From: Planctomycetia bacterium
GTDB taxonomy: Bacteria; Planctomycetota; Planctomycetia; Pirellulales; JALHLM01
Length of the DNA: 44,487 bases
Assembly: GCA_034440135.1 (NCBI GenBank)
Contig: JAWXBP010000054.1
Coordinates: 1 to 44,487 of the forward strand
Reading direction: 5' to 3'
Below are positions 1-44,487 of the stretch, piece after piece. Each line of letters opens with the position of its first letter. The first letter of the stretch is position 1. The notes beneath the pieces are model-generated. The model was not told where the DNA came from, ran no database searches, and saw only the letters and a list, made by a program, of their open reading frames with translations. The position numbers and the translations under genes are program-made.

Positions 1-319
1 CGTCGCCGTCGCCGGTGAGACGTTGAGCGAAGCGGCCGCCGCGGAAATCGAGTCGGTTGTCTCCGAGAATGCGGATTTCACCTTGGACGCGGCCCGAACG
101 CACCAAGAGCTTCGAAGTATCCCACAGATTGATTCCGCTAACGCCTACGGAAGAGTCCTGAGCGAAGTCAAGGGTCAACGTCGCATTGCCACGCACGTCG
201 ATCGTTTGATCCATCGGGATGTTGTTAGTACCAATGACGTAGTCGACCGGAACGTCGAGGGCCCAACAACGCGAGGCGACCGCCATTGCGCACAAGGTTG
301 AGAGTGTTCGCGCGAACAT
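1..319 (-). CDS. Exported protein of unknown function, cut by the left edge
   Basis: An open frame starts at ATG 319-317 on the minus strand and runs without a stop off the left edge, giving 106 residues of the N-terminus. AAGAGG lies about 10 bases upstream as a ribosome binding site. The protein begins MFARTLSTLCAMAVASRCWA, a plausible signal peptide, followed by a beta-rich stretch with VIGTNNIPMDQTIDVRGN and repeated short strands (IRILGDNRLDFRGG). The style resembles exported planctomycete beta-helix or autotransporter-like proteins, but no family can be named from this fragment. Its function is not known. Confidence 0.6.
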   Translation of the reverse strand, partial: MFARTLSTLCAMAVASRCWALDVPVDYVIGTNNIPMDQTIDVRGNATLTLDFAQDSSVGVSGINLWDTSKLLVRSGRVQGEIRILGDNRLDFRGGRFAQRLTGDGD

Positions 320-679
320 GATCCGGGCCTCTTTGCCGGCGCTTTCGTCCGCTTCCGTGCCGCCGTGGGACGTCGCGCTATCACGAATCTATCCCGAAAG
401 TAGTAAAACCACAATAATTAGGTTGCGACGCCTTCGGCGGATGGAGTTTTTTCCCATCGGCCCACACAACGCAGTCAACCTACGGCAACCACGCGGCTAA
501 GAGGCGACCAATCGGTGACTTCTCGATTGGCACTGTTTCGTGGATGATGATTCGATTCATACTTCGCCAGGTCTCGGATAGTCTGATGCGTTGAGTGAAG
601 CTAGTCTAAAGGTGGGGTGGCGCAGGATTGTAGGCTCGCCAGCTCGCCTGTTCGTAACATGGATGTAGGAGGGCTTGGC
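320..679. other. Intergenic region between divergent genes
   Basis: This stretch separates the leftward exported protein from the rightward NusG-like gene and must hold both promoters. I see a small GC stem with a TTC loop near 428-440 and a T-run near 447-452, but no convincing -35/-10 pair. In-frame codons back to GTG 617 could extend the NusG-like protein. GTG 680 has a much better ribosome binding site (AGGAGGG, 668-674), so 617-679 is treated as leader. Confidence 0.4.
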
Positions 680-1237
680 GTGCCGTTGCTTCCGCCGGAG
701 AAGGACATCTATCCCGATGATCTGTTGTCCCCACGGGACCCAATGGGGGCCGCTCGCAATTGGTGGACCGTCTATACGCGCGTACGGCAGGAAAAGTCGC
801 TGGCGCGTGAACTGTTTACCTGGAAAGTCCCCTTCTACTTGCCCCTGGTGAAGCAGACTCGCCTCTATCGTGGCCGCAAGCGCAGCTCCTTTCTGCCCCT
901 CTTCACCAGCTACCTGTTCCTTCAGGCTACCGACGAGGAACGCGTCAAGGCTCTGGGCACAGACCGCGTGGCGCAGATCTTACCGGTACCAGACCCGGCG
1001 GGATTGCTGCGAGACCTTCGTCAGATTCAGCGCCTGATTTTGGCTGACGTGCCGCTGACGATCGAAAGCCGGCTGCAGCCCGGGACGCATGTGCGCGTGC
1101 GTAGCGGCGTATTGGCGGGAATTGAGGGCGTGGTCCAATCGCGCACCAAGCCGACACGTCTGGTCGTGCTCGTGAACTTGCTTCAGCAGGGCGTTTCGCT
1201 CGAAGTCGAGGACTTCCTGCTCGACTCCTTGGAATAG
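680..1237 (+). CDS. NusG-like transcription antiterminator (UpxY/RfaH-type paralogue)
   Basis: The product is a specialised NusG paralogue expected to bind RNA polymerase and suppress termination in long polysaccharide operons. From GTG 680 it is 185 residues. The NGN domain starts near residue 26 (NWWTVYTRVRQEK) and includes LPLFTSYLFLQ, typical of the family. A C-terminal KOW domain (PGTHVRVRSGVLAGIEGVV) follows. The start is chosen for AGGAGGG six bases upstream; in-frame GTG 617 and ATG 659 have weaker sites. The housekeeping nusG would sit beside rplK/secE, which are absent here, and a Wza-type gene lies just downstream on the other strand, so an exopolysaccharide role is likely. Its stop is 7 bases from the convergent lipoprotein gene. 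Confidence 0.8.
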   Translation: MPLLPPEKDIYPDDLLSPRDPMGAARNWWTVYTRVRQEKSLARELFTWKVPFYLPLVKQTRLYRGRKRSSFLPLFTSYLFLQATDEERVKALGTDRVAQILPVPDPAGLLRDLRQIQRLILADVPLTIESRLQPGTHVRVRSGVLAGIEGVVQSRTKPTRLVVLVNLLQQGVSLEVEDFLLDSLE

Positions 1238-1244
1238 ACGCCGT

Positions 1245-2096
1245 TCACTTCGTATCGGCGACAGGGAGTTGAACCTCCTCGTCCGACGCAGGTAACTCGT
1301 CGGCCTCGCGGAGCACGACTTCCGGGCTTGCCGGCCGGAGCCGGAATTGTACCGCGCCGTCGCCTTGCGTTGACGGTTGCGGCGTTTCCTCTAGCAGGGG
1401 TTCCGCCATGATTTCGAGCGGTCGCGGCGCCGCCGAAGCGTCCTCATGCCGCACTGGCCGAGGCGATTCGGAATTCTCCGTTTCTTGCTCATTCAATTCT
1501 CGCCACTTCGACTTGCGATCCGCGGCGATCAACGAAGCAAATCGGTCAGTCCAAGGACTGGGCGCCGCATCGAGCGAAAACGGGATTTCGATCGTTGGCG
1601 GCTCGACGGCGACCGTCGCCGAACCGGCGACGAGCTCGACCTCGGGGAGAATCGCTGGAGTTGCCGGAACGACGGCCGGCGTCGACGCCAACGGTCTCCG
1701 TGCAGGTCGCTTACTCATCCCTGGCTTGAGCGTGCGCGCTTCGGGGGCGTCGCCCTGCTCCGGAATATCAGCACCTTCTTCCTGCACTTCCGGCTGCGGC
1801 AGCTCCTGCGATGGCTCGCCATCGGGCAACTTCTCTCCTTGCTCAACGGACTTGTCGACATGACGGGACCAGCCGCTGTGGCGATACTCCTCGGGCCAAG
1901 AATCCCACGACGTGCGGTGAAATCCGTGGAGCGTGGTGTGCTCCTCGTACATAAAGTCCGGGTGCGTGACGCGATCCCAGGTGGCGCTGCGTTTCAAGCT
2001 GCACCCGCCCAGTAACATCGTCGCCAAACAGGCGGTCAGGGCGCAGCCCTGCCGCGTTAAGCGTCGCGCACCGAGTTTTGTCGACGTCACGTTCAT
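1245..2096 (-). CDS. Hypothetical lipoprotein downstream of the polysaccharide export gene
   Basis: This 283-residue protein has a signal peptide ending in the lipobox LLGGC (Cys32), so it should be membrane-anchored outside the cytoplasm. The mature part starts with an aromatic segment (WDRVTHPDFMYEEHTTLHGFHRTSW) and continues as a low-complexity Glu/Pro/Ala-rich tail without a recognisable domain. It starts 18 bases after the Wza-like gene stops and is probably co-transcribed with it. A role as an accessory lipoprotein of polysaccharide export is an inference from position only. Confidence 0.6.
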   Translation of the reverse strand: MNVTSTKLGARRLTRQGCALTACLATMLLGGCSLKRSATWDRVTHPDFMYEEHTTLHGFHRTSWDSWPEEYRHSGWSRHVDKSVEQGEKLPDGEPSQELPQPEVQEEGADIPEQGDAPEARTLKPGMSKRPARRPLASTPAVVPATPAILPEVELVAGSATVAVEPPTIEIPFSLDAAPSPWTDRFASLIAADRKSKWRELNEQETENSESPRPVRHEDASAAPRPLEIMAEPLLEETPQPSTQGDGAVQFRLRPASPEVVLREADELPASDEEVQLPVADTK

Positions 2097-2114
2097 CTTA
2101 TGCCCATTCCGAGG

Positions 2115-3197
2115 TCAAAAGCCTGTGGCGCCGCCACGAGTTCCACGCGACTTGAAGAAGCGAATGCCCGACACAGTTTGCGTGCCGAGCGACACGAAAC
2201 CGGCCACGCGTTCGAACGGCGAGATGATCTTGCTCACGACCGTGTCGACGGCGACCAGTGGATCCTCTGCGACGAATACGCGGTCACCCGGCATCAACTG
2301 GTAGTTCGTGCTCGACGAACCCAATTCAGTGACTGCGTTCCAGTCCACCGGCAAAATCAGGTGACCGCCTTCCACGTCCGGCGCGGGCCGGGAAATCCAG
2401 ATGCGCTTCGAACTCACCGAGTCGAGCCCTTGAATCTCCGCGATGGCGTCGAGCACTGTCTCATTGCCGGTGATCGAGAACTTGAGCAGTTGGTCGCCCA
2501 GTCCGGCGCCTTGCGTATAGACGTAATAGAACTTGCTGTTGTAGGCGTAAATCTCGACGGAGACCTCGGGGCCTTCCAACTGCTTGGAAAGTTGCGTCTC
2601 GATGGCTGTTTTCGCTTCATCTTGGGTCAGGCCGGCGACAAACACCTTGCCATAAGTGCCCAGGCTGACTTTGCCATCCGGCCCGACGAGATGTTCGCCG
2701 GCGATCTGCTGTTGCCCGATGGTTTCGCCCAACTGCACGGTAACTACCGCTTGAGTGAGCGCTTTGCCAAGGTGCGTTTCAATCGCGGCGACAGCCTCGT
2801 CGAGCGTCATCCCCACGACTTTCACGGAGCCGTACGGCTGACCAAAGTTGATCACGCCGCCCGATTCCACCGCGAACATGCCGTCGATCGGATATTCCGG
2901 CAACGTTCCTTGCACCTGCACCAGCACAGTGTCCAAGGCATGCAGGTGATACGGGGGCTTCGGGATCACCTGGATCGCATCGATCAACAGGATGTCCGGC
3001 GGTTCGATTACATATTCGGGCAGAGCTGTCTTGGCGAGTTCGCGCGGCATCGACGCCGCCTTAATCGAATCCTTACCGTGAGCTGGCATTTGCTCGTCGA
3101 ACCACGGCCGGTGCGGCCTATGAATCGTCATGCAGCCCGTGCAGAGGCTGAGCGTCAATAGCGCGATGATCGGCAAAGTGCTGCGTCCGTTCGGCAT
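2115..3197 (-). CDS. Polysaccharide export outer-membrane lipoprotein (Wza/Poly_export type)
   Basis: The protein resembles outer-membrane polysaccharide export proteins. From ATG 3197 it has 360 residues: a signal peptide ending in LCTGC (Cys22), then the Poly_export region (YVIEPPDILLIDAI, about 61-75), followed by SLBB-like segments (LVGPDGKVSLGTYGKVFVAGLT; DAVAAIETHL and DEAKTAIETQL helices) and a closing YQLMPGDRVFVAED. In-frame codons run upstream to 3269, but ATG 3197 is preferred because GGGGAG lies 8 bases upstream and the signal peptide begins there. Partner genes of a full capsule locus (Wzc, glycosyltransferases) are not visible, so it may belong to a locus continuing to the left or act alone. 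Confidence 0.85.
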   Translation of the reverse strand: MPNGRSTLPIIALLTLSLCTGCMTIHRPHRPWFDEQMPAHGKDSIKAASMPRELAKTALPEYVIEPPDILLIDAIQVIPKPPYHLHALDTVLVQVQGTLPEYPIDGMFAVESGGVINFGQPYGSVKVVGMTLDEAVAAIETHLGKALTQAVVTVQLGETIGQQQIAGEHLVGPDGKVSLGTYGKVFVAGLTQDEAKTAIETQLSKQLEGPEVSVEIYAYNSKFYYVYTQGAGLGDQLLKFSITGNETVLDAIAEIQGLDSVSSKRIWISRPAPDVEGGHLILPVDWNAVTELGSSSTNYQLMPGDRVFVAEDPLVAVDTVVSKIISPFERVAGFVSLGTQTVSGIRFFKSRGTRGGATGF

Positions 3198-3562
3198 CAG
3201 CTCGGCTCCCCTGCGAGTGAAAACCGCCAGGCGGGCTGCCTTGGCGCCCTGAAGCGTCAAGTGCGGCATCGCGTCTGGCGCGGTGACGTCCTGATGGAAC
3301 GCTCCCGCCTGGACTTCATCGGATTGCGCGGATCACAATCTTTGTGCCGACTAGTGAAAATTTTCCGGTTGTGCCGGTTGTCACGGCACGTCGAGTGCGC
3401 CTGGGGGGACTGCGCAATGTGGGCTGAAGCCGGCGTGATTAGGGTCGTCCGCCAAGATGAGGCGGAGCCATCGACTCGATCGGTCGATGGGGCGCTTTAG
3501 AAGGGCGCCCTTCGTAGTAGGCCGTTCAAGCGCTTGTCTGGGGCCAGAGCCGGCAGACGATC
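3198..3562. repeat. Intergenic region with three consecutive stem-loops
   Basis: No gene is seen. Between 3448 and 3513 there are three adjacent perfect inverted repeats: TCCGCC/GGCGGA (3448-3453 and 3461-3466), CCATCGAC/GTCGATGG (3468-3475 and 3483-3490), and the palindrome GAAGGGCGCCCTTC (3500-3513). They lie downstream of the small exported-protein gene on the minus strand and upstream of the Wza-like gene. None is followed by a T-run, so they look more like a REP-type cluster or a structured leader than a classic terminator. Confidence 0.55.
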
Positions 3563-3940
3563 CTATTTCTTCCGGCTGAAGTAGTGGGAATAGTGCCGGA
3601 AATAGGAGACGTGTCCGGTGGTCGGCAGCGGTTGCTGCTGCCGCGCCTGTTCGGTCGCCAATTGAGACCGCAATTGCGTCAATTCAGACTGCTGAACTTG
3701 GTTCACCCGCTGTTGCTGGACCTGGGGACGCACGAGCGTCTGGTACGTCGGCAAATCCTCGGTGTCCTGGCGATAGAGGTTCAAATAGGGGCTGACCGTG
3801 GGACGTTGAATCCGGGCTCGGGCGGCATTGCCGCGGCTGCCGCCGCCCTGGGCATCGGCGGAATTAGCCATCGCCATAATTCCCAACGTCATGACGAGCA
3901 GGCAAGTCGGCCGGATCATTTTGAGCTGTTTCATCGTCAT
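3563..3940 (-). CDS. Small exported protein, planctomycete-type, unknown function
   Basis: From ATG 3940 this is a 125-residue protein with a signal peptide (MTMKQLKMIRPTCLLVMTLG, Ala-rich cleavage region ending ADAQ). The mature part opens with RPTVSPYLNLYRQ, then LPTYQTLVRPQ, then a Gln-rich helical stretch with likely coiled coil (QQQRVNQVQQSELTQLRSQL), and ends in an aromatic/His tail (GHVSYFRHYSHYF). I recall this layout (SPYLNL, LVRP, Gln-rich helix, final GH-aromatic motif) from short exported planctomycete proteins of unknown role. The upstream extension to 4081 lacks a signal-peptide start and is not used. GGGGG lies just upstream of the chosen start. Confidence 0.6.
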   Translation of the reverse strand: MTMKQLKMIRPTCLLVMTLGIMAMANSADAQGGGSRGNAARARIQRPTVSPYLNLYRQDTEDLPTYQTLVRPQVQQQRVNQVQQSELTQLRSQLATEQARQQQPLPTTGHVSYFRHYSHYFSRKK

Positions 3941-4269
3941 CGGCCCCCACTGCGGAACGTCGGAAAGGACGGTCGTCCGAAGTATTATATCGTCCCCGCG
4001 TGGCGGTGAATCTACAGAACCTCCGCTGACTTTCCCGGCGGCGATTTGTCGAGAATCGCTTCGGGTTGCCAGGGAAGACACGTTGCGAATTGGATCGCGG
4101 CCGCCGTTCGATCAACGACCGCCAATGGGTTGGCGTGGTCATTTGCGGGTAGCCGCACAGGCGATTCCTCGACCGACGGCATAAAGTATTACGGCGAGCC
4201 ATGGGACGCGCGCTTCGTGGTGCGACAGCGCCGGCGCCACTTAATGGGCAGATAAAGGCGTATGTTTGA
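3941..4269. other. Intergenic region, nothing recognised
   Basis: This gap lies between the leftward small exported protein and the promoter of the rightward operon. It should carry the promoter of the leftward gene, but I cannot place it. Overlapping minus-strand frames here lack coding character. Confidence 0.3.
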
Positions 4270-4305
4270 TTGAGAACGCAAAACCCCGCCGCTAGAATAG
4301 CGGCG
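4270..4305 (+). promoter_or_regulatory. Sigma-70-type promoter with -10 inside a palindrome
   Basis: TTGAGA at 4270-4275 and TAGAAT at 4293-4298 are separated by exactly 17 bases and point at the gene starting at 4386. The -10 hexamer sits at the centre of the inverted repeat CGCCGCTA (4287-4294) / TAGCGGCG (4298-4305). This suggests an operator or a conserved promoter architecture. The leader would be about 80 bases. Confidence 0.6.
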
Positions 4306-4385
4306 CAGCGGCCACGAGTCCGTGGACGTTCTCTTCGTTTTCCTTCGCTTGCTCCGCTCACCAGGCTTCCTTGGAGGCGATCGTC

Positions 4386-5303
4386 ATGAACTCGTTCCGT
4401 GCGCTGGCACTGTCTTTTGTAGTCGTCGCGGTCGTCGCGGCGAATGCCGCGGCCAACGAAACCGAGGTACGCGCCGCGTTGACTGCCTATGTGGAGTCGT
4501 TCAACAGGCAAGACATCGCGGCAGTCGCGGCCGCTTGGACGGAACAGGCCTCCCACACGGATCGCGAAACGGGCGAACGCACGGAAGGTCGCGAAGCCAT
4601 TCAATCGGACATCGCCGCGTCGTTCAAGGAACAGCCGAACGCTCATTTGGCCGGTCGCGTGGATCGCGTGCGGATGATTAAGCCGGACGTGGCCAGCGTG
4701 GAAGGCGAAACCACGTTCGGAGCCGGAGACGAAGCGCCCGTCGTCAATAACTTCGCGGCCATCCTCGTCAAGCAGGGCGACAAGTGGTTAATCGATTCCA
4801 TCGAAGAACTGCCACTGCCCACGCCGGCGACGTCGACAGAAGCGCTGCAAGATCTGGAGTGGATGATCGGAAGTTGGCTCGACGACGGTGGCGAATCGCG
4901 CGTCACGACCCAAGTGCGCTGGACCGCGAGTAACGCGTTCCTGTTGCGATCGTTCACCATTGAATCGGCCGACGGCACGCAACAGGGTACGCAAGTCATC
5001 GGCTGGGATCCGCGCAGCCAAGAAATTCGCTCCTGGTCGTTTAATTCCGACGGCTCCTTCGGCGACGGCGTTTGGACTCAGAGCGGCGAAGATTGGTTGA
5101 TCAAGTCGAGCCAGACCCTGTCCGACGGCCGCGCGGCGTCGGGCACTTATGTGTTGAAGCGCCTCGACGACAACACGATCACGCTGGAACTGATCGGCCA
5201 TGAAATCGACGGCGAGCCGCAACCCGCGAAAGAAGCCGTGAAAATGGCGCGCGCACCAATGCTTGGCGCTCCAACGGCGCCGGCTGGTCTGCCCACCAAG
5301 TAA
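4386..5303 (+). CDS. Exported SnoaL-like (nuclear transport factor 2 fold) protein
   Basis: The start is ATG 4386, with GGAGG 9 bases upstream; an upstream ATG at 4371 has no such site. The 305-residue product has a signal peptide (MNSFRALALSFVVVAVVAAN) followed by a SnoaL/DUF4440-like domain at about residues 27-135 (VRAALTAYVESFNRQDIAAV, SHTDRETGERTEGREAI, FAAILVKQGDKWLIDSIEE). The C-terminal half (LEWMIGSWLDDGG to the end) resembles the short beta-barrel domain often following it in planctomycete proteins. SnoaL-like domains are small ligand-binding or isomerase folds, and no activity can be assigned. It is the first gene of a tight five-gene operon with two sulfatases. Confidence 0.75.
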   Translation: MNSFRALALSFVVVAVVAANAAANETEVRAALTAYVESFNRQDIAAVAAAWTEQASHTDRETGERTEGREAIQSDIAASFKEQPNAHLAGRVDRVRMIKPDVASVEGETTFGAGDEAPVVNNFAAILVKQGDKWLIDSIEELPLPTPATSTEALQDLEWMIGSWLDDGGESRVTTQVRWTASNAFLLRSFTIESADGTQQGTQVIGWDPRSQEIRSWSFNSDGSFGDGVWTQSGEDWLIKSSQTLSDGRAASGTYVLKRLDDNTITLELIGHEIDGEPQPAKEAVKMARAPMLGAPTAPAGLPTK

Positions 5304-5331
5304 CATTCAGGCAAGCCTTGGAGAATCACCG

Positions 5332-7104
5332 ATGTTCGGTTCCATCAAACAACTTGCCGTGGGCTTGGCGATCTTGGTATTGCTTACCGGCGACGCCTCG
5401 GGGCGCGGTGGCGGCATGAAAGGTGGCGGAGGAGGAGGAGGAGCACGTGGAGGAGGCGGTGGTGGCGGCGCCGCGCGCGCCGCGGCAGCTCGACCTGCTT
5501 CCCGCCCCGCGGCACGCCCCAGTTCACCGCACATCGGCGGCAGTCGGCCCCCGCCACGGCCCAATGTCAGCCGCCCCAGCGCAAGTCGCCCGGCGGTTAG
5601 TCGACCATCAATGAATCGCCCGACGCCTGGCCGTCCGGCTTCGATCAATCGGCCGACGCCCAGTCGCCCGCCCGCGATGAATCGGCCCGCTGGCGGCATG
5701 AAGCCGTCGACACGACCCGCCCCGCGTCCGGGCGGTCCCTCGACGCTGCCTGGGGTGAATCGCCCCGGGGCTGGCAATCGTCCGGACTTTAATCGCCCCA
5801 ATATGAATCGCCCGACGACGCGACCGAGCGTGCCGAATTTGGGCGGCGGCGGTGGCAATCGCCCGGGAGTTGACCGCCCGAATCGTCCCGGTGGCGAGTT
5901 ACCGAATCGACCAAGCGTCGATCGCCCCAATCGCCCGGGAAATACGCGTCCGAATCTTCCTGGCGCTGGAAACCGTCCGTCGCCGGGAGATGTCGGCGAC
6001 TTCCTCGGCATGGACAGGCCTGTGCGCCCGGATACGTTGCCAGGCATCGTGCGTCCCGGCGCGGGGGGCGGAGGAATTGCCCGCCCTGGTCTGCCGGGAC
6101 CCAATCGTCCTGGCGCTGGCGGAGGAGGAATCGCCCGACCCGATCGGCCTAGCAACCGGCCGGGTTTTGATCGACCCATGCGTCCCGGCCAGAACGATCG
6201 CCCGATCAACATCGGTAACGTCAACATTGGGAACAACGTCGCCATCGGCAACCGCCCGTCGTGGGCGAACATCGATCGCAATCAAATCAACGCGATCGGC
6301 AATCGCTGGCAGAACCAGATCGGCGGCATCCGCAATTGGGGCGGGCGCTATCCCAACCGGCTGGGCTACTGGAACGGCTGGGGCAATGGCGTGCGAAATA
6401 ATTGGGGCTATTGGCACAACCACGGCAGCTGGTTTGGCGCCAACTGGTGGAACGGCCATCATCATCCTTGGTGCGGTTGGCACTATGGTTATGGGTTCAA
6501 TCGATATCCGTGGAGCTACTGGTGGCGCTATCCGGCGTACGGGGCGCTGGCCAATTGGTTCGCCTGGTCCGCGCCAGCCGATGTCTGGTCGGAGCCGGTC
6601 TACTACGACTACGGCCAGGACGGCAACGTCACCTACCAAGACAGCTCCGTTTACATCGGCGGCGAACAAGTTGCCACGAGCGATGAATTCGCGCAGAGCG
6701 CCATGGATCTTGCCACCGTGGCGCCGCCGACCGATGAAGCCGCGGCCGAAGCGGCCGAATGGCTGCCCCTGGGGACGTTCGCCATTTCGTCGAGCGACAA
6801 GGATGTCGATCCCACGCGCGTGATTCAGCTCGCAGTCGACAAGCAAGGCGTGATCTCCGGAACGCTGTTCAACACGCAGACTGACGAGGCCCAGTCCATT
6901 CAAGGGCAAGTCGACAAGAACACGCAACGCGTGGCCTTCCGGATTGGCGAGAGCCAGGACATCGTCGTCGAGACGGGAATCTACAACCTGACGCAAGAAG
7001 AAGCGCCGGCGCTGGTGCACTTCGGCGAAGACCGTGTGGAGAACTGGCTGCTGGTGCGAATGGAGAATCCGGAAGCGGACGCGGCGAGCGCTTCGAACCC
7101 TTGA
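5332..7104 (+). CDS. Arg-Pro/Asn-rich repetitive exported surface protein
   Basis: This 590-residue protein starts at ATG 5332 (GGAG about 12 bases upstream), 28 bases after the SnoaL-like gene. A signal peptide is followed by a glycine run, then about 250 residues of degenerate NRP/GRP/DRP repeats. Next comes a Trp/Tyr/Gly/Asn-rich segment (NNWGYWHNHGSWFGANWW, roughly residues 340-420) and a more ordinary acidic C-terminal domain (about 470-580). Proteins of this kind in planctomycetes have been labelled mu-protocadherin-like or cell-surface proteins, without known function. The repeats suggest a basic, extended cell-wall or matrix protein, perhaps binding acidic sulfated glycans. Because the repeats are regular, long antisense frames appear opposite it; these are not genes. 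Confidence 0.75.
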   Translation: MFGSIKQLAVGLAILVLLTGDASGRGGGMKGGGGGGGARGGGGGGGAARAAAARPASRPAARPSSPHIGGSRPPPRPNVSRPSASRPAVSRPSMNRPTPGRPASINRPTPSRPPAMNRPAGGMKPSTRPAPRPGGPSTLPGVNRPGAGNRPDFNRPNMNRPTTRPSVPNLGGGGGNRPGVDRPNRPGGELPNRPSVDRPNRPGNTRPNLPGAGNRPSPGDVGDFLGMDRPVRPDTLPGIVRPGAGGGGIARPGLPGPNRPGAGGGGIARPDRPSNRPGFDRPMRPGQNDRPINIGNVNIGNNVAIGNRPSWANIDRNQINAIGNRWQNQIGGIRNWGGRYPNRLGYWNGWGNGVRNNWGYWHNHGSWFGANWWNGHHHPWCGWHYGYGFNRYPWSYWWRYPAYGALANWFAWSAPADVWSEPVYYDYGQDGNVTYQDSSVYIGGEQVATSDEFAQSAMDLATVAPPTDEAAAEAAEWLPLGTFAISSSDKDVDPTRVIQLAVDKQGVISGTLFNTQTDEAQSIQGQVDKNTQRVAFRIGESQDIVVETGIYNLTQEEAPALVHFGEDRVENWLLVRMENPEADAASASNP

Positions 7105-7147
7105 TGTGAATTCAAATAACGATCCCGAAGTAGCGAGATGCGCCACC

Positions 7148-9532
7148 ATGCAGAAAAGAATTCGACACCTGTTCGTGGTTATTGCCGCAGGCGGTTGCTT
7201 GGGGTGGCTGGCTAGTGCGTATCAAACGACGCATGCTCAAGAAGCGGCGACTAAGCCGCCGGCCTCCACGTCGGTCGGCGACGTGCTGCCGCTGCCGCCG
7301 AAGCCGTTTCAAGGCACGATCAATCTGCGGGCGAAGGATTCCAAGTCCGACTTCCCGCAGCCGATTCAAGTGCCGGAAGGCGCGCCGAACATTCTGCTTG
7401 TCTTACTCGACGACGTCGGGTACGGAGCGACGAGCACGTTCGGCGGTCCGTGCAACACGCCGACGCTCACCAGACTCGCCGAGAAAGGATTGAAATACAA
7501 CCACTTCCATACCACGGCGCTCTGCAGCCCGACGCGCGCGGCGCTCATCACCGGGCGGAATCATCACTCCGTGCATACGGCTGCGATCATGGAAGGCGCG
7601 ACCGGTTTTCCCGGCTATGACTCGCTGATGCAGAAAGATACCGCGACCGTCGCAGAAGTGCTCAAGCAAGCCGGGTACGGCACCGCATGGTTTGGCAAAA
7701 ACCACAACGTGCCAGATTGGCAAACGAGCCAGGCCGGCCCGTTTGATCTGTGGCCGACCGGACTCGGTTTTGATCACTTTTACGGCTTCGTCGGCGGCGA
7801 CACGAATCAATGGCGGCCGGCGGTCACCGAGGGAACGAAACCGATCGATCCCTACATCGGCAAGCCGGACTATAACTTCGACTACGACATCGCCGACCAG
7901 GCTTCGAAATGGATCAAGATGCAGAAGACGGTCGCGCCGCAGAAGCCGTTCTTTTGCTATTACGCCCCCGGCGCCACGCACGCGCCGCATCATCCAAAGC
8001 CGGAATGGGTCGCGAAGTACAAAGGCAAATTCGATCAAGGCTGGGACAAGGTTCGCGAGGAAACTTTCGCGCGGCAGAAAAAGTTGGGCGTGATTCCGGC
8101 GGATGCGAAACTCACGCCGCGTGCCCCCGGCGTGCAAGCCTGGGACGCCTGCAGCCCGGAAGAGAAAAAGGTCTACGCGCGTTTCATGGAGGTCTACGCT
8201 GGATTCCTGGAGCAGACGGATCATAACGTCGGCCGCGTGCTGGAGACGATCGACGAACTCGGCCAGACGGAAAACACGCTGGTCATATATATCGCTGGCG
8301 ACAATGGTGCGAGCGCCGAAGGAAGCTTGCAGGGATTGCTCAATGAAATGACCTTCTTCAACGGCGTGCCGGAGAATCTCAAAGACGTCCTCAAGCATGC
8401 CGACGATATCGGCACCTGGAAGTCGTACAACCACTATCCGGTCGGCTGGGCGAACGCGATGTGTACGCCCTTCCAATGGACCAAGCAGATCGCCAGCCAT
8501 TACGGCGGCACCCGCAACGGCATGGTGGTCTCGTGGCCCAAGGGGATCGCGGCGAAGAACGAGCTACGCGCGCAGTGGCACCACTGCATCGACATCGTCC
8601 CCACGCTCTTGGACGTCGTGGGCTTGCAGCAGCCGGCCTCGGTGAACGGCGTCGCGCAGAAGCCGATCGAAGGCGTGAGCATGGCGTATACCTTCGCCGA
8701 CGCCCAGGCGCCGAGCACGCGCACGACGCAGTACTTCGAGATGCTCGGCAACCAGGGGATTTATCACGACGGCTGGACCGCTTGCACGACGCCCATCGTG
8801 CCGCCTTGGAGCGCCGCCGCGACCGAGGCGGACGTGATCTCCGGCTACAATTGGGAACTTTACGCTCCGACGGACTTCTCGCAGTCCGAGAACCTCGCGG
8901 CGAAGATGCCGGACAAGTTGCTGGAATTACGGTTGCAGTTTTACACCGAGGCGGCCAAACATAGCGTGCTACCGCTCGATAGCAGCAAGACGTCGCGCCT
9001 CGACCCGGCCATCCGGCCGAGCCTGACGCGCGGCCGGAAGTCGTTCACGTTCTACGATGGGCAAAGCCGCATTCCCGAGGGCGCTAGCCCGGACATCAAG
9101 AACAAATCGTGGTCGGTCACGGCTGACGTTGACGTGAAGGCCAATTCGAACGGCATGCTGATCACGCAAGGCGGCCTGTTCAGCGGCTGGGCCTTGTACC
9201 TGGAACAGGGCAAGCCGGTGTTCCACTCCAACTTTGTCGACGTGGCCCACTATCAGGTCGCCGGCAAAGTCGCGCTCACTCCCGGCAAGCACACCATCAT
9301 GATGGATTTCGCCTACGACGGAGGTGGCATCGGTAAAGGCGGCATGGCCACGCTCACCGTGGATGGCAAGGAAGTTGCCAAGGGCCGCGTGGAAAAAACC
9401 GTGCCGATCCGCATTTCGCTCGACGAAGGCCTCGACGTCGGCGAAGACACCGGCACGCCGGTGAGCCTCGACTACGACGTGCCGTTTAAGTTCACGGGTG
9501 AAATCGAGCACGTGACCATCGATTTGAAGTAA
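7148..9532 (+). CDS. Exported arylsulfatase (type I, formylglycine)
   Basis: The product hydrolyses sulfate esters, probably on polysaccharides or aryl compounds outside the cytoplasm. From ATG 7148 it has 794 residues. An N-terminal hydrophobic signal ends near HAQEAA. The metal-binding LLDDVG lies at about 86-91, and the sulfatase signature CSPTRAALITGR begins at Cys126, the residue converted to formylglycine. The metal-site motif YIAGDNGASAEG comes later. A C-terminal beta domain of about 200 residues follows the catalytic core. It is homologous to the second sulfatase of the operon but clearly diverged. An anaerobic or FGE-type maturase must be encoded elsewhere, as none is in the window. 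It starts 43 bases after the surface-protein gene. Confidence 0.93.
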   Translation: MQKRIRHLFVVIAAGGCLGWLASAYQTTHAQEAATKPPASTSVGDVLPLPPKPFQGTINLRAKDSKSDFPQPIQVPEGAPNILLVLLDDVGYGATSTFGGPCNTPTLTRLAEKGLKYNHFHTTALCSPTRAALITGRNHHSVHTAAIMEGATGFPGYDSLMQKDTATVAEVLKQAGYGTAWFGKNHNVPDWQTSQAGPFDLWPTGLGFDHFYGFVGGDTNQWRPAVTEGTKPIDPYIGKPDYNFDYDIADQASKWIKMQKTVAPQKPFFCYYAPGATHAPHHPKPEWVAKYKGKFDQGWDKVREETFARQKKLGVIPADAKLTPRAPGVQAWDACSPEEKKVYARFMEVYAGFLEQTDHNVGRVLETIDELGQTENTLVIYIAGDNGASAEGSLQGLLNEMTFFNGVPENLKDVLKHADDIGTWKSYNHYPVGWANAMCTPFQWTKQIASHYGGTRNGMVVSWPKGIAAKNELRAQWHHCIDIVPTLLDVVGLQQPASVNGVAQKPIEGVSMAYTFADAQAPSTRTTQYFEMLGNQGIYHDGWTACTTPIVPPWSAAATEADVISGYNWELYAPTDFSQSENLAAKMPDKLLELRLQFYTEAAKHSVLPLDSSKTSRLDPAIRPSLTRGRKSFTFYDGQSRIPEGASPDIKNKSWSVTADVDVKANSNGMLITQGGLFSGWALYLEQGKPVFHSNFVDVAHYQVAGKVALTPGKHTIMMDFAYDGGGIGKGGMATLTVDGKEVAKGRVEKTVPIRISLDEGLDVGEDTGTPVSLDYDVPFKFTGEIEHVTIDLK

Positions 9533-9594
9533 ACCGCGACCATCCGTCCTTGCGTTCGCGAATACGCTCCAACACTGTAATAGGCGCTTTTAGC

Positions 9595-10611
9595 ATGCAT
9601 CTACTGCGTTCAAACTTCATCGCCGTTCTCGTTGCTTACACAGGAGTCTGGTTGCAACCGGCGCATACGTTCGCGCAATCACCCGCTGTTGTTCCGCTCC
9701 CTTCGTGGAATTCGGGCCCGGCCAAGACGGCGATTCTGGAATTCGTCCAGAAGACGACGACGGCAGGTTCGCCGGAGTTCGTTCCGCAAGACGAACGCAT
9801 GGCCGTGTTCGATAACGACGGCACTCTGTGGCCAGAGAACCCGGTCCCGTTCGAAGTAGCCTTCGCGCTTGATACGGCCAAGGCCATGCTGGCGGGGAAT
9901 CCGAAGCTCCAGGAGCAGCCGGCTTACAAAGCGCTGGCGAGCCATGACATTGCCGCGCTGACCGAGAACCACTTGAAGTTGCTCTTGCAATTGGTGATGG
10001 AGACGCATGCGGGCCGCACGACGACGGAGTTTGAGAGATCGGTCGCTGATTGGATCGCCACGGCCAAACATCCGCGATATGGCAAGCTTTATTCGGAATG
10101 CACGTACCAGCCCATGCAAGAAGTGCTGAAGTTGCTGCGTGCGCACGGCTACAAGACGTATATCGTCTCCGGCGGCGGGCAAGAGTTCATGAGGGTTTGG
10201 GCGCAACAGGTGTACGATGTTCCGCCGGAGCAAGTCATTGGATCGGTGCTCAAAACAAAGTATGATCTGATCAACGACCAGCCAACGTTGACGATCCTTC
10301 CCGAACTCGCCCTGAACGACGACAAAGCCGGCAAGCCGGTGGCCATTCACCATCTGATCGGCCGCACGCCGGTGATGTGTTTCGGCAACTCAGACGGCGA
10401 TCAAGAAATGTTGCAGTTTACCACGATCGGTCGGCAACCAAGTTTCGGGCTGATCGTCCACCACACCGACGCCGTCCGCGAATATGCCTACGACGCCCAA
10501 CCGAAAAGTTCCGGCAAGCTTATCGAGGCCTTGGCCGCGGCGCCAAAACGCGGTTGGATCGTCGTGGACATGCAACGCGACTGGAAGCGCATCTTCTCCT
10601 TCACTGAATAA
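9595..10611 (+). CDS. Exported HAD-superfamily phosphatase
   Basis: This 338-residue haloacid-dehalogenase-type hydrolase starts at ATG 9595 with a signal peptide (to about HTFAQS). Motif I is FDNDGTLW with the nucleophile and acid Asp73 and Asp75. Motif II is YIVSGGG, and the C-terminal metal motif is CFGNSDGDQEM. The fold suggests a phosphomonoesterase of the phosphoserine phosphatase branch, acting in the periplasm if the signal peptide is used. It lies between two sulfatase genes with short gaps (62 and 21 bases), so it may remove phosphate from the same substrate or act in sulfatase substrate processing. The substrate itself is not evident. Confidence 0.85.
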   Translation: MHLLRSNFIAVLVAYTGVWLQPAHTFAQSPAVVPLPSWNSGPAKTAILEFVQKTTTAGSPEFVPQDERMAVFDNDGTLWPENPVPFEVAFALDTAKAMLAGNPKLQEQPAYKALASHDIAALTENHLKLLLQLVMETHAGRTTTEFERSVADWIATAKHPRYGKLYSECTYQPMQEVLKLLRAHGYKTYIVSGGGQEFMRVWAQQVYDVPPEQVIGSVLKTKYDLINDQPTLTILPELALNDDKAGKPVAIHHLIGRTPVMCFGNSDGDQEMLQFTTIGRQPSFGLIVHHTDAVREYAYDAQPKSSGKLIEALAAAPKRGWIVVDMQRDWKRIFSFTE

Positions 10612-10632
10612 ACGTCTGGCGGAATCAGCTAC

Positions 10633-13023
10633 ATGAAACGCAACAGTGGGACATCCCTGGCGACGGTCATCGCCGTCGGCGCACTTGCCGGTTGGTTGAC
10701 CGCAAACTGGCAATCGAACCGCGCGCACGCACAGGCGGTCAAGCAACAGGCCGCTTCCAGCGCAGTCACGCAACTGCCGCAGCCAGATCCGGCGTTTGAG
10801 GGCAAAATCGGCGACACGTACAAGGACTCGACGCCCAGCTACCCCGCGTCGGTCACTGCGCCCCAGGGCGCGCCGAACGTATTGCTGATTCTGTTGGACG
10901 ACGTTGGCTTCGGCATGTGCTCGCCGTTTGGCGGTCCCGTGCCGACACCGCAAATGGAAAAGCTCGCCGCGAACGGGCTGAAATACACCCGCTTTCATAC
11001 GACGGCGCTTTGTAGCCCGACGCGCGCCGCCCTCTTGGCCGGCCGCAATCATCACAGTTGCGGGACCGGCGTGATCATCGAGATGGGGACGGGTTACCCC
11101 GGCTATACGGGGATTATTCCGCGCAGTACCGCGCTCATCTCGGAAATGCTGCGCGACAATGGCTATGCCACGGGAATGTTCGGCAAATGGCACAACACTC
11201 CCGAGCCGAATATCAGCCCGGCCGGCCCATTCGATCGCTGGCCGACGGGTCTCGGGTTCGATTACTTCTACGGCTTCAATCAGGGCGAGACGAATCAGTA
11301 TTACCCGGTGATTTACCGCAATACGACGTGGACGCCGCAGCCGAAGTCGCCGGAGCAGGGGTATCACTTCACGGCCGACATGACCGATGAAGCGATCGCC
11401 TGGACGCGCAACGTCCGCGCGGCCGATCGTGCCAAACCTTGGTTTGTGTACTTCAGTACTTCGGGCGTGCATGCTCCCCATCACGCGCCGCAGGACTATC
11501 GGGAAAAATACCGCGGCAAATTCGACCACGGCTGGGACAAGCAGCGCGAATTGACGCACACCAGGCAATTGGAAATGGGCGTCATCCCTTCCGGCACGAA
11601 GCTGACGCCACGGCCGGAAGGTATTCCGTCCTGGGAGAGCCGCTCGGCGGATGAGAAGCAAGTCTACACGCGACTGATGGAGAATTACGCGGCGTACATG
11701 GAGTACACCGATTTCGAGGTCGGCCGCCTGATTGACAGTCTGGCGGCGTCAGGGGAACTCGATAACACGCTGGTGATGTACGTCGTCGGCGACAACGGCG
11801 CAAGTGCTGAAGGCGGCTTGGAAGGCACGTTCAGCGAAATCGCGAGTTTGATCGGAGTGCAGCTTGGTCTGGAAAGCACGATCAAACGACGAGACGAGAT
11901 CGGCGGCCCGCGCAGCGAGCCCCATGTTCCAGTTGGTTGGGCGTGGGCCATGGACGCGCCGTTTCAATGGACCAAGCAAGTGGCGTCGCACTTCGGCGGC
12001 ACGCGCAACCCGATGATTGTTCATTGGCCCCAGGGCATCAAGTCCAAAGGAGAAGTGCGCACGCAATTTCATCACGTGATTGACGTCGTGCCGACAATTC
12101 TGGAGGCCTGCAAGGTTACGGAGCCGAAAACCGTAAACGGCATCGTGCAGAAGCCGATCGAAGGGACGTCGATGGTTTACACGTTCGACGACGCCCAGGC
12201 GACAGGACGGCGCACAACCCAGTATTTCGAACTCGCCACCAACCGCGCGATCTACCACGACGGCTGGGTCGCGTGCAGCCACTTTGGCCTACCTTGGGAG
12301 ACGCTTGGCAAGGGAGACGACTTCGTCAACGCGGCGTGGGAGTTGTACCACGTGGACGAAGATTTCAGCGAAGGCGTCGATCTGGCCTCGCAGCAGCCGG
12401 CGAAATTGAAGGAATTGCAAAGCAAGTTCCTCGAGGAAGCGAAAAAATACGGCGTGTTCCCGCTCGATCCCCGCTTTAGCGAGCGCATGGATCCCAAGTT
12501 GCGCATCTCTGGCGAGCCGCCGGCAAGCTGGGAGTATTTTGGCGACGACGTCTGGCTGCCGGAGCCGATTGGCCCGCAGCTCTTCCCGCGCTCGCATACG
12601 ATGACCGCGACGCTCGATATCCCGGCCGGAGGCGCGGAAGGCGTCGTAGCGTGCGCCGGCGCATTCTCCGCGGGGTGGTCACTCTACATCAAAGACCAGA
12701 GGCCGATGTTCCGATATCAAGCCTTCGAATTGGCCGACGTCGACATTGCCGGCACGGCGCAGATTCCGGCAGGAAAAGTCGTGATCAAAACAGAATTCAC
12801 GCCCGATCCCAAGTCGAAAACCGGCGGCGGCACGCTCAAGCTGTTCGTGAACGATCAGCCAGCCGGCGAAGGGGAACTCGCACGCACTTTTTTTCGGCAC
12901 GGGCTGGAACCATTTGAAGTCGGACGCGACTCGATTACGCCCGTCGCACCGGCCTACAAGGATCAAGGAACGTTCGAATTCACCGGCAAGATTGAGTCGG
13001 TTCGCTTCGAGCTGACGAAGTAA
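10633..13023 (+). CDS. Second exported arylsulfatase (type I, formylglycine)
   Basis: A 796-residue type I sulfatase, last gene of the operon. The N-terminal signal (TVIAVGALAGWL) ends near AHAQA. The metal-binding Asp pair is LLDDVG (Asp89, Asp90), and the formylglycine motif CSPTRAALLAGR begins at Cys127. YVVGDNGASAEG supplies later metal ligands. The C-terminal beta domain matches that of the first sulfatase. The two enzymes align along the whole length, which points to an old duplication with a phosphatase gene between the copies. Distinct loop sequences (after CSPTR and before DNGASAEG) suggest different sulfate positions or substrates. Confidence 0.93.
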   Translation: MKRNSGTSLATVIAVGALAGWLTANWQSNRAHAQAVKQQAASSAVTQLPQPDPAFEGKIGDTYKDSTPSYPASVTAPQGAPNVLLILLDDVGFGMCSPFGGPVPTPQMEKLAANGLKYTRFHTTALCSPTRAALLAGRNHHSCGTGVIIEMGTGYPGYTGIIPRSTALISEMLRDNGYATGMFGKWHNTPEPNISPAGPFDRWPTGLGFDYFYGFNQGETNQYYPVIYRNTTWTPQPKSPEQGYHFTADMTDEAIAWTRNVRAADRAKPWFVYFSTSGVHAPHHAPQDYREKYRGKFDHGWDKQRELTHTRQLEMGVIPSGTKLTPRPEGIPSWESRSADEKQVYTRLMENYAAYMEYTDFEVGRLIDSLAASGELDNTLVMYVVGDNGASAEGGLEGTFSEIASLIGVQLGLESTIKRRDEIGGPRSEPHVPVGWAWAMDAPFQWTKQVASHFGGTRNPMIVHWPQGIKSKGEVRTQFHHVIDVVPTILEACKVTEPKTVNGIVQKPIEGTSMVYTFDDAQATGRRTTQYFELATNRAIYHDGWVACSHFGLPWETLGKGDDFVNAAWELYHVDEDFSEGVDLASQQPAKLKELQSKFLEEAKKYGVFPLDPRFSERMDPKLRISGEPPASWEYFGDDVWLPEPIGPQLFPRSHTMTATLDIPAGGAEGVVACAGAFSAGWSLYIKDQRPMFRYQAFELADVDIAGTAQIPAGKVVIKTEFTPDPKSKTGGGTLKLFVNDQPAGEGELARTFFRHGLEPFEVGRDSITPVAPAYKDQGTFEFTGKIESVRFELTK

Positions 13024-13040
13024 GCATCTCACACAAGCCC

Positions 13041-13194
13041 GTAGCGCCAGCAAGGAACGAAAGCTGGTGATAATCCAATCGAAGACGCCCGACAGAACGC
13101 ATCCTTACAATCGAATGCCGTTTTGGCGAAACGGACGATCAGCCCGGCGTTCACTTCAAGCGATCAGAAACGTCGACTCCCCCTTGCTGGCGCT
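13041..13194. repeat. Inverted 13-base repeat after the sulfatase operon
   Basis: AGCGCCAGCAAGG at 13043-13055 recurs in inverted form as CCTTGCTGGCGCT at 13182-13194, a perfect match. The first copy starts 20 bases after the sulfatase stop codon and the second lies next to the insertion-sequence remnant. I see no gene in 13024-13203. I recall this sequence as a frequent intergenic repeat in planctomycete genomes. Confidence 0.5.
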
Positions 13195-13203
13195 TAGCGC
13201 TCG

Positions 13204-14163
13204 CAGGCCGCTGAAGAACTCCGCAAACGAGGCGTTTGTTCTCTTTTTGCGAGCTGGCTTTTGCTTGAGCTGGGCGGGTTGCCGGCAGGATCGCGGTGGT
13301 CAGTGGCGCTGTTCGCCCGACGGGCTTTCAGGCAACGGGCGCCGGGCGTCTCATGCTGACCAGGTTGAACGCTGCCGCCGACACGTCCAGCAGTTGCCGC
13401 AGTTTCCAGCGACCGACCACGCGACTGCGATCCATGCCTGCCACTGATTTCAGCCAGCCGAAACATTCCTCAATCTTCTTGCGGCACTTCTGACTCAGCG
13501 AAGTTCCCTCGGTCTTCATGCGTCGCTTCAAGCATCGCTTCATGCGACGACGCGCACGAATGCCAGGGGGCCGCTTCGGATGTCGCACCGTCTTCAACTT
13601 CGCCGGTTCGCGCACCAAGGGGGTGTGCGGTTCGATCGGGCGATCTTCCCACTCCTGGAAAAACTCGCCGTCATCGCATCCCGTATCAGCGCCCATCGTC
13701 GTGGGAACGCGTTGGTGTTTCGTTTTTAGATCATCGAGCATGTCCGTCGCGGCCTGGCGTTCGGTCTCGCCGTTGGCTTCCGTCACCGCGATCGTCACGA
13801 TCAGGCGCTGGCGAAGCTCGCGATGAGCGTACTCCTGGCGGCTGAAAATAGCCAAGGCATATTCTAAAATGTCCCGCTCCCGTTCCAACTCCTGAATGCG
13901 GGCCTCCAGCGAGGTGGCCACCGGCCCGCTACGCTTCAACTGCTCGCGCTTCCAGCGATACAACTGGTTCGTGCCGGCCAAGCCCAGCCGCTCAGCCAAC
14001 TACCGGCGATGCTCGCCACGAACACCGCCGCCATCCGATCGCTCCTGCCTGACCTCTGGGCCCTCAACACATCCACGCCTCGCGCGATCAAGTACGACAA
14101 AACGCCACCAGCCGCCGCCGTCGCACCCACGCAAACCGCCGCGCCGAAATGGCGGTGCGTCAA
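13204..14163 (-). mobile_element. Decayed, chimeric insertion-sequence remnant (IS5-like end, IS3-like start)
   Basis: The segment combines parts of two element types. CAGGCCGCTGAAGAACTCC at 13204-13222 resembles the terminal inverted repeat of IS5-type elements, which typically reads CAGGCTGCTGAAAAA. The coding part 13328-13999 ends like an IS5-family DDE transposase but begins like an IS3-family OrfA. Traces of more OrfA (VASIAGS, frameshifted) reach to about 14060 and possibly 14163. No matching inverted repeat is visible at the right end, so the element is truncated and probably immobile. Confidence 0.65.
13328..13999 (-). pseudogene. Chimeric transposase fragment (IS3 OrfA N-terminus joined to IS5 DDE C-terminus)
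   Basis: The open frame of 223 codons begins at TTG directly after a TAG stop. Residues 1-55 (AERLGLAGTNQLYRWKREQL, LEARIQELERERDILEYALA) are an IS3/IS911-type OrfA helix-turn-helix and leucine-zipper region. From about residue 70 onward the sequence (VTEANGETERQAATDMLDDL, TMGADTGCDDGEFF, RKKIEECFGWLK, SAAAFNLVSMRRPAPVA) is the C-terminal half of an IS5-type DDE transposase. The upstream OrfA continuation is in a different frame and interrupted by the stop. The catalytic DDE set cannot be complete because the front half of the IS5 transposase is missing. It is best read as a deletion fusion. Confidence 0.7.
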
Positions 14164-14180
14164 CGGTTACATAAAACCTC

Positions 14181-15044
14181 TCACCCGAGCGCTTTTCCAA
14201 GCTCGTAAATCTCCACGGCATCGAGCACCAGATCGTTTTGCTCGAACAGCCGTTTCACGGCGGCCTTGTGGATTTTCATCTTCGCCCCGCCGACGCCGAT
14301 GGCGCCATAGCAGATGCGCCCTTCGCGTTCTTTGCCTTTGTCCATGACGTCGATGCCGGCCAGACCGGCCGGAGGCACAGCGTTCAAATCCACGGCGACC
14401 TTCAGATCGCGCGCTTGCGTCAACGCGTGCGCGGATGCAAGTTCTACGCCCGCGGCGCCGGCCGCGATGACCACTGCAACGCCGTCGAACGCCGCCGCAG
14501 TCTCCTCGGCTTTGCCCGCGGCCACCGCCGTCAACTTCGCATTCGGTTCCTGCGCACGAATCGCCGCGCAGACTTGTTCCGCCCGAGCGACATCGCGTGA
14601 GGCGACTCGGACCGTAGCGCCTTGTCGCGCCAACAATCGGACTGCCCGCTGACCGACTGGGCCTGTGGCGGCGAGCACCAGTGCCGTCACGCCTGAGAGC
14701 GCGATGTACTTTTCCACCGCCAATACCGCTGCGACCGCGGTGGTGTTGGCGCCGCCGGAATCGATCATCGCGGAGACCCGCATCGGTCCGAAAAACGCCT
14801 TCTTGACGGCCTTCAGTACGGCTTCACCGCTGCGCACGTCGGAACCGCCAATGAAGAGCGCCGTCCGCGCCAAATCCTCTCCGCCTCGGGTAAAGATGGC
14901 CCCATACACGCGATCGCGCACGTTCTCCGGCGTGATCCCATGATGCCGCAACAGATGCTCCGCGCCGGCGTCAATCGCCACGACGCTATCAAACACGCTC
15001 GGCTGGTCGTCCGTATCCAGTTGAATGAGGATGGAAGGCTTCAT
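14181..15044 (-). CDS. mtdB: NAD(P)-dependent methylene-tetrahydromethanopterin dehydrogenase
   Basis: MtdB oxidises methylene-tetrahydromethanopterin to methenyl-tetrahydromethanopterin in formaldehyde oxidation. The 287-residue product from ATG 15044 carries the Mpt-dehydrogenase N-terminal domain (MKPSILIQLDTDDQPSVFDS, VYGAIFTRGGEDLARTALFIGGSD) and a Rossmann segment (ALVLAATGPVGQRAVRLLARQGATVRVASRD). The ending AIGVGGAKMKIHKAAV is also typical. The extension to 15101 adds only a basic tail and is not used. The gene follows fae on the same strand, so both are probably one transcript. Since the C1 carrier genes in planctomycetes are usually scattered, mch and fhcABCD are likely elsewhere. 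Confidence 0.9.
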   Translation of the reverse strand: MKPSILIQLDTDDQPSVFDSVVAIDAGAEHLLRHHGITPENVRDRVYGAIFTRGGEDLARTALFIGGSDVRSGEAVLKAVKKAFFGPMRVSAMIDSGGANTTAVAAVLAVEKYIALSGVTALVLAATGPVGQRAVRLLARQGATVRVASRDVARAEQVCAAIRAQEPNAKLTAVAAGKAEETAAAFDGVAVVIAAGAAGVELASAHALTQARDLKVAVDLNAVPPAGLAGIDVMDKGKEREGRICYGAIGVGGAKMKIHKAAVKRLFEQNDLVLDAVEIYELGKALG

Positions 15045-15163
15045 CGCAGACGATTCCCGACGAAATCGGATGGTGCGAAAAATAGATTTCGAAACTCGCA
15101 ACCAAAATGAGCAACGCCGACCAGTTTGGTCGGCGTCGCGTAAAACTCAATTCTCCCCAATCC

Positions 15164-15193
15164 TCTCCGCGCCTCAGCGACTCCGCGGTTCAA
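15164..15193 (-). repeat. Dispersed intergenic repeat just after the fae stop codon
   Basis: The 30 bases 15164-15193 (core GCCTCAGCGACTCCGCGGTT on the plus strand) match 18496-18524 with about five differences. On the minus strand the motif reads TTGAACCGCGGAG and so on, and it begins 10 bases after the stop codon of fae. The second copy begins 12 bases after the stop codon of another minus-strand gene. Similar sequences (AACCGCAGAGGCGC...) are, from memory, widespread dispersed repeats in bacterial genomes. Confidence 0.55.
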
Positions 15194-15203
15194 GGAAATA
15201 AGT

Positions 15204-15701
15204 CTAAAACCCGCGGAACGGATGCGCGGCTTTGTCCTTGCCGGCGAGCATTTCATCCACAGTGGGCTTGCCGCCCATGGCGTTGATGATCGACTGCTTC
15301 GTCGCGGCGTAGTTGTATTCGTAAATCTTCTTGTCGTCCGCGGCCTGCCAATGGATGAACACGCCGCACACGATGACGAGATCTTCCGCTTCGCTCTTCT
15401 TGATGACACCTTCGGCCACCGCATCGGCGACCGCCTTGGCAACCGCGGCTTGCGCCGGGCCGAACATCTGCACCGCCTGCCGCGCGTCCTTGATCGTCAC
15501 CTTGGTGATCATCACCGTCGACGGCTTGACCGGCAAATTCGGCTCCAAAACGGCCAGCAAGTTGCTGTGACCTTTGCTCTGCCGCGCCAATGCGTTGGCG
15601 AACGCCACGCCCACGGGTCCGTCCTTGCTGCCGATCAGCAAGTCGATATGCGCGATCTCGTTTCCTTCCCCGACCAAGGCTTCCCCGACGAACATCGACA
15701 C
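15204..15701 (-). CDS. fae: Formaldehyde-activating enzyme
   Basis: Fae condenses formaldehyde with tetrahydromethanopterin to give methylene-tetrahydromethanopterin, the substrate of the downstream MtdB. From GTG 15701 it is 165 residues, the normal length. It begins MSMFVGEALVGEGNEIAHID with the conserved active-site His18, followed by LLIGSKDGPVGVAFANAL, AVLEPNLPVKPSTVMITKVT and FGPAQAAVAKAVADAVA. GTG 15701 is chosen because GGGAG lies 7-8 bases upstream and the N-terminus then matches the family; ATG 15695 is the alternative. The gap to mtdB is 159 bases and holds a dispersed repeat. Confidence 0.93.
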   Translation of the reverse strand: MSMFVGEALVGEGNEIAHIDLLIGSKDGPVGVAFANALARQSKGHSNLLAVLEPNLPVKPSTVMITKVTIKDARQAVQMFGPAQAAVAKAVADAVAEGVIKKSEAEDLVIVCGVFIHWQAADDKKIYEYNYAATKQSIINAMGGKPTVDEMLAGKDKAAHPFRGF

Positions 15702-16077
15702 GGCAGTTCTCCCTATACAATGCGATTTTTGTTGCGCGATTTTCTCCACGGACCATTGGCAGGGCGTACTAGACACCGCGTGCGCGACCGCCGTGGGGCA
15801 AGTGTTTTGACCGGCTCAAGGTAGCAAACGGGGGGCAAGTTGCAAGCACCCCCACCAGGACGGCCCGAAGTTGCCCGGTCGGGCCACTTGAACGAAAAAT
15901 CTCACCAGTTATGCTGGCCAACCTAACCGGAACACTCACCGCAACCAGCAAAGTCGCGAATGCGACCTAGCCATCCCCGCGGTGAGTCCCTGGCGACGCC
16001 TTGATGGAAGCGGTCGGCGCCGCCTGTTTTGCGGCCGACTGAGCGTCGCCACCCATGTCCCCCTTGGAGGAATCTGC
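15702..16077. other. Divergent intergenic region between fae and the CAP-domain gene
   Basis: No gene is seen. A possible rightward promoter is TTGAAC (15888-15893) and TATGCT (15910-15915) with a 16-base spacer, which would leave a leader of about 155 bases for the CAP-domain gene. The leftward promoter for fae cannot be placed with confidence. Confidence 0.35.
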
Positions 16078-16500
16078 ATGTTGGCATCGCTGTTTGTCGT
16101 CGCTGCGCTCTCGGCCGCCCCTGAAGCCCAGCCGAATCCCGAGGTCAAGCCGAAAGTTGAAGCCGCCGAGCTGCACGCCATCGAGAAACGCATTCTGCAA
16201 GAGACCAACCGCGTGCGCCGCCGCCACGGTCTGCGTCCCTTGCGACTCGACGGCGGCCTGTTGAGCAGCGCTCGACGACACACCAGTTGGATGACGCGAC
16301 GTCGCTCCTTGCAGCACACGTCGGCCCCGGTCGCGGAGAACATCGCTATGGGCCAGCACACCGCGCCGCAAGTGTTGAACGACTGGATGAACTCGCCCGG
16401 CCACCGCGCGAATATCCTCAACGCCAGCTACACGAAGATTGGCGTCTCGGCCTATCAGACAAACAGCGGCACGGTGTATTGGTGTCAGCAGTTCGACTAA
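16078..16500 (+). CDS. Exported CAP-domain (SCP/PR1-like) protein
   Basis: From ATG 16078, with GGAGG 9 bases upstream, this 140-residue protein has a short signal peptide and a single CAP domain. Landmarks are ILQETNRVRRRHGLRPLRLD, His68, HTSAPVAENIAMG (with Glu87) and NSPGHRANILN (His109), which provide the conserved His/Glu cavity. It ends in YWCQQFD. Bacterial CAP proteins are extracellular and of mostly unknown function; some bind lipids or act on the cell envelope. At 140 residues it is close to a minimal CAP domain. It stands alone, followed by a dispersed repeat. Confidence 0.85.
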   Translation: MLASLFVVAALSAAPEAQPNPEVKPKVEAAELHAIEKRILQETNRVRRRHGLRPLRLDGGLLSSARRHTSWMTRRRSLQHTSAPVAENIAMGQHTAPQVLNDWMNSPGHRANILNASYTKIGVSAYQTNSGTVYWCQQFD

Positions 16501-16503
16501 ACA

Positions 16504-16535
16504 AGTTTGAAGTTTTCAGTGTTCAGTTTTCAGTG
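16504..16535 (+). repeat. 32-base dispersed repeat, copy 1
   Basis: The 32 bases at 16504-16535 (starting AGTTTGAAGTTTTCAGTG) are identical to 19003-19034. The copy begins 3 bases after the stop codon of the CAP-domain gene. The sequence contains two near-tandem TTTTCAGTG units. Confidence 0.8.
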
Positions 16536-16631
16536 AGGAACGCGGGCGTTCGCGAACTGGTTGCCTGATTGACGCACATCGTCCATCATGCAGCGTTCCG
16601 ACTTCCGCGTTCCTCGCTTCGCGTTTTCCTC

Positions 16632-18302
16632 ATGTCTCCCGTCGTGATTCTTGGCGCCGGCATTAATGGCGCGGCGCTCGCGCGGGAGTTGGCGCTGAAC
16701 GGTGTGGACGTGGTCGTCCTCGACGCGGCCGATCTGGCCTCCGGGGCTACGGCCTATTCCTCGCGCCTCATTCACGGCGGCCTGCGTTATCTGGAATACG
16801 GCGAATTCGACCTCGTGCGCGAATCGCTCGCCGAACGCACGCGGCTCTTGAAACTCGCGCCGCAATTCGTCAAGCCATTGCGGCTGTTCATTCCCGTCGC
16901 GCATCGCTGGGGCGGACTGGGGCCGACGATGCGCCGCTTTCTCGGTTGGGAAACCAAGGCCGATCGCCGGCGCAACGTCCCGCGCGGGCTGTGGCTCGTG
17001 CGGCTGGGCCTGCGTTTGTACGACGCCTACGCGCGCGATCCCTCGTTGCCGGGCTACGAAGTTCATCCAGCGACAACATCGTCTGTCCCCGGCGTGAATC
17101 GCCAAGACTACCGTTGGTTCTGCGCGTATTGGGACGCCCAGATTCGCTACCCGGAGCGATTCGTCGTTTCGCTCTTCATCGACGCCCAACGCGCCGCGGC
17201 GGAACGCGGCGCGTCATTCGAGCTATTGACCTATCATCACGTGCGGCGCGATGGCGATTCGTTGATCGTCCGTCCGCATGATGGATCAACTGCGTCGGGG
17301 CGAATGATTCGTCCCAGCGCCGTGATCAACGCGACCGGCGCTTGGGTTGATCTGACGTTAGGACAAATCGAAACGCCCGCGCGAAAACTGATGGGCGGCA
17401 CGAAGGGCAGTCACTTAGTCACGCACAGCGCGCCTCTGCGCGAGGCCCTACGTGGCGACGCCATTTACGCCGAAGCCGCCGACGGTCGGCCGGTCTTCGT
17501 ATTGCCGCTCGGGGACTCGACGCTCATCGGCACCACCGACGAGCGCTACGAGGGAGATCCGCGCGACGCGACCGCCTCGCCGGAAGAAGTGCGCTACCTG
17601 CTCGAAACGGTCAATCGACTGGTGCCTGAAGCGAAGCTCACCGAGCCCGACATCGCCTTCCACTACAGCGGCGTACGCCCATTGCCGGCGGTCGACACCT
17701 CGAAAACGTCGGCGATTACGCGTCGGCACTGGCTCGAAGAACACGCCGGCGCGCCGTGGCCGCTGTATTCGGTGATCGGCGGGAAACTCACCACTTGCCG
17801 CTCTCTCGCGGAAGGCGCGGCGCGCACCATCGTGAACAAGCTTGGCAGCGAACCGAAAGAGAACTCGTCGAACCGCCCGCTGCCCGGCGCGCAGTATTAT
17901 CCGGCGGACGCGCCATCACAAACGGCTCAATTCGCGCGCTGGACCAAGGATTCGCAACTCAGCGCCGAGCAAATCGCCGAGATCTGGCCGCTCGTCGGGA
18001 TGGAAATCGAACGCTTTCTCCGCGAGCGACCTGCTGGGGATCACACATCCCTCCCCGGCACATCGCTCCCCGTGGAGTTCATCCATTGGGTGATCGACCA
18101 AGAATGGGTCGCAACCCTCAGCGACCTGATCGAGCGAAGATTGATGCTGCTGCATCAACCACAATTGAGCGCGTCCACGATTCATGCGCTCGCGGAAATC
18201 CTGGCGCATCATCGGCCGCTCGATTCAATCCTAATCGCAGCGCAGGTCGCCGCCACCGCGAACCAACTGCGCACCCGCTACGGCCTCGAACTAAAACCGT
18301 AG
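16632..18302 (+). CDS. glpD: FAD-dependent glycerol-3-phosphate dehydrogenase family protein
   Basis: GlpD oxidises sn-glycerol-3-phosphate to dihydroxyacetone phosphate and passes electrons to quinone at the membrane. The 556-residue product has the FAD dinucleotide fold at the N-terminus (VVILGAGINGAALAREL, Gly8/Gly10/Gly13) followed by ASGATAYSSRLIHGGLRYLEYGEFDLV, a signature of the family. VINATGAWVD, KLMGGTKGSHLV, LIGTTDERYEGDP and VIGGKLTTCRSLAEGAA are further conserved blocks. The C-terminal domain (about 430-556) matches the family's alpha-helical cap. No glpF or glpK is nearby, so it may serve lipid turnover. ATG 16632 is used; the frame is open upstream but not conserved in character. 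Confidence 0.88.
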   Translation: MSPVVILGAGINGAALARELALNGVDVVVLDAADLASGATAYSSRLIHGGLRYLEYGEFDLVRESLAERTRLLKLAPQFVKPLRLFIPVAHRWGGLGPTMRRFLGWETKADRRRNVPRGLWLVRLGLRLYDAYARDPSLPGYEVHPATTSSVPGVNRQDYRWFCAYWDAQIRYPERFVVSLFIDAQRAAAERGASFELLTYHHVRRDGDSLIVRPHDGSTASGRMIRPSAVINATGAWVDLTLGQIETPARKLMGGTKGSHLVTHSAPLREALRGDAIYAEAADGRPVFVLPLGDSTLIGTTDERYEGDPRDATASPEEVRYLLETVNRLVPEAKLTEPDIAFHYSGVRPLPAVDTSKTSAITRRHWLEEHAGAPWPLYSVIGGKLTTCRSLAEGAARTIVNKLGSEPKENSSNRPLPGAQYYPADAPSQTAQFARWTKDSQLSAEQIAEIWPLVGMEIERFLRERPAGDHTSLPGTSLPVEFIHWVIDQEWVATLSDLIERRLMLLHQPQLSASTIHALAEILAHHRPLDSILIAAQVAATANQLRTRYGLELKP

Positions 18303-18321
18303 CGCCCGCCAAGACCAGCTG

Positions 18322-18421
18322 TTGTGGCACGGTCTCCCGACCGTGCCACGGCGGAACTATTGGCGCCTGAGCGGGAGACCTTCGGTCGGGCTGGTGACAC
18401 GGTCGGGAGACCGTGCCACAA
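18322..18421. repeat. REP-like inverted repeat pair
   Basis: A 24-base sequence at 18322-18345 recurs as a perfect inverted copy at 18398-18421. The first copy contains its own hairpin, GTGGCACGGT (18324-18333) and ACCGTGCCAC (18340-18349) around CTCCCG. The second has CACGGT/ACCGTG around CGGGAG. A degenerate third core (GGGAGACCTTCGGTCGGG, about 18373-18390) lies between them. The unit resembles repetitive extragenic palindromes found between planctomycete genes. It sits directly behind the glpD stop codon. Confidence 0.75.
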
Positions 18422-18495
18422 CTTGGATTCCACCCACAACTCGCGCCCGGCCCGCCCTACCGCGACTCCCACTCACTTCTCCCGCCTCTCTCCCC

Positions 18496-18524
18496 TTCCG
18501 CGTCTCAGCGCCTCTGCGGTTCAA
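18496..18524 (-). repeat. Dispersed intergenic repeat just after the flavin reductase stop codon
   Basis: The 29 bases resemble 15164-15193 with about five differences (core GTCTCAGCGCCTCTGCGGTT). It begins 12 bases beyond the stop codon of the minus-strand gene ending at 18537, the same relative position as the copy behind fae. Confidence 0.55.
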
Positions 18525-18536
18525 ATCGAAGGCGCA

Positions 18537-19001
18537 TCAATACTTCAACCCGTTCGCCCGCACATGGACCAGCGGTTCTCCTTCGCGGTGCCGTCGACCA
18601 CCGACGATTTCTCCGAGTACGATGCGATGGTCGCCGCTCGAAATATCGCCCTTCACCACGCATTCCAAATGTCCCAGCACGTCGGCCAGCACGGGCACGT
18701 CGCGCGTTGAGCGTTCGATCTCCAGTCCCGTGAACGCCGGCTCGCCCGGCGCGAAGCCCCGGCCAAAGTGACTCAACAATCGGCGTTGATCGCCCGCTAG
18801 TACGTTCACCACGAAGGGCGATTCAGGCGTCAGCCATTCGGCAACATATCGGGCCTGGTTAACGGCCACGGTCAGCATGGGCGGCTCGATCCCGGCCTGC
18901 ATGACCCAACTGGCGAGCATGCCGGTCTCTTGGTCGCCTTGCCGCGCCGTCACGATGAACAGGCCGCTTGGGATTTGGCCGAGGATGGGAGCGATATCCA
19001 T
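18537..19001 (-). CDS. Flavin reductase-like FMN-binding protein
   Basis: The 154-residue product is a split-barrel flavin reductase domain. It starts MDIAPILGQIPSGLFIVTAR and contains GMLASWVMQAGIEPPMLTVAV, PFVVNVLAGDQ and ECVVKGDISSGDHRIVLGEIV, the blocks that bind FMN in this family. Such proteins reduce free flavin with NAD(P)H or act as stand-alone FMN-dependent reductases, sometimes partnered to diiron or Rieske enzymes. No partner is adjacent. Its start codon lies 2 bases from the 32-base repeat, which therefore occupies its leader and removes any normal ribosome binding site. Confidence 0.85.
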   Translation of the reverse strand: MDIAPILGQIPSGLFIVTARQGDQETGMLASWVMQAGIEPPMLTVAVNQARYVAEWLTPESPFVVNVLAGDQRRLLSHFGRGFAPGEPAFTGLEIERSTRDVPVLADVLGHLECVVKGDISSGDHRIVLGEIVGGRRHREGEPLVHVRANGLKY

Positions 19002-19002
19002 G

Positions 19003-19034
19003 AGTTTGAAGTTTTCAGTGTTCAGTTTTCAGTG
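19003..19034 (+). repeat. 32-base dispersed repeat, copy 2, overlapping a stop codon
   Basis: Identical to 16504-16535. Here it overlaps the 3' end of the LOG-family gene on the minus strand: the repeat encodes the last residues (Thr-Glu-Asn) and the TGA stop at 19022-19024. It also fills the space up to the next gene's start codon at 19001. Confidence 0.8.
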
Positions 19035-20095
19035 GGAGCGGGGGGCGGCGTGGGTTCTAGAACGACGTGTTCGTTCAAGTAGTTCACCATTTCGCGCAGG
19101 CGGCCGAGGTTGCGGCGGTTGAATTGGAAGACCAGTCGCGGTAAGTGTAGCACGAACTCGTCGTCCCGCTCGTCCGGCAAGAAATCCCGCACGGTGAATT
19201 GCCCGGAAGCGAGGATATCCGTGAAGTGCGTTTGAATGTATTCCAGTTGTTCCGCGTTGGGGGCCGCCTGGAGTCGTAACGCCAACTTGTTGCGCACGTA
19301 CCGCAGGCTGTGGTAGATGCGATAGAACTTGAGAATCTCCGCCACCGCTTCGTCGACGCTGTCGGTGATCCGGAACAGTGCAAAATCTTCCGGCGAGATC
19401 AGCTTGTGGCCCAAGAGTTGCCGCTCGATAAACTCCTTCCATTCGAGCCAGAAGGAACCGCCCGGCGCGTCGAGGAACACCATCGGTACCAGGTCGCGCT
19501 TGCCGGTTTGCACCAGCGTCAACACTTCGAACGCCTCGTCCATCGTGCCGAAGCCGCCCGGCAGATTGCAGACGGCGTCGCACTCTTTCACGAACATCAG
19601 CTTGCGCGTGAAGAAGTATTTCATATGCACCAGCTTGGCGTCGCCGGCGATGATCGAGTTCGACGATTGCTCGAAGGGGAGCATGATGTTCAGCCCCATC
19701 GAGTTGTCGCGCCCCGCGCCCAGGTGACCGGCTTCCATGATGCCGCTCGCGGCGCCGGTGACGATCAGCCAATCGTGTGCAGCCATAATGCGCCCGAACG
19801 CCACGGCCTGTTGGTAGGCCAGGTCTTCCGGCTTGGTGCGCGCGGAGCCAAAGATCGACACCTTGCGCCGCGTGCGATACGGCTGAAAGACTTTGAACGC
19901 GTAACGCAGTTCCCGCAATGCGCGGCTTAGCAACTTCAAGTCGCCGCGGCTCGGCTGGTCCGTGGCGAGCTTTTCCGCCGACTCCTTGATCATGTCGATC
20001 AAGTCTTGAATGCGGCTGGGACTGACAGGCGGGACAGGGGGCGTTCCATCGCCGTTCAACGGGGTGGGAAGCGAATCGGCATCAGACGAATTCAC
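19022..20095 (-). CDS. LOG-family (lysine decarboxylase-like) nucleotide-binding protein
   Basis: This 357-residue protein carries the LOG/TIGR00730 Rossmann-like domain. Key blocks are VSIFGSARTKPED, WLIVTGAASGIMEAGHLGAGRDNS and the signature PGGFGTMDE at about residues 179-187, which forms the phosphate-binding active site. Family members hydrolyse nucleoside 5'-monophosphates to base and ribose phosphate, either for purine turnover (PpnN-like) or cytokinin-type activation. The protein is longer than the 190-residue plant LOG type, with about 70 extra N-terminal residues and about 80 C-terminal residues, which favours a PpnN-like nucleosidase. The last codons come from a dispersed repeat. 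Confidence 0.82.
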   Translation of the reverse strand: MNSSDADSLPTPLNGDGTPPVPPVSPSRIQDLIDMIKESAEKLATDQPSRGDLKLLSRALRELRYAFKVFQPYRTRRKVSIFGSARTKPEDLAYQQAVAFGRIMAAHDWLIVTGAASGIMEAGHLGAGRDNSMGLNIMLPFEQSSNSIIAGDAKLVHMKYFFTRKLMFVKECDAVCNLPGGFGTMDEAFEVLTLVQTGKRDLVPMVFLDAPGGSFWLEWKEFIERQLLGHKLISPEDFALFRITDSVDEAVAEILKFYRIYHSLRYVRNKLALRLQAAPNAEQLEYIQTHFTDILASGQFTVRDFLPDERDDEFVLHLPRLVFQFNRRNLGRLREMVNYLNEHVVLEPTPPPAPTEN

Positions 20096-20196
20096 GGATC
20101 AAACCTCATATCTGTGTGGGCGCACATCATTATACTCGGCTCACCCCAGCCCGAGGGGGAAGAGAAATCCATTCGGCTCGCATGTGAACCGCGCCC

Positions 20197-20226
20197 TTGG
20201 CGGCATTGTCTAGCCCCCCATATACT
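20197..20226 (+). promoter_or_regulatory. Probable promoter of argCJ
   Basis: TTGGCG (20197-20202) and TATACT (20221-20226) are separated by 18 bases and lead to a start about 35 bases before the argC start codon. No ARG-box or other operator is evident. Confidence 0.5.
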
Positions 20227-20267
20227 CAATCGCTTCGCTCGTTTCGGCGTAAACTGTTTGTGGAACT

Positions 20268-21281
20268 ATGGCTATGACTCGCGTCGCCATTCTGGGGGCC
20301 ACCGGATACTCGGCCCTGGAACTGATCAAAATCCTGCTTCGCCACCCCGAGGTGGAAATCACCGTCGCCACCAGCCGACAGGAGGGGAACCCGCACATCG
20401 CCAGCGTGCATCCTTCGCTGGCCGGCCGGTTGAACCTGCGACTGGAAGACCTGGGGCCCATCGCCGCGGCTTCGCGGGCCGACTGCGTTTTCTGCTGCTT
20501 GCCGCACGGCGTCACCACGACGCATGTTCCGCAACTGCTGCAGACGAAGGCCAAGATCATCGACCTGAGCGCCGACTACCGCCTCAAAGACCCGGCTGTT
20601 TACGCCAACTGGTACGGCGAGAAGCACGGCGATCCCGATAACCTCCCGCAGGCCGTGTACGGATTGCCGGAATTGTTCCGCGAGCAAATTGTCGGCGCAA
20701 AGTTGATCGCCAACCCGGGCTGCTATCCGACGTCGGCGATCCTGGCCCTCGCGCCGCTATTGAAGGCCGGCCTGATCGAGCCGACCGAAATCATCATCGA
20801 CAGTAAGAGCGGCGTCTCTGGCGCCGGCCGCACGCCGAAGCTGACCACGCTCTTCCCCGAGTGCAACGAAAGCCTCTCCGCCTACAACGTCGGGCGACAT
20901 CGCCACACGCCCGAAATCGAGCAGGTCCTCTCGACGGCCAGCGGCGCGAACATCGAAGTCATCTTCACGCCGCATCTCGTACCGATGGACCGCGGGATTC
21001 TTTCCACCAGTTATTCGCGCCCGTGCGGCGACGTCACCGAAGCGCAACTTTTCGCGGCGCTCCGGGAGTTTTATGCGAACGAACCGTTCGTGCGCGTTGT
21101 CGATCATCTGCCCGCGACGAAAGACTCGTCCGGCACCAACTACTGCGACGTCACGGTCCGCGTGGTGCGCGGCCGCGTGATTACGATCAGTTGCCTCGAC
21201 AACCTCATCAAAGGCGCGTCGGGCGCGGCGGTGCAGAACTTCAACTTACTCTTTGGCTATCCGGAGACGACGGCGCTGTGA
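20268..21281 (+). CDS. argC: N-acetyl-gamma-glutamyl-phosphate reductase
   Basis: ArgC reduces N-acetylglutamyl phosphate to the semialdehyde with NADPH, the third step of arginine synthesis. The 337-residue product has the NADP-binding [17 protein letters not shown] near the N-terminus, [15 protein letters not shown], and the catalytic cysteine Cys152 in [27 protein letters not shown] and [13 protein letters not shown] follow as expected. The gene overlaps argJ: the TGA stop shares bases with the argJ GTG start (GTGA at 21278-21281), so the two are translationally coupled. A promoter is predicted just upstream. Confidence 0.96.
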
Positions 21282-22477
21282 ACGCATCGATTGCCTTGCC
21301 GGCAGGTTTTAGCGCGGCCGGTGTCCATTGTGGCATTAAGCGCGACACGGACAAGTTGGACCTCTCGCTGCTGGTCTCGGACCGCGACGCCGTGGCGGCC
21401 GGCGTCTACACAACGAACCTGGTGTTCGCCGCCCCGGTCGGACTCGATCGCGCCCGCACGCCGGGCGGCGATATTCGCGTCGTCGTGATCAACTCCGGCA
21501 ACGCCAACGCCTGTACTGGCCCCAAGGGGGACGCCGACGCGAAGGAAATGGCCCGTCTGGCGGCCGAAGCCGTCGGCGCGAAGGCGGAACAAGCCCTCGT
21601 GCTGTCGACCGGCGTGATTGGCTTCTATATCCCGATGGAAAATGTCGCCGCCGGAATTCAAGCGGCAGCGAAGAACCTCGGCGACAGCGAGGATCACATC
21701 GTCGCGGCCGCGCGCGGCATGTTGACGACCGACACCGTTCACAAAGTCGCGGCGCGTGAGATTCAGATTGGCGATCGAACGGTCCGCTTGCTCGGCTTTG
21801 CCAAAGGCGCCGCGATGATCGGCCCGCGCATGGCGACGATGCTCGGCACGGTGCTGACCGATGCTCCGCTCACGCCGGACGTCGCGCAAGCGGCGCTTCG
21901 CCACGCCACCGAAGACACGTTCAACTGCATTACCATCGATGGCCACATGAGCACGAACGACACCGTGCTCTTGCTGGCCAATGGCGCTGCGGGCGGAAAC
22001 CCGCTCTCGGGCGCCGACTTGGAACAATTCCAGCAGTCGCTTCACGAACTTTGCGGCGAGCTCGCGCGAGCCATCCCGGCCGACGGCGAGGGTGCTACGC
22101 ACTTGGTGACGCTCGATGTGACCGGCTGCAAGACGCGAGAAGACGCGCGCGTCATCGCCAAAGCAGTCTGTGAAAGCGCGCTGGTAAAAACCGCCATCGC
22201 CGGCGCCGACCCCAACTGGGGCCGCATCGTCTCCGCCGCCGGCTACGCCGGCATTCCATTTCAGCCCGAGGGCGTCAGCCTCTGGGTGAACGACATCCAG
22301 CTCTACAAAAACGGCGCTCCCGTCCCTTTCGACAAGCCGGCGGCCAGCAAATCGATCCGCGAAAACCGCGACACCAAGGTTCTGCTCACCTTCTCAGAAG
22401 GGGAGGCCCGAATCCGCTTCTGGACCACGGACCTCACGGCGGAATACGTGCGGCTGAATGCGGATTACACGACGTAA
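21278..22477 (+). CDS. argJ: Ornithine acetyltransferase / N-acetylglutamate synthase
   Basis: ArgJ recycles the acetyl group from N-acetylornithine to glutamate and may also use acetyl-CoA. The GTG at 21278 overlaps the argC stop and gives 399 residues, a normal length; the same frame is open further upstream inside argC but that part is not argJ. The self-cleavage motif is ATMLG with Ala186-Thr187, preceded by [46 protein letters not shown] and [10 protein letters not shown] are family signatures. It ends at the usual C-terminus (LNADYTT). Whether it also makes N-acetylglutamate cannot be told from sequence alone. Confidence 0.95.
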
Positions 22478-22510
22478 GTCGCCCATGAGAATTTGGACGA
22501 CTCATCCTTC

Positions 22511-22659
22511 AAGCCCAGGGAAGGTCGCCCTCAACCAATTCGTCATCCAAAGTTCACGCCGACCTTCCCTGGGATTCGACGCCGTTAGCGTCCAGACCCA
22601 GGGAAGGTCGCACGAGCCTAATTTGTCGCCGATGATCCGGGACGACCTTCCCTGGGCTT
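22511..22659. repeat. Four alternating copies of a 14-base repeat
   Basis: CCCAGGGAAGGTCG occurs at 22514-22527 and 22597-22610, and its inverse CGACCTTCCCTGGG at 22560-22573 and 22643-22656. The outer pair extends to a 17-base perfect inverted repeat (22511-22527 and 22643-22659). All four copies are exact, arranged +,-,+,-, so two hairpins or one larger cruciform are possible. It fills the gap between argJ and the thioredoxin gene. Confidence 0.85.
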
Positions 22660-22674
22660 ATTGGGCGACAGCAA

Positions 22675-22704
22675 TTGCCGACTGTTCGATTCGCCAGTTA
22701 CACT
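22675..22704 (+). promoter_or_regulatory. Probable promoter of the TlpA-like gene
   Basis: TTGCCG (22675-22680) and TACACT (22699-22704) with an 18-base spacer lie about 50 bases before the start codon at 22753, directly after the repeat cluster. Confidence 0.4.
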
Positions 22705-22752
22705 AAATGCGGCTATATCGAATTGCGCCTCTGACCCGCTAGTTCCGCCGCA

Positions 22753-23262
22753 ATGCTCCGCAAACTTTTCGCCGCCTTCGCGGCCGTGATCCTGTTCGTC
22801 GTCGTATTGACTTTCTTCGGCGGCGAAACTCCCGGGCTAATCGCCCCCGGCGACGTCGCGCCGCAGATCAAGGCCGGGCAATGGGTGGGCGGCGATGCGC
22901 CTCAATTCGCGGGCAAGATTGTCGTGGTCGACATCTTCGCCACCTGGTGCGCGCCGTGCGTCAAAACCACACCGCCGCTGATCGACGTCTACGAGGAATT
23001 CAAGGATCACGACGTGGTCTTCGTCGGCCTGACGAACGAGGACGGTAATTCACGGCGCGAAGTGGAAGCGTTCCGCGAACAAATGAATATCCCCTGGACG
23101 TTGGGGATCGATGCCACGGAGACCATCGCCGAAATTGGCGTCCCGATCCTGCCGCTGCTGATCGTAATCGGCCCGGACGGCAAGGTCCTCTCCGTCGGCG
23201 GCGACGATCGTACCCTGCGCGAAACTCTGAGCCGCGCCATCGCTTACCAAAAAGCCTCCTAG
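22753..23262 (+). CDS. TlpA-like membrane-anchored thioredoxin-fold protein
   Basis: The 169-residue protein has an N-terminal membrane anchor or signal (MLRKLFAAFAAVILFVVVLT) and a thioredoxin domain facing outside the cytoplasm. The redox motif is FATWCAPC, with Cys66 and Cys69. VFVGLTNEDGNSRREVEAF and the cis-proline segment GVPILPLLIVIGPDGKV complete the TlpA/ResA pattern. Such proteins reduce disulfides in cytochrome c maturation or other exported proteins. No cytochrome-maturation gene is adjacent, so the partner is unknown. Confidence 0.87.
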   Translation: MLRKLFAAFAAVILFVVVLTFFGGETPGLIAPGDVAPQIKAGQWVGGDAPQFAGKIVVVDIFATWCAPCVKTTPPLIDVYEEFKDHDVVFVGLTNEDGNSRREVEAFREQMNIPWTLGIDATETIAEIGVPILPLLIVIGPDGKVLSVGGDDRTLRETLSRAIAYQKAS

Positions 23263-23433
23263 CCCACTCAACTCCAGTCGCCGCTTGTACTTGGAATCAG
23301 GCGACACGGACGGCGGACGAGTTTGCCTCATTTGCGGGAATAGTTTTCACTCGCCGCGCATCTTCATCTCTGTCAGGCCGGGCACAGGTGCGTCGGTCGG
23401 AGTGGGGTAAATACCGTTCAAAAGGGTTTCGAG

Positions 23434-23727
23434 ATGAAAAAGATTTGGGGATTCGTGGCGTGCTTGGGCTTGATCGCGTCGACCGTGGGTTGCAGCCCCG
23501 CCACTGAAACCAAGGTCGATGACGCCACGCAGGCGACGCAAGACGCCGCCGCGAGCGCCGTCGAGGACGTCAAGGACGCCGCAACGGGCGCCATGGAAGA
23601 CGTCAAGGATGCCGGCGACGACGCCGTCGATGCCGTGAAAGACGCCGCGACCGACGCCAAGGACTCCGCTGCCGACGCCACGTCGGACGCCGCCGACGCG
23701 GTCAAGGACGCCGTCGACGCCAAGTAG
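23434..23727 (+). CDS. Asp/Ala-repeat lipoprotein, LEA-like
   Basis: A 97-residue lipoprotein with signal peptide and lipobox ASTVGC (Cys20). The mature part is almost entirely Asp, Ala, Lys and Val in irregular units such as VKDAATDAKDSAADATSD. The spacing of hydrophobic Val/Ala and charged Asp/Lys suggests an amphipathic helix like LEA or apolipophorin-type proteins. AAGGG lies near the start as a ribosome binding site. A strong terminator follows, so the gene ends its transcript. A structural role in the envelope or in desiccation or osmotic protection is a guess. Confidence 0.75.
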   Translation: MKKIWGFVACLGLIASTVGCSPATETKVDDATQATQDAAASAVEDVKDAATGAMEDVKDAGDDAVDAVKDAATDAKDSAADATSDAADAVKDAVDAK

Positions 23728-23772
23728 TTCTCACTGCCTGGCGGGAATTTCCGCAAATACAGCCACGCACAC

Positions 23773-23801
23773 ACGCCCGCGAAGCACCGCTTTGCGGGCG
23801 T
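23773..23801 (+). terminator. Intrinsic terminator after the Asp/Ala-repeat lipoprotein
   Basis: ACGCCCGCGAAGC (23773-23785) pairs with GCTTTGCGGGCGT (23789-23801) over 13 positions with one G-U pair and a 3-base loop. The T-tract is short. It separates this gene from the sulfur-carrier operon that follows. Confidence 0.6.
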
Positions 23802-23845
23802 TGTCGTGCGCACTCGGTGCCAAATGTCTATTCTCGACAACCAGA

Positions 23846-23861
23846 TCAGGTATGATCCTGA
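23846..23861 (+). promoter_or_regulatory. -10-like element inside an inverted repeat before the sulfur-carrier operon
   Basis: TATGAT (23851-23856) lies between TCAGG (23846-23850) and CCTGA (23857-23861), a 5-base inverted repeat. It lies 38 bases before the ATG at 23899. No good -35 hexamer is seen, so a regulator may be needed if this is the promoter. Confidence 0.4.
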
Positions 23862-23898
23862 CTGGTTTCAAGCTTTCCGGGGAGGTGATTCTACGCGC

Positions 23899-24177
23899 AT
23901 GAGCAGCGACCACGCGGAGTCAACCTGCCAGCCACACGCCGTCCAAACCTGGGACGCTGGCGATCTTGCCTGCGGAGAGTTGGTGCTTGAACTGCGGATG
24001 CGGATGCAACGACTCGCGCCCGGGACGATGATGTGCCTCATCACGCGCGACCCCGGGGCGATCTTGGATATCCCCGCCTGGTGTCGCATCACCGGTCACT
24101 TGTTGCGGTCAGCCTCGCCTCCAAACTTTTTACTGGAACGCCGCCCGGAATCGTTGGATTCAATCGAATCAAGTTGA
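23899..24177 (+). CDS. TusA-like sulfur-carrier protein, variant motif
   Basis: From ATG 23899 (GGGAGGTGA about 11 bases upstream) this is a 92-residue protein. Residues 18-82 read like a TusA/SirA domain: WDAGDLACGELVLELRMRM places Cys25 where TusA carries its persulfide cysteine, followed by LAPGTMMCLITRDPGA and the strand WCRITGHLL. The usual CPxP after the domain start is replaced by Cys-Gly, so it is a divergent branch. A second conserved Cys is at position 62 (PAWCRITG). TusA proteins carry sulfur between enzymes. It is the first gene of an operon with a DsrE protein and a fusion that repeats the same domain. Confidence 0.72.
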   Translation: MSSDHAESTCQPHAVQTWDAGDLACGELVLELRMRMQRLAPGTMMCLITRDPGAILDIPAWCRITGHLLRSASPPNFLLERRPESLDSIESS

Positions 24178-24202
24178 TCGTCCACAATTGGGAGCCCTGG
24201 AA

Positions 24203-24565
24203 ATGCCCGGAAAATTCTGCGTTTCTCTCACCTGCGCAAAGGACGACGCCGACCGCGCGACTGTGGCTTTTGTCGTGGCAAACGCCGCCGTCGGATCCGA
24301 ACAAGAAACGGTCGTATTCCTGAGCACGGAGGGCGTGCGCCTCGCCGTCGCTGGCTACGCCGACGACATCGCGGAAGCAGGCTTCGCGCCTCTACGCGAC
24401 TTGATCGCCAACTTCGCGACCGCAGGCGGGACCATTTATGTCTGCTCCCCCTGCTTCAAAAAGCGCGTTCTCGATGAGACGAAACTAGTCGCCGGCGCGA
24501 AGATTGTCGGCGGCGCCAAGCTGGTCGAATTCCTGGCCGGCGGCGCGCCATGCATCAGCTATTAG
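24203..24565 (+). CDS. DsrE-family sulfur-relay protein
   Basis: A 120-residue DsrE/DsrF-like protein starting at ATG 24203, 25 bases after the TusA-like gene. It begins MPGKFCVSLTCAKDDADRAT, with VVFLSTEGVRLAVAGYADDI and GGTIYVCSPCFKKRVL; Cys81 sits where the family has its active cysteine and Cys84 makes a CxxC with it. A further Cys117 is near the C-terminus (GGAPCISY). DsrE proteins accept and pass persulfide sulfur, commonly with TusA partners. Peroxiredoxin-like or unknown roles exist in the same family. Its place between two TusA-like domains supports a sulfur-relay job. Confidence 0.8.
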   Translation: MPGKFCVSLTCAKDDADRATVAFVVANAAVGSEQETVVFLSTEGVRLAVAGYADDIAEAGFAPLRDLIANFATAGGTIYVCSPCFKKRVLDETKLVAGAKIVGGAKLVEFLAGGAPCISY

Positions 24566-24607
24566 TCTCACACACCGCGGCCGCAGCCCGCCGAGAAACC
24601 CATTGCG

Positions 24608-26125
24608 ATGAGCCCAGCGGATGACCTGCGCCCCGCCGCCAGCTTCGACGGCGGCGATCTCGATTGCGGCAACGGCCTACTGCTATTGATTCGCAAGCAC
24701 ATCGACCCCTTGTCCGCGGGGCAACTGCTCGAAATCTTCTCGCGGGAATCGTCCGTGGCCGAAGATCTCCCGTCCTGGTGCCGGCTGACGGGCAACGAAC
24801 TGGTCACGCACGAGCAGTCAAATCGCGTGCATCGATTCCTGGTTTCGCGGGGGCCATTCGCGAAGCACGACGAAGCCAGCGTGACTTCGGTCACTCGGCC
24901 GGAAGTTCGCGATGCTCCGGCGACGGCCACGCCGCGAAATGCTTCGGTTCCGCCGACGGTAGCGCCCATTCCACCGCTCGCTGTGCTGGGCATCGGCAGT
25001 TGGCCGCGCCCGGCGTGGATGCTCCGCGCGCTGCACGAACGTCTATGCGGTCGGCTCGAGGAAACCGAATTTCAACAAACCGCCGACGACGCCATTCGCC
25101 TTGCCGTGGCAGCCCAAGAACGCGCCGGCGTCGACCTGATAACCGACGGCGAGCAGCGCCGCGACAACTACGCCAGTTTCGTCGGCGCGCTGCTGGAAAA
25201 CTGCCAACTCGTGCCGATCACCGATTTGCTGGCCTACGTTGACGATCCCGAGCATTTCGCCGAAGAGCTGCGCGGCCTCGACGTGCCGGCCGACAAAGTG
25301 CGGCATCCCGCAGTGTTCGGTCGGCTTGCTCGCAAGCGTTCACTCGCACTGCATGAGCTTCAATTTGTCCAGAGTATCTCGCGCACGCCAGTCAAAGTCG
25401 CCCTGCCGGGGCCGTATTTGCTCACGCGTACGATGTGGCTGGAGTGCGTTAGTGATCGCGCCTACGCCTCGCGCGAAGAGCTGGCCGCCGATATTGTCAA
25501 GATTCTGCGCGCCGAGGCCGAGGCGCTGCTGCAGGCCGGCGCGACGCTAGTTCAATTCGACGAGCCGGTGTTGACCGAAGTTGTCCACGGACGCACTGCC
25601 GGCAATCGCGTTTTCATGTGCGGCGCGCTTGGGGCGCGACGCGACACGGAAGAGGAACTCGCCTTCGCCGAGCAACTGTTGTCGGAGACGCTCTCCGAGC
25701 TGCCGGCGGAACGTTTGGCGCTCCACATCTGCCGCGGCAACTGGACCACCGACGAAGGCGCGGCCCTCACCGGGGATTACGCGCCGTTGATGGGCCTGCT
25801 CGCGCGCGTGCCGGTCGGCGCAGTGCTTTTGGAAATGTGTACACCCCGCGCCGGCGATGTGGCGCTACTCGCTTCATTGCCACAGCGGCTTCGGATCGGC
25901 GTCGGCGTCGTCAATCAGAAATCGCCCCGCATCGAGACGCTGCCCGAGGTCCTGTCTCGGGCGGAACGGGCGATTGAACTCTTTGGCGCGGACCGCGTGC
26001 TGCTTCATCCGGACTGCGGCTTCGCTACTTTCGCGGATTCCCCTATCGCCGCGGCCGACGTGGCCGAGCGCAAACTCGCGGTTGTCGTTCAAGCAGCGCG
26101 TCAATTGCGCGAGAGCTTACGGTAA
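24608..26125 (+). CDS. TusA-like domain fused to core methionine synthase (MetE C-terminal type)
   Basis: A 505-residue fusion. Residues 11-80 repeat the TusA-like motif of the first gene (FDGGDLDCGNGLLLLIRKHI with Cys20; PSWCRLTGNEL with Cys58). After a Pro/Ala linker (about 85-125) comes a MetE C-terminal type barrel: LGIGSWPRPAWML, DLITDGEQRRDNYASFVG, ALPGPYLLTRTMW, FDEPVLTEV, HICRGNW, LLEMCTPRAGD, GVGVVNQKSPRIET, HPDCGFATF. His373, Cys375, Glu409 and Cys470 occupy the zinc positions. Homologues transfer methyl groups to homocysteine or use coenzyme M thiols. The large N-terminal barrel of full MetE is absent, as in core methionine synthases. The methyl donor and acceptor are unknown. Confidence 0.82.
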   Translation: MSPADDLRPAASFDGGDLDCGNGLLLLIRKHIDPLSAGQLLEIFSRESSVAEDLPSWCRLTGNELVTHEQSNRVHRFLVSRGPFAKHDEASVTSVTRPEVRDAPATATPRNASVPPTVAPIPPLAVLGIGSWPRPAWMLRALHERLCGRLEETEFQQTADDAIRLAVAAQERAGVDLITDGEQRRDNYASFVGALLENCQLVPITDLLAYVDDPEHFAEELRGLDVPADKVRHPAVFGRLARKRSLALHELQFVQSISRTPVKVALPGPYLLTRTMWLECVSDRAYASREELAADIVKILRAEAEALLQAGATLVQFDEPVLTEVVHGRTAGNRVFMCGALGARRDTEEELAFAEQLLSETLSELPAERLALHICRGNWTTDEGAALTGDYAPLMGLLARVPVGAVLLEMCTPRAGDVALLASLPQRLRIGVGVVNQKSPRIETLPEVLSRAERAIELFGADRVLLHPDCGFATFADSPIAAADVAERKLAVVVQAARQLRESLR

Positions 26126-26645
26126 GGAAGTCTCGTCAAAGTGCGTTGACTCTGCCGACGCCCGTAACGCAACTTGCTGTCGATTCGATCGCCAATCGCG
26201 TCGCGCGATTCAGCGCCGCCAAATAAATCGGTGGGGCGCCGCCAGGCGAGAGCCGATTGGATTGGCCCGTTGGCGATCGAAAGCGGACGCAGGCCCCACC
26301 CGTGGGCTGCCTTGTCCAGCGGTCAAACCGGTAGATGCCTTCGAAATTGCGCGATCTACGCATGGCGCTAAGTCACGAATGGGACAAGTGATAGACGACA
26401 CCTCGGTCTGTGAATCGAACTCACTGCGGTCGCGCTGAATGCGCTTCCGCACGTTCCAACAGTCGAGCGGAAACACTGCCGATTCCTGTGACCTTGAGGC
26501 TTATGCCAGAACCGCCGCGCTCGGCAGCCGTGGCGCAGGTCACTGCGAAGCGCGACGATAGATCATGCAGAACCGATACATCCGGCGACGGCGGCCAATG
26601 TTATTAGCCTCACGCCTATCGCCGCGGCATTTGGGAGCAAAGCTG
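26126..26645. other. Long intergenic region before the TonB-dependent receptor
   Basis: About 520 bases with no convincing gene. GGTGGGGC (26230-26237) pairs with GCCCCACC (26294-26301) across a 56-base loop, and GTAGAT/ATCTAC near 26331-26359 forms a smaller stem. I looked for a cobalamin riboswitch, expected before some TonB receptors, and saw no B12-box-like core. The promoter of the receptor must be here. Confidence 0.35.
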
Positions 26646-28892
26646 GTGAAACTACGCAATTGGCTGCGTTGCTTGGGTTGTGGCGTCATGCTCTGCGGCT
26701 GGGAGGGCCCACGAGCCGTCGCACAAGACGATGCATCTTCGCTGGAAGCGGACGGCGAACCATCCACGCTGCCCCCCATCACCGTCACGCCGCCGGACGA
26801 GGAGACCAGCGTCGTCGACGAAACGCCTGCGTCGACGGCCCCAGCGGCGCGAAGTCCTTACGATCTTCCCTACAGCTATCCCAGCCTGTCGGGTCAGTTG
26901 TTCGAGGATCTCAGCGGCGTCACACGGCGGCCGACGAACGTGTTCGACGATCCGAGCGAAGTGACGATCATCAATCGCCAGCAGCTCGACGAACGTATGC
27001 CGCAGGACATGTTTCAGGCCCTGGAACGCGAGGTCGGCGTGCTCATGCAACGCACGGCCCGTGGCCAGGCGTCGCCGTTTCTGCGAGGGCTCACCGGCCA
27101 GCAACTGCTGATCCTGGTCGACGGAATCCGGCTCAACAACTCGACCTTCCGCACGGGCGCGAATCAATACTCCAACACGATCGATCCGGGCCAGGTGGAA
27201 CGCATCGAAGTCATGCGCGGACCGCAATCGACCCTGTACGGCTCGGACGCCCTCGGCGGCGCCATCAACATCGTCACGCGGAGCGCAAGTCCTTTCGACG
27301 GCAATTACCGCGGCGGCTCGTTCACCGAGTACTTCAGCACGGCGGATACCGGTTCGTACAGCCGCGGCAACGTCGAAGGCTGGGTGCAGAATTCCGGTGT
27401 CTTCGCCGGCGCGAGCTACTTGAATCTCAACGATCTCGATCGCGGCGGCGATCTCGGCCGGCAGCCCTTCACGGGTTACGATCAATACGCGGGCGACGTG
27501 AAATACAACTACCTGCTCTCCGAGGACGCGCTCGTCACGGTCGCGCTGCAACACTTTGAGCAAGACGACCTCCCGCGCAGCGACCGCTTTCCGCCGTTTG
27601 TGTTCGGCCCGCCGGTCGGTGCGCCGCGCCCCACGTTCTTCGATCCACAGCAGCGCGACCTGGCGTACCTGCGGTTGCAGGGCGTCGCGTACAGCGGCTG
27701 GTGCGATAGCTACATGCTCACCGCGTCGTATGCGCGGCAGAAGGAAGGTTCTCGCGAGATTCGCAGCGCCACGCGGACCGATATTGGCGAATTCGAAGTC
27801 GATACGCTCGGCGTCAGCATGGTGATGACCAAGGATCTGGATTGGCTCGGCGCCTTGTCGTACGGGACCGACTTCTATCACGACGATGTCGACGCCTTCA
27901 AGAATCGACTCAACCCCGTGAACGGCGCCATCACGCCAGACATCGCGCAATTCCCGGACGACAGTTACTACGACCGCTTCGGCGTGTTCACGAATTGGAA
28001 CGTCGAACTCACCGACCGGCTCACCGCGAACACCGGCGTCCGCTACGAGAACATTGGCGTCTCCAGCACGCCGCTCATCTCTATCGATCCGCCCGGCGCG
28101 CCTCCCGCGGTGCTGGTGCCGACACACATCTCGCCCAGCTATCAGGATTGGGTCGGCAACGTCGGACTGACTTACGCGTTGACGGAGCGTTGGAACCTGG
28201 TCGGTTCCATTTCCGAAGGCTTCCGCGCGCCGAATCTCGACGACTTGGTGGCCACCAACACCTTAGTCCAGCAGAACGGGCAAGACATTCCGAGTATCTC
28301 GCTCGATCCGGAACACAGCATCAACTACGAAGTCGGCATGAAATGGGACTACCGCAAATGGCATAGCCAGGCGTTCGTCTTCTGGACCGAACTGGAAGAC
28401 AATATTCTGCGTACGCCTGTCGCGACCGGGTTGTTCCAACGCGACAATCGAGATTCCTACCTCAATGGTGTTGAGTGGTACGGCGAATACCTGCTGACGC
28501 CGCGCTGGAGCGTGTACGGCAACTTCGCCTACACCTACGGCAAAGACCTGGAACTCGACATCCCGCTGAGCCGCATCCCGCCGATGCAAGGCATCGCCGG
28601 GCTGCGTTGGCGCGACCAGCAGCATCGCTCTTGGTTCGACGTTTACACGTGGCTCGTCGACGAACAGGACCGGCTCAACTTTCAGGATCTGACCGACGCC
28701 CGCATCCCGGTCGGCGGCACGCCTGGCTACCAGACGTTCAACATCCGCGCCGGCCGGACGCTCGGACGCTGCGACAACCACCGCGTGAGCCTCACGCTGG
28801 AGAACATTTTCGATCAGGCGTATCGCGTTCACGGCTCAGGCGTCGACGGCCCCGGCTTCAACGCGATCTGCGGCTACGAGCTCCACTGGTAG
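26646..28892 (+). CDS. TonB-dependent outer-membrane receptor
   Basis: From GTG 26646 (GGGAG upstream, then MKLRNWLRCLGCGVMLCG, a signal peptide) it has 748 residues; an ATG at 26565 would add 27 residues without a ribosome binding site. A TonB-box-like PPITVTPP lies soon after the signal. The plug domain follows (EVTIINRQQLDERMPQDMFQ, LILVDGIRLNN, RIEVMRGPQSTLYGSDALGG). The rest is a beta barrel ending in an aromatic-final strand (GYELHW). The family takes up siderophores, vitamin B12, haem or glycans, and the substrate is not visible. The next gene is a TonB protein and the region also has a sigma/anti-sigma pair. Confidence 0.92.
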   Translation: MKLRNWLRCLGCGVMLCGWEGPRAVAQDDASSLEADGEPSTLPPITVTPPDEETSVVDETPASTAPAARSPYDLPYSYPSLSGQLFEDLSGVTRRPTNVFDDPSEVTIINRQQLDERMPQDMFQALEREVGVLMQRTARGQASPFLRGLTGQQLLILVDGIRLNNSTFRTGANQYSNTIDPGQVERIEVMRGPQSTLYGSDALGGAINIVTRSASPFDGNYRGGSFTEYFSTADTGSYSRGNVEGWVQNSGVFAGASYLNLNDLDRGGDLGRQPFTGYDQYAGDVKYNYLLSEDALVTVALQHFEQDDLPRSDRFPPFVFGPPVGAPRPTFFDPQQRDLAYLRLQGVAYSGWCDSYMLTASYARQKEGSREIRSATRTDIGEFEVDTLGVSMVMTKDLDWLGALSYGTDFYHDDVDAFKNRLNPVNGAITPDIAQFPDDSYYDRFGVFTNWNVELTDRLTANTGVRYENIGVSSTPLISIDPPGAPPAVLVPTHISPSYQDWVGNVGLTYALTERWNLVGSISEGFRAPNLDDLVATNTLVQQNGQDIPSISLDPEHSINYEVGMKWDYRKWHSQAFVFWTELEDNILRTPVATGLFQRDNRDSYLNGVEWYGEYLLTPRWSVYGNFAYTYGKDLELDIPLSRIPPMQGIAGLRWRDQQHRSWFDVYTWLVDEQDRLNFQDLTDARIPVGGTPGYQTFNIRAGRTLGRCDNHRVSLTLENIFDQAYRVHGSGVDGPGFNAICGYELHW

Positions 28893-28960
28893 GCTCGGGC
28901 GGCCCGGCGTGCGACAATGGGAGCAACCGAAGTCTGTCGAAACCCGCGCGCCGGCCGCCC

Positions 28961-29719
28961 ATGAAGCGTATTGCCCCATCCCGCTACGCTAAGAGCTCGT
29001 TGGCGACATGGGGCTGGGCCATTTCGACATGCCTGCATGCAAGCGTCGGCGGAGCGCTGGTCTATTACGGCGGGGCATGGGAGCGCGATCGCGCCAAGTC
29101 GTATGGTTCGCTCGAAACGATCAGCATTGAAGTTGTCTCGCGCGGTTCGCAGCCGCAAGTCGAACAGGAAGCGACTACGGCCAGGATTGCGCTGACGAAG
29201 GCCGCGGACCCGGTCCCGCAACGACAGCCGATCGAGCGCGTTTCGGACCAACCGTCGATTTCCCGGTCTAAGGCCCCGGCGCCAGTCGACGCAGCGATGC
29301 CCCCGCTGCCCGCGGAAGCGCGACAAGAATCAGAAGAATTGCCCGAGATTGCCGCCCAGGTTGCGGAGCAAAACCTGCCCCGCCAATTGGCTTCCATCGC
29401 TGCGCCAAACGTCCTTGTCGTGGCGCCGGAGTTCGCAGGCACAAACAAAAACAAATCGGCCCGTCCCTTGGCCAATCGGCCGCCGCTCTATCCGGATCCC
29501 GCGATCCGCGAACGGCGCGAGGGCAACGTGACACTCCGCTTGACCATTGCCGCCGATGGCGCGGTGACGAACGTGGAGATCCTCCACAGCAGCACGCACA
29601 GTATTCTCGACGCCTCCGCGGTCCGCGCTGCGCGATCATGGCGTTTCGAGCCGGCAAGCGAGTCAGGCGTGGCGGTGGAATCGGTCGAAACGCAGGAGAT
29701 TCGTTTCGAGCTGCGTTAG
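28961..29719 (+). CDS. tonB: TonB-family energy transducer
   Basis: This 252-residue protein starts at ATG 28961, 68 bases after the receptor gene. It has one N-terminal membrane helix (about residues 17-40, ATWGWAISTCLHASVGGALVYYGG), a long Pro/Ala/Glu-rich periplasmic spacer, and a TonB C-terminal domain (PLYPDPAIRERREGNVTLRL, DGAVTNVEILHSS, AVRAARSWRFEPA). It would couple the proton gradient to the adjacent receptor. No exbB/exbD genes are nearby. Its stop codon overlaps that of the convergent gene by 3 bases (TTAG). Confidence 0.88.
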   Translation: MKRIAPSRYAKSSLATWGWAISTCLHASVGGALVYYGGAWERDRAKSYGSLETISIEVVSRGSQPQVEQEATTARIALTKAADPVPQRQPIERVSDQPSISRSKAPAPVDAAMPPLPAEARQESEELPEIAAQVAEQNLPRQLASIAAPNVLVVAPEFAGTNKNKSARPLANRPPLYPDPAIRERREGNVTLRLTIAADGAVTNVEILHSSTHSILDASAVRAARSWRFEPASESGVAVESVETQEIRFELR

Positions 29720-30555
29720 CGCGCCATCGCTAAGGCAAATGCGAAGGGTGCTTCGGCTTGCGCCACGCGTCCCGGTTGGCGCAGGAAGGATTGATAGTTC
29801 GCCGCACTGCCGGCCACAACGAGCACGTACAGCCGATTGTTCTCCTGCCATGACGCCGCGGCGCAGCCGGCGGTATCGGCTTGCGGCGATTTGGGGGGCT
29901 TCGTCGGAAACGAGGACAACGTCGCGCGCGGATTTAACACCAAGAGCGTTCCCAGCGCGCCGGTCCGCCCTTGCACTACGTACGCCACGCCGGAACAACC
30001 GGCCACGTCACGTACCGTGCGCTGCGGCGGGTTGCGCCGAGGCGTCAAATGCCGGCTCAAGGGAAACGCTGCAGAAGCGGCCTTCCCGCTCGTCCACAAC
30101 CGTTGTTCGCGCGGATTGAATTCGCTGGGGAAACCGTGCACCGCGGCGTCGGCGATCGCCTTCGGCTTCCAGTCGTCGCCAGCGTCGAACCAGCGCATCG
30201 TCAATGACAGCAACAGCACCGCGGCGGTCCCGAGTAGCACAATTCCCGCATAAGCGGGAATGCGCCAACGTGATTCTCGGCTGTGGTCCGCTACCGCGAT
30301 GACGGGCGTGGCGACATCACGTGGGGTTCCAGCCGCCAATGCGGCCATCAACCGATCCTGCAGCCCAGCCGGCACGGCCAAGTCTTGCATCGCGGCCGCA
30401 ACCGTGCGATCGAACTGCTCGGAGCGGCGGGCCTGCCGTCGCAACACCGCGTCGCGCTCCAACTCTGCGCGTGCCTCGGCCAACTCCGGCAGCGCCAAAT
30501 CAGCGCTCTCCGGGCGGCAGGCATCGATCATTTCGCGCAGTTGTTCGCGGTCCAT
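29716..30555 (-). CDS. Probable anti-sigma factor, single-pass membrane protein
   Basis: A 279-residue protein whose gene lies 94 bases behind the ECF sigma gene on the same strand. The N-terminal 95 residues are charged and helical (MDREQLREMIDACRPESADL), with a membrane helix at about 101-120 (YAGIVLLGTAAVLLLSL) and a mostly extracytoplasmic remainder containing two cysteines in AGCSGVAYVV and AGCAAASW. This layout fits an anti-sigma factor that holds the ECF sigma at the membrane. No ZAS zinc motif (HxxxCxxC) is present, so the binding domain is not of the common type. The stop codon overlaps that of TonB. Confidence 0.6.
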   Translation of the reverse strand: MDREQLREMIDACRPESADLALPELAEARAELERDAVLRRQARRSEQFDRTVAAAMQDLAVPAGLQDRLMAALAAGTPRDVATPVIAVADHSRESRWRIPAYAGIVLLGTAAVLLLSLTMRWFDAGDDWKPKAIADAAVHGFPSEFNPREQRLWTSGKAASAAFPLSRHLTPRRNPPQRTVRDVAGCSGVAYVVQGRTGALGTLLVLNPRATLSSFPTKPPKSPQADTAGCAAASWQENNRLYVLVVAGSAANYQSFLRQPGRVAQAEAPFAFALAMAR

Positions 30556-30649
30556 TCGTCGAATCTTTCTGCCAGGTCTTCGCCACCGAGGTCACAGACC
30601 TCGGCTACAGCCGCGCCGTCCTCAAACGCAATCCGCAGTGGCGCCCCGG

Positions 30650-31171
30650 TCAATGTTTCACTACCAGCAATTCCTTCAACCGTGGCCCCCACAGGCCAGC
30701 CCGAAGGCAGGCCTTGGCCCGCGACAGCCGGCTCATCACGGTCCCGACCGGAATCTCCAGCGTCTCGGCGATCTCTCGGTACGAGCTGTCCTCGAAGTAG
30801 TACATCAACACGACCAGTCGATATTCCTCCGGCAACGCGTCGAGGGCTCGTTGCAGCAACTCGCTGTCGATCGCTGTCGGCGCCGCGGCCTCTTCCGGCA
30901 ATTCATCCCAGCGTAACTCGCCGCTGGCGACGTTGGGCTGGTTCTGCCGCCGGGCCGCGAGAAAACAGTTGCGCACGATGGTGAACAGCCAACCCCGCGC
31001 CGCATCCATCCCGCGCAGCTGGTCGAGCTTGCGCTGGGCCGCCAGGAATGCTTGCTGGGTCAGGTCTTCGGCGTCGGCCGCAGTTCCGCTGAGCCGATAG
31101 GCGTAGCGGTACACCGCCGCGTAATGCTCCGCGACCAGGGCCGACAAATCCTTCGTAACCGTTTCGTCCAC
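30650..31171 (-). CDS. ECF RNA polymerase sigma factor
   Basis: An ECF sigma-70 family factor of 173 residues from GTG 31171. Region 2 is YAAVYRYAYRLSG through AEDLTQQAFLAAQRKLDQL and GWLFTIVRNCFLAARRQ. Region 4 is LPEEYRLVVLMYYFEDSSY with REIAETLEIPVGTVMSRLSR. The frame is open upstream to a TTG at 31192, but GTG 31171 has GAGG about 10 bases before it and begins the conserved part. It heads a probable two-gene unit with the anti-sigma gene. The convergent TonB receptor and TonB genes might be its targets, although that is not shown. Confidence 0.9.
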   Translation of the reverse strand: MDETVTKDLSALVAEHYAAVYRYAYRLSGTAADAEDLTQQAFLAAQRKLDQLRGMDAARGWLFTIVRNCFLAARRQNQPNVASGELRWDELPEEAAAPTAIDSELLQRALDALPEEYRLVVLMYYFEDSSYREIAETLEIPVGTVMSRLSRAKACLRAGLWGPRLKELLVVKH

Positions 31172-31192
31172 GAACCCGCCGCCTCGGTTCAA

Positions 31193-31508
31193 AAAGTAAG
31201 AAACAATCCAGGACCGATTTATTCCCTAAATGTCTTCGTTCTACGCCCGAACTGCTTTATCCGCCCAATTCCGCGGGCGGCCGCGAATGCCCAGGATTCT
31301 ACGCAAGTTAAAGCGGTATTTGAAGATACGGCGTCGCCTGCCGGATAGAATTTGCGACTTGCCAGGAAAAACCTATGAATTCATACCGAATACCGGGGAA
31401 TAAACCAGCCTTGCCCGGTATCTCTAGCTACCAGTGGCCGACGCGGGGGGTACCCGCGGCAAGTACGGACATGGAATTGCCCAGAACTTAATGCAGAAGG
31501 TGCGAATC
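31193..31508. promoter_or_regulatory. Divergent region with palindromes between sigma factor and small lipoprotein
   Basis: No gene is seen. The region holds TAGAAT at 31346-31351 without a good -35, the perfect palindrome TATGAATTCATA (31374-31385), and the inverted repeat ATACCGGG (31390-31397) / CCCGGTAT (31414-31421). These are candidate operators or stem-loops for the sigma gene or the lipoprotein. Confidence 0.4.
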
Positions 31509-31718
31509 ATGAAGAAGCTCGGATTCTTGGCGTTGTTGTTGAGCGTGACGGTGTACAGCGTCGGTTGTGGCGGCAGTGGCACGACCACGACCACCCCGGC
31601 GCCCGTCGTCGAGCCAGCCCCGGCCGCCGATGCGACGGAACCGGCCGCCGACGCTGGCGCCGAAGCCGACCACACTCACGCCGATGGCGACACGCACACC
31701 GAAGGCGAAACCAAGTAA
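31509..31718 (+). CDS. Small lipoprotein with His/Asp-rich tail
   Basis: A 69-residue lipoprotein from ATG 31509 (AGAAGG upstream), with signal peptide and lipobox YSVGC (Cys20). After GGSGTTTTT a Pro/Ala/Asp-rich linker leads to a tail with DHTHADGDTHTEGE, which could bind zinc or other metals. The frame extends upstream but the signal begins at this ATG. No homologue is recognised. A strong terminator lies 43 bases after the stop. Confidence 0.68.
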   Translation: MKKLGFLALLLSVTVYSVGCGGSGTTTTTPAPVVEPAPAADATEPAADAGAEADHTHADGDTHTEGETK

Positions 31719-31723
31719 GCTGC

Positions 31724-31746
31724 CGCGATCGTCTCGCACGATCGCG
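31724..31746. repeat. Stem-loop after the His-rich lipoprotein
   Basis: CGCGATCGT (31724-31732) and ACGATCGCG (31738-31746) form a perfect 9-base stem around CTCGC. There is no T-run, and it lies before the true terminator. Confidence 0.5.
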
Positions 31747-31760
31747 ATTGAGAATGGCCA

Positions 31761-31798
31761 GGGGCCGTACGGAAAAACCGTGCGGCCCCGACTTTTTT
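31761..31798 (+). terminator. Intrinsic terminator
   Basis: GGGGCCGTACGG (31761-31772) pairs with CCGTGCGGCCCC (31778-31789), 12 pairs with one wobble, loop AAAAA, followed by a six-base T-run (31793-31798). The T-run touches the stop codon of the convergent gene. The loop of five A bases gives T's on the opposite strand only inside the loop, so it is mainly rightward. Confidence 0.85.
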
Positions 31799-32232
31799 CA
31801 GGCTTGGTCTTCACGCGCAAATTCAAACCACGCTCGGCGCCAAGTCGCCCAGTTCAACATCGCTCCTTCGCGCGGTAATTGCACTACGATTCCGTGTGAG
31901 CTGGGATTGAGCGCTTTCGCCAGTCGGTCGATGTCTTCGCCGGCGCAGCTCCCTTTCAGTTCGACATAAGCGAGTCGCTCCGCGCGGTCGCACAACACGC
32001 CCTCCACCTGGCGATCACGCGCGGGATGCCACACCCAAGCGCCGTCCCCCTCGCAGAACATGCCGGGCAGCAATTCCAGCGCCGCGACGGCCTGCTCGAA
32101 ACTGATCTCCCACGGCAGGTACAGATCGGCGTTCGCCACACTTAATGTTGGCAAACTTCCCAACGGTCCTGACCAGGTCGGACCTTCGCCGACGACCGTG
32201 GGCGCTCGATGCCAAACGACGAGAAAGCTCAT
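31798..32232 (-). CDS. Hypothetical protein following the large exported protein
   Basis: A 144-residue soluble protein with no signal peptide. It has an aromatic N-terminal part (MSFLVVWHRAPTVVGEGPTW, ANADLYLPWEISFEQAVAAL) and EGDGAWVWHPARDRQVEGVLCD, LAYVELKGSC, and a Trp-rich end (LNWATWRRAWFEFARED). I do not recognise it. The start is 9 bases from the stop of the large gene upstream, so the two are probably co-transcribed. Confidence 0.6.
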   Translation of the reverse strand: MSFLVVWHRAPTVVGEGPTWSGPLGSLPTLSVANADLYLPWEISFEQAVAALELLPGMFCEGDGAWVWHPARDRQVEGVLCDRAERLAYVELKGSCAGEDIDRLAKALNPSSHGIVVQLPREGAMLNWATWRRAWFEFAREDQA

Positions 32233-32241
32233 GACACGAGT

Positions 32242-35200
32242 CTATCGCACGAAGCTCGGCATGAGGCGATTGATTCGCTCCAACAAGCCGGGCTTTGGTG
32301 GCACCGGCGGCGGCGTGTTCTGCGGGCGCGGCGGGCGTTCCGCCAGATTCACGTCCGAGCGCGACGGCATTGGTGCGCAACGCTCAATGAATTGCGGCCA
32401 GTAGCCTTCCATGAGCGTCTGGCAATCGCGCAGTTGTCCTTTATCCAGACGATCGCTGGCGAGTTGCAGAATCTTCGCCAACTCGGCCATCTCCGCTGGC
32501 CGGAAGCCGGCGGCGACCAGGCTCACGTCGTCCACCCAAACTTGCCCCGCGCCGAGCATCTCGAATCGCACGCGAATGGCCTCCACGCCCTCGGGCGGCA
32601 GGTCAGTGAACTCAAATTGCCGCTCGATCCAAGTATCCGAAATCGTTCCGCAACCCATGCGGCGTTCGAATGGTTCTCCATTCAACAATCCTTCTACGAC
32701 GACCTGCAGCGGCGCTTCGCGGTTCGCATCCGCCGCGCGCAACCATGCGCGGACTTGCAAACGACCGAGTTGCGGCGACGCAAATGTCGGACTGATGAGC
32801 GACGTGACGTCTCCATCGCTTGTCAGCCGTACAGACAGTTTTCCGGCATGCGGTTGTTGCGGATCCAACGCGACCGATTGCTTCGATCCTGCCACGAACC
32901 AATCGGGAATGGTCACGACGTCATCGGTTGCAGCTTCGAAGTCCGCGTTCGCCAGCGGCGGCATCGTCTCTGCATTTCGCAGCAATTTGGCGCGCGTCCA
33001 AACGTCGTTCACGCGCCGCGCGAGCTCGTCCGTCGCTTGCTTCGTGACCGTGGACGTAATATTCGTCACAGCCACTTGCGGCGAGTTCATCCGCACTGCG
33101 ACGAGGTCGTAGGCCGCCAATTCTACCGTCCACATCCTCGCGTTCCCGGTTCCGCGTGCCACTGGCAGCGTTCCGCGCGCGGCGAGGCCTTCCAAAGCAA
33201 CCGCTGGCGGCAGCTGTAACGCCACGTTGGCCGTGACCGGCCACGGCGAGTCATTGACCAGATATAAGTACGTCGATTGCCCTGCGCGATGTGTGCGTCC
33301 GATGATCGGCTGCGTAGCGCCAGGCACGGTCACGAAACGCGCCGCCGGCAAGTTGCGATAGGCGTCGATCACGTCTCGCAGTGCGTCTTCATCACCTGTC
33401 GGAGGCGTCCATCCGCCGTCCACGATGACTTCCGCGTCTAGCCCTGCCAATGCATGCACGAAGCGGCGACGATTCTCCGCGCCAACAGGCGTGGGCTGAG
33501 AAATGAGCCAGCAGTAAGTCGACTTGAACGGACTCTGCCGCTCGAAATCGTGGACCCGCATCGTGCGCGGTTCGTGATAGAAGATCGCGCCCGTGGCAGA
33601 CAATCGTTCCAGGCGGCGATCGATATCGACTGCCTGATTCATTTCCAGGTTGATCGCTCCCTCGGAGAGCGAATCCGCGGCCTCGAGCCGTGTAGGGCGC
33701 AACAGCAGCGGCAATTGGGCGCCAAGATAATGCTCGGGCGCGATCCCGGCTCGCAACCAGAGTTGCTCCAGACTCAGACTGCGCGACAGGCTCGGCTGTA
33801 AGTCTTGTTCCCAATGGCTGTGTTCCAGCAAGTGCGCCCCGGTCAAGAATACCCGGGCCGACGGTTTCACCTGCAGGACCGCCTGCTGCATTTCGCGATG
33901 CAGCGACGCTAGCCGTTCCGCGCGCCATTTCAACCAGGCTTCGCGATGCTTTCCCAACAATAGCGTCGTCGCTGCGGCAGTGTCCTGCGTAGGAATCGCG
34001 AAGCCAGTGTCGCGCGCGAACGCCGCGACCGTCACTTCGTCCATTCCCCATTCAGGGCCGGGCAATTGCGCATATCCATGCGCCGAGAGTTGGACCGCCA
34101 GGCCGGCGAACGACGGATGATGCCCATACCTGCCGGTGAGTTCGCTCACGACGGCCAGCATCGCCTGTTGCACGCGCGGATCGATCGCGTTGTAGTATGG
34201 CTCCTGGCCGCGAAAAGATGGCTCGACCTCGCTCCACGTTTTTCCCTCGGCGTTGACCCACTCCAAGCCAACGGCGGACGTCCCTCCGGCGCGCTTCAGC
34301 GCTTCCAAGCTGGCCAACGGAGCGCCGAAATCCAACTGCGGCGCGAATTGAATCCCTTCTCGATCGCACAATCGAAACAGCAACTCCAGCACGTCCTTGC
34401 GAATCGGATCCTGTGCTGTGGCAAAGAACGCCCCGTTGTCGTAGCGCGGCGTCGACTCGATCGTCAGACTCGGATACAGCGCGCAGCCGTCGCTCCAGGC
34501 CGGAGCAATCAGGCCGTTCCGGCCAGTCTGGCGCAAGTGATCGACCAATCGCGTGGCGCCGTCGTAGAACGTTCGCCAGTCTTTGAGCGAGCGTCCGCTG
34601 GTGGAATCGAGTGCTTCGGACGCGCCGAAATGCTCCGGCCACAGCGGTCGATCGTAGTACGCCGCGATCATTCGTTCCGGCGCTGCTGGGCTGCCGCGCG
34701 GCGCGCTCGGCAACCGTCCGCTGTGTTCGCTCAGACGGATTTTTCCATACACGGCGGACCGCGCGCCGCTTTGATTGGTCATCAATACCAGCGGAGTCTT
34801 GGTGCGCGGCCAGAAAATCAAGCGGTGCTTCACCGTGCCCGGCGCGGCGTCGCGAGCTTCGTCGCCCAGATAGACGCCGGAGTCGAGTCCCACCGGTGCG
34901 ACCGCTCCCGCCGCATTCGGCTCGATCACGCTGATGCCGAGCTGTTGCGGCACGTTGCTCGGAAACTCTACTTCCAGCACATGCGGCTGGCCAGGGTGTT
35001 TCACCGGCAACAAGTAGGCTTCCCAACTGATCTCGCGCGGCGCGTCGTTCGCCGCGAGCTCGACGAACGCTCCGGTTTCGAGTCGCACAACACGCAAGTC
35101 GCCGCTGCCCATTGGGCCTTTGCGAATTCCCGGAATCAGCGGCACCGTCGTGAGCCGTTCCCACCAGCGAGCCGCCGTCGGATCGATTTCTTCCAGCGGC

Positions 35201-36075
35201 GTGGGCGGGGCGGTCGCTTCTTGCGCCGGCGCCGCCCCGGGATCAATGACGACGAGTTGCACACGGCGCTCCGCCACCGTTTGCTTCAGACCAAGCCGTT
35301 GCAAGCTGCGCCGCCGCGCGGTGATGACCACGTCATACACGCCTTCCGTGTCCGGCAATTGCAGGTCAAAGTCCAGGCTCTCTCCTGCAACGCCACGCGC
35401 CGGCGAATTCCATTCCTGTTCGTTCCGCCAGAGCGCGCCGTCCGCCCGCGCGGGCCTCAGTTCGCATACGACTTCGACCCGCGTATCCGCGGAGATTCCT
35501 AACTCATGCGGCCTGACGCGGAGCGCCAAGGACTCGCCGGGGCCGCACACCAGTTGATCGCGATCCAACTCTACGCGCAGTTGATCGCCCGGCGCGCGCC
35601 GCGCGACGAGTCGATTGTCCTGTTCATCGAGCTCCAGCGTGACGGTTTCCGCTACCAAATCCGCCACAGGAATGGACAGTGACTCGCCCGCGGCTCCGTC
35701 GGGCGCGTTCAATTGCACCAACAATTGCGCGTCGTCCGGAGCAGTGACCGTGACGTCGACTCCCTCATAGCGGCGCGGACTGCGTCCGGCGACTTGCAAC
35801 GCGCCGTCTTCAATCCACATCGAGCCGGACTCGTCCGCTTCGATCCCTAATGGAACCGGCGCGGATAATTCGCCGGAGCTGAGCGAGATGACGCCTTGCC
35901 AGCGCGTCGCGGCGCCATCGCCCCAGGCCAGTCGTACGCGCAGTTCCAAGTCCGCGGCGGAAGCGTTGGCGCCGAGCAGGCACCAGACGGCGCACGCCCA
36001 CCATCCTCCCTGAAGCGTCCAGCGCAGCGGGAGCCGATCCGAAAGCGATGTACGCGGACGTCCTTGTCCGGTCAT
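32242..36075 (-). CDS. Very large exported protein with glycoside-hydrolase-like barrel
   Basis: From ATG 36075 it has 1277 residues; ATG 36132 would add 19 and begin only a few bases after the predicted transcript start. A signal peptide (LQGGWWACAVWCLLGANASA) is followed by about 390 residues of beta-rich modules. A central barrel-like region (about 460-800) has ERMIAAYYDRPLWPEHFG, GLIAPAWSDGCALYPSL, IQFAPQLDFGAPLASLEALK and HPSFAGLAVQLSAHGY, similar in style to GH10/GHL-type enzymes. Near the C-terminus, NADFEAATDDVVTIPDWF to VWVDDVSLV looks like a carbohydrate-binding jelly roll. Catalytic residues cannot be assigned, so enzyme activity is uncertain. Confidence 0.68.
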   Translation of the reverse strand: MTGQGRPRTSLSDRLPLRWTLQGGWWACAVWCLLGANASAADLELRVRLAWGDGAATRWQGVISLSSGELSAPVPLGIEADESGSMWIEDGALQVAGRSPRRYEGVDVTVTAPDDAQLLVQLNAPDGAAGESLSIPVADLVAETVTLELDEQDNRLVARRAPGDQLRVELDRDQLVCGPGESLALRVRPHELGISADTRVEVVCELRPARADGALWRNEQEWNSPARGVAGESLDFDLQLPDTEGVYDVVITARRRSLQRLGLKQTVAERRVQLVVIDPGAAPAQEATAPPTPLEEIDPTAARWWERLTTVPLIPGIRKGPMGSGDLRVVRLETGAFVELAANDAPREISWEAYLLPVKHPGQPHVLEVEFPSNVPQQLGISVIEPNAAGAVAPVGLDSGVYLGDEARDAAPGTVKHRLIFWPRTKTPLVLMTNQSGARSAVYGKIRLSEHSGRLPSAPRGSPAAPERMIAAYYDRPLWPEHFGASEALDSTSGRSLKDWRTFYDGATRLVDHLRQTGRNGLIAPAWSDGCALYPSLTIESTPRYDNGAFFATAQDPIRKDVLELLFRLCDREGIQFAPQLDFGAPLASLEALKRAGGTSAVGLEWVNAEGKTWSEVEPSFRGQEPYYNAIDPRVQQAMLAVVSELTGRYGHHPSFAGLAVQLSAHGYAQLPGPEWGMDEVTVAAFARDTGFAIPTQDTAAATTLLLGKHREAWLKWRAERLASLHREMQQAVLQVKPSARVFLTGAHLLEHSHWEQDLQPSLSRSLSLEQLWLRAGIAPEHYLGAQLPLLLRPTRLEAADSLSEGAINLEMNQAVDIDRRLERLSATGAIFYHEPRTMRVHDFERQSPFKSTYCWLISQPTPVGAENRRRFVHALAGLDAEVIVDGGWTPPTGDEDALRDVIDAYRNLPAARFVTVPGATQPIIGRTHRAGQSTYLYLVNDSPWPVTANVALQLPPAVALEGLAARGTLPVARGTGNARMWTVELAAYDLVAVRMNSPQVAVTNITSTVTKQATDELARRVNDVWTRAKLLRNAETMPPLANADFEAATDDVVTIPDWFVAGSKQSVALDPQQPHAGKLSVRLTSDGDVTSLISPTFASPQLGRLQVRAWLRAADANREAPLQVVVEGLLNGEPFERRMGCGTISDTWIERQFEFTDLPPEGVEAIRVRFEMLGAGQVWVDDVSLVAAGFRPAEMAELAKILQLASDRLDKGQLRDCQTLMEGYWPQFIERCAPMPSRSDVNLAERPPRPQNTPPPVPPKPGLLERINRLMPSFVR

Positions 36076-36142
36076 CCTGCCCAGCAATTCGATGGGGTTG
36101 GCCGTAAAACGCGCTGGGAACTCATTTCCCAAGAGCGGCCGG

Positions 36143-36148
36143 ATTATA
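36143..36148 (-). promoter_or_regulatory. -10 hexamer of the large exported protein gene
   Basis: A perfect TATAAT reads leftward at 36148-36143, flanked by GG and CC. The -35 region is weak. A start near 36136 would leave about 60 bases of leader before ATG 36075. Confidence 0.4.
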
Positions 36149-36201
36149 TCCCTATCGCCGCTCAGAGCCTACATCGCTCCCTCGCTCCAAAACCTGCGGG
36201 A

Positions 36202-36216
36202 GGCGTCTCCGACGCC
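36202..36216 (-). terminator. Hairpin downstream of dnaB
   Basis: GGCGTC (36202-36207) and GACGCC (36211-36216) form a 6-base stem about 55 bases past the dnaB stop. The T-run is poor. It may instead be one of the dispersed GGCGTCGGAGACGCC palindromes I recall from planctomycetes. Confidence 0.35.
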
Positions 36217-36269
36217 GATTTAACGTTCACAAACCTAGCCGCGTCCAATGCGCCACCTAAGAAGACTGC

Positions 36270-37679
36270 CTAAAACTCCCCAAGCCCGTAGTCTTCGCGG
36301 GCAAGGTTCTCGAACCTCGTGTAGTCCTGCAACCAGGCCAGCTTGATATCGCCGATGGGGCCGTTGCGCTGCTTGGCGATGATGATCTGGGCCTCGCCCG
36401 CGAGCCGCGCTTTATCTTCTTCGTTGGTGGCGTAGTACTCCTCGCGGTGGACGAACATCACCACGTCGGCGTCCTGCTCGATGGCCCCGGACTCGCGCAA
36501 GTGACTGAGCCGTGGGATATTCTCTTTCGAGGATTCCGTTTGCCGGTTTAATTGTGCCAAGCAGAGTACCGGAATCGACAGCTCCCGCGCCAATCCCTTC
36601 AATCGCCGCGCGATCTTTGCCACCTGCTCCTGCCGCGGGTCTTTGGGGTTATCCGGCTCGATCAATTGCAAGTAATCGATCACCACGAGCCCCAGCTTCT
36701 CGCGCCGTTTGAGCCGCCGGGCCGTGGCCGCGATTTCGGTCATCGTGCGATTGGGAGCGTCGTCGATGAACAACGGCATCTTGCTCATCTCGGCGAAGGT
36801 CTCGACCAGTTTTCGCCGATCGCCAGGCGAAATGAAGCCGTTACGCAATTTGTGGCCGTTGATGCGCCCCCGCGCGCAGAGCATGCGTTCCGCGAGCTCC
36901 AGGCGCGACATTTCCAAACTAACCACGAGCGTGGCCAGGCCTTCGCGCGCGACGTTGTCCGCGATGTTCGTCGCCAGCGCCGTTTTGCCCATACTCGGTC
37001 GCGCGGCGAGGATCACCAACTCCGAGTTATGCAGCCCGCCGGTCTGCTGATCGAGGTCCCCGTAACCCGTGGAGATGCCGCCGATGCCAGCGCCGCGTTC
37101 CAGCCGCGCGTCGATCCGATCGAGCGCCGCGTGCAGCACGTCCGCCATGGGCGTGGCCTCGCCGCCGCCGCCGCCGCGCTCCAGGATGCCGAAGATCTTC
37201 TCTTCCGCACGGCTGAGCATCTGTCGCCCTTCGATCGATTCGTCGAAGGCGTCGCGAAGGATTTCCGTGCTGGCATGAATCAGCGAGCGCAGAGTTGCTT
37301 TGTCGCGGACGATCTGCGCGTAGTAGACCGCGTTCGCCGCGTGCGGCACCGACTCGGCGACTTCCATCAAGTAAGCGACGCCGCCGATGAAATCGAGATC
37401 GCCGCTCTTGCGCAACCGTTCGTGCAGCAGCGTGCTGTCGATCCGCAGCCCGTCGTTGTGCATGCCGAGCACGTGCTCGAACAGCTTGCGATTGGCGTCG
37501 GAGTAGAAATCCTCCGGCCGCACGACGAGCGACACTTCGTCGCACATGTCGGGATCATAGAGAATGCTCCCGATCGCGCCGCGTTCCGCCTCGAGATTCT
37601 GCGGCGGCAGCCGGTCCAGCACGTCGGATCCATTGCGCCGCGTGGAAGTTACTTCGTCAACTCGCTGAAATGCGGCCAT
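36270..37679 (-). CDS. dnaB: Replicative DNA helicase DnaB
   Basis: The 469-residue product is the hexameric helicase that unwinds the replication fork. The N-terminal domain (LPPQNLEAERGAIGSILYDP, FYSDANRKLFEHV) is followed by a linker and the RecA-like motor: Walker A ARPSMGKT at about 226-233, LVVSLEMSRLELAERMLC, and IDYLQLIEP for Walker B. LCLAQLNRQTE and RLSHLRESGAIEQDADVVMF follow. A poly-Gly stretch in the linker (ERGGGGGEA) is unusual but within normal variation. No intein is present. It lies after rplI, the common bacterial order, but a terminator sits between them, so it likely has its own promoter. Confidence 0.97.
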   Translation of the reverse strand: MAAFQRVDEVTSTRRNGSDVLDRLPPQNLEAERGAIGSILYDPDMCDEVSLVVRPEDFYSDANRKLFEHVLGMHNDGLRIDSTLLHERLRKSGDLDFIGGVAYLMEVAESVPHAANAVYYAQIVRDKATLRSLIHASTEILRDAFDESIEGRQMLSRAEEKIFGILERGGGGGEATPMADVLHAALDRIDARLERGAGIGGISTGYGDLDQQTGGLHNSELVILAARPSMGKTALATNIADNVAREGLATLVVSLEMSRLELAERMLCARGRINGHKLRNGFISPGDRRKLVETFAEMSKMPLFIDDAPNRTMTEIAATARRLKRREKLGLVVIDYLQLIEPDNPKDPRQEQVAKIARRLKGLARELSIPVLCLAQLNRQTESSKENIPRLSHLRESGAIEQDADVVMFVHREEYYATNEEDKARLAGEAQIIIAKQRNGPIGDIKLAWLQDYTRFENLAREDYGLGEF

Positions 37680-37783
37680 CCGTGAGTTCCTTTTCCGTCA
37701 ACCTAATCGGGCCCGGCATCTTAACGCAACCGGCAACGGACACAACCAGCCGCTTGGGGATGGTGATGGGAATGACGAATTTC

Positions 37784-37819
37784 CAAATCTGAATGTCGAA
37801 TCAAATCTGAATGTCGAAT
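37784..37819. repeat. Perfect 18-base tandem duplication
   Basis: CAAATCTGAATGTCGAAT occurs at 37784-37801 and again at 37802-37819 in the gap between rplI and dnaB. The sequence is AT-richer than its surroundings. Confidence 0.8.
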
Positions 37820-37861
37820 GACTGAATGGCCTCAGCGGTGAAAAACCGGAATCAGCGCAGC

Positions 37862-37897
37862 AAAAACGCGGCGCGATTCTAGGTGAACCGCGCCGCG
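37862..37897 (-). terminator. Intrinsic terminator after rplI
   Basis: Read leftward, CGCGGCGCG (37897-37889) pairs with CGCGCCGCG (37875-37867), 9 perfect pairs, followed by five T bases (37866-37862). It ends the rplY-rplI transcript 40 bases beyond the rplI stop. Confidence 0.8.
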
Positions 37898-37936
37898 CTG
37901 TTTGGAAATACTGCGTGAATAACCTGTCGAATTCGC

Positions 37937-38512
37937 TTAGCCGGCCGTGGGTTCAGTCTTCACCGGCGGCGGCGTGGCTTCTTCGTCGCGCACGGTGGGT
38001 ACGACCCAGACCTTGAGCTCGGCTTCGATTTCCTGGCCCAAGTGAATGTTGACCGTGTAGAGTCCCAATTCCTTGAGCGGTCCGCGCAGCTTGACCTGAT
38101 CGCTGGTGATCGTGATGTCCTGGGCCTTGAGGGCGCGGATGATCTCCGACGAACCGACGGAGCCGTAGAGGTGGCCTTCGTCGTTGGCGTTGGCTTCGAT
38201 CGTGATGCTCTGATGGCTCAAAGCGTCCGCTTGAGCTTGCAGTCCGGCCAGCCGGGAGCGTTGGATGTCCTGGAGCTTGGCCTTGTGCTTCTCGACCATC
38301 CGCTTGTGGTGCGGCGTGGCGATCGTGGCCAATCCCTGCGGCATCAGGAAGTTGTTGGCGTAGCCCGCTTTCACGTGGACCACGTCCCCCTGCTTGCCGA
38401 GGTGATCCACAGACTGGATCAGCAACAGCTCGATATCGCCGTTTTCCGCTTTGGGCAGCCGCTTGGAAATCGTCAATCCGCGCCGGCGACGTTTGAGTTC
38501 AGAGTTTGCCAT
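37937..38512 (-). CDS. rplI: Ribosomal protein bL9
   Basis: bL9 binds domain V of 23S rRNA at the base of the L1 stalk. The canonical N-terminal domain starts only at about residue 27 (IELLLIQSVDHLGKQGDVVHVKAGYANNFLMPQGLATIA), so the protein has an extra basic N-terminal extension (MANSELKRRRRGLTISKRLP). The long helix (HHKRMVEKHKAKLQDIQRSR) and C-terminal domain (SVGSSEIIRAL, VNIHLGQEIEAELKVWVVP) follow, ending in a Pro/Thr-rich tail. No alternative start exists at the usual position. It lies 62 bases after ssb, where rpsR is often found but is absent. Confidence 0.94.
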   Translation of the reverse strand: MANSELKRRRRGLTISKRLPKAENGDIELLLIQSVDHLGKQGDVVHVKAGYANNFLMPQGLATIATPHHKRMVEKHKAKLQDIQRSRLAGLQAQADALSHQSITIEANANDEGHLYGSVGSSEIIRALKAQDITITSDQVKLRGPLKELGLYTVNIHLGQEIEAELKVWVVPTVRDEEATPPPVKTEPTAG

Positions 38513-38574
38513 GTCGTGCTACTTCGATTTCTGGTGATTCGTGGTTTGCTTCCGTGTCAACTTGTCTCGCGGCA

Positions 38575-39099
38575 TTAGAACGGGATGTCGTCTCCGCCCC
38601 CGCCACTTGAGCCGCCGCCGCCACCTGATCCGCCGCCGCTGCTCGAGCGGCCGCCGAACTCCTCCGCTCCGGAGGAGTATTCTGATTCGTCAAATTGTGG
38701 CGCCGATCGTCCACCGCCTCCGCCGCGACTACTGCTTCCGCTACCGCCTCCTCCACCACCGCCGCCTCCGCGGCCGCCGAGCAGACGCATGTTTTCGCCT
38801 ACAACCCGCAGCTTAGATCGCTTGTCGCCTTCCTTAGTCTCCCAGGAATCGAGCTTCAAGCGGCCTTCAATCAGCACCGGCGCTCCCTTGGAGAGGTACT
38901 CGCTGGCGATCTCCGCCGTGCGTCCCCACAGGGTCACGTCGACAAACGTGGTTTCCTCGACCCATTCCCCTTTGGCGTTCTTGCGCTTGTCGTTGACCGC
39001 GAGCCCCAGTTCCGTCACCGCCAACTGGGACTGCGTGTATTTCAACTCGATATCGCGCGTCACATTCCCCATCAGGATGACGCGGTTAAAGCTCGCCAT
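38575..39099 (-). CDS. ssb: Single-stranded DNA-binding protein
   Basis: SSB coats single-stranded DNA in replication and repair. From ATG 39099 the 174-residue product has the OB-fold ([58 protein letters not shown]) and [18 protein letters not shown] very Gly/Ser-rich linker leads to the acidic tip DDIPF, the site that recruits partner proteins. The frame opens upstream to 39132 but the conserved start is at 39099. It sits between rpsF and rplI. Confidence 0.96.
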
Positions 39100-39182
39100 A
39101 GGTTCATTTCCGGGTTGGGCCAACGCACGCACGGTCAGCGTGAAGTATTAACGCGCTCGCTGAGCCGCAGGCAGGGGGCAAA

Positions 39183-39605
39183 CTAGGCTTCGATCGCAGC
39201 GGCAAGTTCTTCGTCGATCACAGGCACGGCTTCGACTTTCACTTCCGGCGGCGCGGGCGGCTTGGCCGCCTGCGGGCCGGCAATGGCATGGCTGATCAAC
39301 GCGTCCGAGATCCGGGCGTCGATCTTGATGACCAGGTTGCGCAGGATGTTGTCATTCAACTGGCATTCCCGATTCACCGCCGCGACCTGCTTGGGGTCGA
39401 GCTTGAAATAGGTCAGCCAGTAGGTTCCCTTGCGCTGCCCGTTGATCGGATACGCCAGGCGGCGTTCCTCCCACAACCGGCTGACGAGAATCTCGCCACC
39501 GCACTTGGTGATGATCGCCGTGATCTGGTTCGCCACGCCCCCCGCATCGCGGGAATAGCGGTTCGCATCCAGAATGAACATGCCTTCGTAAACGTTGGTA
39601 GACAA
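39183..39605 (-). CDS. rpsF: Ribosomal protein bS6
   Basis: bS6 binds 16S rRNA with bS18. The 140-residue product begins at TTG 39605 with a GAGGAG site about 9 bases upstream. VYEGMFILDANRYSRD, GGEILVSRLWEERRLAYPI and GTYWLTYFKLDPKQVAAVNR are family blocks; DNILRNLVIKIDARI follows. The C-terminal extension is Pro/Glu/Ala-rich (KPPAPPEVKVEAVPVIDEEL), longer than in enterobacteria. Its partner gene rpsR is not in this cluster. Confidence 0.95.
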   Translation of the reverse strand: MSTNVYEGMFILDANRYSRDAGGVANQITAIITKCGGEILVSRLWEERRLAYPINGQRKGTYWLTYFKLDPKQVAAVNRECQLNDNILRNLVIKIDARISDALISHAIAGPQAAKPPAPPEVKVEAVPVIDEELAAAIEA

Positions 39606-39632
39606 GCGACTTCGCTCCTCGACAAGCCCGAG

Positions 39633-40199
39633 TTATTTCGTTGAATTGAATTGATTCATACACGCCGCGATGCCCGCGGTCGCCCAACATTCCACCGCAT
39701 CGACCGTCCGGGCCACCGCGATGCCCACTTCCGTCTGCTCGTCCTTAGTGAACTTGCTGAGCACGAAATCGCGGCCTTCCCACTGCTCGGGCGGCTCGCC
39801 GATCCCAATCCTCAGCCTGGGAAACGTCTCCGTTCCCAAACAGCGGATGATGTCTTGCAGTCCCTTTTGACCGCCCGCCGACCCGCCTGCTCGCACTCGC
39901 AACTTGCCCAGCGGCAAGTTGAAGTCATCGCACACGATCAACAGCTCGGTGTTCTCCAACTTGTAAAAGTCTCGCGCCTTCAGCACGCTGGCGCCGCTCA
40001 GGTTCATGAACGTCTGCGGGCAAATCAGCAGCAGTCGTTCGGAACCCGTCGTCGCTTCCACCACTTCGGCCTGAAAATCGGTTCGCGGCCGGCCCGTGGC
40101 GAATTTGCGAGCTAACGCGTAAATCACCTCGAAGCCGATATTGTGCCGCGTGCCCTCGTACTTGCGGCCCGGATTGCCCAAGCCCACGACCAACTTCAT
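39633..40199 (-). CDS. pth: Peptidyl-tRNA hydrolase
   Basis: Pth releases peptidyl-tRNAs that fall off the ribosome. The 188-residue product begins MKLVVGLGNPGRKYEGTRHNIG, which includes the conserved Asn and His20-equivalent. TFMNLSG and IVCDDFNLPLGKLR (catalytic Asp) follow. The loop GGSAGGQKGLQDII differs from the usual GGHNGLKDI: the His-Asn pair is Gln-Lys here, so the Asn114-equivalent is replaced. All else is normal. The gene is 30 bases after rplY and 27 before rpsF. Confidence 0.95.
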   Translation of the reverse strand: MKLVVGLGNPGRKYEGTRHNIGFEVIYALARKFATGRPRTDFQAEVVEATTGSERLLLICPQTFMNLSGASVLKARDFYKLENTELLIVCDDFNLPLGKLRVRAGGSAGGQKGLQDIIRCLGTETFPRLRIGIGEPPEQWEGRDFVLSKFTKDEQTEVGIAVARTVDAVECWATAGIAACMNQFNSTK

Positions 40200-40229
40200 G
40201 CGGCAACCCTCGACCTCGTTCCGGGGTGA

Positions 40230-40856
40230 CTATTTCTCGTCGTCTCCTTCTTCCTTCGCCGCGCGACCGATGATTTCCGGCTCGACCGAACCCGCTCCAC
40301 CGGCTTCATCCGCCGAATCGATCGGCGTATGGCAGGTTACCACCACCAGGTCCGCGTCGTCCAGAATCTTCACCTGATCCGGCGGCACGATGTCGCCGAT
40401 CGTCAACGAGGTATTCAATTGCAAATCGGCGATCCGAACCACGATCTTTTCGGGGATCGCGCTGGCCGGGCACTCGATGTGGACTTCGTGAATGGGTTGT
40501 TCGACGATGCCGCCGTTCTTCACGCCGACGGCGTCGCCGCGGAGTTCGACGGGCACGGTCACATGGACTTTCTCATGCTCCGAAACGCGGGCGAAGTCGA
40601 CGTGCAAGACGTGCTTGCCGTAGACATCCCACTGCAGCTCGCGGATGAGCGCCTTCTCGGTCACTTCGCCGCGCAGCTCGACCAGCTTGCCGCCGTGCTT
40701 GAGCACCGGCGTCAGCTCCGTGCTGGAGACCGAAAGTGTCACGTTGGCTTCTTTGTGACCGTAGAGGACTGCCGGCACGACGCCAGTCGCCCGCAACCGC
40801 CGGGTGGCTTTCTTGCCTTGCGTTTCCCGCTTCTTCACGTTCAATACGTCGCTCAT
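40230..40856 (-). CDS. rplY: Ribosomal protein bL25, Ctc/TL5 type
   Basis: bL25 binds 5S rRNA. The 208-residue product from ATG 40856, with AGGAAG just upstream, is the long Ctc form with two domains: the 5S-binding barrel (VLNVKKRETQGKKATRRLRA, VPAVLYGHKE, RELQWDVYGKHVLHVDFARV) and a C-terminal beta domain (VTVPVELRGDAVGVKNGG, IVEQPIHEVHIECPASAIPEKI). The tail is acidic. The frame is open upstream to 41129 but without coding character. It is the first gene of the cluster; prs and ispE, which often precede it, are absent. Confidence 0.94.
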   Translation of the reverse strand: MSDVLNVKKRETQGKKATRRLRATGVVPAVLYGHKEANVTLSVSSTELTPVLKHGGKLVELRGEVTEKALIRELQWDVYGKHVLHVDFARVSEHEKVHVTVPVELRGDAVGVKNGGIVEQPIHEVHIECPASAIPEKIVVRIADLQLNTSLTIGDIVPPDQVKILDDADLVVVTCHTPIDSADEAGGAGSVEPEIIGRAAKEEGDDEK

Positions 40857-41326
40857 CACACTTCCTGCGCGTGCTTTAGGAACCGATTCACACGGTGATT
40901 TGAGTCCGCTGGCCAACGAGGGCCGGCGTTCGGCCAGGCATCGCGGCGCAACGAGGTTGCTGCGATACGCGGCGTGAAACTTCGCTGGACTGCGTCCTAC
41001 GAAGCCACCTTCGCCCGGCGGCGAATCAAGCCATTCTCCACAAATCCCCCGCCTCTGCAACCCCGCACCGAGACGTTTTCCGTCGTTCCGGGATGAGCTT
41101 AAAACCCGTGCCATCCGCAGATTGGGCACGCTTCAATCCGGGCGGGCGTCGGCGACGCGACGGACAGCGCGGTTTTACCGCTGGTAATGATTTCCAGCCT
41201 TGGTTTCCCAATTTTCCCGCCCCCCAGCCGCGCGTGGCGAATCGGCAACCTACCTTTGCGCAACGCCGCCACACCGGAGATTGGCTCCCCGGCGTTTGCC
41301 TCCCCGCCTTCCACAAGGGTCGAATC
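40857..41326. other. Divergent intergenic region before rplY and the hypothetical gene
   Basis: About 470 bases with open but low-quality frames in both directions. It should contain the promoter of the rplY cluster and that of the rightward gene. I see no clear hexamer pair, riboswitch or ribosomal-protein leader. Confidence 0.35.
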
Positions 41327-41647
41327 ATGTCCGCGACCACCATGCGTCCCGACTTGGCGAAGCTCTCCGCTCGTCTGGCCGCCAACAACGCCCGCGTCGA
41401 CGCGTTCCTCAACAGCTTGCCCAGCCGGATCGATCGCTTAGTCGAGGCCGCTCTGGCCGGCGATTGGGATCAGGTCCGCCAGGTCAGCGAGTTTATCGCC
41501 CTTTCCGGCGCCGCCTGCGATTGCCCGGAATTGGCCGCCAAGGCCGAAGTCGTCGCGAACGAAGCCAAGCAGGCGACCGACTCGACGACGCTGCGTCGGG
41601 GCGTGCTCCGGCTGATCTGCGAATGCGGCCGCGCGCGCCCCAAGTAG
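41327..41647 (+). CDS. Small hypothetical protein, helical
   Basis: From ATG 41327 (AAGGG upstream) this is a 106-residue, mostly helical protein: ARLAANNARVDAFLNSLPSR, IDRLVEAALAGDWDQVRQVS, DCPELAAKAEVVANEAKQAT, and a basic end with CECGRARPK. The segment with GDWDQV and SEFIALSG could fold as a helical bundle like those of small regulators (Hpt-like), but no active histidine is present. I do not recognise a family. A small hairpin follows its stop. Confidence 0.6.
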   Translation: MSATTMRPDLAKLSARLAANNARVDAFLNSLPSRIDRLVEAALAGDWDQVRQVSEFIALSGAACDCPELAAKAEVVANEAKQATDSTTLRRGVLRLICECGRARPK

Positions 41648-41651
41648 TCGC

Positions 41652-41674
41652 TTCCCAGGCTGACCTGCCTGGAA
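41652..41674 (+). terminator. Weak hairpin after the small hypothetical gene
   Basis: TTCC and AGGC (41652-41660, with one bulged C) pair with GCCTGGAA (41667-41674). The loop is TGACCT and no T-run follows, so termination is uncertain. Confidence 0.35.
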
Positions 41675-41682
41675 GGCGGGGG

Positions 41683-41700
41683 ACGCGCTAGAATGCGCGT
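41683..41700 (+). promoter_or_regulatory. -10-like TAGAAT inside a perfect palindrome before murJ
   Basis: ACGCGCTAGAATGCGCGT places TAGAAT (41689-41694) in the middle of a 6-base perfect inverted repeat. It lies about 58 bases before the murJ start and has no clear -35. It matches the arrangement of the promoter at 4270-4305. Confidence 0.5.
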
Positions 41701-41751
41701 TCCCGATGGCGGATCTCGCCGCGTCGGCCCACCGACCTGCCGGGATGCAGC

Positions 41752-43410
41752 TTGAACGCCACGGAACTCGCCGCCCCCAACGCCGACTCGCCCGCGCCGC
41801 TGAATCCGCGGCCGCGCCGTCCCTTTGCCGGCGTTGTGGTAACCTGCCTCGGCACGCTCGCCAGTCGCGTATTAGGTCTACTCCGCGATATTGCCACCGC
41901 CTCGCTGCTCGGCATGTCCGGTAGCGGAGTACTCGATGCGTTCGTTGTCGCCATGCGGGTGCCGAACTTCTTCCGACGCCTGGTCGGCGAAGGCGCCCTC
42001 TCCGCCGGATATGTCCCAGTCCTCGCCCGCGCTGCGGAACATGGTCAACGCGATGCCTGGAAACTCGCCAGCGTGGTGCTGCTCTGGCTCGGCTGCGCGG
42101 CGACGCTGGTCGTCGTGGCCCTCGAACTCGTTTGCCTGCTGGCCTGGAATCTGGCTCCAACCGGCGGCGACGCCGCGCTGCTCGCGGAACTCGCCGCCAC
42201 GATGTTGCCGTTCGTGGTTTTTGTATGCCTGACGGCCCATCTTTCCAGCACGCTGCACGTATATGGTAATTTCACGCTGGCCGCGCTGTCGCCCAGCATT
42301 TTGAACATCTCGATGCTCCTCGCCGCCTGGTGGCTTGCGCCTCGCTTCGCGTCTGACAATCGAGGCGAGGCCTTGATCCTGGCGGCCTCGGTTTCCGCCG
42401 CCGGCGTCTTTCAATTCATCGCGCTCTGGAGCGCGCTTCGCAGACTTGGCTTTCGCTGGGACTACGATTGGACTGCGGCCCGCGCAGGCTTTTTGCAGAC
42501 GGCCAAGGCGACGCTGCCGATGGTGCTCGGCCTGGGCGTCACGCAGATTAATACGCTCCTCGACAGCCTCGTGGCCTGGAGCCTTACGGCGCCGAACGAA
42601 GGCGAGAAAGTCATCGCCTGGCTCGGGCCCGATTGGCAATACCCGTTGACCGTCGGCGCCGCCTCGGCGATTTACTACGGTGAGCGGCTGTATCAGTTCC
42701 CCGTCGGCATGCTTGGCGTGGCGGTGGCGACGGTCATTTTTCCGCTCTTGGCCCGTCACGCGGCGCGGGGCGAGCGCCAACGCATCGCCGACGATCTCGT
42801 AGCCGGATTGAGACTCGTGCTATTTTTCGGCCTGCCGGCATCCGTCGGCATGGTGTTATTGGCCGAGCCAATCTCGCGGTTGATGCTGGAACGAGGCGAG
42901 TTCACAGCGCACGACGCCGCCCGCACCGCGCGGATGATCGCCTGTTATGGCGCCGGGGCCTGGGCCTACTGCGGCATCCCGGTCATTGTCCGCGGGTTCT
43001 ACGCCATGGACGATCGCAGGACGCCCTTGCGACTTGGAATGTTGATCGTGGCAATGGATTTCATTTCGAACATTGCGCTGGTCTGGCCGCTTGCCGAATT
43101 GGGTCTCGCGGTCGGGACGACGCTAACAGCGCTCGTGCAGTTTTTCGCGCTCGTATACTTGTTTGCGCGGTTCCGTCAGCCGCTGGCCTGGAATCAGCTT
43201 CTCAGTACTATCGGTCGCGCAGTCGCCGGTTGCCTCATCATGACCGTGGTCGTGCTATTGCTGCTGGGACAATTGCCGAATCTGCCGGGAACATCGTCGC
43301 AAGCGCTGCGGATGGGCGTGCCCGCCTTGGCCGGATTGGTGACTTTCTTAGGTTTCAACGTGATCCTCGGCGGACAGGAACTGAAACTCCTTGCGAGGCC
43401 CCGGTTTTAG
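41752..43410 (+). CDS. murJ: Lipid II flippase MurJ (MviN)
   Basis: MurJ flips lipid-linked peptidoglycan precursor across the cytoplasmic membrane. The 552-residue product starts at TTG 41752 with GGGA 8 bases upstream. Family blocks are LGTLASRVLGLLRDIATASLLG, FVVAMRVPNFFRRLVGEGALSAGYVPVL, YGERLYQFPVGMLGVAVATVIFPLLARHAARG and RGFYAMDDRRTPLRLG. There are about 14 hydrophobic helices. Asp and Arg residues of the central cavity (RDIA, RVPN) are kept. It supports a peptidoglycan wall. The gene is preceded by a palindromic -10-like element. Confidence 0.95.
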   Translation: MNATELAAPNADSPAPLNPRPRRPFAGVVVTCLGTLASRVLGLLRDIATASLLGMSGSGVLDAFVVAMRVPNFFRRLVGEGALSAGYVPVLARAAEHGQRDAWKLASVVLLWLGCAATLVVVALELVCLLAWNLAPTGGDAALLAELAATMLPFVVFVCLTAHLSSTLHVYGNFTLAALSPSILNISMLLAAWWLAPRFASDNRGEALILAASVSAAGVFQFIALWSALRRLGFRWDYDWTAARAGFLQTAKATLPMVLGLGVTQINTLLDSLVAWSLTAPNEGEKVIAWLGPDWQYPLTVGAASAIYYGERLYQFPVGMLGVAVATVIFPLLARHAARGERQRIADDLVAGLRLVLFFGLPASVGMVLLAEPISRLMLERGEFTAHDAARTARMIACYGAGAWAYCGIPVIVRGFYAMDDRRTPLRLGMLIVAMDFISNIALVWPLAELGLAVGTTLTALVQFFALVYLFARFRQPLAWNQLLSTIGRAVAGCLIMTVVVLLLLGQLPNLPGTSSQALRMGVPALAGLVTFLGFNVILGGQELKLLARPRF

Positions 43411-43504
43411 GTTAAATTTGCTCAGGAGAAGTCCTTGCGCCGCGGACGCCGAGCGAATTGAGTCGCTCGACGGCAACGCCGGCCAACTCTAGGGAAGACG
43501 CGAG

Positions 43505-43852
43505 ATGCCGATCGTCAATTTCGTGAACGAGAAAAAGCAGCTCCAGGTGCCCGAAGGCGCCAACCTCCGCCAGGAAGCCATGAAGGCCGGCATCGAGGTC
43601 TACCCGCACGTGCATAAAGTCCTGCACTGTCCAGGCTGGGCCCAATGCGGCAGTTGCCGGGTGCTGATCACGAAGGGGAAAGACCACGCCAGTCCGATGG
43701 GATTCCTCGAAAAAGCGCGGCTGAAGCTTTCGTTGGCTTACATTGGCAATGAGGAGACAATGCGTCTATCCTGTCAGACGGCGGTCCACGGCGATATGGA
43801 CGTCGTCACACAGCCGCCGCTGAACCTGTTCGGCGAGAACTTCTTCAGTTAG
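43505..43852 (+). CDS. 2Fe-2S ferredoxin
   Basis: A 115-residue plant-type or adrenodoxin-like ferredoxin. The cluster ligands are Cys42, Cys48, Cys51 and Cys90 (HCPGWAQCGSC, LSCQTAVHG), giving C-x5-C-x2-C-x38-C. The fold starts MPIVNFVNEKKQLQVPEGAN. The AGGGAAGA site lies upstream. The redox partner is not visible. A PII-type regulator gene follows after 45 bases, so the two may be co-transcribed. Confidence 0.85.
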   Translation: MPIVNFVNEKKQLQVPEGANLRQEAMKAGIEVYPHVHKVLHCPGWAQCGSCRVLITKGKDHASPMGFLEKARLKLSLAYIGNEETMRLSCQTAVHGDMDVVTQPPLNLFGENFFS

Positions 43853-43897
43853 CGTGCTAGTTTCGCCTGACGGCCAACCTCTTCCGCGACGGTTCCT

Positions 43898-44272
43898 GTG
43901 AAGCAAGTCATCGCCGTCATTAAGCCGTTCCTGGTCGAAAAGGTGCTCGAAGGACTCAAACGGGCGCCGATCGAGGCTTGCACGGTACGCGAGGTCAAAG
44001 GCTTCGGTCGCCAGAAGAGCTATCTTGACCAGTACGAAGGGGGCGAATACGCCCTCGCCTTTCTGCCAAAAGTCGAAATCTGCCTCTGGGTCGACGACAC
44101 CCGGGTCGAGGAAATCGTCAAGAAGATCGTCGAGATCGCCCGCACCGGTCGCATGGGGGACGGCAAGATCATGGTTCTGCCGGCCTGGGAAACGGGCGGC
44201 GAGGAGTTTAGTCTGGCCGCGATGAGCGCGACGACTACCAACCCACCGATCGCAAATCGATCACGGCGCTAG
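43898..44272 (+). CDS. PII-family nitrogen regulator, variant C-terminus
   Basis: PII proteins sense 2-oxoglutarate and ATP/ADP and control nitrogen uptake and glutamine synthetase. The 124-residue product starts at GTG 43898 with MKQVIAVIKPFLVEKVLEGL. It keeps REVKGFGRQKS (Gln39), the T-loop QYEGGEYALAFLPKVE with Tyr51 at the usual uridylylation site, and B-loop TGRMGDGKIMV. After this it departs from canonical GlnB: the C-loop RxR pair is absent and a tail LPAWETGGEEFSLAAMS follows. It resembles the GlnB-like family but may respond differently. It follows the ferredoxin gene. Confidence 0.82.
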   Translation: MKQVIAVIKPFLVEKVLEGLKRAPIEACTVREVKGFGRQKSYLDQYEGGEYALAFLPKVEICLWVDDTRVEEIVKKIVEIARTGRMGDGKIMVLPAWETGGEEFSLAAMSATTTNPPIANRSRR

Positions 44273-44455
44273 CGGTTGGCAAGTGTGATTCAGACGCTTA
44301 CAATCCGAGCATTCCAGACGCAAACGATTTCCCTGCAAGAGGATGTTGCCAGCGGATTTTCGCATCCAGCGGCATTCGACGGCCGTATCGGAGTGGGAAT
44401 TTCGACCGGCCTAAAACTTGCAACCATAACTGTGAAAAAACTGTCGCATTTTATG

Positions 44456-44484
44456 TTGACGGCCGCGTAGTCCGCAAATACACT
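44456..44484 (+). promoter_or_regulatory. Sigma-70-type promoter pointing out of the window
   Basis: TTGACG (44456-44461) and TACACT (44479-44484) with a 17-base spacer lie 184 bases beyond the PII stop. The gene it serves lies to the right of the window. Confidence 0.55.
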
Positions 44485-44487
44485 AAA

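Follow-up and report, generated by a model that had tools for sequence, protein, structure and literature searches.

A widespread operon of TusA-like and DsrE carriers and a MetE-type barrel with a probable role in selenium handling

Three adjacent genes of a planctomycete code for a TusA-like carrier, a DsrE-family protein and a MetE-type zinc barrel that bears a second TusA-like domain at its N-terminus. They belong to a conserved unit largely confined to selenium-using bacteria, and are probably a novel means by which bacteria handle or recycle selenium. They lie on the forward strand of a contig from a Planctomycetia bacterium (JAWXBP010000054.1, assembly GCA_034440135.1), the whole 44,487-nucleotide stretch of which is referred to here as the window. 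A preliminary description of this DNA had reported three tightly spaced genes bracketed by a terminator and a long gap. The reading frames, their order, strand and spacing (gaps of 25 and 42 bases) were all confirmed, with ATG start codons at 23899, 24203 and 24608 and a Shine-Dalgarno GGAGG before the first gene. The bracketing was also recovered, as a strong hairpin upstream, which is absent from the consensus terminator list, and as 439 bases between the end of the fusion gene and the next gene. The features are as follows.

About 23766–23810 (no strand assigned): hairpin, likely terminator of the preceding gene (RNA fold, -33.4 kcal/mol)
23899–24177 (+): TusA-like carrier gene, 92 aa, Cys-Gly motif in place of Cys-Pro (Pfam TusA, 5.1e-9)
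24203–24565 (+): DsrE-family gene, 120 aa, conserved VCSPCFKKR (CxxC) (Pfam DsrE, 4.3e-12; 3mc3, 3.1e-5; alignment of 83 relatives)
24608–26125 (+): TusA-like domain fused to a MetE-type barrel, 505 aa (Pfam; AlphaFold2 pLDDT 86.4; best PDB match MesD 3rpd, E 5.7e-22)
24635–24853 (+): N-terminal TusA-like domain of the fusion, about residues 10–82 (Pfam 25–80; secondary structure elements 11–80)
24665–24667 (+): Cys20, putative carrier cysteine (invariant, 65/65 fusions)
24965–26122 (+): MetE-type catalytic barrel, about residues 120–505 (Pfam PF01717, residues 129–497)
24998–25000 (+): Ser131, homocysteine-site residue (alignment; role from PMC7857596)
25151–25153 (+): Glu182, homocysteine-site residue (alignment; role from PMC7857596)
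25559–25561 (+): Asp318, homocysteine-site residue (alignment; role from PMC7857596)
25619–25621 (+): Cys338, invariant, in a family-specific insertion; UGA (Sec) at the same codon in loci L106 and L107 (alignments, codon comparison)
25724–25732 (+): His373 and Cys375, predicted zinc ligands (invariant; aligned to the MesD HxC)
25832–25834 (+): Glu409, predicted zinc ligand (invariant, 65/65; MesD alignment)
26015–26017 (+): Cys470, predicted zinc ligand (invariant, 65/65; MesD alignment)

Upstream of the operon lies a thioredoxin/TlpA-like ORF (WCAPC; 22753–23262, +), separated from it by a small Ala/Asp-rich ORF (23434–23727). The operon is followed by a TonB-dependent receptor (26565–28892, +; Pfam TonB_dep_Rec_b-barrel, 5.9e-37), kept at the same place in the close relative L003, and next to it by a TonB-like ORF at about 28.9–29.7 kb (+).

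The families named in the preliminary description (TusA-like, DsrE and a core methionine synthase domain in fusion) were identified correctly according to Pfam. Both TusA-like sequences, that of the separate gene and that of the fusion, exceed the Pfam TusA gathering score and thus have the TusA fold, and the product of the separate gene matches E. coli TusA structures (1.3e-5). Neither carries the CPxP motif, both having Cys-Gly where true TusA has Cys-Pro, and both are under the cut-off of the NCBIfam TusA equivalog (32.6 and 30.5 bits, vs 78). In several planctomycetes (L092:6389-7024, L063:2086-2694), the separate TusA-like protein has in addition a Cys-rich N-terminal domain with no Pfam match.

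In the fusion, Pfam finds TusA at residues 25–80 (1.7e-7) and Meth_synt_2 (PF01717) at residues 129–497 (3.3e-29), while the N-terminal barrel, already described as missing, is represented only by a weak Meth_synt_1 match below cut-off. The AlphaFold2 model consists of two confident domains, and for the barrel Foldseek has 3rpd and MetE among its matches. Since the linker between them is partly below pLDDT 50 and varies from 28 to 68 residues across the family, the modelled architecture is compatible with a swinging carrier. The barrel is predicted from its alignment to bind zinc: His373, Cys375, Glu409 and Cys470, singled out in the preliminary description, show no variation across 65 aligned fusions, and are also retained in 14 unfused barrels. 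The same applies to the retention of Ser131, Glu182 and Asp318 in both fused and unfused barrels, the corresponding Ser, Glu and Asp being the residues which hold homocysteine in MetE and MesD (PMC7857596). Six cysteines of the fusion (20, 199, 280, 338, 375 and 470) are invariant in 65/65 sequences, and among Cys199, Cys280 and Cys338 only the last is also kept in the unfused barrels.

Cys338, overlooked in the preliminary description, is the most informative residue. The insertion that carries it is missing from MesD and from two other methionine synthase relatives compared, and in the planctomycete orthologues L106 and L107 an in-frame TGA stands exactly at this codon, where the window protein has Cys. 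Counted by codon position, L106 and L107 differ at 8, 6 and 31 sites over the 60 codons downstream of the TGA and at 14, 11 and 34 upstream of it, so that changes are mostly in third position after the TGA as before it and translation evidently continues past it. An assembly error or a reassigned stop was rejected, given that two different planctomycete families share the TGA, that constraint continues beyond it and that TGA is the ordinary stop of other genes in both loci. The two are sister sequences in the tree, and the UGA is perhaps one event. Folding predicts stem-loops after the UGA, as candidates for a SECIS element. The other planctomycete TGA flags that were inspected were rejected as selenocysteine codons, as they are read-through of a normal stop. 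The Sec residue shows that the enzyme uses selenium; it does not in itself make its pathway about selenium.

A scan of genome contigs with the fusion as query turned up 289 loci that code for a related protein. The 80 best of them were kept, and analysed after their genes had been re-called with a codon model. These 80 come from Planctomycetota, Binatota, Proteobacteria and Actinobacteria. In 74 of them, a DsrE gene precedes the fusion on its strand at a distance of at most 5 kb, and 64 have the full order TusA, DsrE, fusion; the misses are partly short loci ending near the fusion, and in L082 the DsrE gene is slightly beyond 5 kb. With DsrE in this position in 74/80 loci from several phyla, the arrangement is far beyond chance, and the three genes are not neighbours only here. 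Within a sample of 392 planctomycete genomes the barrel is carried by 51, fused in 17 and unfused in most of the others. Most unfused loci examined have a TusA::OsmC protein directly upstream of the barrel. TusA thus has one of two fusion partners, OsmC or the barrel. All fused barrels belong to one clade of the tree (support 99/97).

The operon also varies in its additional genes. Binatota loci have no separate TusA, and the operon is there divergent from genes read by sequence as metY-metX-metW. Proteobacterial operons contain one or both of two inserts: the pair c4 (membrane, about 178 aa) and c7 (periplasmic, about 520 aa), and an ABC transporter. Neither c4 nor c7 has a Pfam match, though they are conserved (e.g. 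L082:932-3103 and relatives), and the predicted structure of c7 is of low confidence (pLDDT 53). The transporter, present in several proteobacteria, comprises a binding protein, a permease and an ATPase; its binding protein is closest to the hypophosphite-binding protein HtxB (2.2e-83), of which Trp52, Arg178 and Asp206, the residues singled out in PMC5700983, appear conserved in the alignment. In planctomycetes the extra genes code for a transglutaminase-like protein and a porin weakly similar to DcaP.

The connection to selenium is apparent from gene content and from gene neighbourhood. SelD is over the cut-off in 49/50 genomes with the fusion and the exception, G047, has SelA, so that 50/50 contain a selenium gene; SelA is found in 41/50. 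Part of this count is base rate, several of the clades being rich in SelD anyway. Within clades, SelD occurs in 45/51 barrel genomes vs 200/341 others for Planctomycetota, 8/8 vs 44/93 for Xanthobacteraceae, and 7/7 vs 142/193 for the Burkholderiaceae-level family. A clade-stratified CMH test of the SelD excess, in which kinship is ignored, gave a chi2 of 24.7 (p about 7e-7). Both actinobacterial fusion genomes, Yaniella (G030) and Micrococcaceae KG10, have SelD, the base rate in the family of Yaniella being 25/100. No SelD over the cut-off was found in the window's own genome, a MAG which is 96% complete, and none matched in five other barrel-bearing planctomycetes known from draft assemblies, one of them (G230) being one of the two with a UGA barrel.

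Linkage to selenium genes is seen in a minority of the fusion loci, most having none next to the operon. In a Xanthobacteraceae genome (G803, locus L118), tusA, dsrE, c4, c7, the fusion and selD follow each other on a single strand within a Sec gene cluster. A gap of 127 bases precedes selD there, a formate dehydrogenase is found upstream, and selB and selA lie farther down. Paracoccus has selA and then trxB after the fusion, with a UGSC gene split by an in-frame TGA nearby, and L027 has selB on the 3' side of the fusion, on the opposite strand. Together, the within-clade counts and the gene adjacency weaken the possibility of the selenium link being purely a lineage effect. The preliminary view of a sulfur operon can thus be kept in part: its frame of carriers combined with a thiol-activating enzyme stands, and its sulfur label gives way to selenium in view of the sel neighbours, the co-occurrence and the Sec codon.

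These neighbourhoods hold further genes. The UGSC-type gene of Paracoccus (L083:2508-3077, -) is annotated as two hypothetical proteins but forms a single frame in which a TGA codes for selenocysteine, residue 96 and the first of UGSC. Between selD and selB of L118 (11054-12676, -) lie genes for a GcvH-like protein, a second DsrE and a lipoate ligase, suggesting a lipoyl carrier in selenium handling. L021, L027, L035 and L038 likewise have a DsrE2 gene close to the fusion.

We consider it an even chance that the operon is a selenium-supply module in which the carriers bear selenium (or sulfur) while the barrel moves a methyl group. The TusA-like protein, DsrE and the TusA domain of the fusion would carry selenium, or sulfur as a stand-in, as a Cys-bound per-selenide or persulfide, and would so divide among separate proteins the role proposed for YedF. 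The barrel would bind a homocysteine-like thiol at its zinc and shift a methyl group between this thiol and a selenium or sulfur compound held by a carrier or by Cys338. A zinc-bound thiol placed beside a Cys/Sec residue and a tethered TusA domain does suggest that a group passes between the thiol of an amino acid and the selenium or sulfur on a carrier; the selenium cargo, the methyl-transfer reaction and its direction are what we infer from this. Demethylation of a methyl-selenium species onto homocysteine, which would give methionine and leave reduced selenium on the carrier for SelD, is the favoured direction by analogy with the Methanococcus SdmABC/TusAD response and the type I MGC methyltransferases. 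Spelled out in full, this would be a folate- and B12-independent enzyme passing a methyl group from methyl-selenium held by TusA or Cys/Sec338 to zinc-bound homocysteine, leaving per-selenide on TusA/DsrE for SelD in an oxygen-tolerant salvage; so specific a version is put forward tentatively, and we would rate it as rather unlikely to hold in every part.

Three other explanations account for some of the same observations. Selenium (or sulfur) may be transferred with no methyl chemistry, the barrel only holding a small thiol or selenol and passing selenium among the TusA domain, Cys338, SelD or cysteine. The TusA and DsrE carriers that accompany the barrel, the invariant Cys/Sec338 missing from the methyltransferase relatives compared, and selD or selA directly after the fusion in G803 and Paracoccus would all fit this, but the barrel retains a full homocysteine and zinc site of the methionine synthase type, which is beyond the needs of a carrier, and we regard this explanation as unlikely. 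The barrel may instead be a folate-independent methionine synthase of a fifth family, to which the carriers bring sulfur or some unknown donor of methyl groups, the selenium link being secondary. In favour of this are MesD as the nearest solved structure, the shared active-site residues and the Binatota operons, whose divergent metX/metW/metY-like neighbours fit a methionine role equally well. However, identity to MesD is just 29%, the adjacency of selD and selA and the SelD excess are left unexplained, and no locus examined has MesX (DUF1852), on which MesD depends, tblastn having matched only the Agrobacterium control; membership of the fusion in the MesD family was rejected on the latter ground, and the methionine synthase explanation appears distinctly unlikely.

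The least probable of the three, and in our opinion very doubtful, is that the operon exploits a small organosulfur anion, for instance methanesulfinate, which would be imported by the HtxB-like ABC transporter and have its sulfur captured by TusA/DsrE, the selenium signal being due to lineage. It draws on the transporter genes inserted in the operon of several proteobacteria and on the porin and transglutaminase-like protein of planctomycetes, but the transporter is missing from most loci, including the window, and neither the selD/selA linkage nor Sec at position 338 is explained. The selenium-supply module addresses a process that is poorly understood, namely how bacteria acquire selenium and hand it over to SelD without its being swamped by sulfur; none of the known transport systems for selenium is of high affinity, according to a 2022 review (PMC9312934). 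The operon is widespread, occurs in culturable bacteria, and is a direct and testable candidate for selenium trafficking or salvage, adding an enzyme of the zinc type that occurs in a selenocysteine form and in fusion with a carrier. The preliminary description knew of no account of this combination, and our search of the open-licence PubMed Central literature found no published description of TusA, DsrE and a fused barrel together either.

Among known systems, there are four published core methionine synthases, next to which the barrel would be a fifth family. MesD (3rpd; PMC7857596) is the best structural match and has, like the fusion, a single MetE-type barrel with no folate domain and the same zinc and homocysteine residues; it differs in pairing with MesX, whereas the barrel here is fused or adjacent to TusA and DsrE, and in having no Cys/Sec338 insertion. 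The catalytic C-terminal barrel is common to MetE and the fusion, which lacks the N-terminal folate barrel of MetE and falls below the cut-offs of all NCBIfam methionine synthase models (82.7 bits vs 929.95 for TIGR01371). The SdmABC and type I MGC methyltransferases belong to the wider MetE/UROD barrel class. YedF, which consists of TusA-like and DsrE-like domains and is linked to selenium, likewise pairs such a carrier with a DsrE protein in SelD-containing bacteria (PMC5322559), but in one chain, while here the two are separate ORFs with Cys-Gly instead of CPxP and a barrel in addition; the YedF family model gave no match among the NCBIfam matches listed. Methanococcus responds to selenium depletion with higher transcript levels of TusAD and of SdmABC, which handles methyl-selenides (PMC11097638). 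Type I MGC methyltransferases have been proposed to act on or recycle such compounds (PMC10418091). Both are methyltransferases tied to selenium genes, with a proposed role in methyl-selenium recycling, although they use a corrinoid protein and belong to anoxic organisms whereas the present operon has TusA/DsrE carriers and no corrinoid protein was recognised among its neighbours as read here. Corrinoid-dependent methyl-selenide demethylation is the nearest precedent for the proposed module.
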